NCBI RefSeq assembly: GCF_021026295.1
Contig: NZ_JAJNDA010000001.1
Span: 310,001 to 374,000, forward strand
Direction of reading: 5' to 3'
DNA from: Actinomycetospora soli
GTDB lineage: Bacteria; Actinomycetota; Actinomycetes; Mycobacteriales; Pseudonocardiaceae
Length of the DNA: 64,000 nucleotides
The translations under genes were made by a program, and so were the position numbers. The notes below the pieces were generated by a model. That model saw only the letters and a program-made list of their open reading frames with translations, was not told the DNA's origin and did no database searches. Below are positions 1 through 64,000 of the stretch, piece after piece. Positions within the stretch are counted from its first letter, which is position 1, and each line of letters opens with the position of its first letter.

Positions 1-942
1 CGCGACGGCGTCGACTCCGGCGGAGCGATGGTGATCCTCGGCGGCGGCGCCACCGACGTCGAGCAGCAGGAGATGCGCCACCCGCTGCTCTACCTGTGGC
101 GCCGGCAGGTGCCCGACTCCGGCGGCGCGGGCACCCACCGCGGCGGGAACGGGGTGCAGTTCGCGCTCACCCCGATCGACACCGAGGAGGTCACCGGCGT
201 GCTGGGCACGCACGGGGTCGCCCTCCCCAACCGCACCGGCCTGTTCGGCGGGCTGCCCGGGTCCTGCGCGCGGTTCGAACGCGTCATCGGCAGCGGCGTC
301 CTCGACCGGCTCGCCTCCGGGCGGCCGGTGAGCGACCTCGCCGAGCTCGACGGCGACCACGGGGTCCTGCCCGGGGTCGCACCCGCCGCCCGGATCGCCC
401 ACGGCGACGTCTTCGAGTGCAGCGTCCAGAACGGCGGCGGCTACGGCGACCCGCTCCTGCGCGACCCCGCACGGGTCGCCGCCGACGTGGCCGCCACGGC
501 GGTCAGCCCCGAGGCCGCGCTCCGGCTCTACGGGGTCGTCCTCACCGGGGACGGCGACGTCGACGCCGCGGCCACCGAGGCCCGCCGCGACGCCGTCCGC
601 GCGGACCGCCGCGACCGGATGACCGCCCCGTCGGCCGGCGCCGTCCCGTCGGTCTCCGGCGAGCCCGACGGCCGGTGGGGCACCGCGCTGCTGATCTGGA
701 CCGCCCGGGGCGCGTCGGTCGCCGGGTGCGCGCACTGCCGTACCCCGCTGGGCGACCTGTCCGGCGGCTGGGAGTCCCTCGCCGGCCGGATCACGCTCGG
801 CCCCGAGGACCTCGGAGGACGCGTCGACGTCCACGCGTCCCTCGACGCCGTCGCCCACGTCTGCCCGCACTGCCTCACCGCGCTGTGGGTCGACACCGAG
901 CCGGGCACCGGCAAGGACTGGCGCGACTTCGCCCTGGCCTGA
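1..942 (+). CDS. Hydantoinase B/oxoprolinase-family protein, C-terminal part, with fused zinc-ribbon domain (partial)
   Basis: The reading frame is open at the left edge, so only the C-terminal 313 residues or so are visible. The first ~165 residues match the end of HyuB/acetone-carboxylase-alpha-type subunits, with the Gly-rich stretch near residues 20-25 and GGGYGDPLLRDP near 148. These enzymes hydrolyse or carboxylate cyclic amides or ketones with ATP. The last ~90 residues carry two Cys pairs (CAHC and CPHC, about 42 residues apart) around a Gly-Gly-Trp core. This resembles the small zinc-binding gamma subunit of acetone/acetophenone carboxylases, apparently fused to the HyuB-like chain. 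The substrate cannot be told. The dehydrogenase gene follows 63 bases downstream, probably in the same operon. Confidence 0.85.
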   Translation, partial: RDGVDSGGAMVILGGGATDVEQQEMRHPLLYLWRRQVPDSGGAGTHRGGNGVQFALTPIDTEEVTGVLGTHGVALPNRTGLFGGLPGSCARFERVIGSGVLDRLASGRPVSDLAELDGDHGVLPGVAPAARIAHGDVFECSVQNGGGYGDPLLRDPARVAADVAATAVSPEAALRLYGVVLTGDGDVDAAATEARRDAVRADRRDRMTAPSAGAVPSVSGEPDGRWGTALLIWTARGASVAGCAHCRTPLGDLSGGWESLAGRITLGPEDLGGRVDVHASLDAVAHVCPHCLTALWVDTEPGTGKDWRDFALA

Positions 943-1005
943 GCGCCCGGTGCCGGGCCCCGGTCACCCCGGGGCCCGGCACCGACGTCTCCCGAGAGGA
1001 ACCGC

Positions 1006-2142
1006 ATGCGCACGCACGACCTCGCCGTCATCGGCGGCGACGGCATCGGGCCCGACGTGACCGCGGAGGCGCTGCGCGGCGTGCACGCCGCGGCCGGCCG
1101 CTTCGGGTTCGGCGTCACCACCACCGACCACGACCTCGGCGCCGAGCGCTGGCTGCGCGACGGGGTCGCCCTCGACGACGCGGCGGTGCAGCGGCTGCGC
1201 CACCACGACGCGATCCTGCTCGGGGCCGTCGGCGACCCGCGGGTGCCGCCCGGGGTGCTGGAGCGGGGGCTGGTCGTCGCGCTGCGCGTCGCCCTGCGCC
1301 ACGCGGTGAACGTCCGGCCGGTGCGGCTCTACCCCGGCGTCACCAGTCCGATCCGGGACCTGACCCCGGAGCGCTGCGACCTGGTGATCATCCGGGAGAA
1401 CACCGAGGGGCTCTACGCCGGCGGGGGCGCGACCGTGCACCGCGGCACCGACGACGCCACCGCGATCCAGAACTCGGTGACCACCACGTCGGCGACCCGG
1501 GCCTGCGTCGACTACGCGTTCCGGCTCGCCGCGGCGCGGCGCGGCCGGCTGACGCTGTGCCACAAGACGAACATCCTGGTCGAGGCCGGGGCGCTGTGGA
1601 GCGACGTCGTCGAGTGGCTCGGGGCCGGGCACCCCGACGTCGTCCGGGACTACGTGCACGCCGACGCGATGTGCCAGCACCTGCCGCTGACCCCGGAGCG
1701 CTTCGACGTCGTCGTCACCGACAACCTCTTCGGCGACATCATCAGCGACCTGGGTGCGACGGTGCAGGGCGGGCTCGGGCTCGCCGCGAGCGGCAACATC
1801 GATCCCACCGGCGAGCACCCGGCGATGTACGAGCCGGTGCACGGCTCCGCCCCCGACATCGCCGGCACCGGGCGCGCCAACCCCGCGGCCGCCGTGCTCT
1901 CCGCCGCGATGTGCCTCGCGGGCCTCGGCGAGCACGAGGCCGCCCTCGCCCTCGAGGCCGCGACCGCCGGCGTGCTCGCCGAGCTGCCGGCCCTCGCGGG
2001 GCCGGCCATGGGCGACACCACGGAGGGCGTCGGCGCGCGCATCGCCGAGCGGGTCCGCACGGTCGACCCGGCCGCGCTCGGCGACCCGACCACGTCGCTC
2101 ATGACCGCCCTGGCCCGTGCCGGGGGTCGCGGGTCGGGGTGA
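1006..2142 (+). CDS. Isocitrate/isopropylmalate dehydrogenase-family enzyme (LeuB/tartrate dehydrogenase-like)
   Basis: 378 residues, the usual length for this NAD-dependent beta-decarboxylating dehydrogenase family. The N-terminal GGDGIGPDV, the substrate-binding loop IIRENTEGLY, the metal-ligand region TDNLFGDIISDLGA and the adenine-binding YEPVHGSAPDIAGTGRANP are all present. A GAGAGGA ribosome site precedes the ATG. LeuB, tartrate dehydrogenase and homoisocitrate dehydrogenase cannot be separated by eye. The position behind a hydantoinase/carboxylase subunit, with no leuC/leuD nearby, favours a catabolic hydroxy-acid dehydrogenase over leucine synthesis (inference). It ends three bases before the convergent LLM pseudogene. 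Confidence 0.88.
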   Translation: MRTHDLAVIGGDGIGPDVTAEALRGVHAAAGRFGFGVTTTDHDLGAERWLRDGVALDDAAVQRLRHHDAILLGAVGDPRVPPGVLERGLVVALRVALRHAVNVRPVRLYPGVTSPIRDLTPERCDLVIIRENTEGLYAGGGATVHRGTDDATAIQNSVTTTSATRACVDYAFRLAAARRGRLTLCHKTNILVEAGALWSDVVEWLGAGHPDVVRDYVHADAMCQHLPLTPERFDVVVTDNLFGDIISDLGATVQGGLGLAASGNIDPTGEHPAMYEPVHGSAPDIAGTGRANPAAAVLSAAMCLAGLGEHEAALALEAATAGVLAELPALAGPAMGDTTEGVGARIAERVRTVDPAALGDPTTSLMTALARAGGRGSG

Positions 2143-2145
2143 CGT

Positions 2146-3150
2146 CTAGACCGACGCCGCCACGCCGGCCGCCGCCACGTGGAACCGTTCGAGCTCGGAG
2201 CGGGTGTCCGGGCCGCACGGCTGGTAGACGATCTCGGTGACGCCCCGGGCTCCGAGGGCCTCGAGGTGGCGCCGGACCTCGTCGGGGGTCCCGGTCAGCG
2301 TCGCGTCGCGCACCATCACGTGGCCGCCCGCGTCCCACGCGGCGCGGTCCTCCTCGTTGAGCTCCACGCAGTGCCCGGCGTGCACCGCGAGATGCCGTTC
2401 GTCGGCCGGCGTCCGCTCCACGACGTCCATCCACGCGTCGCCGCCCGGGAGCTCGCGGACCGCCTCGGCGCCCGCGAACTCGTAGGCGCCGTGGTAGGCC
2501 AACGCCCAGCCCGGCCCGGCGGCCACCCGCGCGTGCTCGGAGTCCTGGGGCTCGTCGTCGTCGAGCACCGTGCCCCAGGCCGGCTAGGGCACCCAGGAGT
2601 ACTCGGTCATGAAGTCGGGCTGCGCCAGCGTGACGAAGAGGCCGTCGCCGAGCTCGTTCGCCACCTTGTTGCCCTTCGGGCCGAGGGCGCCGACGAGGAC
2701 CGGCACGTCGACCGGGCGGGCCGGGGCGTGCCCGTCGGGGTGCAGCATCCGCATGCGGGCGCCCTCCCACTCGATCACCTCGCCGCGCAGCAGCGCGCGG
2801 TAGGCCCGGATGTAGGCGTCCATGAACGACCAGGTGATCGCGCGGTGCCCCATGGCGCGTCGGCCGGTGAAGCCCGTGCCGAACGCGACGGCGACCCGGC
2901 CCGGTGCGAGCGCTGCGAGGGTCGCGGTCCCGGCGGCGTTGACCATCGGGTGGCGCAGGCTGGGCACGAGCACGCCGGGCCCGAGGCCGATCCGCTCGGT
3001 GCGCTCGGCCGCGAGCGCGAGGGTCATCCACACGTCGGGGCTCTGCTGGGGCGTGTCGTTGACCCAGGCGCGCGCGTAGCCGAGCTCCTCGGCCACGGCG
3101 ATGTCGTCGGGCGTGCTCAGGGCGGTCGGGAAGGCACAGGACACCTGCAC
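2146..3150 (-). pseudogene. LLM-class (luciferase-like, probably F420-dependent) oxidoreductase interrupted by in-frame TAG
   Basis: The frame starts at a GTG (3150) five bases after GAGGAGG and reads as a TIM-barrel luciferase-like oxidoreductase: EELGYARAWVNDTP, ERIGLGPGVLVPSLRHP, then the VPVLVGALGPKG and ELGDGLFVT segments. After EYSWVP comes TAG at 2586-2584, and the same frame continues with PAWGTVLDDDEP and a normal C-terminus to a second TAG at 2146. There is no frameshift. One nonsense codon splits a family-length protein of about 334 residues into 188 and about 145. The gene may be recently inactivated, translated as two pieces or read through, or the base may be a sequencing error. 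F420 use is inferred from the family. Confidence 0.75.
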
Positions 3151-3244
3151 GGGAACCTCCTCGTCGCGGGTCACGCGCCGACGACGGGCGGGGCGACGGC
3201 GCCGTCGCCCGAGCGTCCCACGGCGAGGGCCCGCGGACGAGGAG

Positions 3245-3874
3245 TCAGGTCCAGACGACGTTGCGGCGGACCACCTTCGCCGGGCACCCGGCGAGGACCG
3301 TGCCGGGCTCGGTGAACACGCCCGCGACCACCGCGCCCGAAGCGACGGAGGTGTCGTCGGGGATGACCGAGCCCTTGAGCACGGTCGCGCGCGAGCCGAT
3401 CCAGACGTGGTTCCCGATGCTGATCGGGGCGCCGGTGGCGCGGACGTCACCGTCGACGATCACCTCGTGGAAGTCCTCGTCGAGCAGCTGGACGTCCCAC
3501 GAGATCGCGCAGTCGGTGCCCACGGTGATGCCGTTCATGGCGACGATGCGGGTGTTCGGCGAGAAGTAGGTCCGCGCCCCGATCACCAACCGGGCGCCCT
3601 CCCCCACCGTCCACGCCGCGCCCACCCCGACCTGCACGTTGCCGCTCAGCTCGAGGTCGCCGTCGAGCCGGAGCAGGCCACCCTGGTCGCCCCGCGCGAA
3701 ACCGAAGGGGTGGGTGCCGAGGCGGAGCCGGGCGTCCGGGGTGGCGAGGTGGATGCGGTCACGGTGGCAGACCCGGAACCGTCGGGACGCCGTGATCCGG
3801 CCCGGACGGCCGAGCGCGAGCGTGCGCCACGGCGACACCCGGAACTCGCCGACGACCTTCTCCGCCCAGCTCAT
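3245..3874 (-). CDS. Acyltransferase with left-handed beta-helix (hexapeptide repeat)
   Basis: 209 residues. Imperfect hexapeptide repeats run from about residue 75 to the end, ending in ISIGNHVWIGSRATVLKG and GAVVAGVFTEPGTVLAGCPAKVVRR, the typical tail of the maltose/galactoside O-acetyltransferase (LbetaH) family. Such enzymes transfer acetyl or other acyl groups from a CoA donor to sugars or related acceptors. The first ~60 basic residues lack repeats. No partner gene identifies the acceptor. The gene stands alone between the LLM pseudogene and the monooxygenase, all on the minus strand. Confidence 0.82.
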   Translation of the reverse strand: MSWAEKVVGEFRVSPWRTLALGRPGRITASRRFRVCHRDRIHLATPDARLRLGTHPFGFARGDQGGLLRLDGDLELSGNVQVGVGAAWTVGEGARLVIGARTYFSPNTRIVAMNGITVGTDCAISWDVQLLDEDFHEVIVDGDVRATGAPISIGNHVWIGSRATVLKGSVIPDDTSVASGAVVAGVFTEPGTVLAGCPAKVVRRNVVWT

Positions 3875-3905
3875 GACTCGACCGTCGGTCGAGACTCGAG
3901 CAGTG

Positions 3906-5543
3906 TTACACAGCGTGACGATTCGCGAGGTTCGTCCGGTTCTCCGCCAGCCCGAAGCCGGGATAGCCGGCCGCCGCCTCGTCGTCGCAGGTGGCGCGGT
4001 AGCGGGCGTAGCCGCCCGCGTACGGGAGGAAGACGCGCGCCTTCCCCGGCACGTTCGCGCCGAGGTACCAGGAGCTGGCGGCCTGCGGCAGCAGCGTCGC
4101 GTCCGCGGCGCGCGCCACCTCGGACGCCCACGCCGCCTCGGCCTCCGGGGTCGGCTCGGCCGTCTCCCCCGTGTCGCGCAGGCGCTCCAGCAGGTCGGCG
4201 ATCCAGTCGACGTGCTGCTCGATGGCGGTCGGCATGTTGGTCAGCACCGACGGGCTGCCGGGCCCGGTGATCGTGAAGAGGTCGGGGAAGCCGGCGACCC
4301 CCAGCCCGAGGTGCGTGCGCGGGCCCTCCCGCCACGCCTCGCGCAGCGACACCCCGTCCCGCCCCCGGAGGTCGAAGGACAGCAGCGGGCCGGTCAGGGC
4401 GTCGAACCCGGTGGCGAACACGATGACGTCGAGCTCGTGCTCCACGCCCGAGGCCAGGCGGAAGCCGCGTCCGGTCACGCGCTCGATCGGATCGGCCCGC
4501 ACGTCGACGAGCGAGACGTTCGGGCGGTTGTAGGTCTCGAAGTAGTGCGTGTCGATCGGCGGCCGCTTGGTGGCGAACGGGTGGTCCCGCGGCGTCAGGA
4601 GTTCCGCCGTGGCCGGGTCGTGCACCGTCTCCCGGATCTTGTCCCGGATGAACTCGCTGGTGTCGGCGTTCACCTCCGGGTCGGTCAGCACGTCCTTCAC
4701 CGCGGCGCGGAACCGCAGCCCGCCCCGCTCCCAGGCCTGCTCGTAGAGCGCGCGCCGCCGGTCGGCGGGGAGATCGAGCACGTCGACGTCGGACAGGACG
4801 AACGGGTGGCCGTTGGTCGACCCCTGCTGCACGCGCCGGATCGCCGGGTAGTCGGCCTTCGTGGCGGCCATCTCCTCCTCGGACAACGGCGCGTTGCGGG
4901 CCGGGATGGAGTAGTTCGCGGTCCGCTGGAACACCGTGAGATGCCCGGCGTCCGCGGCCAGGACCGGGATCGCCTGGATGCCGGTGGACCCGGTGCCCAC
5001 GACCCCGACCCGCCGGCCGCGCACGTCCACCCCGTCGTGCGGCCAATGCCCGGTGTGGTGCCACTCCCCCGCGAAGTCCTCGAGCCCCGGGATGTCGGGC
5101 ACGTTCGCCGTCGACAGGCAGCCGACCGCCGTGACGAGCCAGCGGCATCGTCGGGACGACCCGTCCGCGGCGGTCACGGTCCATCCCTCGCCGTCCCGCT
5201 CCGCGCGCTCCACCCGGACCCCGAAGGCGATGTCGCGGCGCAGGTCGTAGCGGTCGGCGACGTGCTCGAGGTAGCCGCGGATCTCCTCCTGCCCGGGGTA
5301 GCGCTCCGACCAGCGCCACTCCTGCTCGAGCTCGGGGTCGAACGAGTAGCAGTAGTAATAGCTCTCCGAGTCGCAGCGGGCGCCCGGGTAGCGGTTCCAG
5401 TACCAGGTCCCGCCGACGCCGTCCGCCTGCTCGAGCACCTGGACCGAGAAGCCGCGCGAGCGCAGCCGGTGCAGCGCGTAGAGGCCGGAGAACCCGGCGC
5501 CGATCACGATCACATCGGTGTGCCCGCCATCACCGTCGCTCAT
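3906..5543 (-). CDS. Baeyer-Villiger-type flavin monooxygenase
   Basis: 545 residues from the ATG at 5543, which has GAGGA just upstream. An earlier in-frame ATG at 5579 would cross the divergent aminotransferase start. The FAD Rossmann motif GAGFSG is at residues 15-20 and a second nucleotide-binding motif (VGTGSTG) follows near 184. FAGEWHHTGHWP at 157-168 fits the Baeyer-Villiger fingerprint FxGxxxHxxxW. The family inserts one oxygen atom from O2 next to a carbonyl, using NADPH and FAD, to give esters or lactones. The substrate is not deducible. The gene is divergent from the aminotransferase/isomerase pair, with a 34-base gap. Confidence 0.88.
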   Translation of the reverse strand: MSDGDGGHTDVIVIGAGFSGLYALHRLRSRGFSVQVLEQADGVGGTWYWNRYPGARCDSESYYYCYSFDPELEQEWRWSERYPGQEEIRGYLEHVADRYDLRRDIAFGVRVERAERDGEGWTVTAADGSSRRCRWLVTAVGCLSTANVPDIPGLEDFAGEWHHTGHWPHDGVDVRGRRVGVVGTGSTGIQAIPVLAADAGHLTVFQRTANYSIPARNAPLSEEEMAATKADYPAIRRVQQGSTNGHPFVLSDVDVLDLPADRRRALYEQAWERGGLRFRAAVKDVLTDPEVNADTSEFIRDKIRETVHDPATAELLTPRDHPFATKRPPIDTHYFETYNRPNVSLVDVRADPIERVTGRGFRLASGVEHELDVIVFATGFDALTGPLLSFDLRGRDGVSLREAWREGPRTHLGLGVAGFPDLFTITGPGSPSVLTNMPTAIEQHVDWIADLLERLRDTGETAEPTPEAEAAWASEVARAADATLLPQAASSWYLGANVPGKARVFLPYAGGYARYRATCDDEAAAGYPGFGLAENRTNLANRHAV

Positions 5544-5577
5544 GTCCTCGAGGGTGCCCCAGGATCGCGTCCCCGGC

Positions 5578-6726
5578 ATGCTGTCGGCCGTGCGCCTGTC
5601 CCACCGCGTCGCCGCCGGGGTCGACTCGCCGATGGCGGCCGCCTACGACGCGGTGGGCACCGCGGGTGGCCGTCGACCCCTGCTCGACCTCGCCCGCGCC
5701 GCGCCCGCCTACCCGCCCGCCCCGGAGGTCGTCGAGCACGCCGCAGGCGTCGCGGCCGACGCCCGCTACGCCGCCCAGGCCGGGCTGCCGCACCTGCGCG
5801 AGGCGTTCGCCGAGGCCCTGCGCGCCGAGCACGGCGGCGACGTCGGCGCCGAGGACATGGTCGTGACGGCGGGCTGCAACCAGGCGTTCTGTCTGGCCGC
5901 CGACGCCCTGTGCGCTCCGGGCGACGAGGTGATCACCCCGCGCCCGACCTACTTCAACCACACGATGTGGCTGCACATGCGCGGGGTCGAGCCGGTGATC
6001 GTCGAGCCCGACGCGGACCTCGTCCCCCGCGCCGCCGACGCCGAGGCGCTCGTCTCCCCGCGGACCCGCGCGATCGTGCTCGTGACGCCCGGCAACCCGA
6101 GCGGCGTCGAGATCCCCGCCGACGAGCTCGCGGCCTTCGCCGACCTCGCCCGCCGGCACGACCTCGCGCTCGTCCTCGACGAGACCTACCGCGCCTTCCG
6201 GGCCGGCCCCGCGCACTCGCTCTACTCCGACCCCGGATGGCGCGACACCGTCGTCGGCCTGCACAGCTTCTCCAAGGACCTCGCGCTCGCCGGCTACCGC
6301 GTCGGGATGCTCGTCGCGGGCGGGGCGCTGCGCCGGCAGGCCCTCAAGCTCTTCGACTGCGTGGCCATCGGCGCCCCGAGGATCGGGCAGGAGGCCGCGT
6401 GGGCCGGCCTGGTGAAGGCGCAGGGCTGGCGGGCGGAGCGCGCGGCCGAGGTCGCCGCGCGGCGGGCGGCGTTCGCGGAGGCGATGCGCGCCCGGCCGGG
6501 CGGGTTCGAGGTCGTCGCGCTCGGCGGGTTCTTCGCCTGGGTCCGGCACCCGCGCACCGGGACGGACACACCCGCCGTCGTGCAGGCCCTCCTCGCGGAG
6601 CAGGACGTGCTGGTCATGTCCGGCACCGACTTCCAGGCCGTCGACGACGGTGCGATGCGGGTCAGCGTCGGGAACCTGACCGAGGTCGACGACCTGGTGA
6701 CGCGGCTGCGGGAGTTCGGCGCGTGA
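5578..6726 (+). CDS. Class I/II PLP-dependent aminotransferase
   Basis: 382 residues from the ATG at 5578. The fold-type I motifs are visible: TAGCNQAF at the cofactor phosphate region, TPGNPSG, the cofactor aspartate in LVLDETYRAF, and the Schiff-base lysine in SFSKDLALAGYRVG. The family moves an amino group between an amino acid and a keto acid, and the donor specificity is unknown. The start is uncertain, because there is no good Shine-Dalgarno before 5578 and a GTG lies at 5590. The isomerase gene overlaps its stop by four bases (GTGA), so the two are co-translated. Confidence 0.86.
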   Translation: MLSAVRLSHRVAAGVDSPMAAAYDAVGTAGGRRPLLDLARAAPAYPPAPEVVEHAAGVAADARYAAQAGLPHLREAFAEALRAEHGGDVGAEDMVVTAGCNQAFCLAADALCAPGDEVITPRPTYFNHTMWLHMRGVEPVIVEPDADLVPRAADAEALVSPRTRAIVLVTPGNPSGVEIPADELAAFADLARRHDLALVLDETYRAFRAGPAHSLYSDPGWRDTVVGLHSFSKDLALAGYRVGMLVAGGALRRQALKLFDCVAIGAPRIGQEAAWAGLVKAQGWRAERAAEVAARRAAFAEAMRARPGGFEVVALGGFFAWVRHPRTGTDTPAVVQALLAEQDVLVMSGTDFQAVDDGAMRVSVGNLTEVDDLVTRLREFGA

Positions 6727-7460
6727 GCGTCGGGGTCAACGTCTCGATCCGCTACCCCGACGTGCCCGTGCTCGAGCGCCCGGCCCGCGCCCACGCGGAC
6801 GGCTTCGACGTCGTCGAGTCCTGGTGGCCCTTCGCCTCCGCCGATCCGGGCGAGGCGGAGGTCGACGCGTTCTGCGCCTCGATCACCGACGCGGGGGTGC
6901 AGCTGATCGCGATGAATCTGTTCGGCGGCGACATGGCGGCCGGCGAGCGCGGGATCGTCGGGGACCGCCCGGCCGAGTTCGCCGACTCGCTGGCGATCGG
7001 CCTCGAGATCGGGCGCCGGCTCGGCTGCTCGATGCACAACACGCTCGTCGGGCGTGGCCCGGTGTCCGAGGCGGCGACGGAGCGGCTCGCAGCGGCCTGT
7101 GCGACCGCGCACGCCCAGGGCTCGACGCTGCTGATCGAGCCGCTGTCGGCGGTCGACGACTACCCGGTCCTGACGACGGGTGACGCGTTCGCGCTGGTCG
7201 GGCGGCTCGGCCCCGGGTCCGGCGTCCTCGCCGACCTGTACCACCTGGCGGTGAACGGCGAGGACGTCGACGCCGCGATCGCGGCGCGGGGCGCGGAGTT
7301 CGCGCACGTGCAGATCGCCGACGCACCGGGTCGCGGGGAGCCGGGGACGGGCTCGTTGCCGCTCGCGCGGTGGCTGCGCGCGCTGCGGGCCGTCGGTTAC
7401 ACGGGGTGGGTGGCGCTGGAGCACGTGCCCGCGGCCGGTGAGCGGGAACGGTCGCCGTGA
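6723..7460 (+). CDS. Hydroxypyruvate isomerase-like TIM-barrel protein
   Basis: 245 residues from a GTG that overlaps the aminotransferase stop (GTGA). The sequence shows the xylose-isomerase-like TIM barrel of the Hyi family: LIAMNLFGGDMAAGERG early on, LIEPLSA in the middle, then DLYHLAVNGED and HVQIADAPGRGEPGTG. Family members interconvert hydroxypyruvate and tartronate semialdehyde or related hydroxy-carbonyl compounds with a divalent metal. With the coupled aminotransferase this suggests handling of a serine/hydroxypyruvate-like intermediate (inference). The stop codon lies inside the loop of the terminator hairpin at 7440-7475. Confidence 0.8.
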   Translation: MSVGVNVSIRYPDVPVLERPARAHADGFDVVESWWPFASADPGEAEVDAFCASITDAGVQLIAMNLFGGDMAAGERGIVGDRPAEFADSLAIGLEIGRRLGCSMHNTLVGRGPVSEAATERLAAACATAHAQGSTLLIEPLSAVDDYPVLTTGDAFALVGRLGPGSGVLADLYHLAVNGEDVDAAIAARGAEFAHVQIADAPGRGEPGTGSLPLARWLRALRAVGYTGWVALEHVPAAGERERSP

Positions 7461-7475
7461 CGACCGTTCCCGCTC
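7440..7475 (+). terminator. Hairpin spanning the stop codon of the isomerase gene
   Basis: A perfect 15-bp inverted repeat (GAGCGGGAACGGTCG and its complement) closes a six-base loop, CCGTGA, that contains the TGA stop of the upstream gene. There is no U-tract, which is usual for actinobacterial terminators. It lies between two convergent genes and could serve both strands. Confidence 0.65.
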
Positions 7476-7488
7476 TACGACGGAGCGC

Positions 7489-7845
7489 TCATCCCACCGC
7501 GGTCCGCACGAGGTCCGCGATCCTCGCGAGCGTGGCGTCGTCGACGTCGTCGAGGTACCAGGCGGACGGGCGCAGCGTGGTGCCCCGTTCGCGCTCCACG
7601 GTCGCCTTGTCGGACAGCCCCAACGACATGACCCCGTCGTCGAGTCGGAAGAACACCAGCACGGGGGTGCTCCGCCCGGTCGCGTAGCCGGGCATGCCGT
7701 ACCAGATGCGGGGCTTCAGCCGCGGTGCGGCAGCGAGGATCGTCTCGTGCAGCCGCGCGGCGATCGTCGTGTAGGGCTCCGGCATCGCGGCGATCTTCTC
7801 CAGCACCGCGTGCTGGTCCTTCGTCGCCCGGTCGGTCAGTGGCAC
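7489..7845 (-). CDS. DUF1801 (YdhG-like) small protein
   Basis: 118 residues from a GTG at 7845, preceded by GAGAGAGGTGG at good spacing. The segments PRIWYGMPGYA and VLVFFRLDDGVMSLGLSDKA are typical of the DUF1801/YdhG domain, a small alpha/beta fold whose members are mostly uncharacterised (one is linked to intracellular iron handling in Bacillus). The role here is unknown. It converges on the isomerase gene. Confidence 0.75.
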   Translation of the reverse strand: MPLTDRATKDQHAVLEKIAAMPEPYTTIAARLHETILAAAPRLKPRIWYGMPGYATGRSTPVLVFFRLDDGVMSLGLSDKATVERERGTTLRPSAWYLDDVDDATLARIADLVRTAVG

Positions 7846-8031
7846 GTCGGGCCACCTCTCTCTCGCGCCGCATCCGCGGCATGGTGGACAACCGCCCGGC
7901 GGAACGGTTGAGCAATCTCCACCGCGGACGTGTCCTGACCGAGGTCAGACCTCTCCGCCGATGTGTCAGACGACCGGTCGTCATCGACTGCGCGAGGGCA
8001 CCGAGGTGCCGGGGCGGACGCTAGCAGTGGT
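7846..8031. other. Intergenic stretch, no gene seen
   Basis: This 186-base gap between two minus-strand genes holds no convincing coding frame. It includes a TAGCGT hexamer on the minus strand near 8020, the same hexamer that precedes several starts in this window, but it is too far (about 175 bases) from the next start to assign. Confidence 0.4.
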
Positions 8032-8547
8032 TCACGAGGTGAAGCCACCCTCGAGCACGATCCGCAGCAGCACCACGACCAGGCCGACCGCGAAGGCCCC
8101 CACGGCCCCGAGGACGGCGCCCCACCAGCGGCGCAGCGCCCGCCACCCGCCGACGGCGCCGAGCACCACCAGGGCGACCCAGCTCAGGTCGATCGTGATG
8201 TGCGCCGACTCCTCGGGGCCGAGCGGACCCATGTAGCCGGTCGTCGCGATCACCGCGACGATCACCAGCGGCGCCAGCGCGGGGAGCAGGTACTGCGCCG
8301 CGTGCCCCGTGAGCGCCAGCAACCGCCGGCCCGAGGGCAGGGCGTGCTCGGCGTGGACCGCCTTGAGCGTCGTCGCGAAGAGATGGGCCGCGAACGTCGC
8401 GAGCAGCGGGCCGAGGGTCAGCTCGAGGACGTCGCCGAAGTCGGTCAGACCCCGGTCGATCGCCACGGCGAGCACGGTCATCATCACGACCGTGCTGTTG
8501 ACCGCCGGCTCCACGTCGAGCGCGACCCGCCGCACCGTCGTCGTCAT
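8032..8547 (-). CDS. Integral membrane protein of unknown function
   Basis: 171 residues with about four hydrophobic segments: roughly 20-35, 43-60, 84-105 and 118-165. The last is long and broken by the Arg/Trp cluster RALRRWW. I do not recognise the family. A TAGCGT hexamer lies seven bases before the ATG, as in other probably leaderless genes of this window. It is on the same strand as the hydroxyacyl-CoA dehydrogenase, 27 bases downstream of that gene's stop, so the two may be co-transcribed. Confidence 0.7.
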   Translation of the reverse strand: MTTTVRRVALDVEPAVNSTVVMMTVLAVAIDRGLTDFGDVLELTLGPLLATFAAHLFATTLKAVHAEHALPSGRRLLALTGHAAQYLLPALAPLVIVAVIATTGYMGPLGPEESAHITIDLSWVALVVLGAVGGWRALRRWWGAVLGAVGAFAVGLVVVLLRIVLEGGFTS

Positions 8548-8574
8548 GCCGCGGACGCTAGCCAGGCCGTGGGG

Positions 8575-9429
8575 TCAGCTCCAGGAGTGGAAGCCCTGTC
8601 CGCTCTTGCGGCCCAGCTCCCCGCGCTCGACCTTGTCGCGCAGCAGCTGCGGCGGCGCGAACCGGTCGCCGAGCTCGGTGGCGAGGTGCTCGGCGATGGC
8701 CAGCCGGACGTCGAGTCCGACCACGTCGGTGAGCTTGAGCGGCCCCATCGGCCACCGGTAGCCCAGCTCCATGCCGGTGTCGATGTCCTCGGCGGTCGCC
8801 ACGCCCTCCTCGACCATGCGGATCGCCTCCAGCCCGACGACGAGACCGAGCCGGGAGGTCGCGAACCCCGGGGAGTCGTCGACGACGATCGGGGTCTTGC
8901 CGAGGTCGCCCACCCACTGCTGCACCCGCTCGACCACCTCCGTCGACGTCTGCGGCGTCCGGATCAGTTCGACGAGTTTCTGGGCCGGGACGGGGTTGAA
9001 GAAGTGCATGCCGATCACGCGCTCCGCGGGCAGCTCGGCGCCGATCGCGGCGACCGAGAGCGAGGACGTGTTCGACGCCAGCACCGCGTCCGGGCAGCGT
9101 CGCGCCACGTCGCCCAGGATCTGCTGCTTCAGGTCGATCTTCTCCGGCACGGCCTCGACGACGAGGCCCGCGTCCTCGGGCAGCTCCCCCGCCCCGACGA
9201 CGAAGCCCGCCCGGTCCAGCAGCGACTCCACGGTCTCGCCCTCGGGCAGCTTCCCGCGGTCCGCCGCGCCCTGCAGGCTCGTCCCGACGGCGGACCGGGC
9301 CGCCTCCGCGCGCTCGTCGTCGCTCTCCACCACGGTCACCCGCGTCGCACCCGCCGTCAGCAGGACGTGGGCGATACCCGCACCCATCGTGCCGCCGCCG
9401 ATCACGCCGACGCTCTCGGGAATCGTCAT
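8575..9429 (-). CDS. 3-hydroxyacyl-CoA (3-hydroxybutyryl-CoA) dehydrogenase
   Basis: 284 residues from the ATG at 9429, chosen because the NAD-binding motif GVIGGGTMGAGIAH then sits at residues 7-20 as in the family. Further support is ASNTSSLSVAAI, the catalytic His region IGMHFFNPVP, and the C-terminal LELGYRWPMGPLKLTDVVGLDV plus RKSGQGF. The enzyme oxidises 3-hydroxyacyl-CoA to 3-oxoacyl-CoA with NAD. Its place just upstream of, and divergent from, the phenylacetate operon makes a PaaH-like role plausible, though general fatty-acid or butyrate metabolism is equally possible. Confidence 0.9.
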   Translation of the reverse strand: MTIPESVGVIGGGTMGAGIAHVLLTAGATRVTVVESDDERAEAARSAVGTSLQGAADRGKLPEGETVESLLDRAGFVVGAGELPEDAGLVVEAVPEKIDLKQQILGDVARRCPDAVLASNTSSLSVAAIGAELPAERVIGMHFFNPVPAQKLVELIRTPQTSTEVVERVQQWVGDLGKTPIVVDDSPGFATSRLGLVVGLEAIRMVEEGVATAEDIDTGMELGYRWPMGPLKLTDVVGLDVRLAIAEHLATELGDRFAPPQLLRDKVERGELGRKSGQGFHSWS

Positions 9430-9472
9430 GGCGAGCACCCTGGCGCAGATTGCTCCGTTCGACAGGACGGAG

Positions 9473-9658
9473 GATGGCGGCGCCACCGATCCCGACCTCG
9501 TCCTGCTCTGCCGCTACCACCACCACCTCGTGCACCACGGCGGCTGGGAGATCCGCATGGTCGGCCGCCGCCCCTGGTTCACCCCACCCCGGTGGATCGA
9601 CCCCGACCGACGACCCGTCCCGGGTGGCGGCGGTCCACCCGGCACCGCCGCTGCGTGA
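9473..9658 (+). pseudogene. C-terminal remnant of a DUF222/13E12-type HNH endonuclease
   Basis: A short frame without its own start reads DGGATDPDLVLLCRYHHHLVHH, then GGWEIRM, PWFTPPRWIDPDR and a stop. This is the recognisable HNH end of the DUF222 (13E12 repeat) proteins that are abundant in actinobacteria. The N-terminal ~350 residues are absent, because the hydroxyacyl-CoA dehydrogenase start lies immediately upstream on the other strand. It is a fossil of an inserted or duplicated element. Translation is unlikely. Confidence 0.65.
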
Positions 9659-9664
9659 CGAGGG

Positions 9665-10366
9665 TCAGTGCTGCACGTCGACCAGCTGCCGGAGGCACCG
9701 CGGGCGGTCGGTGATGATCCGGTCGAGCCCGAGCCCGAGCTCGAGCATGCGCCGCATCTCCGCACCCTCGTTGACGGTGAACACGCCCGGCGACATCCCG
9801 CGTTCGCGGATCGCGGCGACCAGGTCGGCGGTCATCGCACGGTGATCGACGGTGAGGAGCTCCGCGTACGTCGCGATGTCGTCGAGCAGCGCGGCGTCGG
9901 GCGCCGCGGCGAGGAGCTGGCCCACCCGCACCCCCGGCGCCGCGAGTCCCCGGACAGCGGTCGGGTCGAAGGACATCACGACGGCGGGGCGCCCCGCCAG
10001 CTCCGCGACCACCTCGTCCCCGATACCCGGGTAGTGCCACGGGTCCTTCAGTTCCAGCAGCACCGGCAGGTCGCCCGCCGCGTCGAGGAGCTCGGCGAGC
10101 GTCGGGATGCGCTCCCCCGCGCCGGCGTCGAACGTGCGCAGGTCGGCCAGCGTGAGCGCGCCCAGGGGCTGGTCGGCGAGCGCCTCCCCGGCGTCGGTGG
10201 TGCGCCGCGGGGTGGCGTCGTGGTGGATCACGAGCGCGCCGTCGACGGTGCGCTGCACGTCGACCTCGAGACCGTCGGCGCCCTGCCGGCGGGCTTCCGC
10301 GACGGCGGCGAGGGTGTTCTCGGGGGCGTCGGCGGACGCTCCCCGGTGGGCGACGACGTCGGGCAT
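9665..10366 (-). CDS. Glycerophosphodiester phosphodiesterase (GDPD)
   Basis: 233 residues. The N-terminal [14 protein letters not shown], then [19 protein letters not shown], carry the catalytic His residues and metal-binding Glu/Asp of the GDPD TIM barrel. LLELKDP and the C-terminal [10 protein letters not shown] complete the family pattern. The enzyme hydrolyses glycerophosphodiesters to glycerol-3-phosphate plus an alcohol. There is no signal peptide, so it is cytoplasmic. The start is the ATG at 10366; a GTG two codons upstream (10372) is an alternative. It is divergent from paaA and probably unrelated to it functionally. Confidence 0.88.
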
Positions 10367-10444
10367 GCTCACATCCGACCAGAGCGGGGTGACGACGAGA
10401 CGAACGGCTTGCGTCGGGGCCCCGCCGTCGGGCACCATCGGCAA

Positions 10445-10460
10445 CCGAACGAACATTCGG
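10445..10460. promoter_or_regulatory. Inverted repeat upstream of paaA, candidate operator
   Basis: CCGAA and TTCGG flank a six-base spacer, ending eight bases before the paaA GTG. The surrounding ACCGAACGAACATTCGG loosely resembles TetR-type PaaR sites of actinobacteria. Repression of the paa operon from here is inference; no paaR gene is visible in the window. Confidence 0.35.
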
Positions 10461-10468
10461 GAGGGCTT

Positions 10469-11440
10469 GTGGACCGGGACGAGCAGCAGCTGGCCGAGGC
10501 GTTCGACGCCACCGTGGCCGCGGAGGGCCGGATCGAGCCGCGCGACTGGATGCCCGAGGGCTACCGGAAGACCCTGATCCGGCAGATCGCGCAGCACGCG
10601 CACTCCGAGATCATCGGCATGCAGCCCGAGGGCAACTGGATCCTCCGCGCACCCAGTCTGCGTCGGAAGGCGATCCTGCTCGCCAAGGTGCAGGACGAGG
10701 CCGGTCACGGGCTGTACCTGTACTCGGCCACCGAGACCCTCGGCGTCGACCGCACCGAGCTCACCGAGAAGCTGATCGACTCGAAGCAGAAGTACTCGTC
10801 GATCTTCAACTACCCGACGCTGACCTACGCCGACATCGGCGTCATCGGCTGGCTCGTCGACGGCGCCGCGATCTGCAACCAGGTCCCGCTGTGCCGCTCC
10901 AGCTACGGCCCCTACGCCCGGGCGATGGTGCGGATCTGCAAGGAGGAGTCCTTCCACCAGCGGCAGGGCTTCGAACTGCTCATGACGCTGATGGCGGGCA
11001 CCGACGCCCAGCGCGAGATGGTGCAGGACGCGGTGAACCGCTGGTGGTGGCCCTCGCTGATGATGTTCGGCCCCGCCGACGGCGACTCCCCCAACACCCA
11101 GCAGTCCATGGCCTGGCGCATCAAGCGGCACACCAACGACGAGCTGCGCCAGCGCTACGTCGACATGACCGTCCCGCAGGCCGCCGCGCTCGGCGTCACG
11201 CTGCCCGACCCGGAGCTGCGCTGGAACGACGAGCGCCAGGCGCACGACTTCGGCGACATCGACTGGAACGAGTTCACCGCGGTCGTGAAGGGCGCCGGCC
11301 CCTGCAACGCGCAGCGCCTGGCCCACCGCCGCGCCGCGCACGAGGGCGGCCAGTGGGTCCGCGACGCCGCCTCCGCCTACGCCGCGAAGCAGGCCGAGCG
11401 CGCGACCCGTCGTCAGGAAGGGGAGGTGGCCGTCGCATGA
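10469..11440 (+). CDS. paaA: 1,2-phenylacetyl-CoA epoxidase, catalytic subunit A
   Basis: 323 residues from a GTG at 10469 preceded by GGGAGGG. The diiron carboxylate ligands are visible as DEAGH at residues 76-80 and EESFH at 159-163, in the sequence context of PaaA. With PaaB, PaaC, PaaD and PaaE it forms the multicomponent oxygenase that converts phenylacetyl-CoA to its ring-1,2-epoxide using O2 and NADPH. First gene of an operon in which paaB, paaC and paaD each overlap the preceding stop by four bases. Confidence 0.96.
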
Positions 11441-11787
11441 GCATGGCCGACGACGTCACCGCGCACCCCGAGGGCGAGCCGGACATCCGGCCCGGTGTCA
11501 CCCCCGACCGCACCTGGCCGCTCTACGAGGTGTTCGTCCGCGGCAAGCGCGGGCTGAACCACGTGCACGTCGGGTCGCTGCACGCCCCCGACGACCACAT
11601 GGCGCTGCACAACGCCCGCAACCTCTACACCCGGCGCAACGAGGGCGTGTCGATCTGGGTGGTGCGGGCCGACGCGATCACCGCGTCCAGCCCCGACGAG
11701 AAGGACCCGTTCTTCGCGCCGTCGGGCGACAAGGTCTACCGCCACCCCACGTTCTACGAGATCCCCGAGGACGTGCCGCACCTGTGA
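11437..11787 (+). CDS. paaB: 1,2-phenylacetyl-CoA epoxidase subunit B
   Basis: 116 residues. The ATG at 11437 overlaps the paaA stop (ATGA); another ATG lies two codons on. The core from [32 protein letters not shown] through [16 protein letters not shown] is characteristic of PaaB, the small subunit thought to bridge the two PaaAC heterodimers. The N-terminus is about 25 residues longer than the minimal family core. Translation is coupled to paaA and paaC. Confidence 0.95.
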
Positions 11788-12707
11788 ATGCATCGCACGA
11801 CAACGTCTACGACGCCCTCGGCGAATCCGACCACGAGGGCCGCTGGGCCTACGGCGCCGGGTTCGACGAGACGGTCGTCGAGGTCACGGCGCCCGCACCG
11901 GAGGGCGTCGACCGCGCCGACCTCGCCGCCTACTGCCTCATGCTCGCCGACGACGCGCTCGTCGCGAGCCAGCGCCTGTCGGAGTGGGCCACGCACGCCC
12001 CGGAGCTGGAGGAGGAGGTCGCGCTCGCGAACATCGCGCTCGACCTGCTCGGCCAGGCCCGGGTGCTCCTGTCCCGCGCCGGGCACCTCGGCGCGGCGGA
12101 GCGCTTCCGGACGCCGGGTCTCGCCGCCGGCCTGTCCGACGAGGACGTCCTGGCCTACTTCCGGGACGACCGGTCCTTCCGCAACGTCACGCTCGCCGAG
12201 ATGGATCTCGGCGACTTCGGGCGCACCATGGCCTGGATCCTCGTCTACTCCTCGTGGCGCCTGGCGCTCATGACGACGCTGCGCGGCTCGGCCGACCCGG
12301 TGCTCGCCGCCGTCGCAGGCAAGGCCGTGCCGGAGCTGGCCTACCAGCGCGAGTACGCGGCGGGCTGGGTCGTTCGCCTCGGCGACGGCACCGCCGAGTC
12401 CCACGCGCGGATGCAGGCCGGCCTCGACGACGTGTGGCCGTTCGTCACCGAGCTCTTCCTCGCACACCCGGTGGAGACGCGCTTGGTCGAGGCCGGCGTG
12501 GCGGTCGACCCGGCGTCGCTGCAGGCGGCCGTGGACGCCGACCTCGCGCAGGTCCTGCCGGTCGCGACGCTGACCGAGCCGACCCGACCCGCCGTCGGGC
12601 TGGTGGGCGGCCGGGGCGGCCGCGACGGGGTGCACACCGAGGCGCTCGGCAAGGTCCTCGCCGTCATGCAGTCGCTGGCCCGCGCGCACCCGGACGCGAC
12701 GTGGTGA
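11784..12707 (+). CDS. paaC: 1,2-phenylacetyl-CoA epoxidase, structural subunit C
   Basis: 307 residues beginning at a GTG that overlaps the paaB stop (GTGA). It has the ferritin-like helical pattern of PaaC: YCLMLADDALVASQRLSEW, ALANIALDLLGQARVLLSRAG, then the WILVYSSWRLALM helix. PaaC pairs with PaaA as the non-catalytic subunit that stabilises it and helps bind CoA. The stop overlaps the paaD start. Confidence 0.95.
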   Translation: MNASHDNVYDALGESDHEGRWAYGAGFDETVVEVTAPAPEGVDRADLAAYCLMLADDALVASQRLSEWATHAPELEEEVALANIALDLLGQARVLLSRAGHLGAAERFRTPGLAAGLSDEDVLAYFRDDRSFRNVTLAEMDLGDFGRTMAWILVYSSWRLALMTTLRGSADPVLAAVAGKAVPELAYQREYAAGWVVRLGDGTAESHARMQAGLDDVWPFVTELFLAHPVETRLVEAGVAVDPASLQAAVDADLAQVLPVATLTEPTRPAVGLVGGRGGRDGVHTEALGKVLAVMQSLARAHPDATW

Positions 12708-13201
12708 CCGCCATGACCGCCGAGCTGTGGGACGCCGCGGCCGAGGTGACCGACCCCGAGATGCCGATGCTGACGCTGGCCGACCTCGGGGTGCTGCGGT
12801 CGGTGTCGCAGGACGACGGGCGCATCACCGCCACCATCACCCCCACCTACGCCGGATGCCCCGCGCTCGACGCGATGGCCGACGACCTGCGCTCGAGGCT
12901 GGGTGCGTTCGGCGAGGTCGAGGTGAAGGTGAGCCTCACGCCGCCCTGGACGACCGACCTCATCTCCGACGAGGGCCGGCGCAAGCTCGCCGAGGCCGGC
13001 GTCGCGCCGCCCGCCCACATCGGGCCGCGGTCGACCGGCCCGGTGCCGCTGACACTGGCGGCGCCGCCGAAGCGGGTCGACTGCCCGCGCTGCGGCAGCG
13101 CCGACACCGAGGAGCTGTCGCGCTTCGGGCCCACCGCCTGCACCGCCCTGCGTCGCTGCCGCGCCTGCTCCGAGCCCTTCGAGCACATGAAGGACATCTG
13201 A
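12704..13201 (+). CDS. paaD: 1,2-phenylacetyl-CoA epoxidase subunit D (MIP18-type, zinc ribbon)
   Basis: 165 residues from the GTG at 12704, which overlaps the paaC stop (GTGA); an ATG three codons later is an alternative. The N-terminal half is the MIP18/SufT-like domain (EVTDPEMPMLTLADLGVLR, TPTYAGCPALDAM), and the C-terminal 40 residues hold a Cys4 zinc ribbon (CPRCGS, then CRAC). PaaD is needed for maturation of the oxygenase, probably iron-sulfur or diiron centre assembly. It overlaps paaE by one base (TGATG). Confidence 0.95.
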   Translation: MTAMTAELWDAAAEVTDPEMPMLTLADLGVLRSVSQDDGRITATITPTYAGCPALDAMADDLRSRLGAFGEVEVKVSLTPPWTTDLISDEGRRKLAEAGVAPPAHIGPRSTGPVPLTLAAPPKRVDCPRCGSADTEELSRFGPTACTALRRCRACSEPFEHMKDI

Positions 13202-14256
13202 TGACCACGGCCGTCGGGAGCGGGTTCCACGCGCTGCGCGTCGCCGCCGTCGAGCGCCTCACCGACGACGCCGTCGCGGTCACCGTCGACGTTCCGCCCG
13301 ACCTGCGCGAGCACTACGCGTTCCGCGCCGGGCAGTACCTGACGCTCTCGCACGACGGCGAGCGCCGCTCCTACTCGATCTGCGCCCCGGAGGGAGCGGC
13401 GCCGCGGATCGGGGTGCGGCGGGTGGAGACCGGGATGTTCTCGGAGTGGCTGGTCGACCGCCTCGCGGTCGGCGACACGCTCGAGGTCGGCCCGCCCGAC
13501 GGCCGGTTCACGCCGGACCCGCAGCCGGGCGAGCACCACACGCTGATCGCCGCCGGGTCGGGCATCACGCCGGTGCTCTCGATCGCCGCGACCGTGCTGG
13601 CCGCCCACCCCGACACCCACGTCACGCTGCTCTACGGCAACCGCCGCGCCGACACCGTGATGTTCGCCGAGGAGCTCGCCGACCTGAAGGACCGCTACCG
13701 CGCGCGGTTCCAGCTCGACCACGTGCTCTCCCGCGAGCCCGTCGAGGCAGAGATCTTCGCGGGGCGGCTCGACCGGGAGAAGCTCCGGACGCTGCTCACC
13801 CACCTCGTGCCGACCCCGCAGGTCGACCACTGGTGGCTGTGCGGACCGCTCGAGATGGTGACCGGCGCGCGCGAGGAGCTGGCCGACCTCGGCGTCCCGC
13901 GCGAGAAGGTGCACGCGGAGCTGTTCTACGTCGACACCCCGCCGCCGCAGCCGCGCCGCCATGAGGACGCCCCGGCCGAGGGCGCGACGGCGACCATCGT
14001 GCTCCACGGCCGCAGCGTCACCGCCACGATCCCGCCCGACTCCTTCGTGCTGGACGCCGCGCAGAAGGTGCGCTCCGACCTGCCGTTCGCCTGCAAGGGT
14101 GGCGTATGCGGGACGTGCCGCGCGAAGGTCGTCACCGGCGAGGTGGCGATGCAGCGCAACTTCGCGCTGGAGACCGAGGAGGTCGAGGCCGGGTTCGTGC
14201 TGACGTGCCAGTCGGTCCCGGTCTCCGACGAGCTGACCATCGACTACGACGTCTAG
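13201..14256 (+). CDS. paaE: 1,2-phenylacetyl-CoA epoxidase reductase subunit E
   Basis: 351 residues. The order is a ferredoxin-reductase FAD domain (RSYSIC near residue 56), an NADPH domain (AGSGITPVLSI, LLYGNR, CGPLEMV) and a C-terminal plant-type 2Fe-2S ferredoxin domain with CKGGVCGTCRAKV and a fourth Cys in LTCQS. It delivers electrons from NADPH to the PaaA diiron centre. The one-base overlap with paaD indicates coupled translation, and the paaZ start follows seven bases after its stop. Confidence 0.96.
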   Translation: MTTAVGSGFHALRVAAVERLTDDAVAVTVDVPPDLREHYAFRAGQYLTLSHDGERRSYSICAPEGAAPRIGVRRVETGMFSEWLVDRLAVGDTLEVGPPDGRFTPDPQPGEHHTLIAAGSGITPVLSIAATVLAAHPDTHVTLLYGNRRADTVMFAEELADLKDRYRARFQLDHVLSREPVEAEIFAGRLDREKLRTLLTHLVPTPQVDHWWLCGPLEMVTGAREELADLGVPREKVHAELFYVDTPPPQPRRHEDAPAEGATATIVLHGRSVTATIPPDSFVLDAAQKVRSDLPFACKGGVCGTCRAKVVTGEVAMQRNFALETEEVEAGFVLTCQSVPVSDELTIDYDV

Positions 14257-14263
14257 GAGCGAC

Positions 14264-16297
14264 ATGCCGGTCGAGAGCTTCCTGCAGGGCCGCTGGCAGG
14301 CCGGGTCCGGCGAGGGCCGGCCGATGTTCGACGCCGTCACCGGCGACGAGGTCGACTGCCTCTCCACCGACGGCCTCGACTTCGCGGGCGCCGCCGCGTA
14401 CGCCCGGTCCGTCGGCGGTCCGGCGCTGCGCGACCTGTCGTTCCACCAGCGCGCCTCCCTGCTCAAGGCCCTCGCCGGGCACCTGCGCGAGCACCGCGAC
14501 GAGCTCTACGCCCTCTCCGCGCGCACGGGCGCGACCCTCGGCGACTCGAAGTTCGACGTCGACGGCGGCATCGGCGTCCTCCAGGCCTACGCGTCGAAGG
14601 GCAAGCGCGAGCTCCCGGCCGGCACGGTGCTCGTCGAGGGCGACGTCGAGCCGCTCTCCAAGGACGGCTCCTTCCTCGCCCAGCACGTGCTCTCCCCGCT
14701 GCACGGCGTCGCCGTCCAGGTCAACGCCTACAACTTCCCCTGCTGGGGCCCGCTGGAGAAGCTCGCCCCGGCGTTCTTGGCCGGGGTCCCGTCGATCGTC
14801 AAGCCCGCCACCCCCACGGCCTTCCTGACGGCGGGTCTGGTCCGGTTGATCGTCGACTCCGGCCTGCTGCCCGACGGCGCCGTGCAGTTCGTCGCCGGCA
14901 GCGTGGGCGACCTCTTCGACCACCTCACCGGGCAGGACCTCGTGTCCTTCACCGGCTCGGCGTCGACCGCCCGGCAGCTGCGCACGCACCCGAACCTCGC
15001 GGCCCGCGCCGTCCGGTTCACCGCCGAGGCCGACTCGCTGAACTGCTCGATCCTCGGACCGGACGCGACGCCGGGGACGCCGGAGTTCGACCTGTACGTC
15101 ACGCAGCTCGTCACCGAGATGACGGTGAAGGCCGGTCAGAAGTGCACGGCGATCCGGCGCGCGTTCGTGCCCGGTGAGCACCTCGACGCCGTGGCCGAGG
15201 CCGTGTCCGAGCGCCTCGGCCGCATCACGATCGGGAACCCCGCGAACCCGGACGTGCGAATGGGCGCGCTCGCGGGCCTGGAGCAGCGCGAGGAGGTCCG
15301 GCGCTCGCTCAAGGCCCTGCTCGACGGCTCGCGGGTGCTCTTCGGGTCCCCGGACACCGTGGAGGTGACCGACGCCGACGCCGAGCGCGGCGCGTTCCTC
15401 TCCCCCGTGCTGCTCGCCGCCGACCCCGACTCGGCGGCCGTGCACGAGGTCGAGGCGTTCGGCCCCGTGTCCTCGCTGGTGCCCTACACCTCGACCGAGC
15501 AGGTCATCGAGCTGGCCGCCCGCGGTCAGGGGTCGCTCGCCGGGTCGGTGGTCACCGGCGACAGCGACTTCGCCCGGGAGGTCGTGCTCGGCGTCGCCCC
15601 GTGGCACGGTCGCCTGCTGGTGCTCGACCAGGCCGACGCGACGACCTCGACCGGCCACGGCTCGCCGATGCCGCAGCTCGTCCACGGTGGCCCCGGCCGG
15701 GCCGGCGGCGGCGAGGAGATGGGCGGCGTCCGCGGGGTGAAGCACCACATGCAGCGCACCGCGGTGCAGGGCTCGCCGGAGATGCTCACGGCGATCACCG
15801 GGCGGTGGGTGCCGGGCACCGAGCGCCGCGTCACCGACGTCCACCCGTTCCGCAAGCACCTCGAGGAGCTGCGGATCGGCGACACGGTCGTCGGCGGTCC
15901 GCGCCGGGTGACGCTGGAGGACGTCGAGCACTTCGCGGAGTTCACCGGCGACACCTTCTACGCGCACATGGACAGTGCAGCCGCCGAGGCCAACCCGTTC
16001 TTCGGGGAGCGCGTGGCGCACGGGTACCTGGTCGTCTCGTTCGCGGCCGGACTGTTCGTCGACCCGGCGCCCGGGCCCGTGCTGGCCAACTTCGGCGTCG
16101 ACTCCCTGCGGTTCCTGACGCCCGTGAAGTTCGACGACGAGCTGACGATCACCCTGACCGCCAAGCAGATCACCCCCCGCGACACCGCCGCGTACGGCGA
16201 GGTCCGCTGGGACGCCGACGTCACGAACCAGAACGGCGACTCGGTGGCGCGCTACGACGTGCTCACGCTGGTGGCGAAGCAGGCGGAGACCTCGTGA
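14264..16297 (+). CDS. paaZ: Bifunctional oxepin-CoA hydrolase / 3-oxo-5,6-dehydrosuberyl-CoA semialdehyde dehydrogenase
   Basis: 677 residues, as expected for the full fusion. Residues 1 to about 520 are an aldehyde dehydrogenase with catalytic Cys294 in VKAGQKCTAI. The C-terminal ~150 residues are a MaoC/R-specific hydratase domain with FTGDTFYAHMDSAAAE and FFGERVAHGYLV. It opens the oxepin ring of the isomerised epoxide and oxidises the resulting aldehyde with NADP. An AGGAG ribosome site lies just upstream. The stop overlaps the paaI GTG by four bases. Confidence 0.95.
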   Translation: MPVESFLQGRWQAGSGEGRPMFDAVTGDEVDCLSTDGLDFAGAAAYARSVGGPALRDLSFHQRASLLKALAGHLREHRDELYALSARTGATLGDSKFDVDGGIGVLQAYASKGKRELPAGTVLVEGDVEPLSKDGSFLAQHVLSPLHGVAVQVNAYNFPCWGPLEKLAPAFLAGVPSIVKPATPTAFLTAGLVRLIVDSGLLPDGAVQFVAGSVGDLFDHLTGQDLVSFTGSASTARQLRTHPNLAARAVRFTAEADSLNCSILGPDATPGTPEFDLYVTQLVTEMTVKAGQKCTAIRRAFVPGEHLDAVAEAVSERLGRITIGNPANPDVRMGALAGLEQREEVRRSLKALLDGSRVLFGSPDTVEVTDADAERGAFLSPVLLAADPDSAAVHEVEAFGPVSSLVPYTSTEQVIELAARGQGSLAGSVVTGDSDFAREVVLGVAPWHGRLLVLDQADATTSTGHGSPMPQLVHGGPGRAGGGEEMGGVRGVKHHMQRTAVQGSPEMLTAITGRWVPGTERRVTDVHPFRKHLEELRIGDTVVGGPRRVTLEDVEHFAEFTGDTFYAHMDSAAAEANPFFGERVAHGYLVVSFAAGLFVDPAPGPVLANFGVDSLRFLTPVKFDDELTITLTAKQITPRDTAAYGEVRWDADVTNQNGDSVARYDVLTLVAKQAETS

Positions 16298-16692
16298 TCG
16301 CCGCCTCGGTCAAGCGCATGTGGGACGACGACGCCGCGTCCCGCAAGCTCGGCATGGAACTGCACGCCGCGGCCGACGGCGAGGCCCGGCTGACCATGCG
16401 CGTCACCTCCGACATGGTCAACGGGCACGGCATGTGCCACGGCGGCTACCTGTTCCTGCTCGCCGACTCCGCCTTCGCGTGCGCCTGCAACTCCCCCGGG
16501 CCGGTGACCGTCGCCGCCGGCGGCGACATCGTGTTCGTCGCCTCCGCCCGGGAGAACGACGTGCTCGAGGCCGTGGCCGTCGAGCGCACCCGCTACGGCC
16601 GCTCCGGGGTCTACGACGTCACGATCACGCGCCCCACCGACGGGCTGGTGATCGCCGAGTTCCGTGGACGATCGCGTGTGCTTCGCTCGTGA
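16294..16692 (+). CDS. paaI: Hydroxyphenylacetyl-CoA thioesterase (hotdog fold)
   Basis: 132 residues from a GTG overlapping the paaZ stop. The hotdog-fold thioesterase motif NGHGMCHGGYLFLLADSAFA is diagnostic for PaaI, which releases CoA from dead-end hydroxylated phenylacetyl-CoA products. The last few codons and the TGA stop lie within a copy of the dispersed palindromic element (16677-16731), so the extreme C-terminus (RVLRS) is encoded by the repeat. Confidence 0.93.
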   Translation: MIAASVKRMWDDDAASRKLGMELHAAADGEARLTMRVTSDMVNGHGMCHGGYLFLLADSAFACACNSPGPVTVAAGGDIVFVASARENDVLEAVAVERTRYGRSGVYDVTITRPTDGLVIAEFRGRSRVLRS

Positions 16693-16731
16693 GCAGAAAA
16701 GGTCGCTATCACGACCCTTAGTGCTCACGAG
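16677..16731 (+). repeat. Dispersed palindromic element, copy 1 (diverged)
   Basis: TGTGCTTCGC, then TC, then a 40-base palindrome core (16689-16728; extended arms 16686-16731) running from GTGAGCAGAAAAGGTCG to CGACCCTTAGTGCTCAC, with three mismatches between arms. Two better-preserved copies in the same orientation occur at 47766-47817 and 48803-48857. It covers the paaI stop codon and could form an RNA hairpin acting as terminator or 3-prime stabiliser between paaI and the crotonase gene. Confidence 0.8.
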
Positions 16732-16743
16732 GCCGGAGGCCAC

Positions 16744-17634
16744 ATGGAGATCCGCTACGAGGTCGCCGACGGGATCGCGACGATCACCCTCGACCGCCCG
16801 GACCGGATGAACGCGTTCACCCCGACCATGGCGACCGAGCTCGTCGCCGCGTTCGACGCGGCCGACGCCGACGACGCCGTCCGCGTCGTGGTGCTCACCG
16901 GAGCGGGACGCGCCTTCTGCGCGGGCGCGGACCTCGGCCGGGGCGGGTCGACGTTCGACTACGAGGCCGTCCGGGACGCGCGGCTGCGCGCGGGCGGGAC
17001 GATCGACGGGATGCCCCGCGACCTCGGCGGGGTCGCGGTCCTGCGGATCGCCGCCGCCGTGAAGCCGGTGATCGCGGCGGTCAACGGGCCCGCCGTCGGG
17101 ATCGGGGCGTCGATGCTGCTCCCGGCGGACGTTCGGATCGCCGCGGAGTCGGCGCGCTTCGGCTACGTCTTCACGCGCCGCGGGATCGCCCCGGACGGCG
17201 CGTCCAGCTGGTTCCTCCCGCGCGTCGTCGGCATCTCGCAGGCGATGGAGTGGGTCGCCACGGGGCGGGTCTTCCCCGCCGCCGAGGCGCTGGCCGGGCG
17301 GCTGGTCTCGCGGGTCGTCCCCGACGACGAGCTGGGCGCGGCCGTGCGGGCGCTGGCGGCGGAGATCGCGGAGAACACGTCCGGCGTCTCGGTGGCGCTG
17401 ACCCGCCGCATGATGTGGTCGATGCTCGGCGCCGAGTCCCCGTGGGACGCCCACCGGACGGACACGCGCGTGATCGCCGCGCTCGGGGCGGGGCCGGACG
17501 CCGCCGAGGGCGTGACCTCGTTCCTGGAGAAGCGGCCGCCGTCGTTCACCGCCTCGCCGGGTGACTACCTCGACCTCGTCGACCCCTGGCCGGGTGTCCC
17601 GGACGATCTGGTGCCGCCCGCCCCCGACGCCTGA
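16744..17634 (+). CDS. Enoyl-CoA hydratase/isomerase (crotonase family)
   Basis: 296 residues. The oxyanion-hole segments AFCAGADLG and NGPAVGIGASMLLPADVRIA are clear. In the active-site helix region the first catalytic Glu of rat crotonase (QPE) aligns with a non-acidic residue in FGYVFTRRGIAPDG, while the second aligns with Glu in AMEWVATG. A single catalytic acid suggests an isomerase or modified hydratase (inference). It lies 51 bases after paaI and could supply the PaaF or PaaG step of the phenylacetate pathway, though its length and features do not fix which. Confidence 0.85.
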   Translation: MEIRYEVADGIATITLDRPDRMNAFTPTMATELVAAFDAADADDAVRVVVLTGAGRAFCAGADLGRGGSTFDYEAVRDARLRAGGTIDGMPRDLGGVAVLRIAAAVKPVIAAVNGPAVGIGASMLLPADVRIAAESARFGYVFTRRGIAPDGASSWFLPRVVGISQAMEWVATGRVFPAAEALAGRLVSRVVPDDELGAAVRALAAEIAENTSGVSVALTRRMMWSMLGAESPWDAHRTDTRVIAALGAGPDAAEGVTSFLEKRPPSFTASPGDYLDLVDPWPGVPDDLVPPAPDA

Positions 17635-17635
17635 C

Positions 17636-17687
17636 GATCGAGTGCGGCGATGTGCGTCAGCAGTGGTGCACATCGCCGCACTCGATC
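17636..17687. terminator. Perfect 20-bp inverted repeat between convergent genes
   Basis: GATCGAGTGCGGCGATGTGC (17636-17655) is repeated in reverse complement at 17668-17687 around a 12-base loop. It begins two bases after the crotonase stop and ends before the stop of the convergent membrane-protein gene. It is probably a bidirectional terminator. Its sequence is unrelated to the dispersed palindrome at 16.7 kb. Confidence 0.7.
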
Positions 17688-17709
17688 ATCGGCCGGGTCG
17701 GGCCGCCGG

Positions 17710-18102
17710 TCAGTTCGCCGGGCGCACGGACGTGAGGTGGAGGCGCCGCTGCACGACGGCGGCGAGGATCACGGCGACGCCCGCGGCGGCGATCAGGACG
17801 ACGAAGCCGGGGTGCATGGCCTTCGTGAGGCTGGCCGGGCGGTCGGGGTCGAGCACGTACAGCGCGAACGGGACGGCGTAGGCGACGGCGAGCCCGGCCG
17901 CCCACCACCGCAGCGCCCGGAGGCGGGCCTCCTGCAGCGTCCCGATCAGGGCGAGGGCCACGGGGACGACCGCCAGCAGGGCGAACCCCCCGACGACCAT
18001 CAGGGCGGCGAGGCCCGCCGAGACGACGACCAGGCGCGGGAGTCGGGGGGTGGGGCGGGAGGACGGGGAGGTCGGGGCGGCGTCGTGCGTCGGAGCGGAC
18101 AC
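17710..18102 (-). CDS. Small membrane protein, unknown function
   Basis: 130 residues from a GTG at 18102 with AGGAGA seven bases upstream. A polar, Pro/Thr-rich N-terminus of about 20 residues is followed by roughly four transmembrane segments: about 22-45 (two closely packed spans), 58-78 and 90-115. I do not recognise the family. It is separated from the STAS gene, also on the minus strand, by about 107 bases. Confidence 0.68.
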   Translation of the reverse strand: MSAPTHDAAPTSPSSRPTPRLPRLVVVSAGLAALMVVGGFALLAVVPVALALIGTLQEARLRALRWWAAGLAVAYAVPFALYVLDPDRPASLTKAMHPGFVVLIAAAGVAVILAAVVQRRLHLTSVRPAN

Positions 18103-18209
18103 GGTGGTTCTCCTGGGCGGTGCGGAGGTCGCGACCCGACCTCGTGAGTGAGCAGTGCTCTCACCCTGACAGTGACCGTCCAGGAAAACAAGAGCATTGC
18201 TCTCGCTTC

Positions 18210-18590
18210 TCACCGCACCAGGGGCACCTCGGTGAGATCGAACGGCCGCCCGCCGAGCCGGCGCAGCCGGATGCGCAGGCTCCGCTTCGGCGCCACGACG
18301 GTGAAGGCCACGCCCCGGGCGTGGGCGTCGCCCGCGACGGCCGGGATCGCCCACAGGCCGAGGTCGTCCTCGGCCACGACGTCGGTCAGGTCGAGCACCA
18401 CGGCCGCCGACCCGTCGTCGAGCGCACCCTCGACGGCCTCCCGCAGCACGCAGGCGGTCGCGGCGCGCAGGCCGCCGGCGAGCCGGACGACGGTGCCGGT
18501 CGGGTGGTCGACGACGGTCGACGCCAGCCCGTCCGCGCCCCCGGACCGCGCACGGCGCCCCGGCGGTGGCGCGGCCGGCTCCATGACCAT
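18210..18590 (-). CDS. STAS-domain protein (anti-sigma-factor-antagonist-like) with altered phosphorylation site
   Basis: 126 residues; the ATG at 18590 follows GGGGAG. Residues ~25-115 form a STAS domain: TVVRLAGGLRAATACVLREAVE, then AAVVLDLTDVVAEDDLGLWAIPAVAGDAHARG and FTVVAPKRSLRIRLRRLG. In anti-sigma antagonists the loop after the third strand is D-S-S-G-L, with Ser phosphorylated by the anti-sigma kinase. Here it reads E-D-D-L-G-L, so an acidic residue stands where the Ser is expected. A phosphomimetic, constitutively unavailable antagonist is one reading; a non-signalling STAS is another. No kinase gene is adjacent. Confidence 0.72.
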   Translation of the reverse strand: MVMEPAAPPPGRRARSGGADGLASTVVDHPTGTVVRLAGGLRAATACVLREAVEGALDDGSAAVVLDLTDVVAEDDLGLWAIPAVAGDAHARGVAFTVVAPKRSLRIRLRRLGGRPFDLTEVPLVR

Positions 18591-19011
18591 CACAGCTCCC
18601 CCTCGTCCCCGCGCGGGCGGCATCGTCTCCTCGCCCGGGGGCGATGACGTGGTCGCGGCGTCCGGATCGCCCGGCGGCGGGTGGAGTCCCGGCGGCGTCG
18701 GTGCGGCGATCGGTGTCGTCGGACCATAGGCGGCAGCGGGTTCGTCCGGAAGGGGCCGCACCGCGGTGCAGGTGACCGGAAAACGAAGAAGCGTAAGCGA
18801 TTCACCCACCCGCGCTGTGCCGAACGGGTGTGGCGCACGCCGCTCACCAGCGTCGATTGACCCACCTGGTCGAGTCGCGCCGTGTGCACACGTGCACGTG
18901 TGCAGGAGTGCTTGTGAGCACGCCTGCGTGGGTGTCACTGTGCATGCCCGGCACCGCTGCACCGAGCAGGCGCGCCGCCGGGTCGGGGAGCTCGGGCGGG
19001 GGTGAGGCGCG
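18591..19011. other. Intergenic region upstream of the parA-like gene
   Basis: These 421 bases between the divergent STAS and parA-like genes hold no frame with coding support. An AT-richer patch (GGAAAACGAAGAAGCGTAAG, near 18779-18798) may mark a promoter. A cluster of GTGCA/TGCAC half-sites, including a perfect 20-base palindrome, occupies 18883-18953. Confidence 0.5.
18885..18904. promoter_or_regulatory. 20-base perfect palindrome upstream of parA-like gene, candidate operator
   Basis: TGCACACGTGCACGTGTGCA is its own reverse complement. It sits 107 bases before the parA-like start, with additional TGTGCA and GTGCTTGTGAGCAC partial sites downstream. A small ribbon-helix-helix protein is encoded in the same operon and is an obvious candidate ligand, either as operator or as a partition-like site (inference). 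Confidence 0.5.
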
Positions 19012-19812
19012 ATGCGCATCGCGGTGGCCAACAACAAGGGCGGCGCGGGCAAGACGACCGCCATCGCCCACCTCGCCGAGGCCCTGGCCGCCCGCGGCCG
19101 CCGGGTGCTCGCCGTCGACCTCGACCCGCAGGCCAACCTGTCCCGGCGCCTGGGCTACGGCGAGGCCGACCTCGCCGAGATGGTCACCGCGGCCGAGGTG
19201 GTCGCGGCGAACCAGAAGGGCTGCGCGGCGGACGCCCTCGTCGGCTGCCGGTGGGCCCCGGCCGACCTCGCCGAGCGCATCGACCTCGTCCCCGCCCGCT
19301 ACGACCTCGAGGCGCGGGTCGCCGAGGCGGGCCAGCTCGGGTCGCACGAGCGCCTCGACGTCGCCCTCACCGGCGTCGCCGAGGACTACGACGTGACCCT
19401 CCTCGACTGCCCGCCGTCGCTGGGGCACCTCACCCAGCTCGGGCTCGCCGCGGCGGACACCGTGGTGCTCGTGCTGCGCCCGGAGTACGACCACCTGCAG
19501 GGCGCCATCCGCGTCCGGGACTTCGTCGCCGCCTACCGCCGCCACCTCGGGCGGCCCGATCTCGCGGTGTCGGGCGTGATCGTCAACGAGCACGACCGGC
19601 GGCGCGGCCTGCACGCCTGGCACACCGACTCGGTCGCCGACACCTTCGGCGACCTCGTCTGGTCCCCGCCCGTGCCGTCGCGCGCGGTGCTCGCCGAGGC
19701 CATCGACGCCGCGCAGCCCCTGCGGGCCCGCGGCGCACCGGCCCGGCCGCTCGTCGAGATCTTCTCCACCCTCGCCGACCAGCTGGAGGTCCGGCTCGAT
19801 GCCGCCGTCTGA
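19012..19812 (+). CDS. ParA-family ATPase (partition/MinD-like)
   Basis: 266 residues. The deviant Walker A motif KGGAGKTT is at residues 9-16, with the signature lysine of ParA/MinD proteins. LAVDLDPQANLSRRLGYG (A-prime) and TLLDCPPSLGHLTQLGLAAAD (Walker B/switch) follow. There is no N-terminal DNA-binding extension, so it is of the small ParA class that pairs with a separate DNA-binding centromere protein. The next gene, overlapping by 14 bases, encodes such a candidate. This is not the chromosomal parAB, which would lie near oriC with a ParB of ~300 residues. Confidence 0.9.
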   Translation: MRIAVANNKGGAGKTTAIAHLAEALAARGRRVLAVDLDPQANLSRRLGYGEADLAEMVTAAEVVAANQKGCAADALVGCRWAPADLAERIDLVPARYDLEARVAEAGQLGSHERLDVALTGVAEDYDVTLLDCPPSLGHLTQLGLAAADTVVLVLRPEYDHLQGAIRVRDFVAAYRRHLGRPDLAVSGVIVNEHDRRRGLHAWHTDSVADTFGDLVWSPPVPSRAVLAEAIDAAQPLRARGAPARPLVEIFSTLADQLEVRLDAAV

Positions 19813-20134
19813 GCCCCGCGCGACGCCGCCCTCCGGGCGGTCCGCACCCGATCCGGCCCAGGCCCGTCGTCGGGGGAACCCGCCCGAACGCCGGCGCCCC
19901 GAGCCGAGCTCGATGCTCGCGCCCTCCCCCAGCCCGCTCATGCCCGCGGCCGGTCGCCGGCAGCACAAGGGCTCGGGACCCACCCGCCAGGAGCTGGTCT
20001 ACCTCTCCGGGCGGGTGCCGCGGGCGCTGCGCGACGAGCTGCACATCCGGGCGATCGAGGAGGGCCGGCCCGTGGTCGACCTCCTGCGCGACGCGATCCG
20101 CGGCTACCTGGACGTGCCCCCGCCGCGACCGTGA
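19799..20134 (+). CDS. Ribbon-helix-helix protein, probable ParA partner
   Basis: 111 residues, overlapping the parA-like gene by 14 bases. The first ~60 residues are Pro/Arg/Ser-rich and probably disordered. The last ~45 (ELVYLSGRVPRALRDELH, then IEEGRPVVDLLRDAIRGYL) read as a ribbon-helix-helix fold: one beta strand and two helices. Type Ib partition systems pair a small ParA with a ParG-like RHH protein whose disordered N-terminus stimulates the ATPase, and the architecture here matches. Function as a partition or positioning pair is inference. Confidence 0.75.
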   Translation: MPPSEPRATPPSGRSAPDPAQARRRGNPPERRRPEPSSMLAPSPSPLMPAAGRRQHKGSGPTRQELVYLSGRVPRALRDELHIRAIEEGRPVVDLLRDAIRGYLDVPPPRP

Positions 20135-20138
20135 CCGC

Positions 20139-21203
20139 TCAGCCCGGCCGCCGCCAGGCGCCGCGCTCCTGCATCAGCTCGACCTGGCGCGCGAGGATCT
20201 CGCGCCGGTACTCCTCGTGGTGCGGGGGCGTGCGGTCGAGGTAGAGGTTCTTCGGGTAGATCGGTCGCTCGTAGACGATCTGCGCGAGCTCGGCGCGGAT
20301 GTCCTTGGCCCAGCTGCTGATCTGCGCGGACGCCCGGTGGTGGCGCAGCGCCTCGATGTCGACGACCCCGCTGACGAACGTCGAGCCGTTGGTGTCGAAC
20401 TGCTTCCCGACGATCTGCCCGCGGTGGTTCACGATCATCGAGGCACCACCGCCCGCGTCGATCGGCGTCGGGCTCTCGCGGTGGAGGTGGTAGCCGCCGA
20501 TGTTCGGGGCGACCACGTAGAAGTTGTTCTCCAGCGCCCGCGCGCGGTTGGTGATCTCGAAGACGTCGTTCTCGGTGAACGGCACCGGCAGCGAGGCGCG
20601 GTAGACGACCTCCGCCCCGTTGAGCGCGAGACCGCGTCCGTTCTCCGGGTAGCAGCCCTCCATCGCCATCATGACGCCGAGCCGGCCGATCGGGGTGTCG
20701 GCCACCGGCCAGAAGGCGTCGAGGGTGCGGCCGTAGCGGTCGACCCACCAGTCGAACAGGTCGTGCGGCGACACCGACCGCTCCACCGGCAGCAGCGCGT
20801 TGAGCTTGTAGTGGACGAGCACGAGTTCCTCGTCGGGCGAGAGCACGAAGCCCGCGTTGAAGAACAGGTCGGGCCACTCGGGGTGCCGCACCTTGGCCTG
20901 CGCCATGATCCAGACGCCCCAGCGCGACGCCAGGCGCCCGAGCCGTTCGGTCTCGGGCCCGGGCAGGTCGATCGCGCAGTGGTGGGCGAAATCGACGTGG
21001 TCGACGTCGAGGATCTCGTCGTTGAAGCCCTGGAGGGCGCCCTCCGGGATCACGAGCAGCTTCACCGGGACGTCGAGGTTGGAGAGCCAGAACGCCGCCG
21101 TTGTCAGGCTCTCGAGGTGCTCGAGGTTGTGCGCGATGTCGGCGCGCTCGCGGATGCCCCAGAACGTCGGGATCAGTCCGACCGCGGTGTACGGCTCGAT
21201 CAC
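20139..21203 (-). CDS. Nitrilase-superfamily carbon-nitrogen hydrolase
   Basis: 354 residues. The Glu-Lys-Cys triad is readable as Glu54 (LLVIPEGALQGF), Lys133 (LVHYKLNA) and Cys184 (MMAMEGCYPENG). The chain is longer than the usual ~270-320 because of a C-terminal extension rich in Arg/Glu. The family hydrolyses nitriles or amides, and formamidase- or aliphatic-amidase-like use is possible. It converges on the RHH gene with a four-base gap and has no obvious partner genes. Confidence 0.85.
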   Translation of the reverse strand: MIEPYTAVGLIPTFWGIRERADIAHNLEHLESLTTAAFWLSNLDVPVKLLVIPEGALQGFNDEILDVDHVDFAHHCAIDLPGPETERLGRLASRWGVWIMAQAKVRHPEWPDLFFNAGFVLSPDEELVLVHYKLNALLPVERSVSPHDLFDWWVDRYGRTLDAFWPVADTPIGRLGVMMAMEGCYPENGRGLALNGAEVVYRASLPVPFTENDVFEITNRARALENNFYVVAPNIGGYHLHRESPTPIDAGGGASMIVNHRGQIVGKQFDTNGSTFVSGVVDIEALRHHRASAQISSWAKDIRAELAQIVYERPIYPKNLYLDRTPPHHEEYRREILARQVELMQERGAWRRPG

Positions 21204-21309
21204 GAGAAGTGGCTCCGCCCTGTGCGTACTCGTCCGTGTCCTGCCACGGGACGGTACTCACGGGCGCGCTGCGCACCCAGCGGCTGAGCGAGCGTGGCGG
21301 CGGCCGGGC

Positions 21310-22146
21310 TCAGGCGAGGTGCCCCACGATCAGCTCCGCCAGCTCGCGCGGCTTCTCCTCCGGCACCCAGTGCCCGCACTCGGGGAGGACGTGGCCGGTC
21401 ACGTCGTGCGCCATCCGCCGCAGCGACTCCTCGACCTCGCTCCCGCGCCCGAACGACGTCGCTCCCCCGACGGCGAGGACGGGCACGTCGATCTTCCCGA
21501 GGGTCTGGTGGGCGGCGATGTCCTGCGGCACCGTCCGGTACAGCTCGAAGCCCGCGCGCAGCGCGCCGGCGGCGGTGTAGCAGCGCAGGTACTCGGCCAC
21601 GGCGTCGTCGGGAAGGACCCGCTGGTGGTGGCCGTAGTGCTCGTAGAACCAGCGCAGGAAGACCTCCTCGCGCCCGGTGATCAGGGCCTCGGGGAGGTCG
21701 AGCGTGCCGAGGAAGGCGTGATGCCAGCGGCGCCCGCCCTGCGAGATGTCCGGTTGCCCGTCGCCGGGGATCGCGACGTCGACGACGCCGAGCCGGGTCA
21801 CGCGCGCCGGATGTCGCGCGGCGATCGAGAAGGCGACGACGCCGCCCCAGTCGTGCCCGACGACGGCGGCCCGGTCGATGCCCAGCGCGTCGAGCAGCCG
21901 GACGAGGTCCTCGCCGAGGGTCTGCTTGTCGTAGCCGTGCAGCGGTCGCGTGGAGTCGCCCAGCCCTCGCAGGTCCGGGATCACGCAGCGGTACCCGGCC
22001 TCGACGAGCCGCGGCGCGACCTGCGTCCACGAGTACCAGGTCTGGGGGAACCCGTGTATCAGGAGGACCGGCGCACCGTCGCCGATCTCCGCGACGTGCA
22101 GGACGACCTCGCCGACGTCGACGTAGGTGTGGGCGTACTCGACCAT
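21310..22146 (-). CDS. Alpha/beta hydrolase, epoxide-hydrolase-like
   Basis: 278 residues from the ATG at 22146, which has GGAGG seven bases upstream. The oxyanion region HGFPQTWYSW (31-40), the nucleophile elbow VGHDWGG with Asp99, and the catalytic His259 in CGHWVPEE fit the epoxide hydrolase/dehalogenase group, in which Asp attacks the substrate carbon. Tyr-rich cap residues (RWFYEHYGHH) are consistent with an epoxide hydrolase. The substrate is unknown. It is divergent from the GH1 gene. Confidence 0.87.
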   Translation of the reverse strand: MVEYAHTYVDVGEVVLHVAEIGDGAPVLLIHGFPQTWYSWTQVAPRLVEAGYRCVIPDLRGLGDSTRPLHGYDKQTLGEDLVRLLDALGIDRAAVVGHDWGGVVAFSIAARHPARVTRLGVVDVAIPGDGQPDISQGGRRWHHAFLGTLDLPEALITGREEVFLRWFYEHYGHHQRVLPDDAVAEYLRCYTAAGALRAGFELYRTVPQDIAAHQTLGKIDVPVLAVGGATSFGRGSEVEESLRRMAHDVTGHVLPECGHWVPEEKPRELAELIVGHLA

Positions 22147-22279
22147 GAGCGACCTCCGCGGACACGGTTCCCCGGTCGGTCGGGCGCCATGCCCCCGCCG
22201 TGCGAGCGGGCGCGGCCGGGGCCGCGACGGCCCGGGCCGTGGTGGTCGATCGTGTCCGGTCCTGCCAGGGTGGGCGACC

Positions 22280-23491
22280 GTGCCGATCTTCCCGCCGGGT
22301 TTCCTCTGGGGCAGCGCCACCGCCAGCCACCAGGTCGAGGGCAACAACACCAACAACGACTGGTGGGACTGGGAGCACGACCCGGCCTCGCCCTGCGTCG
22401 AGCCCTCCGGCGACGCGATCGACCACTACCACCGCTACGACGACGATTTCGCCCTGCTCGCCTCGCTCGGCCAGAACGCCCACCGGTTCTCACTCGAGTG
22501 GTCGCGCATCGAGCCGGCCGAGGGCGAGTTCTCGACGGCGGCCCTGGACCACTACGCCCGTGTGCTCGACTCCCTCGCCCGGCACGGCCTCACGGCGTTC
22601 GTGACGCTGCACCACTTCACGCTGCCGCGCTGGTTCGCCGCCCGCGGCGGCTGGCTCGCGGCGGACGCGCTGGACGTGTTCGCGCGGTACGTGGGTGTCG
22701 TGTCCGCGGCGCTCGGCGACCGGATGCCGTTCGTCTGCACGATCAACGAACCGCAGATCGTCGCCCGCGAGTGCTACCTGTCCGGCCAGTTCCCGCCCGG
22801 GCACCGCGACCTCACCGAGGCGATCACCGTGAACGGCGTGCTCGCGACGGCCCACCGCAGGGCCGTCGAGGTGCTGCGGGCCGGGCCGGGCTCGGCACAG
22901 CTCGGGACGTGCCTGCACCTGCCCCACCTCGAGCCGCTGCGCCCCGGCGACGAGGCCGACGAGGGGGCGACGGCGGCCGCCCGGATGGTCATGGTCGACA
23001 CCCACCTCGACGACCTGTGGGCCGGCGGCGACGTCGGGGACTTCGTCGGGCTGCAGTACTACTCGCGGGCCCTGATCGACGCGACGTCGCCGGACCTGAC
23101 GGCGGGTCCGCCCGAGGGCGCGGAGACGACGCTCATGGGCTGGGAGGTGTACCCGGCCGGCTTCGGGGCGGTGCTGCGCCGGATCGCCGAGGCCGGGCTG
23201 CCCGTCGTCGTCACCGAGAACGGGATCGCGACGACGGACGACGACCAGCGGGTGCGCTACCTCGCCTCCCACCTCGCGGAGGTCGCGTCCGCGCTCGCCG
23301 ACGGCGTCGACGTGCGCGGGTACCTGTACTGGTCGTCGTTCGACAACTTCGAGTGGGCCGTGGGCTACCGGCCGACGTTCGGGCTCGTCGGGATCGACCG
23401 CGCCGACGGGTGCCGGCGGACCCCGCGCCGCAGCGCGGAGCTGTTCGGCGAGGTCGCCCGCACCGGGGAGCTGACGGCCCTGCAGCCCTGA
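22280..23491 (+). CDS. Glycoside hydrolase family 1 beta-glucosidase
   Basis: 403 residues from a GTG at 22280 (FPPGFLWGSATASHQVEG is the classic GH1 N-terminus). The acid/base Glu157 is in CTINEPQ and the nucleophile Glu313 in VVTENG. YLYWSSFDNFEWAVGY supplies the aglycone/substrate Trp motifs. The length is slightly below the usual ~440, with shortened loops rather than a lost end. There is no signal peptide, so it acts on imported beta-glycosides. No transporter is adjacent. Confidence 0.92.
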   Translation: MPIFPPGFLWGSATASHQVEGNNTNNDWWDWEHDPASPCVEPSGDAIDHYHRYDDDFALLASLGQNAHRFSLEWSRIEPAEGEFSTAALDHYARVLDSLARHGLTAFVTLHHFTLPRWFAARGGWLAADALDVFARYVGVVSAALGDRMPFVCTINEPQIVARECYLSGQFPPGHRDLTEAITVNGVLATAHRRAVEVLRAGPGSAQLGTCLHLPHLEPLRPGDEADEGATAAARMVMVDTHLDDLWAGGDVGDFVGLQYYSRALIDATSPDLTAGPPEGAETTLMGWEVYPAGFGAVLRRIAEAGLPVVVTENGIATTDDDQRVRYLASHLAEVASALADGVDVRGYLYWSSFDNFEWAVGYRPTFGLVGIDRADGCRRTPRRSAELFGEVARTGELTALQP

Positions 23492-23546
23492 TCAGGGCGG
23501 GCCGAGGGCCCGCTCGATGAGGACGTCGAGGAATCTCCTGGGAGGG

Positions 23547-23579
23547 GTGCTGCTGCCGCACGGGACGCGGCAGCGGCAC
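23547..23579. terminator. Hairpin between GH1 and PEBP genes
   Basis: GTGCTGCTGCCGC pairs with GCGGCAGCGGCAC (one G-U) around ACGGGAC. It lies between the convergent GH1 and PEBP stop codons. Confidence 0.55.
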
Positions 23580-23587
23580 CGTCGTGG

Positions 23588-24133
23588 TCACCGTTCGAAG
23601 ACCGCGGTGATCCTCGCGCGGGCCAGCGTGTGGCTGAACAGCACGAACCCCAGGTAGGCCGGCGTCGCCCCGCGGGGCACCCCGAGCCGCGGCACGTCGA
23701 CCGCGTGCACCACGAAGTGGTAGTGGTGCACGCCGTGGCCCTCGGGCGGCGCCGCCCCGAGGTACTGGTGGATCCCGGCGTCGTTCGGGAGCGCGATCGC
23801 CCCCTGCGGAAGCCGGGAGCCGTCCGGGTCGCCCGCACCGGCCGGGAGCGAGGTGACGTCGGCCGGGACGTCGGCGACGGCCCAGTGCCAGAAGCCGCTC
23901 GCCGTCGGGGCGTCCGGGTCGTAGCAGGTCACCGCGAAGCTGCGCGTGGCGCTGGGGAACCCGTGCCAGCTCAGCTGCGGGGACCGGTCCTCCCCACCGG
24001 GGACGCCCATGATGCCGCTGGTGTGCGGCGCGGCCAGCGGGACGCCGTCGGCGACGTCGGTGCTCGTGACGGTGAAGGTCCCGACGTCGGGGAGGAAGAG
24101 ATAGGGGTCGGGGGGCGCGGTGGCCGTGGTCAT
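23588..24133 (-). CDS. YbhB/YbcL-type phosphatidylethanolamine-binding (Raf kinase inhibitor-like) protein
   Basis: 181 residues. The bacterial PEBP signature is clear: [10 protein letters not shown] near residue 51, [32 protein letters not shown] in the middle, then [24 protein letters not shown]. These small beta-sheet proteins bind anionic ligands, and no biochemical role is established for this branch. The gene follows the GMC pseudogene's strand and may be at the end of its transcript, 15 bases downstream of the GMC stop. Confidence 0.9.
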
Positions 24134-24148
24134 CGGTGCCTCTCCTGG

Positions 24149-25672
24149 TCAGTCGAGGGTCTTGTGGAGCTCGGTGGCGATGTACTCCGCCTGGCGGGTC
24201 GCGAGGGCGACGATCGTGAGCGTCGGGTTCGCCGCTCCCCCGGTCGTCATGACGCTGCCGTCGGAGATGAACAGGTTCGGGACGTCGTGGGCCCGCCCGA
24301 ACCGGTCGACGACGCCGTCGCGGGGCCGCTGGCTCATCCGGCAGGTCCCGAGGTTGTGCGTCGAGGGGTACGGCGGCGTCTCGATCGTCCGGTGCGCCCC
24401 GACCGCCTTGTAGACCGCCGCCCCCTGACGCTGCCCGTGCCGCCGCATCGCGGTGTCGTTGGGGTGGTCGTCGAAGTGGACGTTGGCCACCGGCAGCCCG
24501 TGCTGGTCGACGGTCTCACCGGAGAGCGTGACGCGGTTGTCGGCGCGGGGCATGTCCTCGCCGATGACCCACATCCCGGCGGTGTTGCGGTAGTCGTCGA
24601 GCAGCTCGGTGACCGGCGTGCCCCAGCGTCCCGGCGCGATGAACTTCGCCAGGAAGGCCGGCCCGAGCGAGATGGTCTCCATGTAGTAGCCGCCGACGAA
24701 GCCGCGGTCGGTGTCGAGCCGCGACTCGTCGGCGATCACGCCGGCCATCGTCTCGCCGCGGTGCATGTTGACCGGCTTGTCGAACTGCCCCCACACGGTG
24801 CCGGTGGTGTGCCGCATGTAGTTGCGGCCCACCTGCCCGGAGGAGTTGGCGAGACCGTCGGGGTGCTGCGCCGACCCGGAGAGCAGGAGCAACCGGGGCG
24901 TCTCGATGGAGTTGCCGGCCACGCAGACCACCGCGGCGCGCTGGCGGCGCAGGGTCCCGTTGCGGTCGACGTAGAGCACGCCGGTGGCCCGGCCCGAGGC
25001 GTCGTGCTCGATCTGCGCGACGTGGCTGTCCGGGCGGAGGTCCAGGTTCCCGGTCCTCTCTGCCTTCGGCAGCTCGGCGACCAGGGTCGACCACTTCGAG
25101 CCGTGCTTGTCGCCCTGGAAGTTGAAGCCGTCCTGGACGGTGGCCGGGCGCCCGTCGTAGGGCTCGGCGTTCGTCGCGTAGGGCCCGGTCGAGTAGTAGC
25201 GGTAGCCGAGCTTCTCGGCGCCGTTGGCGAACACCTTGTAGTTGTTGTTCGCCGGCAGCGGCGGGCGGCCGTGGCGATGGCTGACCCCCATCTTGATCTC
25301 GGCCCGGTCGTAGTACGGCTCGAGCTCCGAGAGCGTGATCGGCCAGTCGAGCAGGCTCGCGCCGTCGAGGTCGCCGTAGGTGCTGCGGGCGTGGAACTCG
25401 TGTGCCTTGAAGCGCGGGCAGGCGCCGGCCCAGTGGGTCGTGGTGCCGCCGACCGCCTTGACGATCCACGCCGGGAGATCGGGGAAGTCGGTGGCGACCT
25501 GCCAGCTGCCCGAGGTGGTACGCGGGTCGCTCCACGCCATCTGCCCGAACGCGGCCCACTCGTCCTGGTGGTAGTCCTCGCCGGTCAGGTGCGGCCCGGC
25601 CTCCAGGACGACGGTCTTGAACCCGCGCCGGCAGAGCTCGTTCGCGACGGTGCCGCCGCCCGCCCCCCGAAC
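24149..25672 (-). pseudogene. GMC-family oxidoreductase lacking its start and first residues
   Basis: The frame reads a nearly complete GMC oxidoreductase: GAGGGTVANELCRRGF (end of the FAD dinucleotide motif), AGNSIETPRLLLLSGSAQHP, and C-terminal THNLGTCRM, LFISDGSVMTTGGAANPTLT. The ATG at 25540 lies well inside the protein, after the FAD motif. Upstream, the frame runs without a start codon into sequence that codes, in another phase, for the GAF regulator. Only about the first 10-15 residues appear lost. This looks like a deletion that joined the two genes out of frame, so the gene is probably inactive unless an unusual start is used. Confidence 0.65.
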
Positions 25673-25673
25673 C

Positions 25674-26342
25674 CCGCGCCCCGGCGTCGTCGCGCCGCGC
25701 GGGGACCCGGACGACCCGACCGCGACTGGCCGGTCGCGGCGCGTGCCCCTGGCCGCGGGCGAGCACGAGCGCCTCGGTGGCGGTCGCCGCGGACCGGGCC
25801 AGCGCGAGCAGCAGGGTGTGCGACCGCTGCGACCAGGTGGTGAGGTTGACGCTGCCGAGCAGGTCGCCGGACACGGGGTCGACGACCGGCACCGCCGCGC
25901 AGGTGTAGCCCCACAGGCGGGTGCAGTAGTGCTGGTCCCCGCGGACGAGGGTGGGGACGCGGTCGGCGAGGGCGAGGCCCAGCCCCGTCGTGCCCGTCGT
26001 GCGCTCGGAGTAGTCGAACCCCGGGGCGAGGGAGACGCCGTCGAGGGCGGCCAGCAGGCGCCGGTCGTTGCAGAGGCGGTCGAGGACGAGGCCGTCGACG
26101 TCGGTCAGCATCAGGCTGACGGGCTCGTCGGCGAGCGAGGCTCCCATCTCGGCGAGGATCGCGTGGCCGGCCTCGTAGAACAGCGACTGGTCGTCGACCG
26201 CACCGGCGAAGGCGGGGTCCACGGTGTCCAGCGCGATGCCGTAGCCCGCGCTGCGCTTCCAGGAGGCGACGACCCGCCGCGAGGCCGGCACCGCGTCGCG
26301 GGCGAGGGCGAGCCGCTCGCGCTCGCACAGGTCCGTCGTCAT
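25674..26342 (-). pseudogene. GAF-domain transcriptional regulator (AcoR-type N-terminal half), truncated
   Basis: The ATG at 26342 follows a good GGGAGGGCGGG site. The first ~220 residues match the N-terminus of actinobacterial AcoR-like regulators: SWKRSAGYGI, VSLMLTDVDGLVLDRLCND, TTGTTGLGLALADR, HYCTRLWGYTCAAVPVVDPVSGDLLGSVNLTTW. The expected central region and C-terminal Fis-type HTH are missing. Near 25673 the sequence passes into the GMC coding region in a different phase, and the open frame simply continues as meaningless Arg/Ala-rich sequence to 24516. It could still make a GAF-only protein with an aberrant tail. Confidence 0.65.
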
Positions 26343-26501
26343 CCCGCCCTCCCTCGCACGCGCCGTCGCGGTCGGTGAACGCTGTCGACTGTGACAGAGG
26401 TGACTCCGGCGGGGACCGGGGTCGCGGTGTCAATCTGAGACGGACGGTCGCGACCTCGCGGCGCGGGCCCTCCTGGTCCGGTGCGTCGTCCGGACACGCG
26501 G

Positions 26502-26531
26502 ACGGCCCCGCCGTCGTGCGGGCGGGGCCGT
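26502..26531 (-). terminator. Terminator hairpin downstream of the formamidase gene
   Basis: ACGGCCCCGCC (26502-26512) pairs with GGCGGGGCCGT (26521-26531). It lies 45 bases beyond the formamidase stop on the minus strand. The remaining gap to the GAF regulator start (26343-26575) shows no gene, only a twofold repeat of about 21 bases (CGGTCGTG then CCGGGCGTG) at about 26536-26577. Confidence 0.6.
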
Positions 26532-26575
26532 GCGCGGTCGTGCTCCGGGCGTGCTCGGTCGTGGGCCGGGCGTGG

Positions 26576-27829
26576 TCAGCCGCGGGACATCGGCACCCCC
26601 GTGCCCGGATCGATCCGGGTGGGCCCGTTCGCGCCGGGCTTGACGTCGAAGTCGAAGATGCCGGTGGGCAGGTAGACCGTCGAGCACGAGTTCGGGATGT
26701 CGACGACGCCGGAGAGCCGGCCCTCGATCGGGGCCGCCCCGAGGATCATGTAGGCCTGGATCGGCGAGTAGCCGAACGTCGTCAGGTAGTCGATCGCGTG
26801 CAGGCAGGCCCGCTGGTAGGAGAGGTGGGAGTCGAGGTAGCGCTGCTCGCCGTCGAGCGTCACCGACGTGCCGGAGAAGGCGATCCACTCGCTGTACTGC
26901 GGGTCGGTGTTGCCCGGGATGAAGATCGCGTTCTCGGAGACGCCGTAGGTCTCCATGCCGCCCTTGATCAGGTCGACGTGCAGGTCGATGAACCCGCCCA
27001 TCTCGATCGCGCCGCAGAAGGTGATCTCGCCGTCGCCCTGGGAGAAGTGCAGGTCGCCCATCGAGAGGTTCGCGCCGTCGACGAACACCGGGTAGAAGAC
27101 GCGGCTGCCCTTGGTGAAGTTCTTGATGTCCTGGTTGCCGCCGTTCTCGCGGGGCGGCGCGGTGCGGGCGGCCTCGTTGCGCGCCCGCTCGTAGTCGTCG
27201 CCGGTCAGCGACCCGAGGATCGCCGAGTCCGGCTGCGGCGGGAGGGCCAGCGGGGGCACCGCGCCCGGGTTCGTGTCGATCAGCGCCTGCTCGCGGGCGT
27301 TCCAGCGGCGCAGCAGGTCGTGCGACGGGGCCGTGCCCATGAGGCCGGGGTGCACGATGCCGGTGAACTCGACGTGCGGGACGTGCCGGGACGTGGCCTT
27401 CCCGCCCCGGAAGTCCCAGATCACCTTGTAGGCGTCCGGGAACTGGTCGGTGAGGAAGCCGCCGCCGTTGGACTTCGCGAAGACCCCGGTGTAGCCCCAG
27501 CCCTGCCCCGCGAGCGGTCCCGAGTCCTCCTGCGGGATCGGCCCGACGTCGAGGATGTCGACGATGAGCAGGTCGCCGGGCTGCGCGCCCTCGACGGCGA
27601 TCGGGCCGGAGAGCACGTGCACGCCGTTGAGCGGGGCGTTCAGGATGTCGTCGGCCGAGTCGTCGTTGTGGATCGCGCCGTCGAACCACTCCCGGCAGTC
27701 CACCCGGAACGAGTCGCCGGGCTTGACGTGCACCTGCGCGGGGATGTCGGGGTGCCAGCGGTTGTGGCCGACCTTCTGCTGGTCGGTGAACGCCTTCGTG
27801 CTGTCGAGCGGGAACACCTGCTGGGGCAT
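26576..27829 (-). CDS. fmdA: Formamidase/acetamidase
   Basis: 417 residues, the family length; the ATG at 27829 has GGGAGAGA upstream. Typical FmdA segments are KVGHNRWHPDIPAQVHVKPGD, HNDDSADD, GPIAVEGAQPGDLLIVDILDV, the GDLHFSQGDGEITFCGAIE metal-site region and a C-terminal CSTVYLPTGIFDFDV. The enzyme hydrolyses formamide or short aliphatic amides to ammonia and the acid. It is followed upstream by an AmiS/UreI channel, FmdB and a soluble amide-binding protein, forming a minus-strand amide-utilisation cluster. Confidence 0.94.
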   Translation of the reverse strand: MPQQVFPLDSTKAFTDQQKVGHNRWHPDIPAQVHVKPGDSFRVDCREWFDGAIHNDDSADDILNAPLNGVHVLSGPIAVEGAQPGDLLIVDILDVGPIPQEDSGPLAGQGWGYTGVFAKSNGGGFLTDQFPDAYKVIWDFRGGKATSRHVPHVEFTGIVHPGLMGTAPSHDLLRRWNAREQALIDTNPGAVPPLALPPQPDSAILGSLTGDDYERARNEAARTAPPRENGGNQDIKNFTKGSRVFYPVFVDGANLSMGDLHFSQGDGEITFCGAIEMGGFIDLHVDLIKGGMETYGVSENAIFIPGNTDPQYSEWIAFSGTSVTLDGEQRYLDSHLSYQRACLHAIDYLTTFGYSPIQAYMILGAAPIEGRLSGVVDIPNSCSTVYLPTGIFDFDVKPGANGPTRIDPGTGVPMSRG

Positions 27830-27861
27830 CGGTCTCTCCCTGGGACGGGTCGGGCGGGGGC

Positions 27862-28497
27862 TCAGGCGGGGACGTGCTCGGTGGACGGCGTCGACGTCGG
27901 CGCGGGTCGTGCCCGGCGCGCCCAGGGGACGAGCGCGACGAAGACGACGACCCCGAACACGGCGAGGGCGATCGCGAGGGGCGTGCTGACGGCGGCGTAG
28001 GCGCCGGTCAGGAGGAGGAAGGCCGGGACCCACGCGGTCACCCAGCCCTGGATGGCGCAGACGGCGCCGGTGTACCGGCCGATGCCCTCGCGCTTGCGGC
28101 CGAGGAGCAGGAAGAACAGCAGCCAGAGGAAGGCCCAGTACAGCCAGATCACGCCGAACGCCGGGTCGGCGAGCCGCGTGAAGTTCAGGGCCGAGAAGAC
28201 GACCGCGGTGACCGCGACGAAGAGGCAGAAGTAGCCGAGGCCGGTGCTGTCCAGGTCGAACGTCAGGTTCACCGCGACGTAGAGGTAGGTGAACGAGAAC
28301 AGGAACAGCCCGGACGCGGAGAGGATCGTGTCCGCGTCGCCGTCGGCGGTGACGATCAGGTAGATCGGGGTGATGACCTGGAGCCCGCCCACGAAGAAGT
28401 TCATCGGCGCGGCCGAGCGGGCCTCGACCCACCCCAGCAGCATGGCGCCGTTGATGAACAGCACGGCGCCGACGAAGAGCAGGCCGACGCTAGCCAC
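27862..28497 (-). CDS. AmiS/UreI-family amide/urea channel
   Basis: 211 residues from the GTG at 28497 (VASVGLLFVGAVLFINGAMLLGW is the typical AmiS N-terminus). Six or seven hydrophobic spans follow, including NFFVGGLQVITPIY and FSALNFTRLADPAFGVIWLYWAFLW. UreI/AmiS proteins are proton-gated or constitutive channels for urea and short amides in the cytoplasmic membrane. An upstream ATG (28572) would add an implausible Pro/Arg-rich extension. It lies 32 bases before fmdA on the same strand, so uptake and hydrolysis are co-transcribed. Confidence 0.9.
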   Translation of the reverse strand: MASVGLLFVGAVLFINGAMLLGWVEARSAAPMNFFVGGLQVITPIYLIVTADGDADTILSASGLFLFSFTYLYVAVNLTFDLDSTGLGYFCLFVAVTAVVFSALNFTRLADPAFGVIWLYWAFLWLLFFLLLGRKREGIGRYTGAVCAIQGWVTAWVPAFLLLTGAYAAVSTPLAIALAVFGVVVFVALVPWARRARPAPTSTPSTEHVPA

Positions 28498-28614
28498 GGG
28501 GCGGGGTCGGGTCGGAGGGCAGCACGGGATCGGCTCCTGTCGTGGTCGGGGCAGGGCGGGGCGGCACGGCACCCGGTGGGCGCCGTGCTCGTCGGGGCGG
28601 GGTTCGGGACCGGG

Positions 28615-28899
28615 TCAGGGCCGGGGCAGGGACGCGGTGCGCGGGTCGAGCCGGGGGGCCGGCCGGGCGGCCGGACGCGGCGGCGGCGCGGACACCACCG
28701 CCGGCTCGGTGCGCGACGCCTCGGCCCGGTCGATGGCCGCGACGAGGTCGCGGCGGGCGCCGCCGAGGCGCGGGGCCGTGATCACCCGGACCGCACCGGC
28801 CCCACAGGTCGGGCACGGGACCGTCGGGGTCGCGGCACCCATGGGGGCCATGACCTCGACCGGGCCGTCCGCGTCGCACCGGTACGCGTACAGGGGCAT
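28615..28899 (-). CDS. FmdB-like zinc-ribbon protein, one Cys ligand missing
   Basis: 94 residues from the ATG at 28899. PLYAYRCDADGPVEVM followed by CPTCG matches the FmdB ribbon, whose usual pattern is Y-x-Y-x-C-x-x-C-G and C-x-x-C-G. Here the second Cys of the first pair is Asp (C-D-A-D-G), leaving three Cys. The C-terminal ~45 residues are Ala/Pro/Arg-rich. FmdB-like proteins accompany formamidase genes and are called putative regulators, with no established mechanism. First gene downstream of the AT-rich candidate operator. Confidence 0.8.
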   Translation of the reverse strand: MPLYAYRCDADGPVEVMAPMGAATPTVPCPTCGAGAVRVITAPRLGGARRDLVAAIDRAEASRTEPAVVSAPPPRPAARPAPRLDPRTASLPRP

Positions 28900-28948
28900 C
28901 GGGCCGGCTCCGTCCCTCGTGACGCCGGCCTGCCGGGTCGTCGCCTCC

Positions 28949-28976
28949 GGAAATGATTTCCCAGGAAAGTTATCCA
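28949..28976. promoter_or_regulatory. AT-rich island with overlapping inverted repeats, candidate promoter/operator of the amide cluster
   Basis: GGAAATGATTTCC (28949-28961) is a 13-base near-perfect palindrome overlapping TTTCCCAGGAAA, then GTTATCC. Such AT-rich sequence is rare in this window. It lies between the AmiC-like gene stop and the FmdB start, where a promoter for fmdB-amiS-fmdA is expected. Confidence 0.5.
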
Positions 28977-29022
28977 GACCACATCGGGGTGTCAACGACC
29001 GTCACGCTCCGGCTCCGGACGG

Positions 29023-30111
29023 TCACAGCTGCTGGACGACGTCCCAGCTGAGGCCGTCCGCCACCGCCAGGTAGACCGACTGCTGCAGGTGCCGGTCACG
29101 CAGCTCCACCGTCCCGCGCGGGCTCTCGTAGGCCAGCCCGTCGGCCACCGACATCAGCGCCGGCACCCGGGTGGACCCGGCCCGCCGCATCAGCTCGGTG
29201 AGCAGCCGGACGCCCTCGTAGCAGGACTCCCCCAGGCTGTTCAGCACCGGCGCGTCGTCGCCGAACTCGCGGAAGTAGGTGGCGGCGAAGTCCAGCCCGG
29301 CGCTCGTCGCGAGGTCCTCGAAGTACCCCGCCGAGGTCATCAGGCCGCGGGTGGCGCCCGGCCCGGACGCCAGCAGCACGTTCTCCTCGATGAGGGAGCT
29401 GAAGCGCAGGACGTCGCGGTCGAGGCCCGCGGCGGCGAAGGCCCGGTTGAACGCCACGGCGTCGTCGCCGATGAGCAGCATCAGCACGGCCTCGCAGCGG
29501 CTGGCCTCGACCCGCCGCACGACCTCGGCGAAGTCGGTGGTGCCGAGCGGGACGTACATCTCGTCGCAGACCGTGCCACCCCGCCGCCGCAGGTGCCGGG
29601 CGGCCGTGGCCGCCGACCGGCGGGGCCACACGTAGTCGTCGCCCACGATCGTCCAGCGGCGCACGCCGGCGGTGCGGTCGAACCAGTCGAGGGCCGGGCC
29701 GAGCTGCAGGTCGGGCGTCTCGCCGGTGAGGAACAGGCCCGGGCGGTGCTCGCCCCCCTCGTAGAGCGCGGTGTAGGCGTACGGGACGCGACTGCCGATG
29801 CGCGGCGCCACCGCCTCGCGCACGGCCGAGATGTGCCAGCCGGTCACGGCCTGGACCGCTCCGGCGCTGACCAGGGCGTCCACCTCGATGGCCACCTCCG
29901 CCGGGCTGCGGCCGCCGTCGACGGGGACGAGGTTGAGCTCCCGCCCCAGCACGCCGCCGTCCGCGTTGATCTCCGCCACGGCGAGGGCGGCACAGCTCTC
30001 GCACGACGGCCCGAAGAGACCGGCCGGGCCCTGCAACGGCACCACGAGTGCCATGTCGAGGACGTCCCGCGCCCGCGCTCCTCCCCCGTGCGGGCGCAGC
30101 GGGTCGGCCAT
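29023..30111 (-). CDS. AmiC-like soluble amide/urea-binding protein (type 1 periplasmic-binding fold)
   Basis: 362 residues without signal peptide or lipobox, so cytoplasmic. The fold matches the FmdD/UrtA/AmiC branch of substrate-binding proteins: ALVVPLQGPAGLFGPSCESCAALAVAEINADGGVLGRELNLV, AVTGWHISAVREAVAP, then WTIVGDDYVWPRRSAATAARHLRRRGG. In Pseudomonas, AmiC senses amides and controls the antiterminator AmiR. No AmiR-type ANTAR protein is visible here. The gene heads the amide cluster on the minus strand, and a TAGCGT hexamer six bases before the ATG suggests a leaderless transcript. Confidence 0.82.
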   Translation of the reverse strand: MADPLRPHGGGARARDVLDMALVVPLQGPAGLFGPSCESCAALAVAEINADGGVLGRELNLVPVDGGRSPAEVAIEVDALVSAGAVQAVTGWHISAVREAVAPRIGSRVPYAYTALYEGGEHRPGLFLTGETPDLQLGPALDWFDRTAGVRRWTIVGDDYVWPRRSAATAARHLRRRGGTVCDEMYVPLGTTDFAEVVRRVEASRCEAVLMLLIGDDAVAFNRAFAAAGLDRDVLRFSSLIEENVLLASGPGATRGLMTSAGYFEDLATSAGLDFAATYFREFGDDAPVLNSLGESCYEGVRLLTELMRRAGSTRVPALMSVADGLAYESPRGTVELRDRHLQQSVYLAVADGLSWDVVQQL

Positions 30112-30233
30112 GCCACGACGCTAGCGAGCACGGTGCACCGCGCCAGTGCTCCGATCGTACGAGTTCTCGTCCGTCGGCCCCGGACGGTGTCGCGGCTACG
30201 ATCCGGGACGTGGCAGCGAGCGCGGAGGGGTGC

Positions 30234-30683
30234 GTGCCGGACGGCGACGAGCCGCTCCGTCTGCTCTCGCTCGTCGAACGCACGCTCACCGCGCGCCTCG
30301 AGGAGGCACTGCGGGCCCGCGGGTCGAGCCTCGACCAGTGGCGGATCCTGCGCCTGCTCGCCGACCGCGGCGGGTGCACGATGACCGCCGTCGCCGACCA
30401 CGTGCTCCTGCTGGCCCCGAAGCTCAGCAAGCTGGTCGACCGGATGGTGGCGGCCAACCTCCTCCTGCGGCGCCGCGACCACACGGACCGACGGCGGGTG
30501 CTGATCGTCCTGTCCCCGCGCGGGCGGGCGGCCCTCGCGGACTGGGACGAGGCGACCGCCGCGGTCCGGGCGCAGTTCCGGGACCTGCTCGGGCCCGACG
30601 TCGAGACCTTCGAGGCGCTCCTGCGCCGCCTGCAGGGCGGGCTCCTCCCGGCCGCGGTCCCGCTCGAACAGCCCAGGGCCTGA
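30234..30683 (+). CDS. MarR-family transcriptional regulator
   Basis: 149 residues from the GTG at 30234, which has GGAGG at five bases; a GTG at 30210 is an alternative. The winged-helix core is LDQWRILRLLADRGGCTMTAVADHVLLLAPKLSKLVDRMVAANLLLRRRDHTDRRRVLIVLSPRGRAAL, with the family DxRRxxxxLTxxG wing. MarR dimers repress nearby genes and are released by small ligands. It is divergent from the AmiC-like gene with about 120 bases between, so it may control the amide cluster (inference). Confidence 0.88.
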   Translation: MPDGDEPLRLLSLVERTLTARLEEALRARGSSLDQWRILRLLADRGGCTMTAVADHVLLLAPKLSKLVDRMVAANLLLRRRDHTDRRRVLIVLSPRGRAALADWDEATAAVRAQFRDLLGPDVETFEALLRRLQGGLLPAAVPLEQPRA

Positions 30684-30831
30684 CCAGCGCTGGGCCGAGC
30701 GGGTGGCCGCCGGTGCGAAATTCGGGCGGCGGTCGTCGCTCGGCGTTGTCCGGTGCGGCCGTCCGGGGCCACGGTGCCCGGCACGCGCCGCCCGCCCGGG
30801 TGGCCGGGGGTCACGTCACGGGGAGACGACC

Positions 30832-31332
30832 ATGGGTACGGACACGCAGATGCAGGTCACGCGGACGATCGAGGCTCCGGCCGGGCGCGTCTTCGCCGTG
30901 CTCGGCGATCCGCGGGAACACGCGGCCATCGACGGGTCGGGGCTGCTGCAGGGCAGCGACAGCGATCGGGTCACCGCGGTCGGGCAGGTGTTCACCATGC
31001 GGATGTACCGCGACGACCTGGGTCCGTGGCGGACGTTCAACACCGTCACCACCTTCGAGGACGGCCGCCGCATCGGCTGGGCGCCCGAGCTCGACCCCGA
31101 CTCCGAGCTCGGGCCGAAGCTCGCGCACCTCACCACCGGCGGCCACACCTACGTCTACGAGCTCGAGGAGCGCGACGGCGTCACCGAGGTGACCCAGACC
31201 TACGACTGGTCGACGTTGCGCGACCCGCAGTTCGCCGCGTTCTGCCCTTTCGTCTCCGCCGACGACCTGCGGGCCACGCTCGACCGGCTCGCCGCGGCCG
31301 TGGAGGGGGCCCGGCCGGTCACGCCGGCCTGA
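30832..31332 (+). CDS. SRPBCC-family (polyketide cyclase/START-like) protein
   Basis: 166 residues from the ATG at 30832 with GGGGAGA upstream. The N-terminal VTRTIEAPAGRVFAVLGDPREHAAIDGSG and the later YELEERDGVTEVTQTYDWS are the usual START/SRPBCC landmarks, a hydrophobic-ligand-binding helix-grip fold. The ligand is unknown. Its 3-prime end overlaps the convergent methyltransferase gene by 14 bases. Confidence 0.83.
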   Translation: MGTDTQMQVTRTIEAPAGRVFAVLGDPREHAAIDGSGLLQGSDSDRVTAVGQVFTMRMYRDDLGPWRTFNTVTTFEDGRRIGWAPELDPDSELGPKLAHLTTGGHTYVYELEERDGVTEVTQTYDWSTLRDPQFAAFCPFVSADDLRATLDRLAAAVEGARPVTPA

Positions 31333-32086
31333 CCCACCCCGTCACGAAGGCGAAGTGGTCCTCGAAGCGCAGCACCGGCTCCTCGCGGTAGGCGTGGCGG
31401 AACTGGGCGATGCCCTCGGCCAGCTCCGCCTCGGAGAACTCGCCGAGCACCGACATGTACCGCGCCTCGAGCATCCGGACGTAGCGCTCGCGGTCGATCG
31501 CGACGTGGAAGGTGCGGTAGCTGACCGAGGCGCGCAGACCCGTCGTCGCGATGGCCTCGGCGACGTCGGCGGGATCGGGCTGGAGCTCGGTGAACCGGTC
31601 GTGCGCGGCCGCGAAGAGCGGGTGGCCGATCGTGCGCGGCAGCATCACGACGAGCATCCGACCGTGGTCGGAGAGCAGTCCGGCCAGCCCGCGCAGCGTG
31701 CCCGCCCGGTCCGTCACGTGGTGGATCGCCTCCTTGACGACGATCGCGTCGAACGGCCCGGGCAGGGGCAGGGACACCCGGCCGGAGGCGACGTCCTCGG
31801 CGCTCGCGAGCACCGGGCGCAGCGCCGGGGTCGCCGGCACCTGGTCGAGCATGGCCGGCGTCGGGTCGACGCAGACGATCGGGCGCAGCGGGGCCACGTC
31901 GTCGGCGAGCTGCCGGGTGTAGAGCCCGGTGCCGCACCCGACGTCGGCGATCGCGTCGCCGGGGTGCAGCCGGAGCGCGCCGGACATCGCCCGCACGACG
32001 CCACGGACGTACTCCGGGTCGTGGGTCCAGTGGTCGTCGTACGTGGCGGCGAGCCGGCCGTAGTGGTCGGCGATCTGTCCGGTCAT
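31319..32086 (-). CDS. Class I SAM-dependent methyltransferase
   Basis: 255 residues from the ATG at 32086. The SAM-binding motif I is IADVGCGTGLYTRQLA, motif II-like VCVDPTPAMLDQV, and FDAIVVKEAIHHV follows. The fold fits the UbiE/type-11 methyltransferases, and the substrate cannot be told. It overlaps the SRPBCC gene tail-to-tail and lies 49 bases downstream of the MFS gene start region on the same DNA, but in opposite sense to the SRPBCC gene. Confidence 0.85.
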   Translation of the reverse strand: MTGQIADHYGRLAATYDDHWTHDPEYVRGVVRAMSGALRLHPGDAIADVGCGTGLYTRQLADDVAPLRPIVCVDPTPAMLDQVPATPALRPVLASAEDVASGRVSLPLPGPFDAIVVKEAIHHVTDRAGTLRGLAGLLSDHGRMLVVMLPRTIGHPLFAAAHDRFTELQPDPADVAEAIATTGLRASVSYRTFHVAIDRERYVRMLEARYMSVLGEFSEAELAEGIAQFRHAYREEPVLRFEDHFAFVTGWVRPA

Positions 32087-32135
32087 CCGGCGCAGCGTGG
32101 CACGCCCGGGTCCCGGGCGGGGACATCTGATCGGG

Positions 32136-33323
32136 TCAGGTCGCCGGCCGCATCCGCAGCACCGAGCCCGCGGTCCCGGCGCCGACCAGCAGGACGACGA
32201 CGCCGCAGAGCACCGAGGCGACCGCGGCCAGGCCCCAGACCTCCACCGCCACCCCGGCGAGCAGGCTCGAGACGGCCGCCGCGAGGTAGCAGAACAGGTA
32301 GATCGCGGAGAGGGTCCCGGCGTGGGCGCCGGCGGGGCTGCGGTCGAGCAGCACCCGCATGGCTCCGGCGAACGCGACCCCGAAGCCGGCCCCGGCGACG
32401 ACCGCCGCGGCCAGGTAGGCGCCGAAGCTGCCGACGGCGATCGCGACGACGAACCCGGCCGTTCCGGCCGCGAGGACGGCGGCCCCGCAGGCCAGGGCGT
32501 GGGTGGCGCGCAGCCGGTTGGCCGCGAGACCCGCGGTCGGGCCGGCGAGGTGGTAGACCGCCACCGCGAGGGCACCGCTGAACAGGTCCTCCCGCCCGAG
32601 GACCGACACGGCCAACGACGGGGCCAGGGCCTGCTGGAACCCGCCGAGCACGTACGTCGCCGCCACGAGCAGGCACACCGCCGGGAAGACCGGGCGGACG
32701 CTGTGCGGGACCCGGACGACGGGCCGCAGCGAGCGGACGGCACCTGGCCGCCGGGCGACCGTCTCGGGCAGCAGTGCGACGGTCACCGCCGCGGCCGCGA
32801 GCAGCGCGGCCGTCCCGAGGAACGCCCCGACCGGCGCCGACGCGGGTGCGAGCTGGACCGCCGTGCCGGAGGCGAGCGCCCCGAGGGCGATGCCGCCGGG
32901 CGGCGCCCCGCTGGTCACGGCCCCGGCGAGCCCGGGCCGCGAGGGCGGCACCAGGTCCACGACGAAGGCGCCGAGCGCGCTCAGCGCGAGCCCCACCGAG
33001 AGACCCTGGATCGCCCGGCCGAGGATGAGCGGCGCGGCCGAGTCGACCGTCGTGAGCACCAGGGCGGCGACCGCGCCGGTGAGGATCGCGGGGACGGCGA
33101 CCCGTTTCCGTCCGACGTGGTCGGAGAGGCCGCCGCAGCAGAGCAGCGCGGCGAGCAGCGGGACGATGTAGATCGCGAAGGCCCCGGTGAGCGCCACCGG
33201 CGGGAGGCCGTAGGTCTGCTCGTAGACGACGTAGAGCGGGGCCGGCACGCCGGCCGCGCCGCAGACCGCGACGAGCGAGACGGACGCCGCGGTGAAGGCG
33301 CCGGCCGAGGGGGTGCGGGGCAC
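32136..33323 (-). CDS. MFS transporter
   Basis: 395 residues with about 12 hydrophobic spans. The cytoplasmic loop 2-3 signature is GGLSDHVGRKRVAVP, and LGRAIQGLSVGLALSALGAFVVDLVPPSRPG is typical of the drug:H+ antiporter (DHA) branch. Export of a small hydrophobic compound is the likely role. It is followed on the same strand by the methyltransferase 49 bases on, so the two may form an operon. Confidence 0.88.
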   Translation of the reverse strand: MPRTPSAGAFTAASVSLVAVCGAAGVPAPLYVVYEQTYGLPPVALTGAFAIYIVPLLAALLCCGGLSDHVGRKRVAVPAILTGAVAALVLTTVDSAAPLILGRAIQGLSVGLALSALGAFVVDLVPPSRPGLAGAVTSGAPPGGIALGALASGTAVQLAPASAPVGAFLGTAALLAAAAVTVALLPETVARRPGAVRSLRPVVRVPHSVRPVFPAVCLLVAATYVLGGFQQALAPSLAVSVLGREDLFSGALAVAVYHLAGPTAGLAANRLRATHALACGAAVLAAGTAGFVVAIAVGSFGAYLAAAVVAGAGFGVAFAGAMRVLLDRSPAGAHAGTLSAIYLFCYLAAAVSSLLAGVAVEVWGLAAVASVLCGVVVLLVGAGTAGSVLRMRPAT

Positions 33324-33525
33324 GGGGTCTCAGACCGTCCCGGCGGGCGGGACGAGGAACGTCACGGACGTCGAGCCTACGCGGCACCCGGAGTGTGGGC
33401 GGACGGTCACGTGCTGCTGACCGAACATCGCATCCGGGTCACGGAACCGTCGCAACCCTCCCGCAGGAGACGTACGGAGTGTGACGATCGGCTCGTCCGA
33501 TTCCGCCTCGACCCGAGGAGTGCTG

Positions 33526-34116
33526 GTGCAGAAGATGTCGGTGGTACTCGGGTTCGTCCCGTGGATCGTGTTCAGCGTGCTCTCCGGTCCCTCCACGTGG
33601 CAGTGGGCCGCACCCACCGCGCTCGTCGCCACGCTCGTGCTCGCGGTGCCCGACTGGCGGCGCAGCGGCGAGATCGGCGTGCTGGACGCGGGCGGCGCGA
33701 CGTTCTTCGCGGCGCTCACGGTGCTCGCGCTGATCCTGGAGCGGAGCCGGCTCCAGTGGCTCGAGGACCGCGCGGCGCTGATCTCCGGGATCGCGATCAC
33801 GGTGATCGCCGTGGCCTCGCTGCTCCTGCGGCGTCCGTTCACCGAGCACTACGCGCGACAGAGCACCCCGCGCGAGTACTGGGGCAGCCCGCTCTTCCGG
33901 CACGTCAACGTGATGATCACCGGGGTCTGGGCCGCGACCTTCGCGCTGCAGGCGGTGAGCGCGCTGATCGTCCTGACGACCCCCGGGCTCGCGGACCTGT
34001 TCGGCTGGGTCGTGCCGACGTTGCTGCTGGTCGCCGCCGTGAAGTTCACGATGTGGTACCCCGACCACGCGACCGCGGACGTCCGGGCGGACGCGGCACC
34101 GCGGGTGGCGTCGTGA
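33526..34116 (+). CDS. Membrane protein of unknown function
   Basis: 196 residues from the GTG at 33526, which has GAGGAG five bases upstream; an upstream GTG (33481) lacks one. Six hydrophobic segments are visible, including MSVVLGFVPWIVFSVL, ATFFAALTVLALIL, ALISGIAITVIAVASLLL and WVVPTLLLVAAVKFTMWY. PFTEHYARQSTPREYWGSPLFRHVN joins two of them. I do not recognise a named family. Its stop lies inside the 5-prime end of the carotenoid oxygenase remnant. Confidence 0.72.
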   Translation: MQKMSVVLGFVPWIVFSVLSGPSTWQWAAPTALVATLVLAVPDWRRSGEIGVLDAGGATFFAALTVLALILERSRLQWLEDRAALISGIAITVIAVASLLLRRPFTEHYARQSTPREYWGSPLFRHVNVMITGVWAATFALQAVSALIVLTTPGLADLFGWVVPTLLLVAAVKFTMWYPDHATADVRADAAPRVAS

Positions 34117-34471
34117 CCGCCGCATCGGGGAGCACCACGGCACGATCGCGCTCGGGGGCGACAGCGGCCGGCAGGACCTGCCGGGCGGGGACCACGACGC
34201 CCTGTTCTGGGTGGATCCGGCGTCGGGGGCCACGTCCTCCTGGTTCGCGGGCGACCTCGCGGTCGGTGAGCCGTGCTTCGTGCCGCGCCCCGGGGACCCC
34301 GACGAGACCCGCGGCTGGTGGGTCACCTTCGCGACCGACCGGACCGACGGGGCGAGCTCGTTCCTCGTGATCCCGGCGGCGGACCCGGCGTCGGGACCGG
34401 TGGCCCGGGTGCACGTCCCCACCCGCGTCCCGCTCGGGCTGCACGGGGCCTGGCTGCCGACTCAGGAGTGA
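34112..34471 (+). pseudogene. C-terminal remnant of a carotenoid oxygenase (RPE65/CCD family)
   Basis: The frame reads RDRRIGEHHGTIALGG, DALFWVDPASGATSSWFAGDLAVGEPCFVPRPG, then GWWVTF, SSFLVIPA, GPVARVHVPTRVPLGLHGAWLP and a stop. These are the last ~115 residues of carotenoid cleavage oxygenases, including the GEPxFVPRPG and VHVPxRVPxGxHGxW blocks with the final iron-ligand His. The first ~350 residues are gone, and the fragment begins under the end of the upstream membrane-protein gene. A GTG at 34211 could start an 86-residue piece, but nothing suggests it is functional. Confidence 0.7.
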
Positions 34472-34559
34472 GTGTCGGGGGGCCTCGCTAGTCTCCCGTC
34501 ACGTTCCGGGGGCGGACCGGGTCGAGTCGTCGGACGGTCCGCGAGCGAGGGAGACGACC

Positions 34560-36910
<2,351 letters not shown>

Positions 36911-36935
<25 letters not shown>

Positions 36936-37678
36936 CCGGGCGCGATCCAGGGCGGGAGCCGGTCGGGCACCTCGACGACCACGCGGTGCTCGCGGAACAC
37001 GACCTCGGCGAGCCGCCCGTCGAGCGTGACCTCGACCGGCTCGAGGTTCTCCGGCTCGCCGGGGTCGCTCCCGATCGCGGCGGCGACGAACGCGCGCATC
37101 GGGCCGGAGTGGGTGCTGACCAGCGCGATCTCGTCCTTCGCCGCGAGCGCGGTGACCCCGGCCCAGAGCCGGTAGACCGCGATCTGCGGCGGTTCGAAGC
37201 GCAGCGTGGTCGAGGTCAGCCACCGGTCGATGGGCCCGCCGGTCTTGGAGAGCTCGCCGTAGTTCGAGTCGAAGCGGTCGAACTCCAGCGCCCAGTCCGG
37301 GTCGGCGCCGCTGCCCGGGTCCAGCGCGCGACGGTCCTTCGCGACCCCCGAGGACTCGCGCGCCGCGCCGTCGTGGAAGAACTGCAGGCTGTCGAAGTGC
37401 GTGTCCGGCTCGAGCTCGCCGAGGTCGAGGCCGTGCCCGTCGGGGAGCGCCTCCGCCACGGTCGCGCGCAGCGTCACCGCCGTCGCCGTCCCTCGCGCGG
37501 TCGGCGCGTGCGGGAAGCGCACCCGGGTGCCGGGCGGCGCCGTCGTCGCGAGCTCCTTCGCGAGCTGCCGGCCCCGCTCGCGGGCCTGGGACTCCCCGAG
37601 CTCGGTCAACCCGAGATCGCCGAGGTAGCCGTGGGTCTCGCCGTGGCGCAGGAGGACGACGCGGTACACGGGGCCCAC
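36911..37678 (-). CDS. Histidine phosphatase (phosphoglycerate mutase-like)
   Basis: 255 residues from the GTG at 37678; a GTG three codons later is equally possible. The catalytic RHG motif is VVLLRHGETHGYLGDLGLTELGESQARERG, and the second His is in IALVSTHSGPMRAFVAA. This large superfamily includes broad phosphatases and mutases; the specific substrate is unknown. Its end overlaps the UvrA-like gene tail-to-tail by 25 bases. The 221 bases between its start and the next gene show no other gene. Confidence 0.82.
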
Positions 37679-37899
37679 CGTGCCCGACGGGGCGGCCGGT
37701 GTTCCACCCGCCGGTTGCGCCGGGGCGAACGCCGGCCGCGAGGTGCACAGCAGGCAGGCCGACGGGCCCCGGAACCTGCCCCACGTACCACTCGCGACGG
37801 AGATCGGCTCCCACCTTGGAGGGAGGGCGCGCGGAGATCTCAGGCGTTCCTCAGCAGGCGTCGCCACGATCCGGACACAACCGACAGAACGGACTCCTC

Positions 37900-38148
37900 G
37901 TGGACACACTCTGGTTGATGTGCGGCGTCGCCGTGGTCGCCGTCGGGCTGCTCATGATGTTCGGCGGCTCGAAGGCGCGGTCGCTCGACGACGTGTACGC
38001 CCGCCGGGCCGAGGCGAGGGCCCAGGCACCGGCAGCCGCGCCCACGGACATGGACACGGACATGGACACGGCCACCGACACGACCCCGACCACCGTCGTC
38101 GTCGCGACGCCGGTGGCCGAGGCCGGGCGGCACCGGATGGCGACCTGA
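37900..38148 (+). CDS. Small single-span membrane protein with Asp/Thr/Met repeats
   Basis: 82 residues if started at the GTG at 37900. One transmembrane helix (LWLMCGVAVVAVGLLMMFGG, residues 4-23) is followed by a basic stop-transfer region and a low-complexity tail with MDTDMDT-type repeats. No family is recognised and the ribosome site is weak, so coding status is moderately supported by the clean signal-anchor pattern and high GC third positions. It ends five bases before the tRNA gene on the opposite strand. Confidence 0.5.
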   Translation: MDTLWLMCGVAVVAVGLLMMFGGSKARSLDDVYARRAEARAQAPAAAPTDMDTDMDTATDTTPTTVVVATPVAEAGRHRMAT

Positions 38149-38152
38149 GAGG

Positions 38153-38224
38153 TGGGCGCAGCAGGATTCGAACCTGCGACCGACGGCTTGTAAGGCCGGC
38201 GCTCTACCGCTGAGCTATGCGCCC
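38153..38224 (-). tRNA. tRNA-Val (anticodon UAC)
   Basis: Read on the minus strand, it gives acceptor GGGCGCA pairing with TGCGCCC, D-arm TAGCTCAGCGGTAGAGC, anticodon loop CTTACAA (anticodon TAC), and T-arm with GGTTCGAATCC. It is followed by ACC, so the CCA end is not fully encoded. It decodes GUA and other GUN codons. Confidence 0.93.
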
Positions 38225-38278
38225 CGTCCGGGCCCCGGGAACGCTACCCGGGGCCCGTCGTCGGGAACGGGGATTTCC

Positions 38279-38749
38279 TCAGGCGGACGCCTTGAGCTGC
38301 TCGATCGCGTCCTTCCAGCCCTGCTGGTCACGCGCCTCGCCCGGGCCGTTCTGCTCGGCGAAGCGCACCACGCCGTCCCGGTCGATGAGGAACGTGCCGC
38401 GGAAGGAGAAGCCGAGGTCGGCGGAGAACACGCCGTAGCTCGCGCCCACGGCCCCGTGCGGCCAGAAGTCCGACAGCAGCGGGAAGCGGTAGCCCTCCTG
38501 GTCGGCCCACGCCTTCAGGGTCGGCGCCGGGTCGCAGGAGACGCCGATGAGCTGCACGTCGTCGTTGACGTACGCGGCGAGGTCGTCGCGGGCCTCGCAG
38601 AACTCCCCGGTGCAGATCCCGGAGAACGCGAACGGGTAGAAGACCAGGAGGACGGCCTTCTTCCCGCGGTAGTCCGCGAGCGAGACCTCCTCACGGTCCT
38701 GGTTCGGGAGCGTGAACTCGGGGGCCTGGGATCCGACCTCGACCGTCAT
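38279..38749 (-). CDS. Peroxiredoxin (AhpE/BCP-like)
   Basis: 156 residues from the ATG at 38749. The thioredoxin-fold peroxiredoxin motif is FYPFAFSGICTGEFCEARD, with peroxidatic Cys46 and a second Cys51 that could resolve it. The rest (LIGVSCDPAPTLKAWADQEGYRFPLLSDFWPHGAVGASYGVF, then GTFLIDRDGVVRFAE) is AhpE-like. It reduces peroxides using thioredoxin- or mycoredoxin-type donors. It lies next to the DUF3052 gene upstream of aceE, as in mycobacteria. Confidence 0.91.
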   Translation of the reverse strand: MTVEVGSQAPEFTLPNQDREEVSLADYRGKKAVLLVFYPFAFSGICTGEFCEARDDLAAYVNDDVQLIGVSCDPAPTLKAWADQEGYRFPLLSDFWPHGAVGASYGVFSADLGFSFRGTFLIDRDGVVRFAEQNGPGEARDQQGWKDAIEQLKASA

Positions 38750-38807
38750 GGGGCGTGCGTCTCCTCGTGAGGGTGTTCCGGCTGGTGCCGGCGCCACCCT
38801 AGCGACC

Positions 38808-39251
38808 TCAGCGCCGTCCCTTGCTCCCCGACTTCGGCGCGACCAGGCGGGTGCCCACCCAGCCGTCGGAGATGCTGACGTTCGAGGTCTGCGACAGCCC
38901 CGCGGTCGGGGCGGCCTCGGCGATCTCCGAGGGCTCGACGTGACCCTCGTGACCGGTCTTGGGCGTGAGCACCCAGACCACGCCGTTGTCGGCGAGGGGC
39001 GAGCGGGCGTCCATGAGGGCGTCGACGAGATCGCCGTCGTCGTCGCGCCACCACATCAGCACCACGTCCACGACCTCCTGCGCGTCCTCGTCGAGGAGGT
39101 CCTCGCCGCAGCGTTCCTCGATCGCGGACCGGACGTCGTCGTCGACGTCGGAGCCCCAGCCCACTTCCTGGACGATCATCCCCGGCTCGACCCCGAGCTT
39201 GCTGGCCAGATCACTCCGGCTGCCGTCGGAGTCCCCCGCGGCCGCGACCAC
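38808..39251 (-). CDS. DUF3052 protein
   Basis: 147 residues from a GTG at 39251 preceded by a GGAGGAGGGACGGGG purine run. DLASKLGVEPGMIVQEVGWGSDVDDDVRSAIEE, DVVLMWWRDDDGDLVDALMDA and VWVLTPKTGHEGHVEPSEIAEAAPTAGL are the hallmark of this actinobacterial family (mycobacterial homologues sit divergent from aceE). The biochemical function is unknown. It is divergent from aceE here too, with about 230 bases between. Confidence 0.88.
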   Translation of the reverse strand: MVAAAGDSDGSRSDLASKLGVEPGMIVQEVGWGSDVDDDVRSAIEERCGEDLLDEDAQEVVDVVLMWWRDDDGDLVDALMDARSPLADNGVVWVLTPKTGHEGHVEPSEIAEAAPTAGLSQTSNVSISDGWVGTRLVAPKSGSKGRR

Positions 39252-39478
39252 GTTCCCCGTCCCTCCTCCGTGTCGTGGGCGCACCCCGCTGGGCCCGCCT
39301 CGCGAGCGCCCCGCCGGGGCCTCGTGACGCACAGCGAACACGGCCGGGGTGCCGGACGCAACCAGCCACGCGGCCGGGGCTCACGACGACGGCGGGTCGT
39401 CGCGGTTCTCGACACGACGCGACTACCCGGCGGTAGAGATGACGACCCGGCGACACGGGGTGACCATGGAGGGGCGTC

Positions 39479-42385
39479 GTGGTGAACCCACGGGCAGAAT
39501 CGGTTCCGATCGTCGGCATCACATCCGATCGGCGGGACCACGAGCACGAGGAGTGGCAGCAGTTGTCAGCGCAGAACGGCTCCCGGACCGACAACCGCGT
39601 GCACGTCATCCGTGACGGGCTCTCCACGCACCTGCCCGACATCGATCCCGACGAGACCGCCGAGTGGATCGAGTCCTTCGACGGCGTGCTCGACTCCGCC
39701 GGCCAGCAGCGGGCCCGCTTCCTGATCCTGCAGCTGCTCCAGCGCGCCCGCGAGCGTCGCGTGGCGGTGCCGTCGTTGTTCTCGACCGACTACGTCAACA
39801 CCATCCCCACCGACCAGGAGCCCTGGTTCCCGGGCGACGAGGACACCGAGCGCCGCTACCGCGCCTGGATCCGCTGGAACGCCGCGGCGATGGTCCACCG
39901 GGCGCAGCGGCCCGGCGTCGGGGTCGGCGGGCACATCTCGACCTACGCCTCCGCGGCCTCGCTCTACGAGGTCGGCTTCAACTGGTTCTTCCGCGGCAAG
40001 GACCACCCCGGCGGCGGCGACCACGTCTACATCCAGGGCCACGCCTCCCCCGGCATCTACGCCCGCGCCTTCCTCGAGGGCCGCCTCGGCGCCGAGCACC
40101 TCGACGGCTTCCGCCAGGAGCTCTCGCACGCCGGGCCGGGCGGCGGTCTGCCGTCCTACCCGCACCCCCGCCTCATGCCGTGGTTCTGGGAGCACCCCAC
40201 GGTCTCGATGGGCCTCGGTCCGATCAACGCGATCTTCCAGGCCCGGTTCGACAAGTACCTGCACAACCGCGGCCTCAAGGACACCTCCCAGCAGCACACC
40301 TGGGCGTTCCTCGGCGACGGCGAGATGGACGAGCCGGAGTCGCGCGGCGCGATCCACGTCGCCGCGGCCGAGGGCCTCGACAACCTCACCTTCGTCGTCA
40401 ACTGCAACCTCCAGCGCCTCGACGGGCCGGTGCACGGCAACGGCAAGGTGATCCAGGAACTCGAGTCGTTCTTCCGCGGCGCCGGCTGGAACGTCGTCAA
40501 GGTGATCTGGGGCCGGGAGTGGGACCGGCTGCTGCACGCCGACCGCGACGGCGCCCTGATCAACCTCATGAACACCACGCCGGACGGCGACTTCCAGACC
40601 TACAAGGCCAACGACGGCGCCTACGTCCGCGAGCACTTCTTCGGCCGCGACCCGCGGACCAAGGAGCTCGTCAAGGACCTCTCCGACGACGACGTCTGGA
40701 ACCTCAAGCGCGGCGCGCACGACTACCGCAAGGTCTACGCCGCCTACCAGGCCGCGATGGAGCACGAGGGCCGCCCGACGGTCATCCTCGCCAAGTCGAT
40801 CAAGGGCTACACGCTCGGCCCGACGTTCGAGGGCCGCAACGCGACCCACCAGATGAAGAAGCTGACCCTGCAGGACCTCAAGACCTTCCGCGACGAGGTC
40901 CGCGTGCCGATCAGCGACGCCGAGCTGGAGCGCGACCCCTACCTGCCGCCCTACTACCACCCCGGCAAGGAGGCGCCCGAGATCCAGTACATGCTCGAGC
41001 GCCGCCGCCAGCTCGGCGGCCCCGCCCCCGAGCGCCGGCTGCGCCACCAGCCGCTGGTCCTGCCCGGCGACAAGGCCTACGACGTGGTCAAGCGCGGCTC
41101 GGGCAAGCAGGAGATCGCCACGACGATGGCGTTCGTCCGCCTGGTCAAGGAGCTGACCCGCGACGAGGGCATCGGCAAGCGGGTCGTCCCGATCATCCCG
41201 GACGAGGCCCGCACCTTCGGGATGGACTCGTTCTTCTCCAACCTGAAGATCTACAACCCGCTCGGCCAGCTCTACACCTCGGTCGACGCCGACCAGCTGC
41301 TCGCCTACCGCGAGTCCGAGACCGGGCAGCTGCTGCACGAGGGCATCAACGAGGCCGGGTCGGTCGCCTCCTTCACCGCCGTCGGGACGTCCTACGCCAC
41401 CCACGGCGAGCCGATGATCCCGATCTACATCTTCTACTCGATGTTCGGCTTCCAGCGGACCGGCGACGGCATCTGGGCGGCGGCGGACCAGATGGCCCGC
41501 GGCTTCCTGCTCGGCGCGACGGCGGGTCGCACCACGCTGGTCGGCGAGGGCCTCCAGCACAACGACGGGCACTCGCTGCTGCTCGCGGCGACCAACCCCG
41601 CCGTCGTGGCCTACGACCCCGCCTTCGCCTTCGAGATCGGGCACGTCGTCCGCGACGGGCTGGCGCGGATGTTCGGCCAGGACGAGCAGGAGCACCCGCC
41701 GGCCGAGCCGGACCACGAGGCGGCCGCGTCGACGCGGCGCGACCCGAACGTCCTGTACTACCTCACCGTCTACAACGAGCCCTACCGTCAGCCGGCCGAG
41801 CCGGACGGCGTGGACGTGGACGGGCTGCTGCGCGGGCTCTACCGGTACGCGCAGGCCCCGGGCGGCCCCGGGCCGCGCGCGCAGATCCTCGCCTCGGGGG
41901 TCGCGATGAGCTGGGCGCAGCGCGCGCAGGAGATGCTCGCGACCGAGTGGGGCGTCCAGGCGGACCTGTGGTCGGCCACCTCCTACGGCGAGCTGCGCCG
42001 CGACGGGGTGGCCTGCGAGCAGCACAACCAGGCCCACCCCGAGGCCGAGCCGATCACGCCGTACGTGACCACCGCGCTCGCCGAGGCGGCCGGACCCGTC
42101 GTCGCGGTGTCGGACTGGATGCGCGCGGTGCCCGACCTCATCCGCCCCTGGGTGCCCGGCGACTACACGACGCTCGGCACCGACGGCTTCGGCCTGTCCG
42201 ACACCCGGCCGGCCACCCGCCGGCACTTCGGGGTGGACGCCGAGAACGTCGTCGTGGCGGTCCTGGCCGCGCTCGCGCGGCGGGGCGAGGTCGACCAGTC
42301 CACGGTCCGGGACGCGGCGGCGCGCTACCAGATCCACGACCCGCAGGCCGCCGGGCCGCAGACCTCGGACAGCGGGGTGGCATGA
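39479..42385 (+). CDS. aceE: Pyruvate dehydrogenase E1 component (homodimeric type)
   Basis: 968 residues from the GTG at 39479 (GGAGG six bases upstream; a second GTG follows directly). The sequence from [30 protein letters not shown] onward is collinear with mycobacterial AceE. The thiamine-diphosphate motif is [12 protein letters not shown] with [14 protein letters not shown]. The C-terminal domain has [36 protein letters not shown]. An Ala/Glu/Pro-rich loop near residue 740 (after ARMFGQ) is longer than usual. It decarboxylates pyruvate and reductively acetylates the E2 lipoyl group. The E2/E3 genes are elsewhere. Confidence 0.96.
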
Positions 42386-42400
42386 GCCCGACCCGGGAGG

Positions 42401-42429
42401 ACCGCCCCCGTGACCGGGCGGTGACTTTT
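42401..42429 (+). terminator. Rho-independent-like terminator after aceE
   Basis: ACCGCCC (42401-42407) pairs with GGGCGGT (42416-42422), followed by GACTTTT, a rare short T-run in this window. It starts 16 bases after the aceE stop. Confidence 0.6.
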
Positions 42430-42607
42430 CAGGGCTCGGGGCTGGATTCCTCCCCAGGGGATCCCGCTAGGCTGTCGCCGACCGCCCGGTCCACCTCGTA
42501 GCCAACGGGGCCACCGGCGGGTCCGGCGGTTGGAGTACATCGCTCCGGCGGCGGCTCGAAGGCCGGGGGAGGAACGAACCCCCGGGACATCGGTATGAGG
42601 AGCAGGA
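42430..42607 (+). promoter_or_regulatory. Leader region of the cold-shock gene
   Basis: About 180 bases between the aceE terminator and the csp ATG. TAGGCT near 42470 is a possible -10. GAGGAGCAGGA directly precedes the ATG. Long structured leaders are usual for csp genes, but no canonical cold-box could be confirmed. Confidence 0.4.
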
Positions 42608-42811
42608 ATGGCAGAAGGCACCGTCAAGTGGTTCAACAGCGAGAAGGGCTTCGGCTTCCTCGCTCCCGACGGTGGTGGCGCTGACGTCTTCGTCCACTAC
42701 TCGGCGATCCAGTCTCGCGGGTTCCGGACCCTGGACGAGGGGCAGCGCGTCTCGTTCGACGTCGAGCAGGGCCAGAAGGGCCTGCAGGCCGTTCAGGTCA
42801 CGCCGCTGTAA
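42608..42811 (+). CDS. Cold-shock protein (CspA family)
   Basis: 67 residues covering a complete cold-shock domain: [20 protein letters not shown] with the RNP1 KGFGF, then [10 protein letters not shown] (RNP2 VFVHY), and [23 protein letters not shown]. It binds single-stranded RNA or DNA and acts as an RNA chaperone. AGGAGCAGGA lies upstream. A strong hairpin ends the transcript. Confidence 0.96.
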
Positions 42812-42833
42812 GTAGCGCGCAGACGCGTCTACC

Positions 42834-42880
42834 CGAACGGGGCTCCGCCCGGCAGGCACTGCCGGTCGGGGCCCCGTTCG
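42834..42880 (+). terminator. Terminator after the cold-shock gene
   Basis: CGAACGGGGC (42834-42843) pairs with GCCCCGTTCG (42871-42880). An inner hairpin CGGCAG/CTGCCG fills the loop, and TCGTTGTCG follows. Confidence 0.7.
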
Positions 42881-42910
42881 TCGTTGTCGACCACGAGGGT
42901 GTGGTGAGGG

Positions 42911-44161
42911 ATGGCCCGGGTCTCCGCGGACACCTACCGGCGCCTGGAGCTCGCCACGGGCGGCGTCGCGAGCGCCGGGGTCGCCGAGATGTCGGCCCGC
43001 CTGCCGTGGTTCGACCGCCTCACCGCCGAGCAGCGCGCCGGGGTTCTCATGGTCACCCAGCTCGGCGCCGCGAACTTCGTCGCCTGGCTCCGCGACCCGG
43101 ACGCCACGCCCCGCCTCACCGCCGAGGCGTTCCGCAGCGCCCCGCCCGACCTCGCCCGGCAGATGACGCTGCGCCAGACCGTCGAGCTGGTCCGCATCGC
43201 CACCGAGGTCTTCGAGGAGCGCATCCCGGCCCTGGCGGGCAGCCGCAGCGAACGCGCCACCCTGGTCGCCGCCGTCCTGCGCTTCGGCCGCGAGGTCGCC
43301 TTCGCGGCCGCCACCGTCTACGCCTCGGCCGCCGAGGCCCGCGGCGCGTGGGACGCCCGGCTGGAGGCGCTCGTGGTCGACGCGGTGGTCCGCGGCGACC
43401 CCCACACCGCGGGCGCGGTCCTCTCCCGCGCCGCCGCCCTCGGCTGGGACCCCGCGGCCCGGGCGCGCGTGCTGGTCGGCAACCCGCCCGCCACCGACCC
43501 CGACCCCCGCCGGCCCTCCGGGCCCGATCCGCTCCACGGGGTCCGGCGCGCCGCGTACCGCGCGGGGACCGCGGTGCTGCTCGGCGCCCACGGCCGGCAC
43601 CTGCTGATGATCATGTCCGCCGACGAGGAGCGTCCCGACGACGCCCCCGACCCCCGCGAGGAGCGGTGCGGGTCCCTGGCCGTCCTCACGCTCACCGACG
43701 CCTTCGGACCCGGCGCCGTCGTCGCGGGGCCGGTGGTGGCCGGGCTGCTCGAGGCCCACGAGTCCGCCGCCCGCGCGCTCGCCGGACACCGGGCGGTCGC
43801 CGCCTGGCCCGGCGCACCCCGCCCCGTCGACGCGGACGACCTGCTCCCCGAGCGCGTCCTCGCGGGCGACCGCTCCGCCGCCACGACGCTCGTCGAGGAG
43901 GTCGCCCGCCCGCTGCGGGAGGCCGGGGGCTCGCTCACCGAGACCGTCGAGTCCTACCTCGACCACGCGGGCGTGCTCGAGGCGTGCGCGCGCTCGCTCT
44001 ACGTCCACCCCAACACCGTGCGCTACCGCCTGCGGCGAGTGGCCGACCTCACCGGGTCCCATCCCGGTGACGCGCGCGGCGCGACGTTGTTGCGAACGGC
44101 CATCGCGCTCGACCGTCTCCGTGCGAGCGGCGCCACACCGGAACCCGACACGACGCCGTGA
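42911..44161 (+). CDS. fasR: PucR/CdaR-family regulator of fatty acid synthesis (FasR-like)
   Basis: 416 residues. The N-terminal ~340 residues form the all-helical/GGDEF-like region of the PucR family. The C-terminal helix-turn-helix is SLTETVESYLDHAGVLEACARSLYVHPNTVRYRLRRVADLTG. In Streptomyces the orthologous FasR sits between aceE and fabD and activates the fab operon, and gene order here is the same apart from the inserted csp. Binding to the inverted repeat at 44242-44265 is likely but inferred. Confidence 0.85.
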   Translation: MARVSADTYRRLELATGGVASAGVAEMSARLPWFDRLTAEQRAGVLMVTQLGAANFVAWLRDPDATPRLTAEAFRSAPPDLARQMTLRQTVELVRIATEVFEERIPALAGSRSERATLVAAVLRFGREVAFAAATVYASAAEARGAWDARLEALVVDAVVRGDPHTAGAVLSRAAALGWDPAARARVLVGNPPATDPDPRRPSGPDPLHGVRRAAYRAGTAVLLGAHGRHLLMIMSADEERPDDAPDPREERCGSLAVLTLTDAFGPGAVVAGPVVAGLLEAHESAARALAGHRAVAAWPGAPRPVDADDLLPERVLAGDRSAATTLVEEVARPLREAGGSLTETVESYLDHAGVLEACARSLYVHPNTVRYRLRRVADLTGSHPGDARGATLLRTAIALDRLRASGATPEPDTTP

Positions 44162-44241
44162 GCTGCGACGATGCGTGGGGACACGGGGCTGGAACCGCAG
44201 CCCGGACGCTCCGTGCCGGCGGCGCGACCCGTCGTCGGGAA

Positions 44242-44265
44242 GCGTTGTTGTAGGAACCCGACAAC
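44242..44265. promoter_or_regulatory. Inverted repeat upstream of fabD, candidate FasR site
   Basis: CGTTGT (44242-44247) and ACAACG (44260-44265) flank TGTAGGAACCCG, and a second GTTGT overlaps. It lies 19 bases before the leader-peptide start and about 70 before fabD, with lower GC than its surroundings. Confidence 0.45.
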
Positions 44266-44283
44266 GAACACCGGGGAGGATTC

Positions 44284-44337
44284 GTGACCCGAGTTGCTGC
44301 TGCCGACCACCCGGCCGTGATGGAGTACGTGCTGTGA
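44284..44337 (+). CDS. 17-residue leader peptide overlapping the fabD start
   Basis: A GTG with GGAGG five bases upstream (the best ribosome site in the intergenic region) opens an 18-codon frame encoding MTRVAAADHPAVMEYVL. Its TGA overlaps the fabD GTG in a GTGA arrangement, the same coupling used between fabD and fabH. The likely role is delivery of ribosomes to fabD by termination-reinitiation. It is too short to classify by similarity, and an alternative is that the real fabD site is the GGAG nine bases before 44334 and this frame is fortuitous. Confidence 0.5.
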   Translation: MTRVAAADHPAVMEYVL

Positions 44338-45269
44338 TCGCGATCCTCGCGCCCGGCCAGGGCGCCCAGAAGCCGGGGATGCTCGCGCCGTGGCTGGAGC
44401 GCCCCGGTGTCCGCGAGCGGCTGGCCGAGTTCTCCGAGGCCGCGGGCCTCGACCTCGAGCACCTCGGCACCGAGGCCGACGCGGACGCGATCGCCGACAC
44501 CGCCGTGACGCAGCCGCTGCTCGTCGCGAGCGCCCTGCTCTCCTGGGAGGCGCTGCGCGACGAGGCCGGTGACCTGCCCGAGGGCACCGTCGTCGCCGGG
44601 CACTCCGTGGGCGAGATCGCCGCCGCCGCGATCGCCGGCGTCCTCGCCGCCGACCGCGCCGTGGCGCTCGCCGCCGTCCGCGGCCGGGAGATGGCCGCCG
44701 CGTGCGCGGTGGAACCGACGAGCATGGCGGCGGTCCTCGGTGGGGACTCCAGTGAAGTGCTCGCGGTGCTGTCCTCACACGACCTCGAGCCGGCCAACCG
44801 CAACGGGGCCGGTCAGGTCGTCGCGGCCGGACGCACGAGCGACATCGAGGCGCTCGTCGCCGAGCCGCCGGAGGGGGCGCGGGTCCGCCCGCTCGCCGTC
44901 GCCGGCGCGTTCCACACCCGCTTCATGGAGCCGGCCGAGAAGGCGCTGGGCTCCTGGGTCACCGAGCACCGCTCCGAGCTGGCCCCGGCCGACCCGACGA
45001 CGCCGCTGCTCTCCGACGCCGACGGCGCCGTCGTCACCTCCGGGGACGACATGCTCGACCGGCTCGTCGCGCAGGTGACGCTCTCGGTGCGGTGGGACGC
45101 CTGCATGGACACCCTGCGCGAGCGCGGCATCACCGCCGCGATCGAGCTCACCCCCGCCGGCACGCTGACCGGGATGGTCAAGCGGCAGATCAAGGGCACC
45201 GCCACCGTGAACGTCTCCACCCCCGACCACCTCGGCTCCGCCGTCGAGACCCTGCGGGGCACCTCGTGA
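44334..45269 (+). CDS. fabD: Malonyl-CoA:ACP transacylase
   Basis: 311 residues from the GTG at 44334. The active-site serine is Ser91 in GHSVGE, the catalytic His194 is in GAFHTRFMEPA, and APGQGAQKPGML is the N-terminal signature. It loads malonyl groups onto ACP for the type II synthase. The operon order fabD-fabH-acpP-fabF is that of Streptomyces and Pseudonocardiales. The stop overlaps the fabH start by GTGA. Confidence 0.95.
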   Translation: MIAILAPGQGAQKPGMLAPWLERPGVRERLAEFSEAAGLDLEHLGTEADADAIADTAVTQPLLVASALLSWEALRDEAGDLPEGTVVAGHSVGEIAAAAIAGVLAADRAVALAAVRGREMAAACAVEPTSMAAVLGGDSSEVLAVLSSHDLEPANRNGAGQVVAAGRTSDIEALVAEPPEGARVRPLAVAGAFHTRFMEPAEKALGSWVTEHRSELAPADPTTPLLSDADGAVVTSGDDMLDRLVAQVTLSVRWDACMDTLRERGITAAIELTPAGTLTGMVKRQIKGTATVNVSTPDHLGSAVETLRGTS

Positions 45270-46249
45270 CCTCCCTGCGCACCGCTCCCCCGGTCGCCGG
45301 GGCCCGCATCATCGGTCTCGGCAGCTCCCAGCCCGACCGGGTCGTCACCAACGACGAGCTCGCGCAGCGCGTCGAGACCAACGACGCGTGGATCCGCAGC
45401 CGCGTCGGGATCGCCGAGCGCCGGTTCGCCGCCGACACCGACTCGGTGGTGTCCATGGGCGCCGACGCCGGGTCGAAGGCCCTGGCCGACGCCGGGATCG
45501 CGCCCACCGACCTCGACGCCGTCATCGTCGCGACCTGCACCATGCCCACCCCCATCCCGAACGCGGCGGCGCAGCTCTCCGACCGCGTCGGGGTCAACGG
45601 CATCGCGGCCTTCGACCTCAACGCGGCGTGCGCCGGCTTCTGCTACGGCGTGGGCGTCGGGGCCGACATGATCCGCGCCGGCAGCGCCCGCAACGTGCTC
45701 GTCGTCGGGTCGGAGAAGCTCACCGACTGGCTCGACATGGACGACCGCTCGGTCTGCATCATCTTCGCCGACGCCGCGGGCGCCGCGGTGCTGACGGCGG
45801 CGGAGACGCCCGAGGAGGTCGGGGTCGGCCCGGTCGTGCTCGGGGCGGCCGGCGACCTCGTCAAGACCATCGGCATCGACGAGCAGAACTACCTGCGCCA
45901 GGAGGGCCAGGCGGTCTTCCGCTGGGCCACCACCAAGATCGCGCCGGTGGCGCTGAAGGCGATCGAGCGGGCGGGGCTGACCCCGGCCGACATCGACGTC
46001 CTCGTGCCGCACCAGGCGAACCTGCGGATCGTCGAGGCGATCGCGAAGAAGCTGCGCTCCGAGGGGGCGCGGGACGACATGGTCGTCGCCGACGACATCG
46101 TGCACTCCGGCAACACCAGCTCCGCGTCGATCCCGATGGCGATCGACCACATGCGCGCCGCGGGGCGCGTGAAGTCGGGGGACGTGGCCCTGCTGGTCGG
46201 GTTCGGAGCCGGCCTGTCGTACGGCGGCCAGGTCGTCGTCCTCCCCTAG
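45266..46249 (+). CDS. fabH: 3-oxoacyl-ACP synthase III
   Basis: 327 residues from a GTG overlapping the fabD stop. The catalytic triad is Cys122 (NAACAGF), His249 (VPHQAN) and Asn283 (HSGNTSSAS). It condenses an acyl-CoA primer with malonyl-ACP to start chain synthesis; in actinobacteria branched primers are common. A TAGTCT hexamer just after its stop may serve a secondary promoter for acpP. Confidence 0.96.
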   Translation: MTSLRTAPPVAGARIIGLGSSQPDRVVTNDELAQRVETNDAWIRSRVGIAERRFAADTDSVVSMGADAGSKALADAGIAPTDLDAVIVATCTMPTPIPNAAAQLSDRVGVNGIAAFDLNAACAGFCYGVGVGADMIRAGSARNVLVVGSEKLTDWLDMDDRSVCIIFADAAGAAVLTAAETPEEVGVGPVVLGAAGDLVKTIGIDEQNYLRQEGQAVFRWATTKIAPVALKAIERAGLTPADIDVLVPHQANLRIVEAIAKKLRSEGARDDMVVADDIVHSGNTSSASIPMAIDHMRAAGRVKSGDVALLVGFGAGLSYGGQVVVLP

Positions 46250-46286
46250 TCTCCGGCTGCACCACACCCACGAGAAAGGAAACCGA

Positions 46287-46529
46287 GTGGCTTCCAAGGA
46301 AGAGATCCTCCCCGACCTCGCGAGCATCGTCGAGGAGGTGGCCGGCGTCGACGCCTCCGAGGTGACCCCGGAGAAGTCGTTCGTCGACGACCTCGACATC
46401 GACTCGCTCTCCATGGTCGAGATCGCCGTGCAGGCCGAGGACAAGTTCGGGGTCAAGATCCCGGACGACGAGCTGGCGAAGCTCACCACCGTGTCCGACG
46501 CCGTCGACTACATCTCCTCCCACTCGTGA
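46287..46529 (+). CDS. acpP: Acyl carrier protein
   Basis: 80 residues from a GTG, preceded by AGAAAGGAAACC. The phosphopantetheine attachment serine is Ser40 in DIDSLSMVEIA, in a four-helix acidic ACP. It carries the growing acyl chain between FabD, FabH and FabF. The stop overlaps the fabF GTG by four bases. Confidence 0.97.
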   Translation: MASKEEILPDLASIVEEVAGVDASEVTPEKSFVDDLDIDSLSMVEIAVQAEDKFGVKIPDDELAKLTTVSDAVDYISSHS

Positions 46530-47788
46530 GCGCCGCCGGCCAGGGGGTCGTCGTCACCGGGATGGGAGCGACGACCCCGCTCGGCGGAGACGTGCAGTCC
46601 ACCTGGGACGGTCTCCTGGCCGGTGCCAGCGGGACCCGGGAGCTCTCCGAGGACTACGCCCGCTTCGAGCTGCCGGTGAACTTCGCCTCGCAGCTCGCCG
46701 TCGAGCCGTCCGAGGTCCTCAAGCGCGTCGAGCTGCGTCGTCTCGACCGGTCCGAGCAGGTCGCCATCATCGCGGCCCGCCAGGCCTGGGAGCACGCCGA
46801 CCTCGGCGACTACCCCTCGACCGACGGCGGCTCGCCGAAGGTCGACGGGCTCCGGCTCGCCGTCATCATCGGCACCGGCATCGGTGGGGCGACGACCCTG
46901 CTGAACCAGGACGACCTGCTCGAGCAGCAGGGTCTGCGCAAGGTCGCGGTCCTGACGATCCCGATGCTCATGCCCAACGGACCCGCCGCGCACGTCGGGC
47001 TGGAGTTCGGCGCGGCCGCCGGTATCCACGCGCCCGTGTCGGCCTGCGCCTCCGGCGCCGAGGCGATCGCCTGGGCGTGGCGGATGCTGCAGGCGGACGA
47101 GGTCGACGTCGTCGTCGCCGGCGGCGCCGAGGCGTGCATCGCGCCGATCACGCTCGCCGGCTTCTGCCAGGCCCGCACCATGGCGCACGACTGGGACGAC
47201 CCCACGCAGGCCTCCCGCCCGTTCGACGCGAAGCGCAACGGCTTCGTGCTCGGCGAGGGCGCCGGCATGGTCGTGCTGGAGCGCGCCGAGTTCGCGCAGG
47301 CCCGCGGCGCCACGATCCACGGCCGTCTCGCCGGCATCGGCACCAGCGCGGACGCGTACCACATCACGGCCCCCGACCCCGAGGGCACGGGCCAGTCCCG
47401 CGCCATCGCGGCGGCCCTGCGGACGGCGGGCCTCGACCCGGCCGACGTCGGGCACGTGAACTGCCACGCGACGTCGACCCCGGTCGGCGACGTGGCGGAG
47501 ACGGTCGCGGTGCGCAAGGCGATCGGTGACCACCCGGTGCTCACCGCGCCCAAGGGCTCGCTCGGTCACCTGCTCGGCGCCGCCGGTGCCGTGGAGGCGA
47601 TCGCGACGATCCTCGCCGTCAAGGAGGGCCAGATCCCGCCGACCGCGAACCTCACCGACCTCGACGGCGACGTCGAGCTCGACGTGGTCTCCGGCGAGGC
47701 GCGGAAGGTGTCCCTCGACGCCGCGATCAACGACTCGTTCGGCTTCGGCGGGCACAACGTCAGTTTGTGCTTCGCTCGTGAGCACTAA
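46526..47788 (+). CDS. fabF: 3-oxoacyl-ACP synthase II
   Basis: 420 residues. The Cys-His-His active site is Cys174 (VSACASGAEA), His314 (NCHATSTPVGD) and His348 (APKGSLGHLLGAAG, with Lys343). It elongates acyl-ACP. The normal family ending is GFGGHNVxLxF; here, after GHNVS, the last residues LCFAREH and the stop are encoded by the left flank and arm of a palindromic element (47766-47817). The extreme C-terminus has therefore been rewritten by the repeat without touching the active site. Confidence 0.95.
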   Translation: MSAAGQGVVVTGMGATTPLGGDVQSTWDGLLAGASGTRELSEDYARFELPVNFASQLAVEPSEVLKRVELRRLDRSEQVAIIAARQAWEHADLGDYPSTDGGSPKVDGLRLAVIIGTGIGGATTLLNQDDLLEQQGLRKVAVLTIPMLMPNGPAAHVGLEFGAAAGIHAPVSACASGAEAIAWAWRMLQADEVDVVVAGGAEACIAPITLAGFCQARTMAHDWDDPTQASRPFDAKRNGFVLGEGAGMVVLERAEFAQARGATIHGRLAGIGTSADAYHITAPDPEGTGQSRAIAAALRTAGLDPADVGHVNCHATSTPVGDVAETVAVRKAIGDHPVLTAPKGSLGHLLGAAGAVEAIATILAVKEGQIPPTANLTDLDGDVELDVVSGEARKVSLDAAINDSFGFGGHNVSLCFAREH

Positions 47789-47817
47789 GGGTCGCTATAG
47801 CGACCCTTAGTGCTCAC
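47766..47817 (+). repeat. Dispersed palindromic element, copy 2 (perfect 40-base palindrome)
   Basis: TGTGCTTCGC, then TC, then GTGAGCACTAAGGGTCGC joined by TATA to its exact reverse complement (47778-47817). On each strand GAG-CAC-TAA is read in frame, so both convergent genes (fabF and the AbiEi-like gene) end in Glu-His-stop inside it. It is probably a bidirectional terminator as RNA, an 18-bp stem with a four-base loop. Confidence 0.9.
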
Positions 47818-48766
47818 CTGCACACCGCGGGCACTCGATGAACTCGCCGTCCCAGCCGAGCTGGACGAGGCGGGTCCACAGGGTGCGCGCGGTGCTGCAG
47901 GCGTCGCCGTGGACCTCCTCGTACCCGAAGGTCAGCCGGGCCCGACCCTCCAGCTCGGCCGCGTTGTCCCGCGCCCGGTCGTTGCGGGCCGTCGACCGGT
48001 TGGCGTGGAAGATCCAGCCGTCGAGCCGCACGGTGAGGATGCCGAGCGGCATGCGGTACTCCACGTCCTCGTAGCGATTCGTCTCGCCGACCCGGTGCAG
48101 CACCTGACGGGCGCCGACCGGGAGGCCGTGCGCTCGTTCGACGTCGATCGCCCAGTCGCCCTCGAGCACCGACCCGACCCCGCTGACGAGCAGTTCCGCT
48201 GCCGCCACGAGGGCCTTCCGGTACCGACGCGGTCGTCGGACACCGAGACTCTCGACGAGCTTCGCCGGATCGACTCGCGCCGCAGCCGCACCCGCGGTCA
48301 GGCTCCGCATGCCGTCGCGTGCCGTCGGCGCCTCCACCGCCAGGTCGATCAGCGTGACGACCTTCGACGTCAGCGCGAGCCCGTCCCGTTCGATTCCCAG
48401 GTGCGCGAAGGCGCGGCTCCGATGCACGACGAGGTCCGCGCAGCCGCGCGCCGACGATCCGTAGGGCACGGTCACGTGGACGGGCAGACCGTCCCTGCCC
48501 CCTCGGAGCCCGAGCACGGCGGCCGCCGACTCGTGGCTCAGCAGGGCGGGTCCGCGGATGAAGAGCAGTGCCGCCCAGCGCCACATCTCCGGAGTGGGCT
48601 CACCGGTGACCAGGGCGTAGGTGCCATGGAACAGCGGCACCCACCGGCCGGCGGCCACGTGCGCGCGGACCGTGGCCCTCGTCAGGCCCTGGGCGAGGAG
48701 TTGTCGGAGGCACGCCACGTCGTGTTGGCCGGTCCGGAGGGTCTGCCATGCCGTCAGTTCGTCCAC
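47807..48766 (-). CDS. AbiEi-like winged-helix protein with DUF559-type C-terminal domain
   Basis: 319 residues from a GTG at 48766; the ribosome site is weak. The N-terminal ~100 residues (RQLLAQGLTRATVRAHVAAGRWVPLFHGTYAL, then ALLSHESAAAVLGL) resemble the AbiEi antitoxin winged helix. The C-terminal ~110 (RLDGWIFHANRSTARNDRARDNAAELEG, then LTFGYEEVHGD and a final CPRC) resemble DUF559/Vsr-like nuclease folds. No toxin partner is adjacent. The gene is bracketed by palindromic element copies 2 and 3, and its stop lies within copy 2. These proteins are scattered in actinobacterial accessory loci, with undetermined function. Confidence 0.78.
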   Translation of the reverse strand: MDELTAWQTLRTGQHDVACLRQLLAQGLTRATVRAHVAAGRWVPLFHGTYALVTGEPTPEMWRWAALLFIRGPALLSHESAAAVLGLRGGRDGLPVHVTVPYGSSARGCADLVVHRSRAFAHLGIERDGLALTSKVVTLIDLAVEAPTARDGMRSLTAGAAAARVDPAKLVESLGVRRPRRYRKALVAAAELLVSGVGSVLEGDWAIDVERAHGLPVGARQVLHRVGETNRYEDVEYRMPLGILTVRLDGWIFHANRSTARNDRARDNAAELEGRARLTFGYEEVHGDACSTARTLWTRLVQLGWDGEFIECPRCAGEH

Positions 48767-48802
48767 ATGGGCTTGGAGTGACGACCAGGCGAACCGGTTC
48801 CA

Positions 48803-48857
48803 TGTGCTTCGCAGGTGAGCACTAAAGGTCGCTATAGCGACCTTTAGTGCTCACCTG
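48803..48857 (+). repeat. Dispersed palindromic element, copy 3 (perfect 46-base palindrome)
   Basis: The conserved left flank TGTGCTTCGC (48803-48812) leads into a perfect 46-base palindrome (48812-48857), CAGGTGAGCACTAAAGGTCG to its complement. Relative to copy 2, one G-C pair in the stem is replaced by A-T on both sides, preserving symmetry. It lies between the start of the AbiEi-like gene and the stop of the upstream minus-strand gene, ending three bases before the latter. Confidence 0.9.
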
Positions 48858-48860
48858 GCG

Positions 48861-49445
48861 TCAGCCACAGGGCGTCCGCAGACTGCTCCCCGCCAACGGC
48901 TCGACGATCTTGAGCTGCCCGCGCTCGGTCACGACGGTCAGCGACACCTGCCAGCACAGCCGCGCGGCGGGCACGTCGGGCGGGGCGGCGGCCGGATCCT
49001 GCGTGGTGATCCACCCCGTGGGCACGACGTACTCCCCGCCGCCGACCGGGTCGATGCGCCGCAGGATCGGCGACCCGACCTGCACGGTCCGGTTCCGCTC
49101 GGCGAACTGCGCCGCGGACACCGATGCCACCGAGGTCGCCGACGAGGTGGACACCCAGCCCACGAAGTCGCCGGCATTCCGGGCGTCGACCTGGCGCTGG
49201 ACGAGGTCGCGGATCTCGGCCGCGCGGGGGAAGGCGGCGGCCGAGGGCGTGAGGACGACGGTGGGCGGGCCGGCGGACCCGTCGTCGGGAAGGTCGACCC
49301 CGGCCAGGGCGGGCCCGGTGTCGCCGAGGGCGTCCCGGGCCGTGCCGGCGGCCCGGGCGGAGAGCAGTGCGGCGACCGTCCCGAGCGTCGCGAGCACGAG
49401 CACCAGGGCGATCGGCACGATCACGGCGGGCCGCAGGAGGCGCAT
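48861..49445 (-). CDS. Membrane-anchored extracytoplasmic protein of unknown function
   Basis: 194 residues from the ATG at 49445. An N-terminal signal anchor (residues ~7-30, AVIVPIALVLVLATLGTVAALL) is followed by a soluble domain of ~160 residues with two Cys (in ARLCWQVS and TPCG) that could form a disulfide outside the cell. Similar mycobacterial-type Mce-associated or lipoprotein-like small domains exist, but I cannot name the family. It lies 22 bases downstream of DUF3145 on the same strand, so it is probably co-transcribed. Confidence 0.7.
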   Translation of the reverse strand: MRLLRPAVIVPIALVLVLATLGTVAALLSARAAGTARDALGDTGPALAGVDLPDDGSAGPPTVVLTPSAAAFPRAAEIRDLVQRQVDARNAGDFVGWVSTSSATSVASVSAAQFAERNRTVQVGSPILRRIDPVGGGEYVVPTGWITTQDPAAAPPDVPAARLCWQVSLTVVTERGQLKIVEPLAGSSLRTPCG

Positions 49446-49467
49446 GAGGACATCGAACCAGCCCGGA

Positions 49468-49965
49468 TCACCCGACCTGGTGCAGCCACCCCACGGCGGA
49501 ACCCTCACCGGCGAAGCGGTAGGGCTCGAGGGCGTCGTCCCAGCGGCGGCCGAGCAGCTCGTCGAGACGGTGGTGCAGGGCGTCGGGACCGGTCCGGCGC
49601 GCGGCGGCCATCGCCGACCGGAGCTGGTCCTCGCCGATCACGACGTCGCCGTTGGCGCTCGTGCGGCCGTGCCAGAGGCCCAGGCCGGGGACGTGCGAGT
49701 ACCGCTCACCGTCGGTGCCGGGGCTCGGGTCCTCGGTCACCTCGAACCGGAGCATGCCCCAGGCCCGCAGCGCGCTCACCAGGCGCGCGGCGGTCCCGAC
49801 CGGCCCCGTCCAGGAGCACTCGGCCCGCATCTGGCCCGGAGCGGCCTCCTGCTTGCTCCAGTCCAGCTGAACACGGGCGTCCAGGACGCCCGAGATGGCC
49901 CACTCGACGTGCGGATTGACCGCAGGCGGCGACGAGTGGACGTAGACCACGCCACGGGTGCTCAC
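49468..49965 (-). CDS. DUF3145 protein
   Basis: 165 residues from a GTG at 49965 with GGAGGT five bases upstream. TRGVVYVHSSPPAVNPHVEWAISGVLDARVQLDW, GPVGTAARLVSALRAWGMLRFEVTEDPS and RRWDDALEPYRFAG are the core of this actinobacterial family, usually near fabF. Function is unknown. Confidence 0.9.
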   Translation of the reverse strand: MSTRGVVYVHSSPPAVNPHVEWAISGVLDARVQLDWSKQEAAPGQMRAECSWTGPVGTAARLVSALRAWGMLRFEVTEDPSPGTDGERYSHVPGLGLWHGRTSANGDVVIGEDQLRSAMAAARRTGPDALHHRLDELLGRRWDDALEPYRFAGEGSAVGWLHQVG

Positions 49966-50157
49966 TGCTGACCTCCGAACGAGACGAGAAGCGTCTTCCC
50001 CAACGTCCTCGAACTCGGTCCGCGGCTCGCGATGACCAACCGGTGCAGCAGTGTGCCCTGTGGTGCCCCTGATACGCCAGTGCACCGCGTGCCTCGGCGT
50101 GTCGCGGCCGGGGCACCCGTGGATCTCGACCGGCCGTTCGCCTAGCGTCGACGGACG

Positions 50158-51468
50158 ATGACGGGGGGCGACGAACGGAGCGGGGACCGTCCGGCGACCT
50201 TCCGCGACGCGCTCGCGGTCCCGGCCTTCCGGCGGCTCTGGCTCGGGCAGCTGCTGTCGATCCTCGGCGACCAGGTCGCCCGCGTCGCGCTGTCCGTCCT
50301 CGTCTACCAGCGCACCGCGTCCGCCGCGCTGACGGCGCTGACCTACGCGCTGACGTTCCTGCCCGACCTCGTCGCCGGCCCCCTGCTCTCCGGCCTCGCC
50401 GACCGGTACCCGCGGCGTCGGGTCATGGTCGTCACCGACGTGGCGCGGGCGGTGCTGGTGGCCGCCATGGCGATCCCCGGCACCCCGTTGCCGGCCCTGG
50501 TCGTCCTCCTCGTGGCGGGCCAGCTGCTCGCCGCCCCGTTCCTCGCGGCGCGCTCGGCGATCCTCCCCCACCTGCTGAGCGGCGACCGGTACGTCGCCGG
50601 CAACGCCGTCATCAGCACGACCTACCAGCTCGCCCAGGTCCTCGGCTTCGCCCTCGGCGGCCCGCTCGTCGCCCTCCTCGGGGTCTCCCCCGCGCTCGCC
50701 GTGAACGCGGCGACCTTCCTCGTCTCCGCGCTCGTCCTGCGCTTCGGGGTGCCCGAGCAGCAGGCCGCGACTCCCGACGACGCAGCCGAGCACGCCGACC
50801 GGGGGTCGGCGCGGGGCGGGCTGCGCGGCGAGGCCGCGCGGGTCGTCGCCGGGGCGCGGATCGTCGGCTCGGACCCACGCCTGCGGTCCCTGATCGGGCT
50901 GGCGTGCATCTCCGCGTTCGTCGTCACCGTGGAGGGCCTCGCCGCGCCCTACGCCGCGGAGCTCGGGGCGGGCACCGTCGCCGTCGGCCTGCTGCTCGCG
51001 GCCAACCCGCTGGGTCAGGTCCTCGGCATCCTGCTGCTGACCCGGCTCGTCGCGCCCCACCGACGGCCACGGCTCATCGGGCCGCTCGCGGTCGCGTCGT
51101 GCGTCCCGCTCGTGGTGTCGGCCCTCGGTCCCCCGCTCTGGGTGCTGCTGCTCGCGTGGGTGGTCTCGGGGATGGCCTGCGCCTACCAGGTCCCGGCCAA
51201 CGCGACCTTCGTGGTGAGCGTCGACGACGCCCGGCGGGGTCAGGCGTTCGGACTGGCGGTCACGGCCCTGCGGGTCACCCAGGGGGTCGGCGTGCTGCTC
51301 GCGGGGCTGCTCGCGCAGCGCACGGCCCCCTCGACGGCGGTGGCGATCGGAGGGGTCGTCGGGATCGTCGTCGCCCTGCTCGCCGCGCGCGCGTGGGCGC
51401 GGGCGTCCGCGGAGCCCCCGGCAACCGTGGCCGAACCCGAGGAGGACGTCGCGGACGAGGCGGCATGA
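50158..51468 (+). CDS. MFS exporter (EntS/DHA3-like)
   Basis: 436 residues with about 12 spans. The FRRLWLGQLLSILGDQVARVALSVLVYQRT start, LADRYPRRRVMVVTDVARA loop and FVVSVDDARRGQAFGLAVTALRVTQG are typical of the MFS_3 branch that exports siderophores and drugs. A TAGCGT hexamer nine bases before the ATG and no Shine-Dalgarno suggest a leaderless mRNA. The acidic tail (residues 420-436) is unremarkable. Confidence 0.88.
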   Translation: MTGGDERSGDRPATFRDALAVPAFRRLWLGQLLSILGDQVARVALSVLVYQRTASAALTALTYALTFLPDLVAGPLLSGLADRYPRRRVMVVTDVARAVLVAAMAIPGTPLPALVVLLVAGQLLAAPFLAARSAILPHLLSGDRYVAGNAVISTTYQLAQVLGFALGGPLVALLGVSPALAVNAATFLVSALVLRFGVPEQQAATPDDAAEHADRGSARGGLRGEAARVVAGARIVGSDPRLRSLIGLACISAFVVTVEGLAAPYAAELGAGTVAVGLLLAANPLGQVLGILLLTRLVAPHRRPRLIGPLAVASCVPLVVSALGPPLWVLLLAWVVSGMACAYQVPANATFVVSVDDARRGQAFGLAVTALRVTQGVGVLLAGLLAQRTAPSTAVAIGGVVGIVVALLAARAWARASAEPPATVAEPEEDVADEAA

Positions 51469-51532
51469 GCAGCCGGCCTCCGACGCACGAGAGCCGACCG
51501 GTCGCCCGTGGGGGCTCCCGGCCGGCGGCTCG

Positions 51533-51593
51533 GTGGTGTGCGACGTCGTGCGCGAGGTGCTGCGCGACCCTCTGCGCGACGTGGTGCGACCTG
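51533..51593. repeat. Tandem array of 12-base units next to the DSNW gene
   Basis: About four imperfect 12-base units built on GTGCGCGAC/GTGCTGCGCGAC lie between the exporter stop and the DSNW microprotein stop. Read on the plus strand they give VVRE-VLRD-PLRD-VVR. I see no convincing gene for them. Confidence 0.5.
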
Positions 51594-51596
51594 CGG

Positions 51597-51743
51597 TCAG
51601 CGCCAGTGGGCGTCGCGGCTCCAGTTCGAGTCGGCGAAGCTCCAGTTCGAGTCCCGGCTCCAGTTCGAGTCCGCGAAGCTCCAGTTGGAGTCCCGGCTCC
51701 AGTTCGAGTCGCGGGTCCAGTTCGAGTCGGACGAGATGCGCAT
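51597..51743 (-). CDS. DSNW-repeat microprotein (48 residues)
   Basis: Start ATG at 51743 with GGAGG seven bases upstream; stop TGA at 51597. After MRISS the protein is six perfect DSNW tetrapeptides and a final DAHW, spaced by TR, SR or SFA. A 13-residue unit (DSNWSRDSNWSFA) occurs twice (residues 12-24 and 25-37) plus a partial third. Seven Trp in 48 residues, no membrane segment. All codons end in G or C, and two of the differences between the 13-residue units (TCC/TCG, GCG/GCC) are synonymous; the first would change Phe to Leu in the overlapping plus-strand LQFES frame. No family name comes to mind. The neighbours are an exporter and a diguanylate cyclase. Confidence 0.65.
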   Translation of the reverse strand: MRISSDSNWTRDSNWSRDSNWSFADSNWSRDSNWSFADSNWSRDAHWR

Positions 51744-52113
51744 CCGTATGCCTCCGGCAGTCGCAGTGCGTTGTCGTGTGCCCCATCACAGGACGGGTCG
51801 GGACGACTCCATCGCGTGACGCTGTCACCTTGCGTGACAGATCCTGGATCCCTCGGCCGAGCGGGCCGCGGGCGGGGCGTGCGGTCGGACGCTCTCAGCC
51901 TGAGCGTTGTGGCTATGGGTCACCAGACGGCGACTGGGCGTCAACCATCCAGGTGAGATGACACCAAAGGGTGATCCACTGACCCTCGCCGCGGTGTCGC
52001 GCGGTACCGTTCACGGGGTCGGAGGGGGGCTCCGGGACACCGGTGGGACCGCGCGCCCCCGCCCTCCCGGACCCGCCGGAACACGATGCGCAGATCGTCG
52101 GAGGCTGCAGAAC
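51744..52113. other. Region between DSNW microprotein and diguanylate cyclase
   Basis: 370 bases serving as the upstream region of two divergent genes. It holds the GTGAC/GTCAC repeat cluster at 51816-51840 and relatively AT-rich sequence near 51905-51975. No further gene is supported; long plus-strand frames here lack a ribosome site and read low-complexity sequence. Confidence 0.45.
51816..51840. promoter_or_regulatory. GTGAC/GTCAC inverted-repeat cluster, candidate operator
   Basis: CTGTCAC-cttgc-GTGACAG is a perfect 7-bp inverted repeat (51822-51840), and an overlapping GTGAC-gct-GTCAC starts at 51816. It is 73 bases upstream of the DSNW start and about 274 before the cyclase start. Confidence 0.5.
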
Positions 52114-53439
52114 GTGACCACGCCGCGTGCCCGGCCGGACGGTGCGGGCACTCCGCAGCGTCACCGTGGGGCCCCCGGACGTCGTCCCGATCGCTGGGCG
52201 CTCTGGTCCCTGCCGCGGGCCGCGCTGGTGTACGTCCTGCTCATCGACCTCGCGGCCGTGGGCGCCGTGGTGGCCACGGTGAACCTCACCCCGCCGGCAC
52301 CGCAGGCGTGGCTGATCTGTGCCCTGCTGTTCCTCGGCTCGGCCCTGCACGCGGAGGCCGCCCGCCACATCGAGCGGGTCCGCATCAGCCCCGGCGACAA
52401 GCCCTTCATCGACCTCAAGTCGATGTGGACCTTCGCGGGCCTGCTGCTCACCCAGATCGGCCCCTCGCTGGTGCTCGTCACCGCGGTCTTCGCCTACTGG
52501 TGGGCCCGCAACGAACGGCGCCCGCCGCCGCACCGCTGGATCTTCTCCTGGGCCACCGTCGTCCTCGGGACCACCGCCGCGGGGCTGCTCCTCGACGGCG
52601 TGCAGCGCGACACGCTCCTGCGCGTGGCCGCCGGGCCCGCGGGGCTCGCCCTGATCGCCGTGGCCGCCCTGGTCCGCTGGACGGTCAACCACGGCCTCGT
52701 CGTCGGGATCATCCGCCTCGTGTCACCGCGCACCTCGCTGCGCCGGCACTTCGCCAGCCCCGCCGACACCCTCCTCGGGCTCGGCGCGCTCGCCCTCGGG
52801 GCCGCGCTCGCCGTCCTCGCGGCGGCGTCGCCCTGGCTCGTCCCGATCCTGCTCGTCCCGGTGATCATGCTGCACCGCGGCGTGCTGGTCGACCAGTTCC
52901 GGCACGCGGCCCGCACCGACCCGAAGACCGGCCTCGCCAACGGCGCCGCGTGGGCCGAGGTCGCCGCGAAGGAGATCGCCCGCACCCGGCGGCACGACGG
53001 CGGCCTCGCGGTGCTCATGGTCGACCTCGACGAGTTCAAGGCCGTGAACGACCGCCACGGCCACCTGGTCGGCGACGAGGTGCTCCGGGCCGTCGCGGCG
53101 GCGCTGTCGGCGGAGGTCCGCGCCTACGACGCGGTCGGCCGCTTCGGCGGCGAGGAGTTCGTGGTGCTCCTGTCCGGGGTCGACGCCGAGGCGGCGACGC
53201 TGACCGCGGAGCGCCTGCGCGGCCGCATCGCCGCCATCGACCTCACCGTGCCGACCGCGACCGGGACGCACGCCCGGGTCCGTGGCCTGACCGCCTCGAT
53301 CGGCTGCGCCCCCTGCCCCGACGGCGGCCGCTCGGTCGACGACCTGCTCGCCGCCGCCGACGGGGCGCTCTACCGCGCGAAGCACGCGGGCCGGAACCGG
53401 ACGGTCACCGCCGACCCGGCCCGGCCCGACGTCGGGTGA
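52114..53439 (+). CDS. Diguanylate cyclase (membrane GGDEF protein)
   Basis: 441 residues from a GTG at 52114 (GGAGG nine bases upstream). Residues ~36-255 contain about seven hydrophobic spans without a recognised sensor domain. The GGDEF domain starts at ~268 (TDPKTGLANG), with DLDEFKAVND at 304-313 and active site GGEEF at 345-349. An RAYD (RxxD) inhibitory site lies five residues upstream at 336-339. Both catalytic and product-inhibition elements are intact, so it should make c-di-GMP from GTP under feedback control. It converges on the acyl-CoA dehydrogenase gene with one base between. Confidence 0.93.
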   Translation: MTTPRARPDGAGTPQRHRGAPGRRPDRWALWSLPRAALVYVLLIDLAAVGAVVATVNLTPPAPQAWLICALLFLGSALHAEAARHIERVRISPGDKPFIDLKSMWTFAGLLLTQIGPSLVLVTAVFAYWWARNERRPPPHRWIFSWATVVLGTTAAGLLLDGVQRDTLLRVAAGPAGLALIAVAALVRWTVNHGLVVGIIRLVSPRTSLRRHFASPADTLLGLGALALGAALAVLAAASPWLVPILLVPVIMLHRGVLVDQFRHAARTDPKTGLANGAAWAEVAAKEIARTRRHDGGLAVLMVDLDEFKAVNDRHGHLVGDEVLRAVAAALSAEVRAYDAVGRFGGEEFVVLLSGVDAEAATLTAERLRGRIAAIDLTVPTATGTHARVRGLTASIGCAPCPDGGRSVDDLLAAADGALYRAKHAGRNRTVTADPARPDVG

Positions 53440-53440
53440 G

Positions 53441-54622
53441 CTAGCGGAACGCGGCGAGGCCGGTGAGCGCCTGGCCGATCGACAGGGCGTGCATCTCCTC
53501 GGTGCCCTCGTAGGTCAGCACGGTCTCGAGGTTCGTCATGTGCCGGAAGACCGGGTACTCGAGGGTGATCCCGTTGCCGCCGAGCACGGTGCGGGCGGTG
53601 CGGGCGACGTCGAGGGCCGCGTGCACGTTCGCCATCTTCCCGAAGCTGACCTGGGCCGGGTGCAGCTCGTGGGCGTCCTTGAGCCGGCCGATGCGGGCCG
53701 CCGTCAGCGACGCCTGGTTCACCGCCACGACCATCTCGGCGAGCTTGCGCTGGGTGAGCTGGAACCCGGCGATCGGCTTGCCGAACTGCTCGCGGTCCAG
53801 CGCGTAGGCCAGCGCCGCCTCGTAGCAGGAGCGGGCCGCGCCCACCGCGCCCCAGAGGATGCCGTAGCGGGCCTCGTTGAGGCACGAGAGCGGGCCCTTG
53901 AGGCCGGTGACCTCGGGGAACATCGCATCGGCCGGCAGCCGCACGCCCTCGAGCACGAGCTCGGCGGTCAGCGACGCGCGCAGCGAGAGCTTGTGCTTGA
54001 CCTCGTTCGCGGTGAACCCGGGGGTGTCGGTCGGCACGACGAAGCCACGGATCCCCGTGCTGCCCTGCTCCGGATCGGTCTGCGCCCACACCACCGCGAC
54101 GTCGGCGAGCGTCCCGTTCGTGATCCACATCTTGGAGCCGTCGAGCACCCAGTCGTCGCCGTCGCGGCGGGCGCGGGTGCGCATGGAGCCCGGGTCGGAC
54201 CCGGCGTCGGCCTCGGTGAGCCCGAAGCAGCCGAGCGCCTCGCCGGTGGCCATCCGCGGCAGCCACTGCTGCTTGTGCTCCTCGGAGCCCCAGCGGTGGA
54301 TCGCGAACATGGCGAGCGAGCCCTGCACCGAGACGAAGGACCGCAGCCCCGAGTCGATCGCCTCCAGCTCGCGGCAGGCCAGGCCGTAGCTGGTCGCGTT
54401 GGTGCCGGCGCAGCCGTACCCCTCGAGGTGCATGCCGAGCAGGCCGAGCGCACCGAGCCCCTTCGCGATGTCGCGCGGGAGCGTGTTCGACTCGTACCAC
54501 TCGGCGATCCGCGGGGCGAGCTCCGCGGTGGCGTAGTCGCGCACCGCGTCGCGGATGTCGCGCTCCTCCGCGCTCAGCTCGGCGTCGACGGCGAGGAAGT
54601 CACTGGGGTCCGGAGCAGCCAT
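53441..54622 (-). CDS. Acyl-CoA dehydrogenase, glutaryl-CoA dehydrogenase-like
   Basis: 393 residues. EGYGCAGTNATSYGLACRELEAIDSGLRSFVSVQGSLAMFAI, GCFGLTEADAGSDPGSM and ITNGTLADVAVVWA are typical of the GcdH group. The catalytic base is Glu372 in LTYEGTEEMH. The enzyme oxidises (and in GcdH decarboxylates) the CoA thioester using FAD. Its start overlaps the end of the Nudix gene by 23 bases, and a TAGCGT hexamer six bases before the ATG suggests an independent leaderless transcript. Lysine/tryptophan or aromatic degradation is the usual role. Confidence 0.9.
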   Translation of the reverse strand: MAAPDPSDFLAVDAELSAEERDIRDAVRDYATAELAPRIAEWYESNTLPRDIAKGLGALGLLGMHLEGYGCAGTNATSYGLACRELEAIDSGLRSFVSVQGSLAMFAIHRWGSEEHKQQWLPRMATGEALGCFGLTEADAGSDPGSMRTRARRDGDDWVLDGSKMWITNGTLADVAVVWAQTDPEQGSTGIRGFVVPTDTPGFTANEVKHKLSLRASLTAELVLEGVRLPADAMFPEVTGLKGPLSCLNEARYGILWGAVGAARSCYEAALAYALDREQFGKPIAGFQLTQRKLAEMVVAVNQASLTAARIGRLKDAHELHPAQVSFGKMANVHAALDVARTARTVLGGNGITLEYPVFRHMTNLETVLTYEGTEEMHALSIGQALTGLAAFR

Positions 54623-55070
54623 GGTCCCACGCTAGGTGCTGGGCCCAGAACGCGGCGAATCCCGGGTGGAGGTCCAGGTCACCCACCTCGGCGAGGGGGA
54701 CCCACCGCAGCTCGGACGCCTCCCCGTCCTGCGGCGTGAGCGGCACGGGCGCGTCCAGCGAGGCGTGCACCGTCGCGTAGCTCCACCCGCCGTGGTCGTC
54801 GGTCGAGACGGTCCCGACGACGGGTCGGGCCGGGTCCAGCCCGGTCTCCTCCGCCGTCTCGCGCAGGGCGGTCTCGACGGCGGACTCGCGCTCGTCGCGG
54901 GCGCCGCCGGGGATGCCCCAGGTGTTGCCGTGGTGGCTCCAGAAGATGCGGTGCGCGAGCAGCAGGTGCTCCTCGGCGACGAGGAGGAGCCCCGCCGCCC
55001 CGTAGCGACCCCAGTGCCGGTGGCCCTCACCGCAGACCACCCAGCCGTCCCCGTTCGCGCCCCGCGCCAC
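54600..55070 (-). CDS. Nudix hydrolase
   Basis: 156 residues from the GTG at 55070. The Nudix box GGARDERESAVETALRETAEETGL matches GX5EX7REUXEEXGU exactly. The N-terminal WVVCGEGHRHWGRYGAAGLLLV is typical of an actinobacterial branch that probably hydrolyses modified nucleotides. Substrate is unknown. The end of the gene overlaps the acyl-CoA dehydrogenase start. Confidence 0.88.
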   Translation of the reverse strand: MARGANGDGWVVCGEGHRHWGRYGAAGLLLVAEEHLLLAHRIFWSHHGNTWGIPGGARDERESAVETALRETAEETGLDPARPVVGTVSTDDHGGWSYATVHASLDAPVPLTPQDGEASELRWVPLAEVGDLDLHPGFAAFWAQHLAWDHGCSGPQ

Positions 55071-55118
55071 CCGAGTCTCCCGTTCGTCCGCCCGTCCCTG
55101 CTGGGAACATCCCCCGTC

Positions 55119-56207
55119 GTGGACGCATCGACACGGCGCATGGGCGTCGAGGAGGAGCTGCTGCTCGTCGATCCCGACGACGGCACCCCGCTCGGCCTCG
55201 CCCCCGCGGTCCTGCCCGCCGCCGACGACCTCGACGGGGAGATGCGCGCCGAGCAGGTGGAGACGGGGTCGGTCCCGCACGTCGACGCCGGGGCGCTCGC
55301 GGCCGACCTGCGTCGCCGGCGGGCCGACGCGGCGCGCGCCGCGAGGACGTCCGGCGCGGCGGTCGCGGCGCTGGCGACCTCGCCGGTCCCGCCCGGCCCC
55401 GCCACGTCGGTCGAGGGCCGCTACGGGCGCATCCTGGAGCGCTTCGGGGCGATCGCCACCGCCCAGCTCACCAACGGGCAGCACGTCCACGTGGAGATCG
55501 CCTCGCGCGAGGAGGGCGTCGGGGTCCTCGACCGGCTCGGGGCGTGGCTGCCCGTGCTGCGTGCCCTGTCGGCCAACTCGCCGTTCTGGCGGGGCGAGGA
55601 CACCGGGTACGCGAGCTACCGGTCGCTGGTCTGGGCGCGGATGCCCTCGGCCGGACCGTCCGCGGTGTTCGGCTCGGTGGACGCGTACGACGCGGCCGTG
55701 ACGGCGATGGTCGCGACGGACACGATCGTCGACGACGGGATGGTCTACTTCGACGCCCGGCTGGCCGCGCACTTCCCGACCGTGGAGGTCCGGGTCACCG
55801 ACGTCTCGCTCACCGTCGACGACGCGGTGACGATCGCCCTGCTGGCCCGGGCCCTCGTGACGACCGCCGCGACCGCGTGGGCGGAGGGCGGGCCGCCGAC
55901 CCCGACGCCGGTGGAGGTGCTGCGGCTCGCGCACTGGCGCGCCGCGCGCTCCGGGTGCGTCGGGTCGGGCGAGACCGGGGTCCTCGTGCACCCCGTGTCG
56001 GGCCGCCCGGTCCCGGCCCGCGAGGCGGTGTCGGCGCTGCTCGAGCACGTCGACGCGGCGCTCGGGGCCGACCGGGACTCGGTGCACGACGGGGTGCGGC
56101 GCGTCCTGGACGGGACGACGGGCGCGGCGGCCCAGCGGACGGCGTTCGCGTCGGGCGGCCTGCAGGAGGTGGTGCGCTCCGCACAGGTGGGCACGGACGG
56201 CCGCTAG
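55119..56207 (+). CDS. Carboxylate-amine ligase of the YbdK (glutamate-cysteine ligase 2) family
   Basis: 362 residues from the GTG at 55119; an ATG seven codons in (55140, MGVEEELLLVDPDDG) is the other choice. MGVEEELLLVD, QLTNGQHVHVEI and TVEVRVTDVSLTVDDAV are the metal/ATP-binding blocks of the GCS2 family. It forms a gamma-glutamyl-type amide bond with ATP; whether glutathione-like, mycothiol- or ergothioneine-related is not clear. It overlaps the convergent SDR gene by four bases. Confidence 0.88.
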   Translation: MDASTRRMGVEEELLLVDPDDGTPLGLAPAVLPAADDLDGEMRAEQVETGSVPHVDAGALAADLRRRRADAARAARTSGAAVAALATSPVPPGPATSVEGRYGRILERFGAIATAQLTNGQHVHVEIASREEGVGVLDRLGAWLPVLRALSANSPFWRGEDTGYASYRSLVWARMPSAGPSAVFGSVDAYDAAVTAMVATDTIVDDGMVYFDARLAAHFPTVEVRVTDVSLTVDDAVTIALLARALVTTAATAWAEGGPPTPTPVEVLRLAHWRAARSGCVGSGETGVLVHPVSGRPVPAREAVSALLEHVDAALGADRDSVHDGVRRVLDGTTGAAAQRTAFASGGLQEVVRSAQVGTDGR

Positions 56208-57712
56208 GACGACCCCGTCCGCTCTCCGGCGCGCAGCGCACCGCGCGCCATCGGTCCGAACACCAGGGGCGCACCGACGCGCAGCCCCGCGCCGTAGGCG
56301 ACGCCCGCGAGCCCGGAGGGGGCGAAGGCGACCTCGAGGGTCAGGGCCGCCCCTCCCCCGCCGTCGGGACGCACCGTGAAGGTGAGCCAGAGGCGCCCCG
56401 GCACCTTGAGGTCGGCGCGCAGCCGCAGCGAGCGCAGGCCGTCGTCGTGGGTGAGGGCCTCGACCCGCCACCCGTCGATGACGTCCCCGACCACGAGGTC
56501 CCGCCCGTGCGGGCGCCCGCGGTAGCCGCCGACGCCGCCCAGCAGCTGGTCGGCCCAGCCGAGGGCGCCGAACACGCCGGGCGGGGCGTACCAGCCGGTG
56601 TCGCCGCCGATACGTTGCACCGCGGCCCACACCCGGTCCGCGGGCGCGCTGCCGCGGGCCGTCGTCGACCACCGCCACGTGGCGCCGCCGGAGCCGACGG
56701 GGTCGGACGGCAGCGCGAGCGCGGCGGGGCGGCCCGGCTGGCCGAGCACGGGGGTCGGGTCGCGGTCCGCGGGGTCGACGCCGTCGCGCCGGCGGCCGAG
56801 CGCCGCGCGCACCGCGGCGCCGTAGGTGGTCGGGCCCCCGGGTGGGTCCCCGAGCAGGCGCCGGGCGTCGGCGAGCGACTCCGGGTCGCACACCAGCTCG
56901 TGGCGCAGCGACTCGATCAGCGGCTCGACGAGGCGGCGCGGCAGCGGCGAGAGCAGCTCCATCGCCATCGCCGCCACGGTCGGCCCGCCGGGCGGGACGG
57001 GGAGCGGGACCGGGACGGCGACGCGCTGCGGGAGCCCCGCGAGGCGGGCGTAGCGCTGCACCAGGTCGAGGTAGGTCAGCACGTCGGGGCCGCCCACCTC
57101 CAGGCGCCGGTCCACGTCGGCCGGCAGGTCGGTGGCGGCGACGAGGGCGTGGAGCACGTCGTCGACCGCGATGGGCTGCGTGCGGTGCGCGAGCCACGGG
57201 ATGCCGGGCAGCACGGGGACCCGTTCGGCGAGGTAGCGGATCATCTCGAAGCTCGCCGAGCCGGACCCCACGACGATGCCGGCCTCCAGCGCCGCCGTCG
57301 GGACGGGCGAGGCGAGGAAGATGTCGGCGACCTCGGCGCGGGAGGCGAGGTGCCGCGACGCCGGGGCGCCCGGGCCGGGACGCAGGCCCCCGAGGTAGAC
57401 GAGTCGACCCACGCCCGCGGCGGAGGCCGCGGTCGCCACGGCGTGCGCGGCCGCGCGGTCCCGCTCCGGGAAGTCGGACTGCTCCAGGGCGTGCGCGAGG
57501 TGCACGACGACGTCGGCGCCGGCCACCAGGTGCTCGATGGCGTCCGGCTCCTCGAGCGAGCCCGGGACCACGTCGACCTCGCCGGCCCAGCCCGTCAGCG
57601 CGAGCTTGCGCGGTGAGCGCACGAGCACCGCGACCGCGTCCCCCCGGGCCAGCAGGCGGGGCACGAGACGGGTCCCGAGGTAGCCGGTGGACCCGATGAC
57701 GGCGCAGCGCAT
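56204..57712 (-). CDS. NAD(P)-binding SDR-like protein with C-terminal DUF2867 domain
   Basis: 502 residues from the ATG at 57712 (AGGAT upstream). An ATG at 57748 overlaps the preceding gene's stop (ATGA) and could also be used. The N-terminal half is an extended/atypical SDR: AVIGSTGYLGTRLVPRLLARGD (NADP motif), VVHLAHAL, and YLGGLRPG. The C-terminal ~165 residues are DUF2867 (START-like). This two-domain architecture is common in actinobacteria, with unproven function, possibly quinone or membrane-lipid related. Confidence 0.85.
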   Translation of the reverse strand: MRCAVIGSTGYLGTRLVPRLLARGDAVAVLVRSPRKLALTGWAGEVDVVPGSLEEPDAIEHLVAGADVVVHLAHALEQSDFPERDRAAAHAVATAASAAGVGRLVYLGGLRPGPGAPASRHLASRAEVADIFLASPVPTAALEAGIVVGSGSASFEMIRYLAERVPVLPGIPWLAHRTQPIAVDDVLHALVAATDLPADVDRRLEVGGPDVLTYLDLVQRYARLAGLPQRVAVPVPLPVPPGGPTVAAMAMELLSPLPRRLVEPLIESLRHELVCDPESLADARRLLGDPPGGPTTYGAAVRAALGRRRDGVDPADRDPTPVLGQPGRPAALALPSDPVGSGGATWRWSTTARGSAPADRVWAAVQRIGGDTGWYAPPGVFGALGWADQLLGGVGGYRGRPHGRDLVVGDVIDGWRVEALTHDDGLRSLRLRADLKVPGRLWLTFTVRPDGGGGAALTLEVAFAPSGLAGVAYGAGLRVGAPLVFGPMARGALRAGERTGSS

Positions 57713-57744
57713 CCGATCATCCTGGCGGGAGCCGGCCGGTCGCG

Positions 57745-57960
57745 TCATCCGCGGACGTTCGGCTTGCCCTCCCGGTCCGCCCAGCGCTGGTCGATGCCGA
57801 TGATGCTCGGCCGCCCGTTGAAGATGCGGACCACCTGCCAGAGCCCGACCACGCCGAGCACCAGGCCGATCAGCGGGTGGTGCAGGACGAAAGCGACGAG
57901 GGAACCGGCGCAGATCCCGCCGACCACGATGTCACGCAGCGCCAGGACGATCGCCCGCAT
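57745..57960 (-). CDS. Small membrane protein, unknown function
   Basis: 71 residues from the ATG at 57960 with GGAG eight bases upstream. Two hydrophobic spans (IVVGGICAGSLVAFVL and PLIGLVLGVVGLWQVVRIF) are followed by a polar tail. No family is recognised. Its stop overlaps an in-frame ATG of the SDR gene, suggesting co-translation. Confidence 0.65.
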   Translation of the reverse strand: MRAIVLALRDIVVGGICAGSLVAFVLHHPLIGLVLGVVGLWQVVRIFNGRPSIIGIDQRWADREGKPNVRG

Positions 57961-58457
57961 GTCCACGCTCCGCCCGGGTCGGGTGTCATCGGTATCACCG
58001 GTCAGTGTGCCCCCCGACGGGAGTTGATGCACGTACGGTGGTCCACGCGAGATCGTCACCGACCGCGACCGTGATCAGTGGTGCGAATCACAGTTCACCC
58101 GGACGCCGATCGGGACGACACTCGTTTGTTCGCGATGTTGTCCGGATATTCATGAAGGCCGGACGGCGCCGCGAGCGCTGTCGGTCCGAGATCGCTGTGC
58201 ATCGACGGGAAACCGTTGGACGCGCACGCGGATCGGGCGGCTTGATGTCACAGGCGGCAGCGGTTCCATCCAGGGATCGTTCTGCGGCCGGCATCGGCGT
58301 GTCCTGGCTGGCAGCACCCATCGACGACTGACCCCGTCACGGCGTCCGTACCACGGCGCCGGGCGCGTGAGCGTGCGCACGCGCCTCGACGGACGCACGA
58401 CCGCGCGCGGCGACACGACAGGCGACACAGGCGACATCGGAAAGGACAGCAGGACCC
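57961..58457 (+). promoter_or_regulatory. Long intergenic/leader region upstream of whiB
   Basis: 497 bases with no supported gene. A relatively AT-rich stretch at 58110-58160 includes TTGTTC (58126-58131) and TATTCA (58147-58152), 15 bases apart, as a possible promoter. That would give a leader of about 300 bases before the whiB ATG, which is long but not rare for whiB genes. AGCAGGA lies close to the start. Confidence 0.4.
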
Positions 58458-58712
58458 ATGGACTGGGAGCTCGCGGCCTGCCGCGACCACGACCCCGAAC
58501 TCTTCTTCCCCGTCGGCACCGAGGGCCCCGGGGCGGAGCAGCTGACCGCCGCGAAGTTCATCTGCGGTACCTGCCCGCTCCAGGCCGCGTGCCTGCGCTG
58601 GGCGCTCGACACCGGCCAGGAGGCCGGCGTGTGGGGCGGCACCTCGGAGGAGGACCGCCGCGACATGCGTCGCGCGCGCCTCTCCGGCCGCTCCGTCGGC
58701 GTCAGCGCCTGA
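58458..58712 (+). CDS. WhiB-family iron-sulfur transcription factor (WhiB1-like)
   Basis: 84 residues. Four [4Fe-4S] ligands are Cys8, Cys36, Cys39 and Cys45 (CGTCPLQAAC), followed by the G-[VI]-W-G-G turn (GVWGGTSEEDRR) and a basic C-terminus. MDWELAACRDHDPELFFPVG is closest to WhiB1, an essential nitric-oxide-responsive regulator that binds the primary sigma factor in mycobacteria. Monocistronic, ended by a strong hairpin. Confidence 0.95.
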   Translation: MDWELAACRDHDPELFFPVGTEGPGAEQLTAAKFICGTCPLQAACLRWALDTGQEAGVWGGTSEEDRRDMRRARLSGRSVGVSA

Positions 58713-58730
58713 CGGTTCGACTCGCACGCA

Positions 58731-58762
58731 GGGCCCGCCCCCGGTTCGCCGGGAGCGGGCCC
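58731..58762 (+). terminator. Terminator after whiB
   Basis: GGGCCCGCCCCCGG pairs with CCGGGAGCGGGCCC around a TTCG tetraloop, followed by TTCGTCGT. It starts 18 bases after the whiB stop. Confidence 0.75.
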
Positions 58763-58813
58763 TTCGTCGTGTCCGGGGTCGCACACGGCGCGGGGTCCGA
58801 CCCCGGACGCGCG

Positions 58814-58854
58814 AAGGGCCCCTCCGGTCGGACACGTCGACCGGAGGGGCCCTT
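58814..58854. terminator. Perfect 17-bp hairpin, bidirectional terminator
   Basis: AAGGGCCCCTCCGGTCG and its exact complement flank a seven-base loop. It serves the convergent DUF2188 gene (minus strand), where the arm supplies a terminal T-T, and backs up the whiB terminator. Confidence 0.75.
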
Positions 58855-58868
58855 GGCGCAGAGCGGGA

Positions 58869-59789
58869 TCAGCGGCGGCCCGTGACCTTCCGGGCGGCGC
58901 CGGAGAGCACCTGACCGCCGGCGGAGACGACGGCGCCGGTGACGCTGAACGCCGTGCGGACCGCGAAACTCGCGACCTGACCGGCGATGCGCACCGGGTT
59001 GTACGACGGCGCGGCCGCGTTCGCCTGCCGGGTGGCCTCCTCGACCGCGGCGTCGACCTTGCGGGCCTGCGCCTCGGTGACGCTCGCGATGTTGCCGGCG
59101 AGGTCGTCGCCGACGGTGTTGAGCTCCTGGTCGACGCCCTGGCTCACGCGGGCCGCGCGGTCGCCGCCCTCGACGGCCTTCTCGCCCGCCTCCTCGGCGG
59201 CCGCCCCGACCGTCTGGCCGGCGCGCTTGCCGGCCCGCGCGGTGTCCTTGGCGATGCGCTCGCCCGCCCGGCCCGTGGTCTCGGCGACCTGCTTGCCGCT
59301 GGTCTGCGCGATCGTCGCGGCGTCCTCGGCCGCGGCCTTCGGGGCCTTGCCGTTCGTGGCGGCCTTCGCCTCCTCGACGACGCCCTCGGCCCCGGCCTGT
59401 GCCTGGGCGGAGGCCTTCTTCGCCGAGGTCTCGGCGCGGTCGGCGACCTTCTCGCCGGTCGCCTTCGCGTCGGACGTGACCGCCTGCGCGGTCCTGCCCG
59501 CCTTGTCGGCGGCGGCCCGACCGGTGGCCCGGGCGCCCGCTGCGGTGGCCTTCGCGGCGTTCTTCGGCGCCTCGGTGGCGGTGTCCGCGCCCGCCTTCAC
59601 CGTCTGGGTCTCGCGGACCTTGCCGTCGGTGCCGTAGACGACGACCTTGCCGCCGCCGTCCTTCGACACGATCTCGGTCGCCCGGGCGACGGCCTCGACC
59701 TGCGTCGGCGCCTTCGCGCTCGCGCGCTGGGCGCCCTTCTTCAGCACCTGCCAGCCGTCGTCGGTCGGCTTCACGTCGCGGTCGGCCAT
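58869..59789 (-). CDS. DUF2188 protein with Ala-rich repetitive helical region
   Basis: 306 residues from the ATG at 59789. Residues 1 to ~65 (RDVKPTDDGWQVLKKGAQRASAKAPTQVEAVARA, then GGGKVVVYGTDGKVRETQTV) are DUF2188. Residues ~70-240 are Ala/Glu/Lys/Thr-rich with LEA/apolipophorin-like heptad character (AAKATAAGARATGRAAADKAG), then a hydrophobic end (ASFAVRTAFSVTGAVVSAGG). A stress-protection or phasin/granule-associated role is possible but unproven. Confidence 0.72.
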   Translation of the reverse strand: MADRDVKPTDDGWQVLKKGAQRASAKAPTQVEAVARATEIVSKDGGGKVVVYGTDGKVRETQTVKAGADTATEAPKNAAKATAAGARATGRAAADKAGRTAQAVTSDAKATGEKVADRAETSAKKASAQAQAGAEGVVEEAKAATNGKAPKAAAEDAATIAQTSGKQVAETTGRAGERIAKDTARAGKRAGQTVGAAAEEAGEKAVEGGDRAARVSQGVDQELNTVGDDLAGNIASVTEAQARKVDAAVEEATRQANAAAPSYNPVRIAGQVASFAVRTAFSVTGAVVSAGGQVLSGAARKVTGRR

Positions 59790-59884
59790 GGCGGTTCCCA
59801 CTACTCCCTGGTTCCGGGTGCGTTGTCACGCACAGTGTTCCCCGCCTGCGACCTGCACAAACACCGTGGGGTGATCAGCGCCAC

Positions 59885-62800
59885 TCACCCGGTCAGTGCA
59901 GCCGTGGCCTTCTCCTGCAGCTCCAGGTACCGCGCGCCCGCCTCGTCCCGGACCTCGGCGAGCCGCTCGAGCAACGCCGCGAGCGCGGACCCCTCGGGGG
60001 CGACCACGTCGCCGTAGCGGCGGACCAGTTCCGGCCCGACGATCGACGCGGCCGTCGCGACCGCGGCCGATCCCGCGGCCTGGCCCCACGCGATCGGGCC
60101 CAGCGGGGTGCAGCCGAAGAACTGGCTCACGCCCGGCGTCTGGACGACCGCGAAGAGCGCCCCGGCCGAGACCACGGAGGCCCCGACCACCAGCGGGCTG
60201 CGGTGCCCGCCCGCGGCCACGGTCTGCCCCAGCTGCGTCCCGACGAGGGCCGCCAGCGCGACCGTGCGGGCGCGGGCCGGGCTGCCGTACGGGGTGGCCT
60301 GGGCCTGGATCCACGCCAGCGAGGCGCCGCCGGCGGTGGCCGCGGCCCGCAGCCCGATCTCGCGGTTCAGGGCGTCGCCCAGCGAGGCCTCGGGCCCCTC
60401 GGCGAGCAGCGACCGGGCGTCGCCGGGCGCCGGGGCGCGGACGGCGAGCGCGAGCGACGGCGCGAGGTCGGTGAGCAGGTTGACCAGCAGCAGCTGCCGG
60501 GCCGTGAGCGGTGACGTGCCCGTCGTCGAGGCGCCCAGCACGGTGAAGGCGATCTCGCCGATGTTGCCGCCGACGAGCACGCCGAGCGCCTCGCGGACCG
60601 ACGCCCACATCGCGCGGCCCTCGACGAGCGCCGCGAGGATCGTCTCGAGCCGGTCGTCGGTGACGACGAGGTCCGCCGCCGCACGGGCCGCGGGGGTGCC
60701 GCGGCGGCCGAGGGCGATGCCCACGTCCGCCAACCGGATCGCCGGCGCGTCGTTGGCCCCGTCGCCGGTCATGGCGACCGTGCGGCCGAGGCGCTGGAAG
60801 GCCTGGACGGCCCGCACCTTGTGCGCGGGCGTGCCGCGGGCGACCACGCGCACGGAGGGCAGGACCGCGTCGAGCGCGTCGTCGTCGAGCTCGTCCATCT
60901 CCTGGCCGGTGATGACGATGCCGCGCGTCGGGTTCCCCGTCGCTGCGCTCGCCCCGCCGAGGACGTCGAGCTCCTCCGCGACGGCCTCCGCGGTCGAGGG
61001 GTGGTCCCCGGTGATCATGACGACCTGCACCCCGGCCTCGCGCAGGTCGCGGACCGTGGCCTGCGACCCGGCGCGCACCGGGTCGGTGAAGCCGACGAAA
61101 CCCACGAAGCTGAGGTCGGCCACGTCGTCGTCGGTGACCTCGAGCCCGTCCTCGGGGCGGTCCCCCCACGGCTCCGACCGCTCGGCCACCGCGAGCACGC
61201 GCATGCCCTGGCCGGCGAGCAGGTCGGTGTGCTCGACGAGCCGCTGACGGGCCTCGTCGTCGAGCTCGGTCCCGGCCCAGTCCACGCACCGGGCGATGAC
61301 GACCTCGGGGGCGCCCTTGACCGAGAGCACCTGCTCCTTGACGCCCTCCTCGGTCCGCGCCTCCCCGAGGGTGGCGTGGTAGCCGCGGCTGGGGTCGAAG
61401 TCGAGCGACGCGACCGGCCACCAGGCGGTGCGCTTGTGCTCGGGGTCGACGTCGAAGGACTGCGCCCCGAACACGACGGCACGGTCGGTGAGGTGGGCGA
61501 GCCGCTCCCCCGGCTTCGGGCGCGGGGTCGCCCGCAGGGCCGCGGCGAGGACGCGTCGCTGGCGCTTGCGGAGCCGGTCGGTGGGCCGCAGCTTGACGCC
61601 GTCGGAGATCGCGGAGAGCGCCAGCTTGCCCTCGGTGAGGGTGCCGGTCTTGTCGAAGCACAGGACGTCGACCCGGCCGACCGCCTCGATGGTCTTCGGG
61701 TTCCGGACGAGGGCCCCTTCCGCGCTCAGGCGGCGCGCGGAGGCCAGCTGGGCGGCGGAGACGATGAACGGCAGACCCTCGGGCACCGAGGCGACGGCGA
61801 GACCGACGCCGGAGTGCAGGTTCTGGTTCATCGGCAGCCCGCGGACGGCGCCCGCACCCACCACCGCGGCCGCGGAGGCCAGCGCGAGGGGGGTGGTGAT
61901 CTTCGTGATGCCGGAGAGCCGCTGGTCCACCCCGGCGACCGGGGCGTTGGCCCGGGCCGCGGCGGTCGAGCGGCCGACCTCGGTCGACGAGCCGGTGGCC
62001 ACGACGACCGCCCGGCCACGACCGGTGGCCACGGTGGTGCCCTCGTAGAGCATCGAGCGCCGGTCGGCCACCGAGCGGGCGATGACGGGCGCGGCGGTCT
62101 TCGGCACCGGCAGCGACTCGCCGGTCAGCGACGACTCGTCGAGCTCGAGCGCGTCGGCGCGCAGCACGCGGCAGTCGGCGGGGACGACGTCGTCCGGGCC
62201 GAGCTCGACCACGTCGCCGACGACCACGTCGTCCGCGGTCACGGTGGTGGGCACGCCGTCGCGCAGGACGCGGGTCCGGGTGGACGAGCGCTCCAGGAGC
62301 CCGGCCACGGCGCGGTCGGTGACCACGCGCTGCACCCCGCCGATGAGCGCGGACGCCGCGGTCACGCCGACGACGATCGCGGCGTCCGCGATCGCGCCGA
62401 TGGCGGCGGAGAGCACGGCGCCGCCGGCCAGCACGGGCGTGAGCGGGTTGTTGAGCTCGTCGATGAAGGCCCGGCCGAGCGAGGTGGACTCCTCGGCGGC
62501 CGCCGGGTCCTCCCGGACGCGGCGGGCGGCCTCCGCGGACGACAGCCCGCGATCGGAGGCGTCCAGGCGGGTCAGCACGGTCTCGGCGGGCATGACGTGC
62601 CACGGCGTCCGCGAGACCCCGGGGACGAGCGTCTTGCGGCCCAGTTCGGAGGCCGACCAGGCGCCCGCGCCGAGCGCGACACCGGCCGCGCCGTTGACCG
62701 CGAGGCCGGCGAGGGACGCACCGCGGGGCGCGGTGCCCGCCGTGGCCATCGCGGCGCCGAGCACGGTGCCGGCGCGGGCCAGCGCCACGGAACGCCCGGA

Positions 62801-64000
62801 CGTCGCCTTCGCGACCTTGACACCCTCGATCAGCAGCGCCGCCGTGGCCAGGTCGTCGCCGACGAGGACGTGCGCGCCCCAGGCCGGGATCCCGTCGGCC
62901 CGGGTGACGCCGATGCCGAGGTCGGCCGCGGCGAGCGCCCGGCGGTCGCGGGAGACGACGAGCACGCCGGCGCCCTCGACCTGCAGCATCCGCACTGCGG
63001 CGGCCAGGCCCGAGCCGCCGGGGACCTGCCGGTCGACGGTGCGTCGGGTGGCGGGCACGGCGCCGTCCGCGCCCGGCAGCCCGGCGGCGTCGTCGGCCGC
63101 GTCGGCGGCGGGCGCGGGCTCGTCCGTCCCGACGACGAGCGTCAGGCCGGCCCGGCGGGCGGCCGCGCCGAGCGCCTCGGCGGCCGCGGCGGGCTCGGGC
63201 AGGGCGCCGACGACGGCGACCAGGGCCCGGTCGCCGGGGCTGCCGTGGGACAGGCCGAGCACGACCGTGGCCCCGTCGGTGTGCAGCGCGTCGACCGCCT
63301 CGGCGACGACGGGCTCGTCCTCCCGGCCCACGGGCAGCGGGGCGAGCGACCAGCCGGCGTGGTGGGTGACGGTGCCCGACGCGTCGGAGGGGTCGAACAG
63401 CTCGTGCACCAGCGGCGTGAGCGACTCGACCGAGACGGGCGTCCCGTCCGGGGCGGTGAGGCCCTCCCCGTCGACGAGCACGAGGTCCCCGAGCATGAGT
63501 GCCCCGGTGGTCAGCGCGGACGCGTCGAGGACGACCGTGTCGATCCGGTCCATCCGCCGCAGCACGGTGGGCTCGACGACGACGGCGCCGCGGCGGGACA
63601 GGACGCGACCGAACGTCGTCGCGAATCCCTCGCGGCCCATCCGGCCGGCCTTGGGCAGCGTCGACAGGGCCACCCCGACGGCCCGGCGCGGGCCGCCGAG
63701 CGCGAGCGTGGTGCCGAACCCGCCGAGCGCGGCGAGACCCACGTGGTCGCCGTGGCGCTCGACCGGACCGGTCGGGAACGGCACGGGGCGGGCGTCGAGC
63801 GTCAGCGCGTCGTCGGCGGGCACGCCGACCTGCTCGGGATCGGCCAGCAGACGGGGCTCGGCGCGCGTGAAGGCGTCGGCGGCGGCGCGGGCCTCGGCGA
63901 TCTGCAGGGCGCGGTAGGCGGCGTCGACGAGCAGGCCGGTGGAGCCCTGCCCCAGGCCCTGGCCCGCGGCGTTGGTGAGCGCGAGCAGGATGTCGGCGCG
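59885..64000 (-). CDS. Cation-transporting P-type ATPase with degenerate N-terminal half (CtpI/CtpE-like), partial
   Basis: The frame is open at the right edge: at least 1371 residues without the true start. The C-terminal half is a complete P2-type pump: TGESLP, the PEGLP membrane motif (ASVPEGLPFIV), the phosphorylation site FDKTGTLTEG near 61.65 kb and the hinge MTGDGANDAPAIRLADVGIALG. Upstream, near 63.55 kb, GRVLSRRGAVVVEPTVLRRMDRIDTVVLDASALTTG copies the sequence around such a site, but DKTGT has become DASAL. The protein therefore has a non-catalytic second ATPase module. PEGL suggests Ca/Mg-type transport; the ion is not known. Confidence 0.9.
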   Translation of the reverse strand, partial: RADILLALTNAAGQGLGQGSTGLLVDAAYRALQIAEARAAADAFTRAEPRLLADPEQVGVPADDALTLDARPVPFPTGPVERHGDHVGLAALGGFGTTLALGGPRRAVGVALSTLPKAGRMGREGFATTFGRVLSRRGAVVVEPTVLRRMDRIDTVVLDASALTTGALMLGDLVLVDGEGLTAPDGTPVSVESLTPLVHELFDPSDASGTVTHHAGWSLAPLPVGREDEPVVAEAVDALHTDGATVVLGLSHGSPGDRALVAVVGALPEPAAAAEALGAAARRAGLTLVVGTDEPAPAADAADDAAGLPGADGAVPATRRTVDRQVPGGSGLAAAVRMLQVEGAGVLVVSRDRRALAAADLGIGVTRADGIPAWGAHVLVGDDLATAALLIEGVKVAKATSGRSVALARAGTVLGAAMATAGTAPRGASLAGLAVNGAAGVALGAGAWSASELGRKTLVPGVSRTPWHVMPAETVLTRLDASDRGLSSAEAARRVREDPAAAEESTSLGRAFIDELNNPLTPVLAGGAVLSAAIGAIADAAIVVGVTAASALIGGVQRVVTDRAVAGLLERSSTRTRVLRDGVPTTVTADDVVVGDVVELGPDDVVPADCRVLRADALELDESSLTGESLPVPKTAAPVIARSVADRRSMLYEGTTVATGRGRAVVVATGSSTEVGRSTAAARANAPVAGVDQRLSGITKITTPLALASAAAVVGAGAVRGLPMNQNLHSGVGLAVASVPEGLPFIVSAAQLASARRLSAEGALVRNPKTIEAVGRVDVLCFDKTGTLTEGKLALSAISDGVKLRPTDRLRKRQRRVLAAALRATPRPKPGERLAHLTDRAVVFGAQSFDVDPEHKRTAWWPVASLDFDPSRGYHATLGEARTEEGVKEQVLSVKGAPEVVIARCVDWAGTELDDEARQRLVEHTDLLAGQGMRVLAVAERSEPWGDRPEDGLEVTDDDVADLSFVGFVGFTDPVRAGSQATVRDLREAGVQVVMITGDHPSTAEAVAEELDVLGGASAATGNPTRGIVITGQEMDELDDDALDAVLPSVRVVARGTPAHKVRAVQAFQRLGRTVAMTGDGANDAPAIRLADVGIALGRRGTPAARAAADLVVTDDRLETILAALVEGRAMWASVREALGVLVGGNIGEIAFTVLGASTTGTSPLTARQLLLVNLLTDLAPSLALAVRAPAPGDARSLLAEGPEASLGDALNREIGLRAAATAGGASLAWIQAQATPYGSPARARTVALAALVGTQLGQTVAAGGHRSPLVVGASVVSAGALFAVVQTPGVSQFFGCTPLGPIAWGQAAGSAAVATAASIVGPELVRRYGDVVAPEGSALAALLERLAEVRDEAGARYLELQEKATAALTG

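Follow-up and report, generated by a model that had tools for sequence, protein, structure and literature searches.

Is the short open reading frame (ORF) of DSNW repeats at 51597..51743 on the minus strand a gene, and if so, what might its product do? We addressed this question in the window, the 64,000-nucleotide stretch of the Actinomycetospora soli genome that was analysed as a whole. The ORF translates to MRISSDSNWTRDSNWSRDSNWSFADSNWSRDSNWSFADSNWSRDAHWR, followed by a stop codon. Its 48 residues comprise six DSNW tetrapeptides and one DAHW, separated by TR, SR or SFA spacers and organised in a higher-order unit of 13 residues. A Shine-Dalgarno (SD) sequence, GGAGG at 51751..51755 on the minus strand, is separated from the ATG by 7 nt, and all codons have G or C at the third position. 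The 13-residue units differ synonymously in this frame, including a TCC/TCG difference that is Ser/Ser here and would give Leu/Phe in the opposite-strand frame. We could reproduce this description, which a sequence-only reading had given before, from the letters. Its statement that the pattern belongs to no named family also held, as searches of Pfam and NCBIfam with the microprotein matched no family. An Rfam scan of 12 loci yielded chance-level matches only.

Conservation and surroundings of the ORF in Actinomycetospora

The ORF is present between the MFS gene and the divergent GGDEF gene in 17/17 readable Actinomycetospora genomes, the window's own included. Left out was one Actinomycetospora genome that was 59% complete and could not be scored, and an assembly break interrupts the array in three assemblies. 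Named GTDB contigs that carry the locus include A. lemnae, A. succinea and A. termitidis. The orthologues start with ATG or GTG, and their repeats begin at residue 2–6. Wherever the assembly extends far enough, a ribosome site rich in A/G precedes the start. Unit variants within the genus include DSNWSR, DSNWH(R/FA), DSHWNR and DSNWVR, and the number of units varies widely among close species.

The distances between repeats within the Actinomycetospora ORFs (18, 21, 36, 45, 60 and 72 nt) are all multiples of three. Serine codons in the repeats are TCG (n = 54) or TCC (n = 29), which the other strand would read as Phe/Leu. The sequence-only reading had named loss of the frame or ribosome site in relatives, or length changes other than by triplets, as signs of a DNA repeat; in the relatives, the frame and ribosome site are conserved and lengths change by triplets. 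The DSNW frame is thus real and coding, as had been proposed. A non-coding DNA repeat with a frame arising by chance is scarcely credible: the DNA is repetitive and the ORF falls below annotation length limits, but the conserved frame, SD, start, motif and codon pattern, together with practically empty controls (see below), already contradict this explanation. A protein search with the ORF in other genera returned chance matches only, in long or unrelated frames. The genome-wide DNA search for the DSNW pattern that had been suggested did recover the short-ORF form, limited to Actinomycetospora; the remaining matches were unrelated frames.

The sequence-only reading had rightly drawn attention to a flanking cyclase and exporter. 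The former is a membrane diguanylate cyclase, encoded divergently at 52114..53439 on the plus strand (441 aa from the GTG at 52114). It consists of an N-terminal domain of about 6–7 transmembrane segments and a GGDEF domain (Pfam E-value of 1e-39; NCBIfam TIGR00254 E-value of 4e-46), for which VIA-align gave a Z of ~25 to GGDEF structures. By sequence, the active site is of the intact type (GGEEF), with an RxxD I-site. No Pfam or NCBIfam model covers the N-terminal membrane domain. The presumed exporter is an MFS transporter at 50158..51468 on the plus strand, convergent with the DSNW ORF and matching Pfam MFS_1 and MFS_3 (MFS_1 score of 120.6 bits against a gathering cut-off of 33.4). It has weak, below-cut-off NCBIfam matches to EntS and ryptide_ex_MFS, and we regard it as a candidate exporter that is not universal in the family described below.

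Between the DSNW ORF and the MFS stop lies an inverted repeat, GAGCCGaCCGgtCG..CGgcCGGcGGCTC (51491..51531), which is probably a shared transcript end. Strong hairpins are predicted at the same position, 3' of the ORF, in other Actinomycetospora genomes. The intrinsic-terminator scan missed the inverted repeat because it has no T-run, and scans of the locus for sigma-70 promoters and T-run terminators found nothing, which is unsurprising for high-GC actinomycetes. A second tandem repeat, at 51532-51588 between the stops of the ORF and the MFS gene, has a period of 12/24 (GTGGTGTGCGACGTCGTGCGCGAGGTGCTGCGCGACCC...) and reads VCDVVREVLRDPLRDVVRP on the plus strand; it is not obvious in other Actinomycetospora genomes. 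Alignment of 16 divergent intergenic regions from Actinomycetospora revealed a highly conserved block of ~65 bp, ATCACCC..TCACC..GGTTGACGCC..GTCG..CTGGTSAC, at 51911..51977. The block has GGTGA/TCACC-type half-sites and is probably a regulatory or promoter region that serves the ORF, the GGDEF gene or both; a shared regulator may have its operator here. Also near the locus, at 45272-47788, are genes for fatty-acid synthesis in the order KASIII-ACP-KASII (KAS, ketoacyl synthase), which show conserved synteny within the genus and are apparently unrelated to the peptide.

Fused repeats and rows of mini-ORFs in other genera

We located relatives in other genera by reading the divergent strand upstream of GGDEF homologues; homology search had missed them, and they were found via synteny. 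Some are fused repeats of up to ten units, with motifs such as STDWTF, PTDWAVR, RPNDWQ, RPADWR, RPTEWR, RGSEWH, GNEWF, SVNQGW and ESNNWR. Others are rows of mini-ORFs of 6–8 codons, each with its own SD and encoding polar peptides with Trp: MRDNTWT, MRDTTWS, MRDNNWN, MNSNSW, MTVVNWS, MNNHGW and MSNHGW. Further mini-ORF peptides with an SD each are MRNRAW, MRTREH, MRGWHWTR, MREKIW, MRHTSWS and MRSVQWA. A row can hold up to eight copies of MRDNTWT, 12 of MRDTTWS or eight of MRNRAW, with a maximum of 13 mini-ORFs. One locus (L126) has a single copy that reads exactly MRDSNW before its stop codon, the repeat unit of the window's ORF. Three others (L127, L169 and L170) are intermediates with several short ORFs, most of which contain two fused units (MRDNNWTTRRDNNWT and MRDNNWRDNNWR, each followed by a stop codon), and therefore connect the tandem and fused organisations.

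Counted by search handles and with Actinomycetospora included, arrays or repeats occur in about 21 genera from six families. A phylum-level profile search outside the class Actinomycetes gave no strong match at an E-value of 1e-85. The DSNW ORF is the Actinomycetospora form of this class-wide peptide family. The earlier account of a microprotein gene was therefore right about the gene, and its peptide-precursor option was a good one among those it offered, to which the short-unit mini-ORFs also point; that the ORF is one form of a wider family had escaped it. Roughly 40% of the GGDEF homologues outside Actinomycetospora have no recognisable Trp peptide. At one locus (L129), MFS and GGDEF genes lie beside a row of three MRTREH mini-ORFs, all with strong SDs. 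This variant has no Trp, so a Trp filter does not show the whole family.

Two further observations concern the organisation of these loci. On the Pseudonocardia plasmid NZ_CP080522.1, four copies of MRNHNW occupy an unannotated gap beside the GGDEF protein WP_255622856.1. There (L327, 62814-72115), a prolyl oligopeptidase-family peptidase adjoins the array instead of an MFS protein, and this could possibly be a peptide-processing enzyme. In several genomes, related membrane GGDEF genes are paired on opposite strands (the L145/L147 area; G258:C1:28463-31109 and G256:C1:6583901-6586506).

An objective classifier was run on 109 distinct GGDEF-upstream regions; it scored a fused repeat when a single ORF behind an SD contained at least two xxW triplets. 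Fused repeats were present on the divergent strand of 42/109 regions (14 from Actinomycetospora and 28 from other genera), compared to 0/109 on the other strand and 0.15 per 109 in dinucleotide shuffles. Tandem mini-ORF sets numbered 17 on the divergent strand, with none on the other strand and none in the shuffles. Among 82 copies from 13 arrays, codons differ by 4%, at third positions only, compared to 49% for the 25 nt that follow each ORF. The lack of replacements is partly built in because the copies were picked by peptide, although the units lie at one period, with no gap to hold a degenerate copy. Spacing between mini-ORFs is free with respect to reading frame (46:34:31 modulo 3) and that inside ORFs is always a multiple of three, which indicates that each mini-ORF is initiated alone and agrees with the prediction from in-frame fusion.

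Pairing of the peptides with a membrane diguanylate cyclase

Because the family had been found through GGDEF genes, we ran reverse searches from the peptide DNA. A PTDW-type pattern of two nearby motifs matched 47 of the 386 genomes scanned from one family, and 30 loci were read. True arrays were found at 26/30 loci; all 26 abut a membrane GGDEF gene and 25 abut an MFS gene, the remaining one running up to the end of its contig. Neither gene lies beside any of the four non-arrays. In another family, a 24-mer pattern for MRD(N/T)TW(T/S) plus stop gave 55 matches in 10/22 genomes, at one locus per genome, and 10/10 of these loci lie between MFS and GGDEF genes. Pooled, 36/36 arrays from the reverse searches adjoin the cyclase.

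Across 24 neighbourhoods (~9–20 kb), no gene family besides GGDEF and MFS recurs widely, and no tailoring enzyme is shared. The survey also identified no signal peptide and no recurrent protease. The peptide's neighbour is a membrane GGDEF protein, with no RRNPPA/RopB-type receptor among the recurring genes. Outside Actinomycetospora, MFS genes directly abut 26/45 repeat-peptide loci and 20/39 peptide-negative loci. These shares are similar with or without a peptide and thus speak for an exporter role only weakly.

We compared peptide similarity with the identity of the cyclase's membrane domain after removing the contributions of the GGDEF domain and the MFS protein. The partial correlation was 0.45 over all loci and 0.60 for those from other genera (permutation p = 0.001). 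Outside the genus, neither the MFS protein nor the GGDEF domain retained a positive residual, and the MFS value over all loci was 0.06. When the five motif classes are mapped onto a tree built from 52 membrane domains, they require 5 changes, close to the minimum of 4 (shuffled mean, 24). Some genomes contain two systems, with the two cyclases in different clades: G111 (RPNDW and RDKIW), G258 (RPTEW and RDNNW) and G036 (SNNW and RDKIW). In G111 and G258, each cyclase clusters with those that have like peptides in other genera, and the SNNW cyclase of G036 clusters with the GNEW clade. Several orthogonal peptide-receptor pairs may coexist in one genome. By the Mantel and tree tests, peptide type follows the N-terminal membrane domain of the cyclase, which may also be merely a better clock.

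What might this domain bind? Foldseek with a model of the full cyclase matched the GGDEF domain only, so the N-terminal domain was folded separately (pLDDT of 74). With VIA-align, the top 14 rows for this model were ECF S-components, among them TmRibU (Z of 11.6, rmsd of 3.3 over 155), NikM (Z of 11.0) and BioY (Z of 9.9); chance matches between helical bundles can attain Z values of this size. Foldseek with the membrane-domain model found nothing significant (E-value of 0.65), so the predicted likeness to S-components is suggestive only. ECF S-components are small-ligand-binding proteins.

A candidate peptide signal, its alternatives and known systems

We give roughly an even chance to the proposal that the DSNW ORF encodes a precursor holding many copies of a short Trp peptide and that this peptide is the dedicated ligand of the divergent membrane diguanylate cyclase. 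The unit, RDSNW-x, would be produced in many copies, either fused in one ORF or from rows of independent 6–8-codon ORFs. Trp units would be released from the fused precursor and exported, in the window perhaps by the MFS neighbour, and would reach the N-terminal membrane domain of the cyclase, probably from the outside. Binding would then change c-di-GMP synthesis, either upwards or downwards. Our confidence is likewise evenly balanced for the broader proposal of an undescribed class of peptide signalling in Actinomycetes, in which leaderless Trp peptides would be the ligands dedicated to a membrane diguanylate cyclase whose sensor is S-component-like.

The same pairing and co-variation would also fit a small intracellular regulator that is never exported, docks onto the GGDEF protein at its cytosolic or membrane face and tunes its activity, comparable to small proteins that act on sensor kinases. 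The absence of a secretion signal and the non-universal MFS gene are consistent with such a regulator. Many identical short units, in up to 13 mini-ORFs, and a sensor that resembles ligand-capturing S-components fit a diffusible ligand better, however, and we consider an intracellular regulator rather unlikely. Alternatively, the product could be RiPP-like: enzymes encoded elsewhere would modify the Trp units as cores, and the cyclase would sense the bioactive compound that is exported as a result. Repeated Trp-rich cores and a common MFS neighbour would suit this explanation, and tailored ultra-short precursors do exist, as in the biarylitides (PMC8708641). That no tailoring enzyme is shared across the 24 neighbourhoods argues against a conventional RiPP. 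In addition, there is no leader peptide, given that repeats begin at residue 2–6 and mini-ORFs are leaderless, and one enzyme would not suffice for units as unlike as GNEWF and RDNNW. A RiPP-like product therefore seems to us distinctly improbable.

In the window, the repeats recur regularly every 6/7 residues, and other genera have as many as ten of them; this might instead suggest that the 48-residue chain is itself functional and clusters cyclases via its Trp motifs. The sequence-only reading had listed a repeat fold or binding scaffold among its options. Related monomeric peptides of 6–7 residues cannot be multivalent, though, and the existence of relatives made as single 6–8-codon ORFs argues for short peptide units; unit number also varies widely between closely related species. 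Such a scaffold is very unlikely. We give hardly more than a marginal chance to a cis-acting element, in which translation of the Trp codons, or the ribosome sites acting as decoys, would regulate the transcript by attenuation or similar means. Strong SDs and the almost invariable presence of at least one Trp per unit could be read this way. Yet fused forms have only a single SD, and the non-Trp positions co-vary with the sensor domain of the GGDEF protein. In the window, the same strand is empty downstream of the ORF, the next gene being convergent with the inverted repeat in between; the attenuator or leader reading of the DSNW ORF was rejected because there is no downstream gene to act on.

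If the peptide-ligand proposal is true, it would represent a new form of peptide communication that feeds directly into c-di-GMP, in bacteria that make many antibiotics. In streptomycetes, c-di-GMP controls development and natural-product formation. To our knowledge, activators of membrane diguanylate cyclases are mostly unknown; here, candidate ligands would be encoded next door to the cyclase in many species and are readily synthesised. Arrays of 6–8-codon genes that are invisible to annotation, as on NZ_CP080522.1, can form a conserved gene family. Searches of the open-access literature by keywords, motifs and peptide strings returned no description resembling this system; subscription journals lay outside their scope, so priority is unproven.

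Parts of the system resemble known ones. MASE-type diguanylate cyclases share the layout of a membrane N-terminal sensor domain followed by GGDEF, whereas the N-terminal domain here has no Pfam or NCBIfam model, an S-component-like predicted fold and a proposed peptide ligand. The precursors of yeast alpha-factor and of FMRFamide also contain many fused copies of one short peptide with variable spacers. In contrast, the DSNW family is bacterial, has neither a signal peptide nor recognised protease sites and includes a precursor-less mini-ORF version. The microcin C precursor MccA is encoded by a heptapeptide gene whose product starts with MR and is exported, and requires an adenylating enzyme. 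Many of the mini-ORFs share the MR start and the short length, but MccA acts as an antibiotic and is not tandem.

Biarylitides derive from an 18-bp precursor gene encoding five residues and require a P450 cross-linking enzyme (PMC8708641, PMC13417212). They too are ultra-short peptide genes overlooked by annotation, with actinobacteria among their hosts; the units described here differ in being 6–8 residues long, containing Trp, forming arrays of up to 13 and lacking a recurrent P450 or other tailoring gene in 24 neighbourhoods.

Leaderless communication peptides (LCPs), such as SIP with its receptor RopB in Firmicutes, are encoded by ultra-small ORFs without secretion or processing signals, and their peptide codes co-vary with the receptor gene; most are hydrophobic peptides of 8–10 aa, and their receptor is an intracellular transcription factor of the RRNPPA type (PMC10518010). 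The mini-ORF relatives likewise encode leaderless short peptides in ultra-small ORFs, with a diversity that tracks the putative receptor gene, while the window's member is a fused 48-codon array. The units here are polar Trp peptides of 6–8 aa from Actinomycetes, occurring as arrays or fused repeats beside a membrane diguanylate cyclase. By this comparison, LCPs are the nearest known concept, from which the present family differs in its kind of receptor, in the chemistry of its peptides and in its arrangement as arrays.
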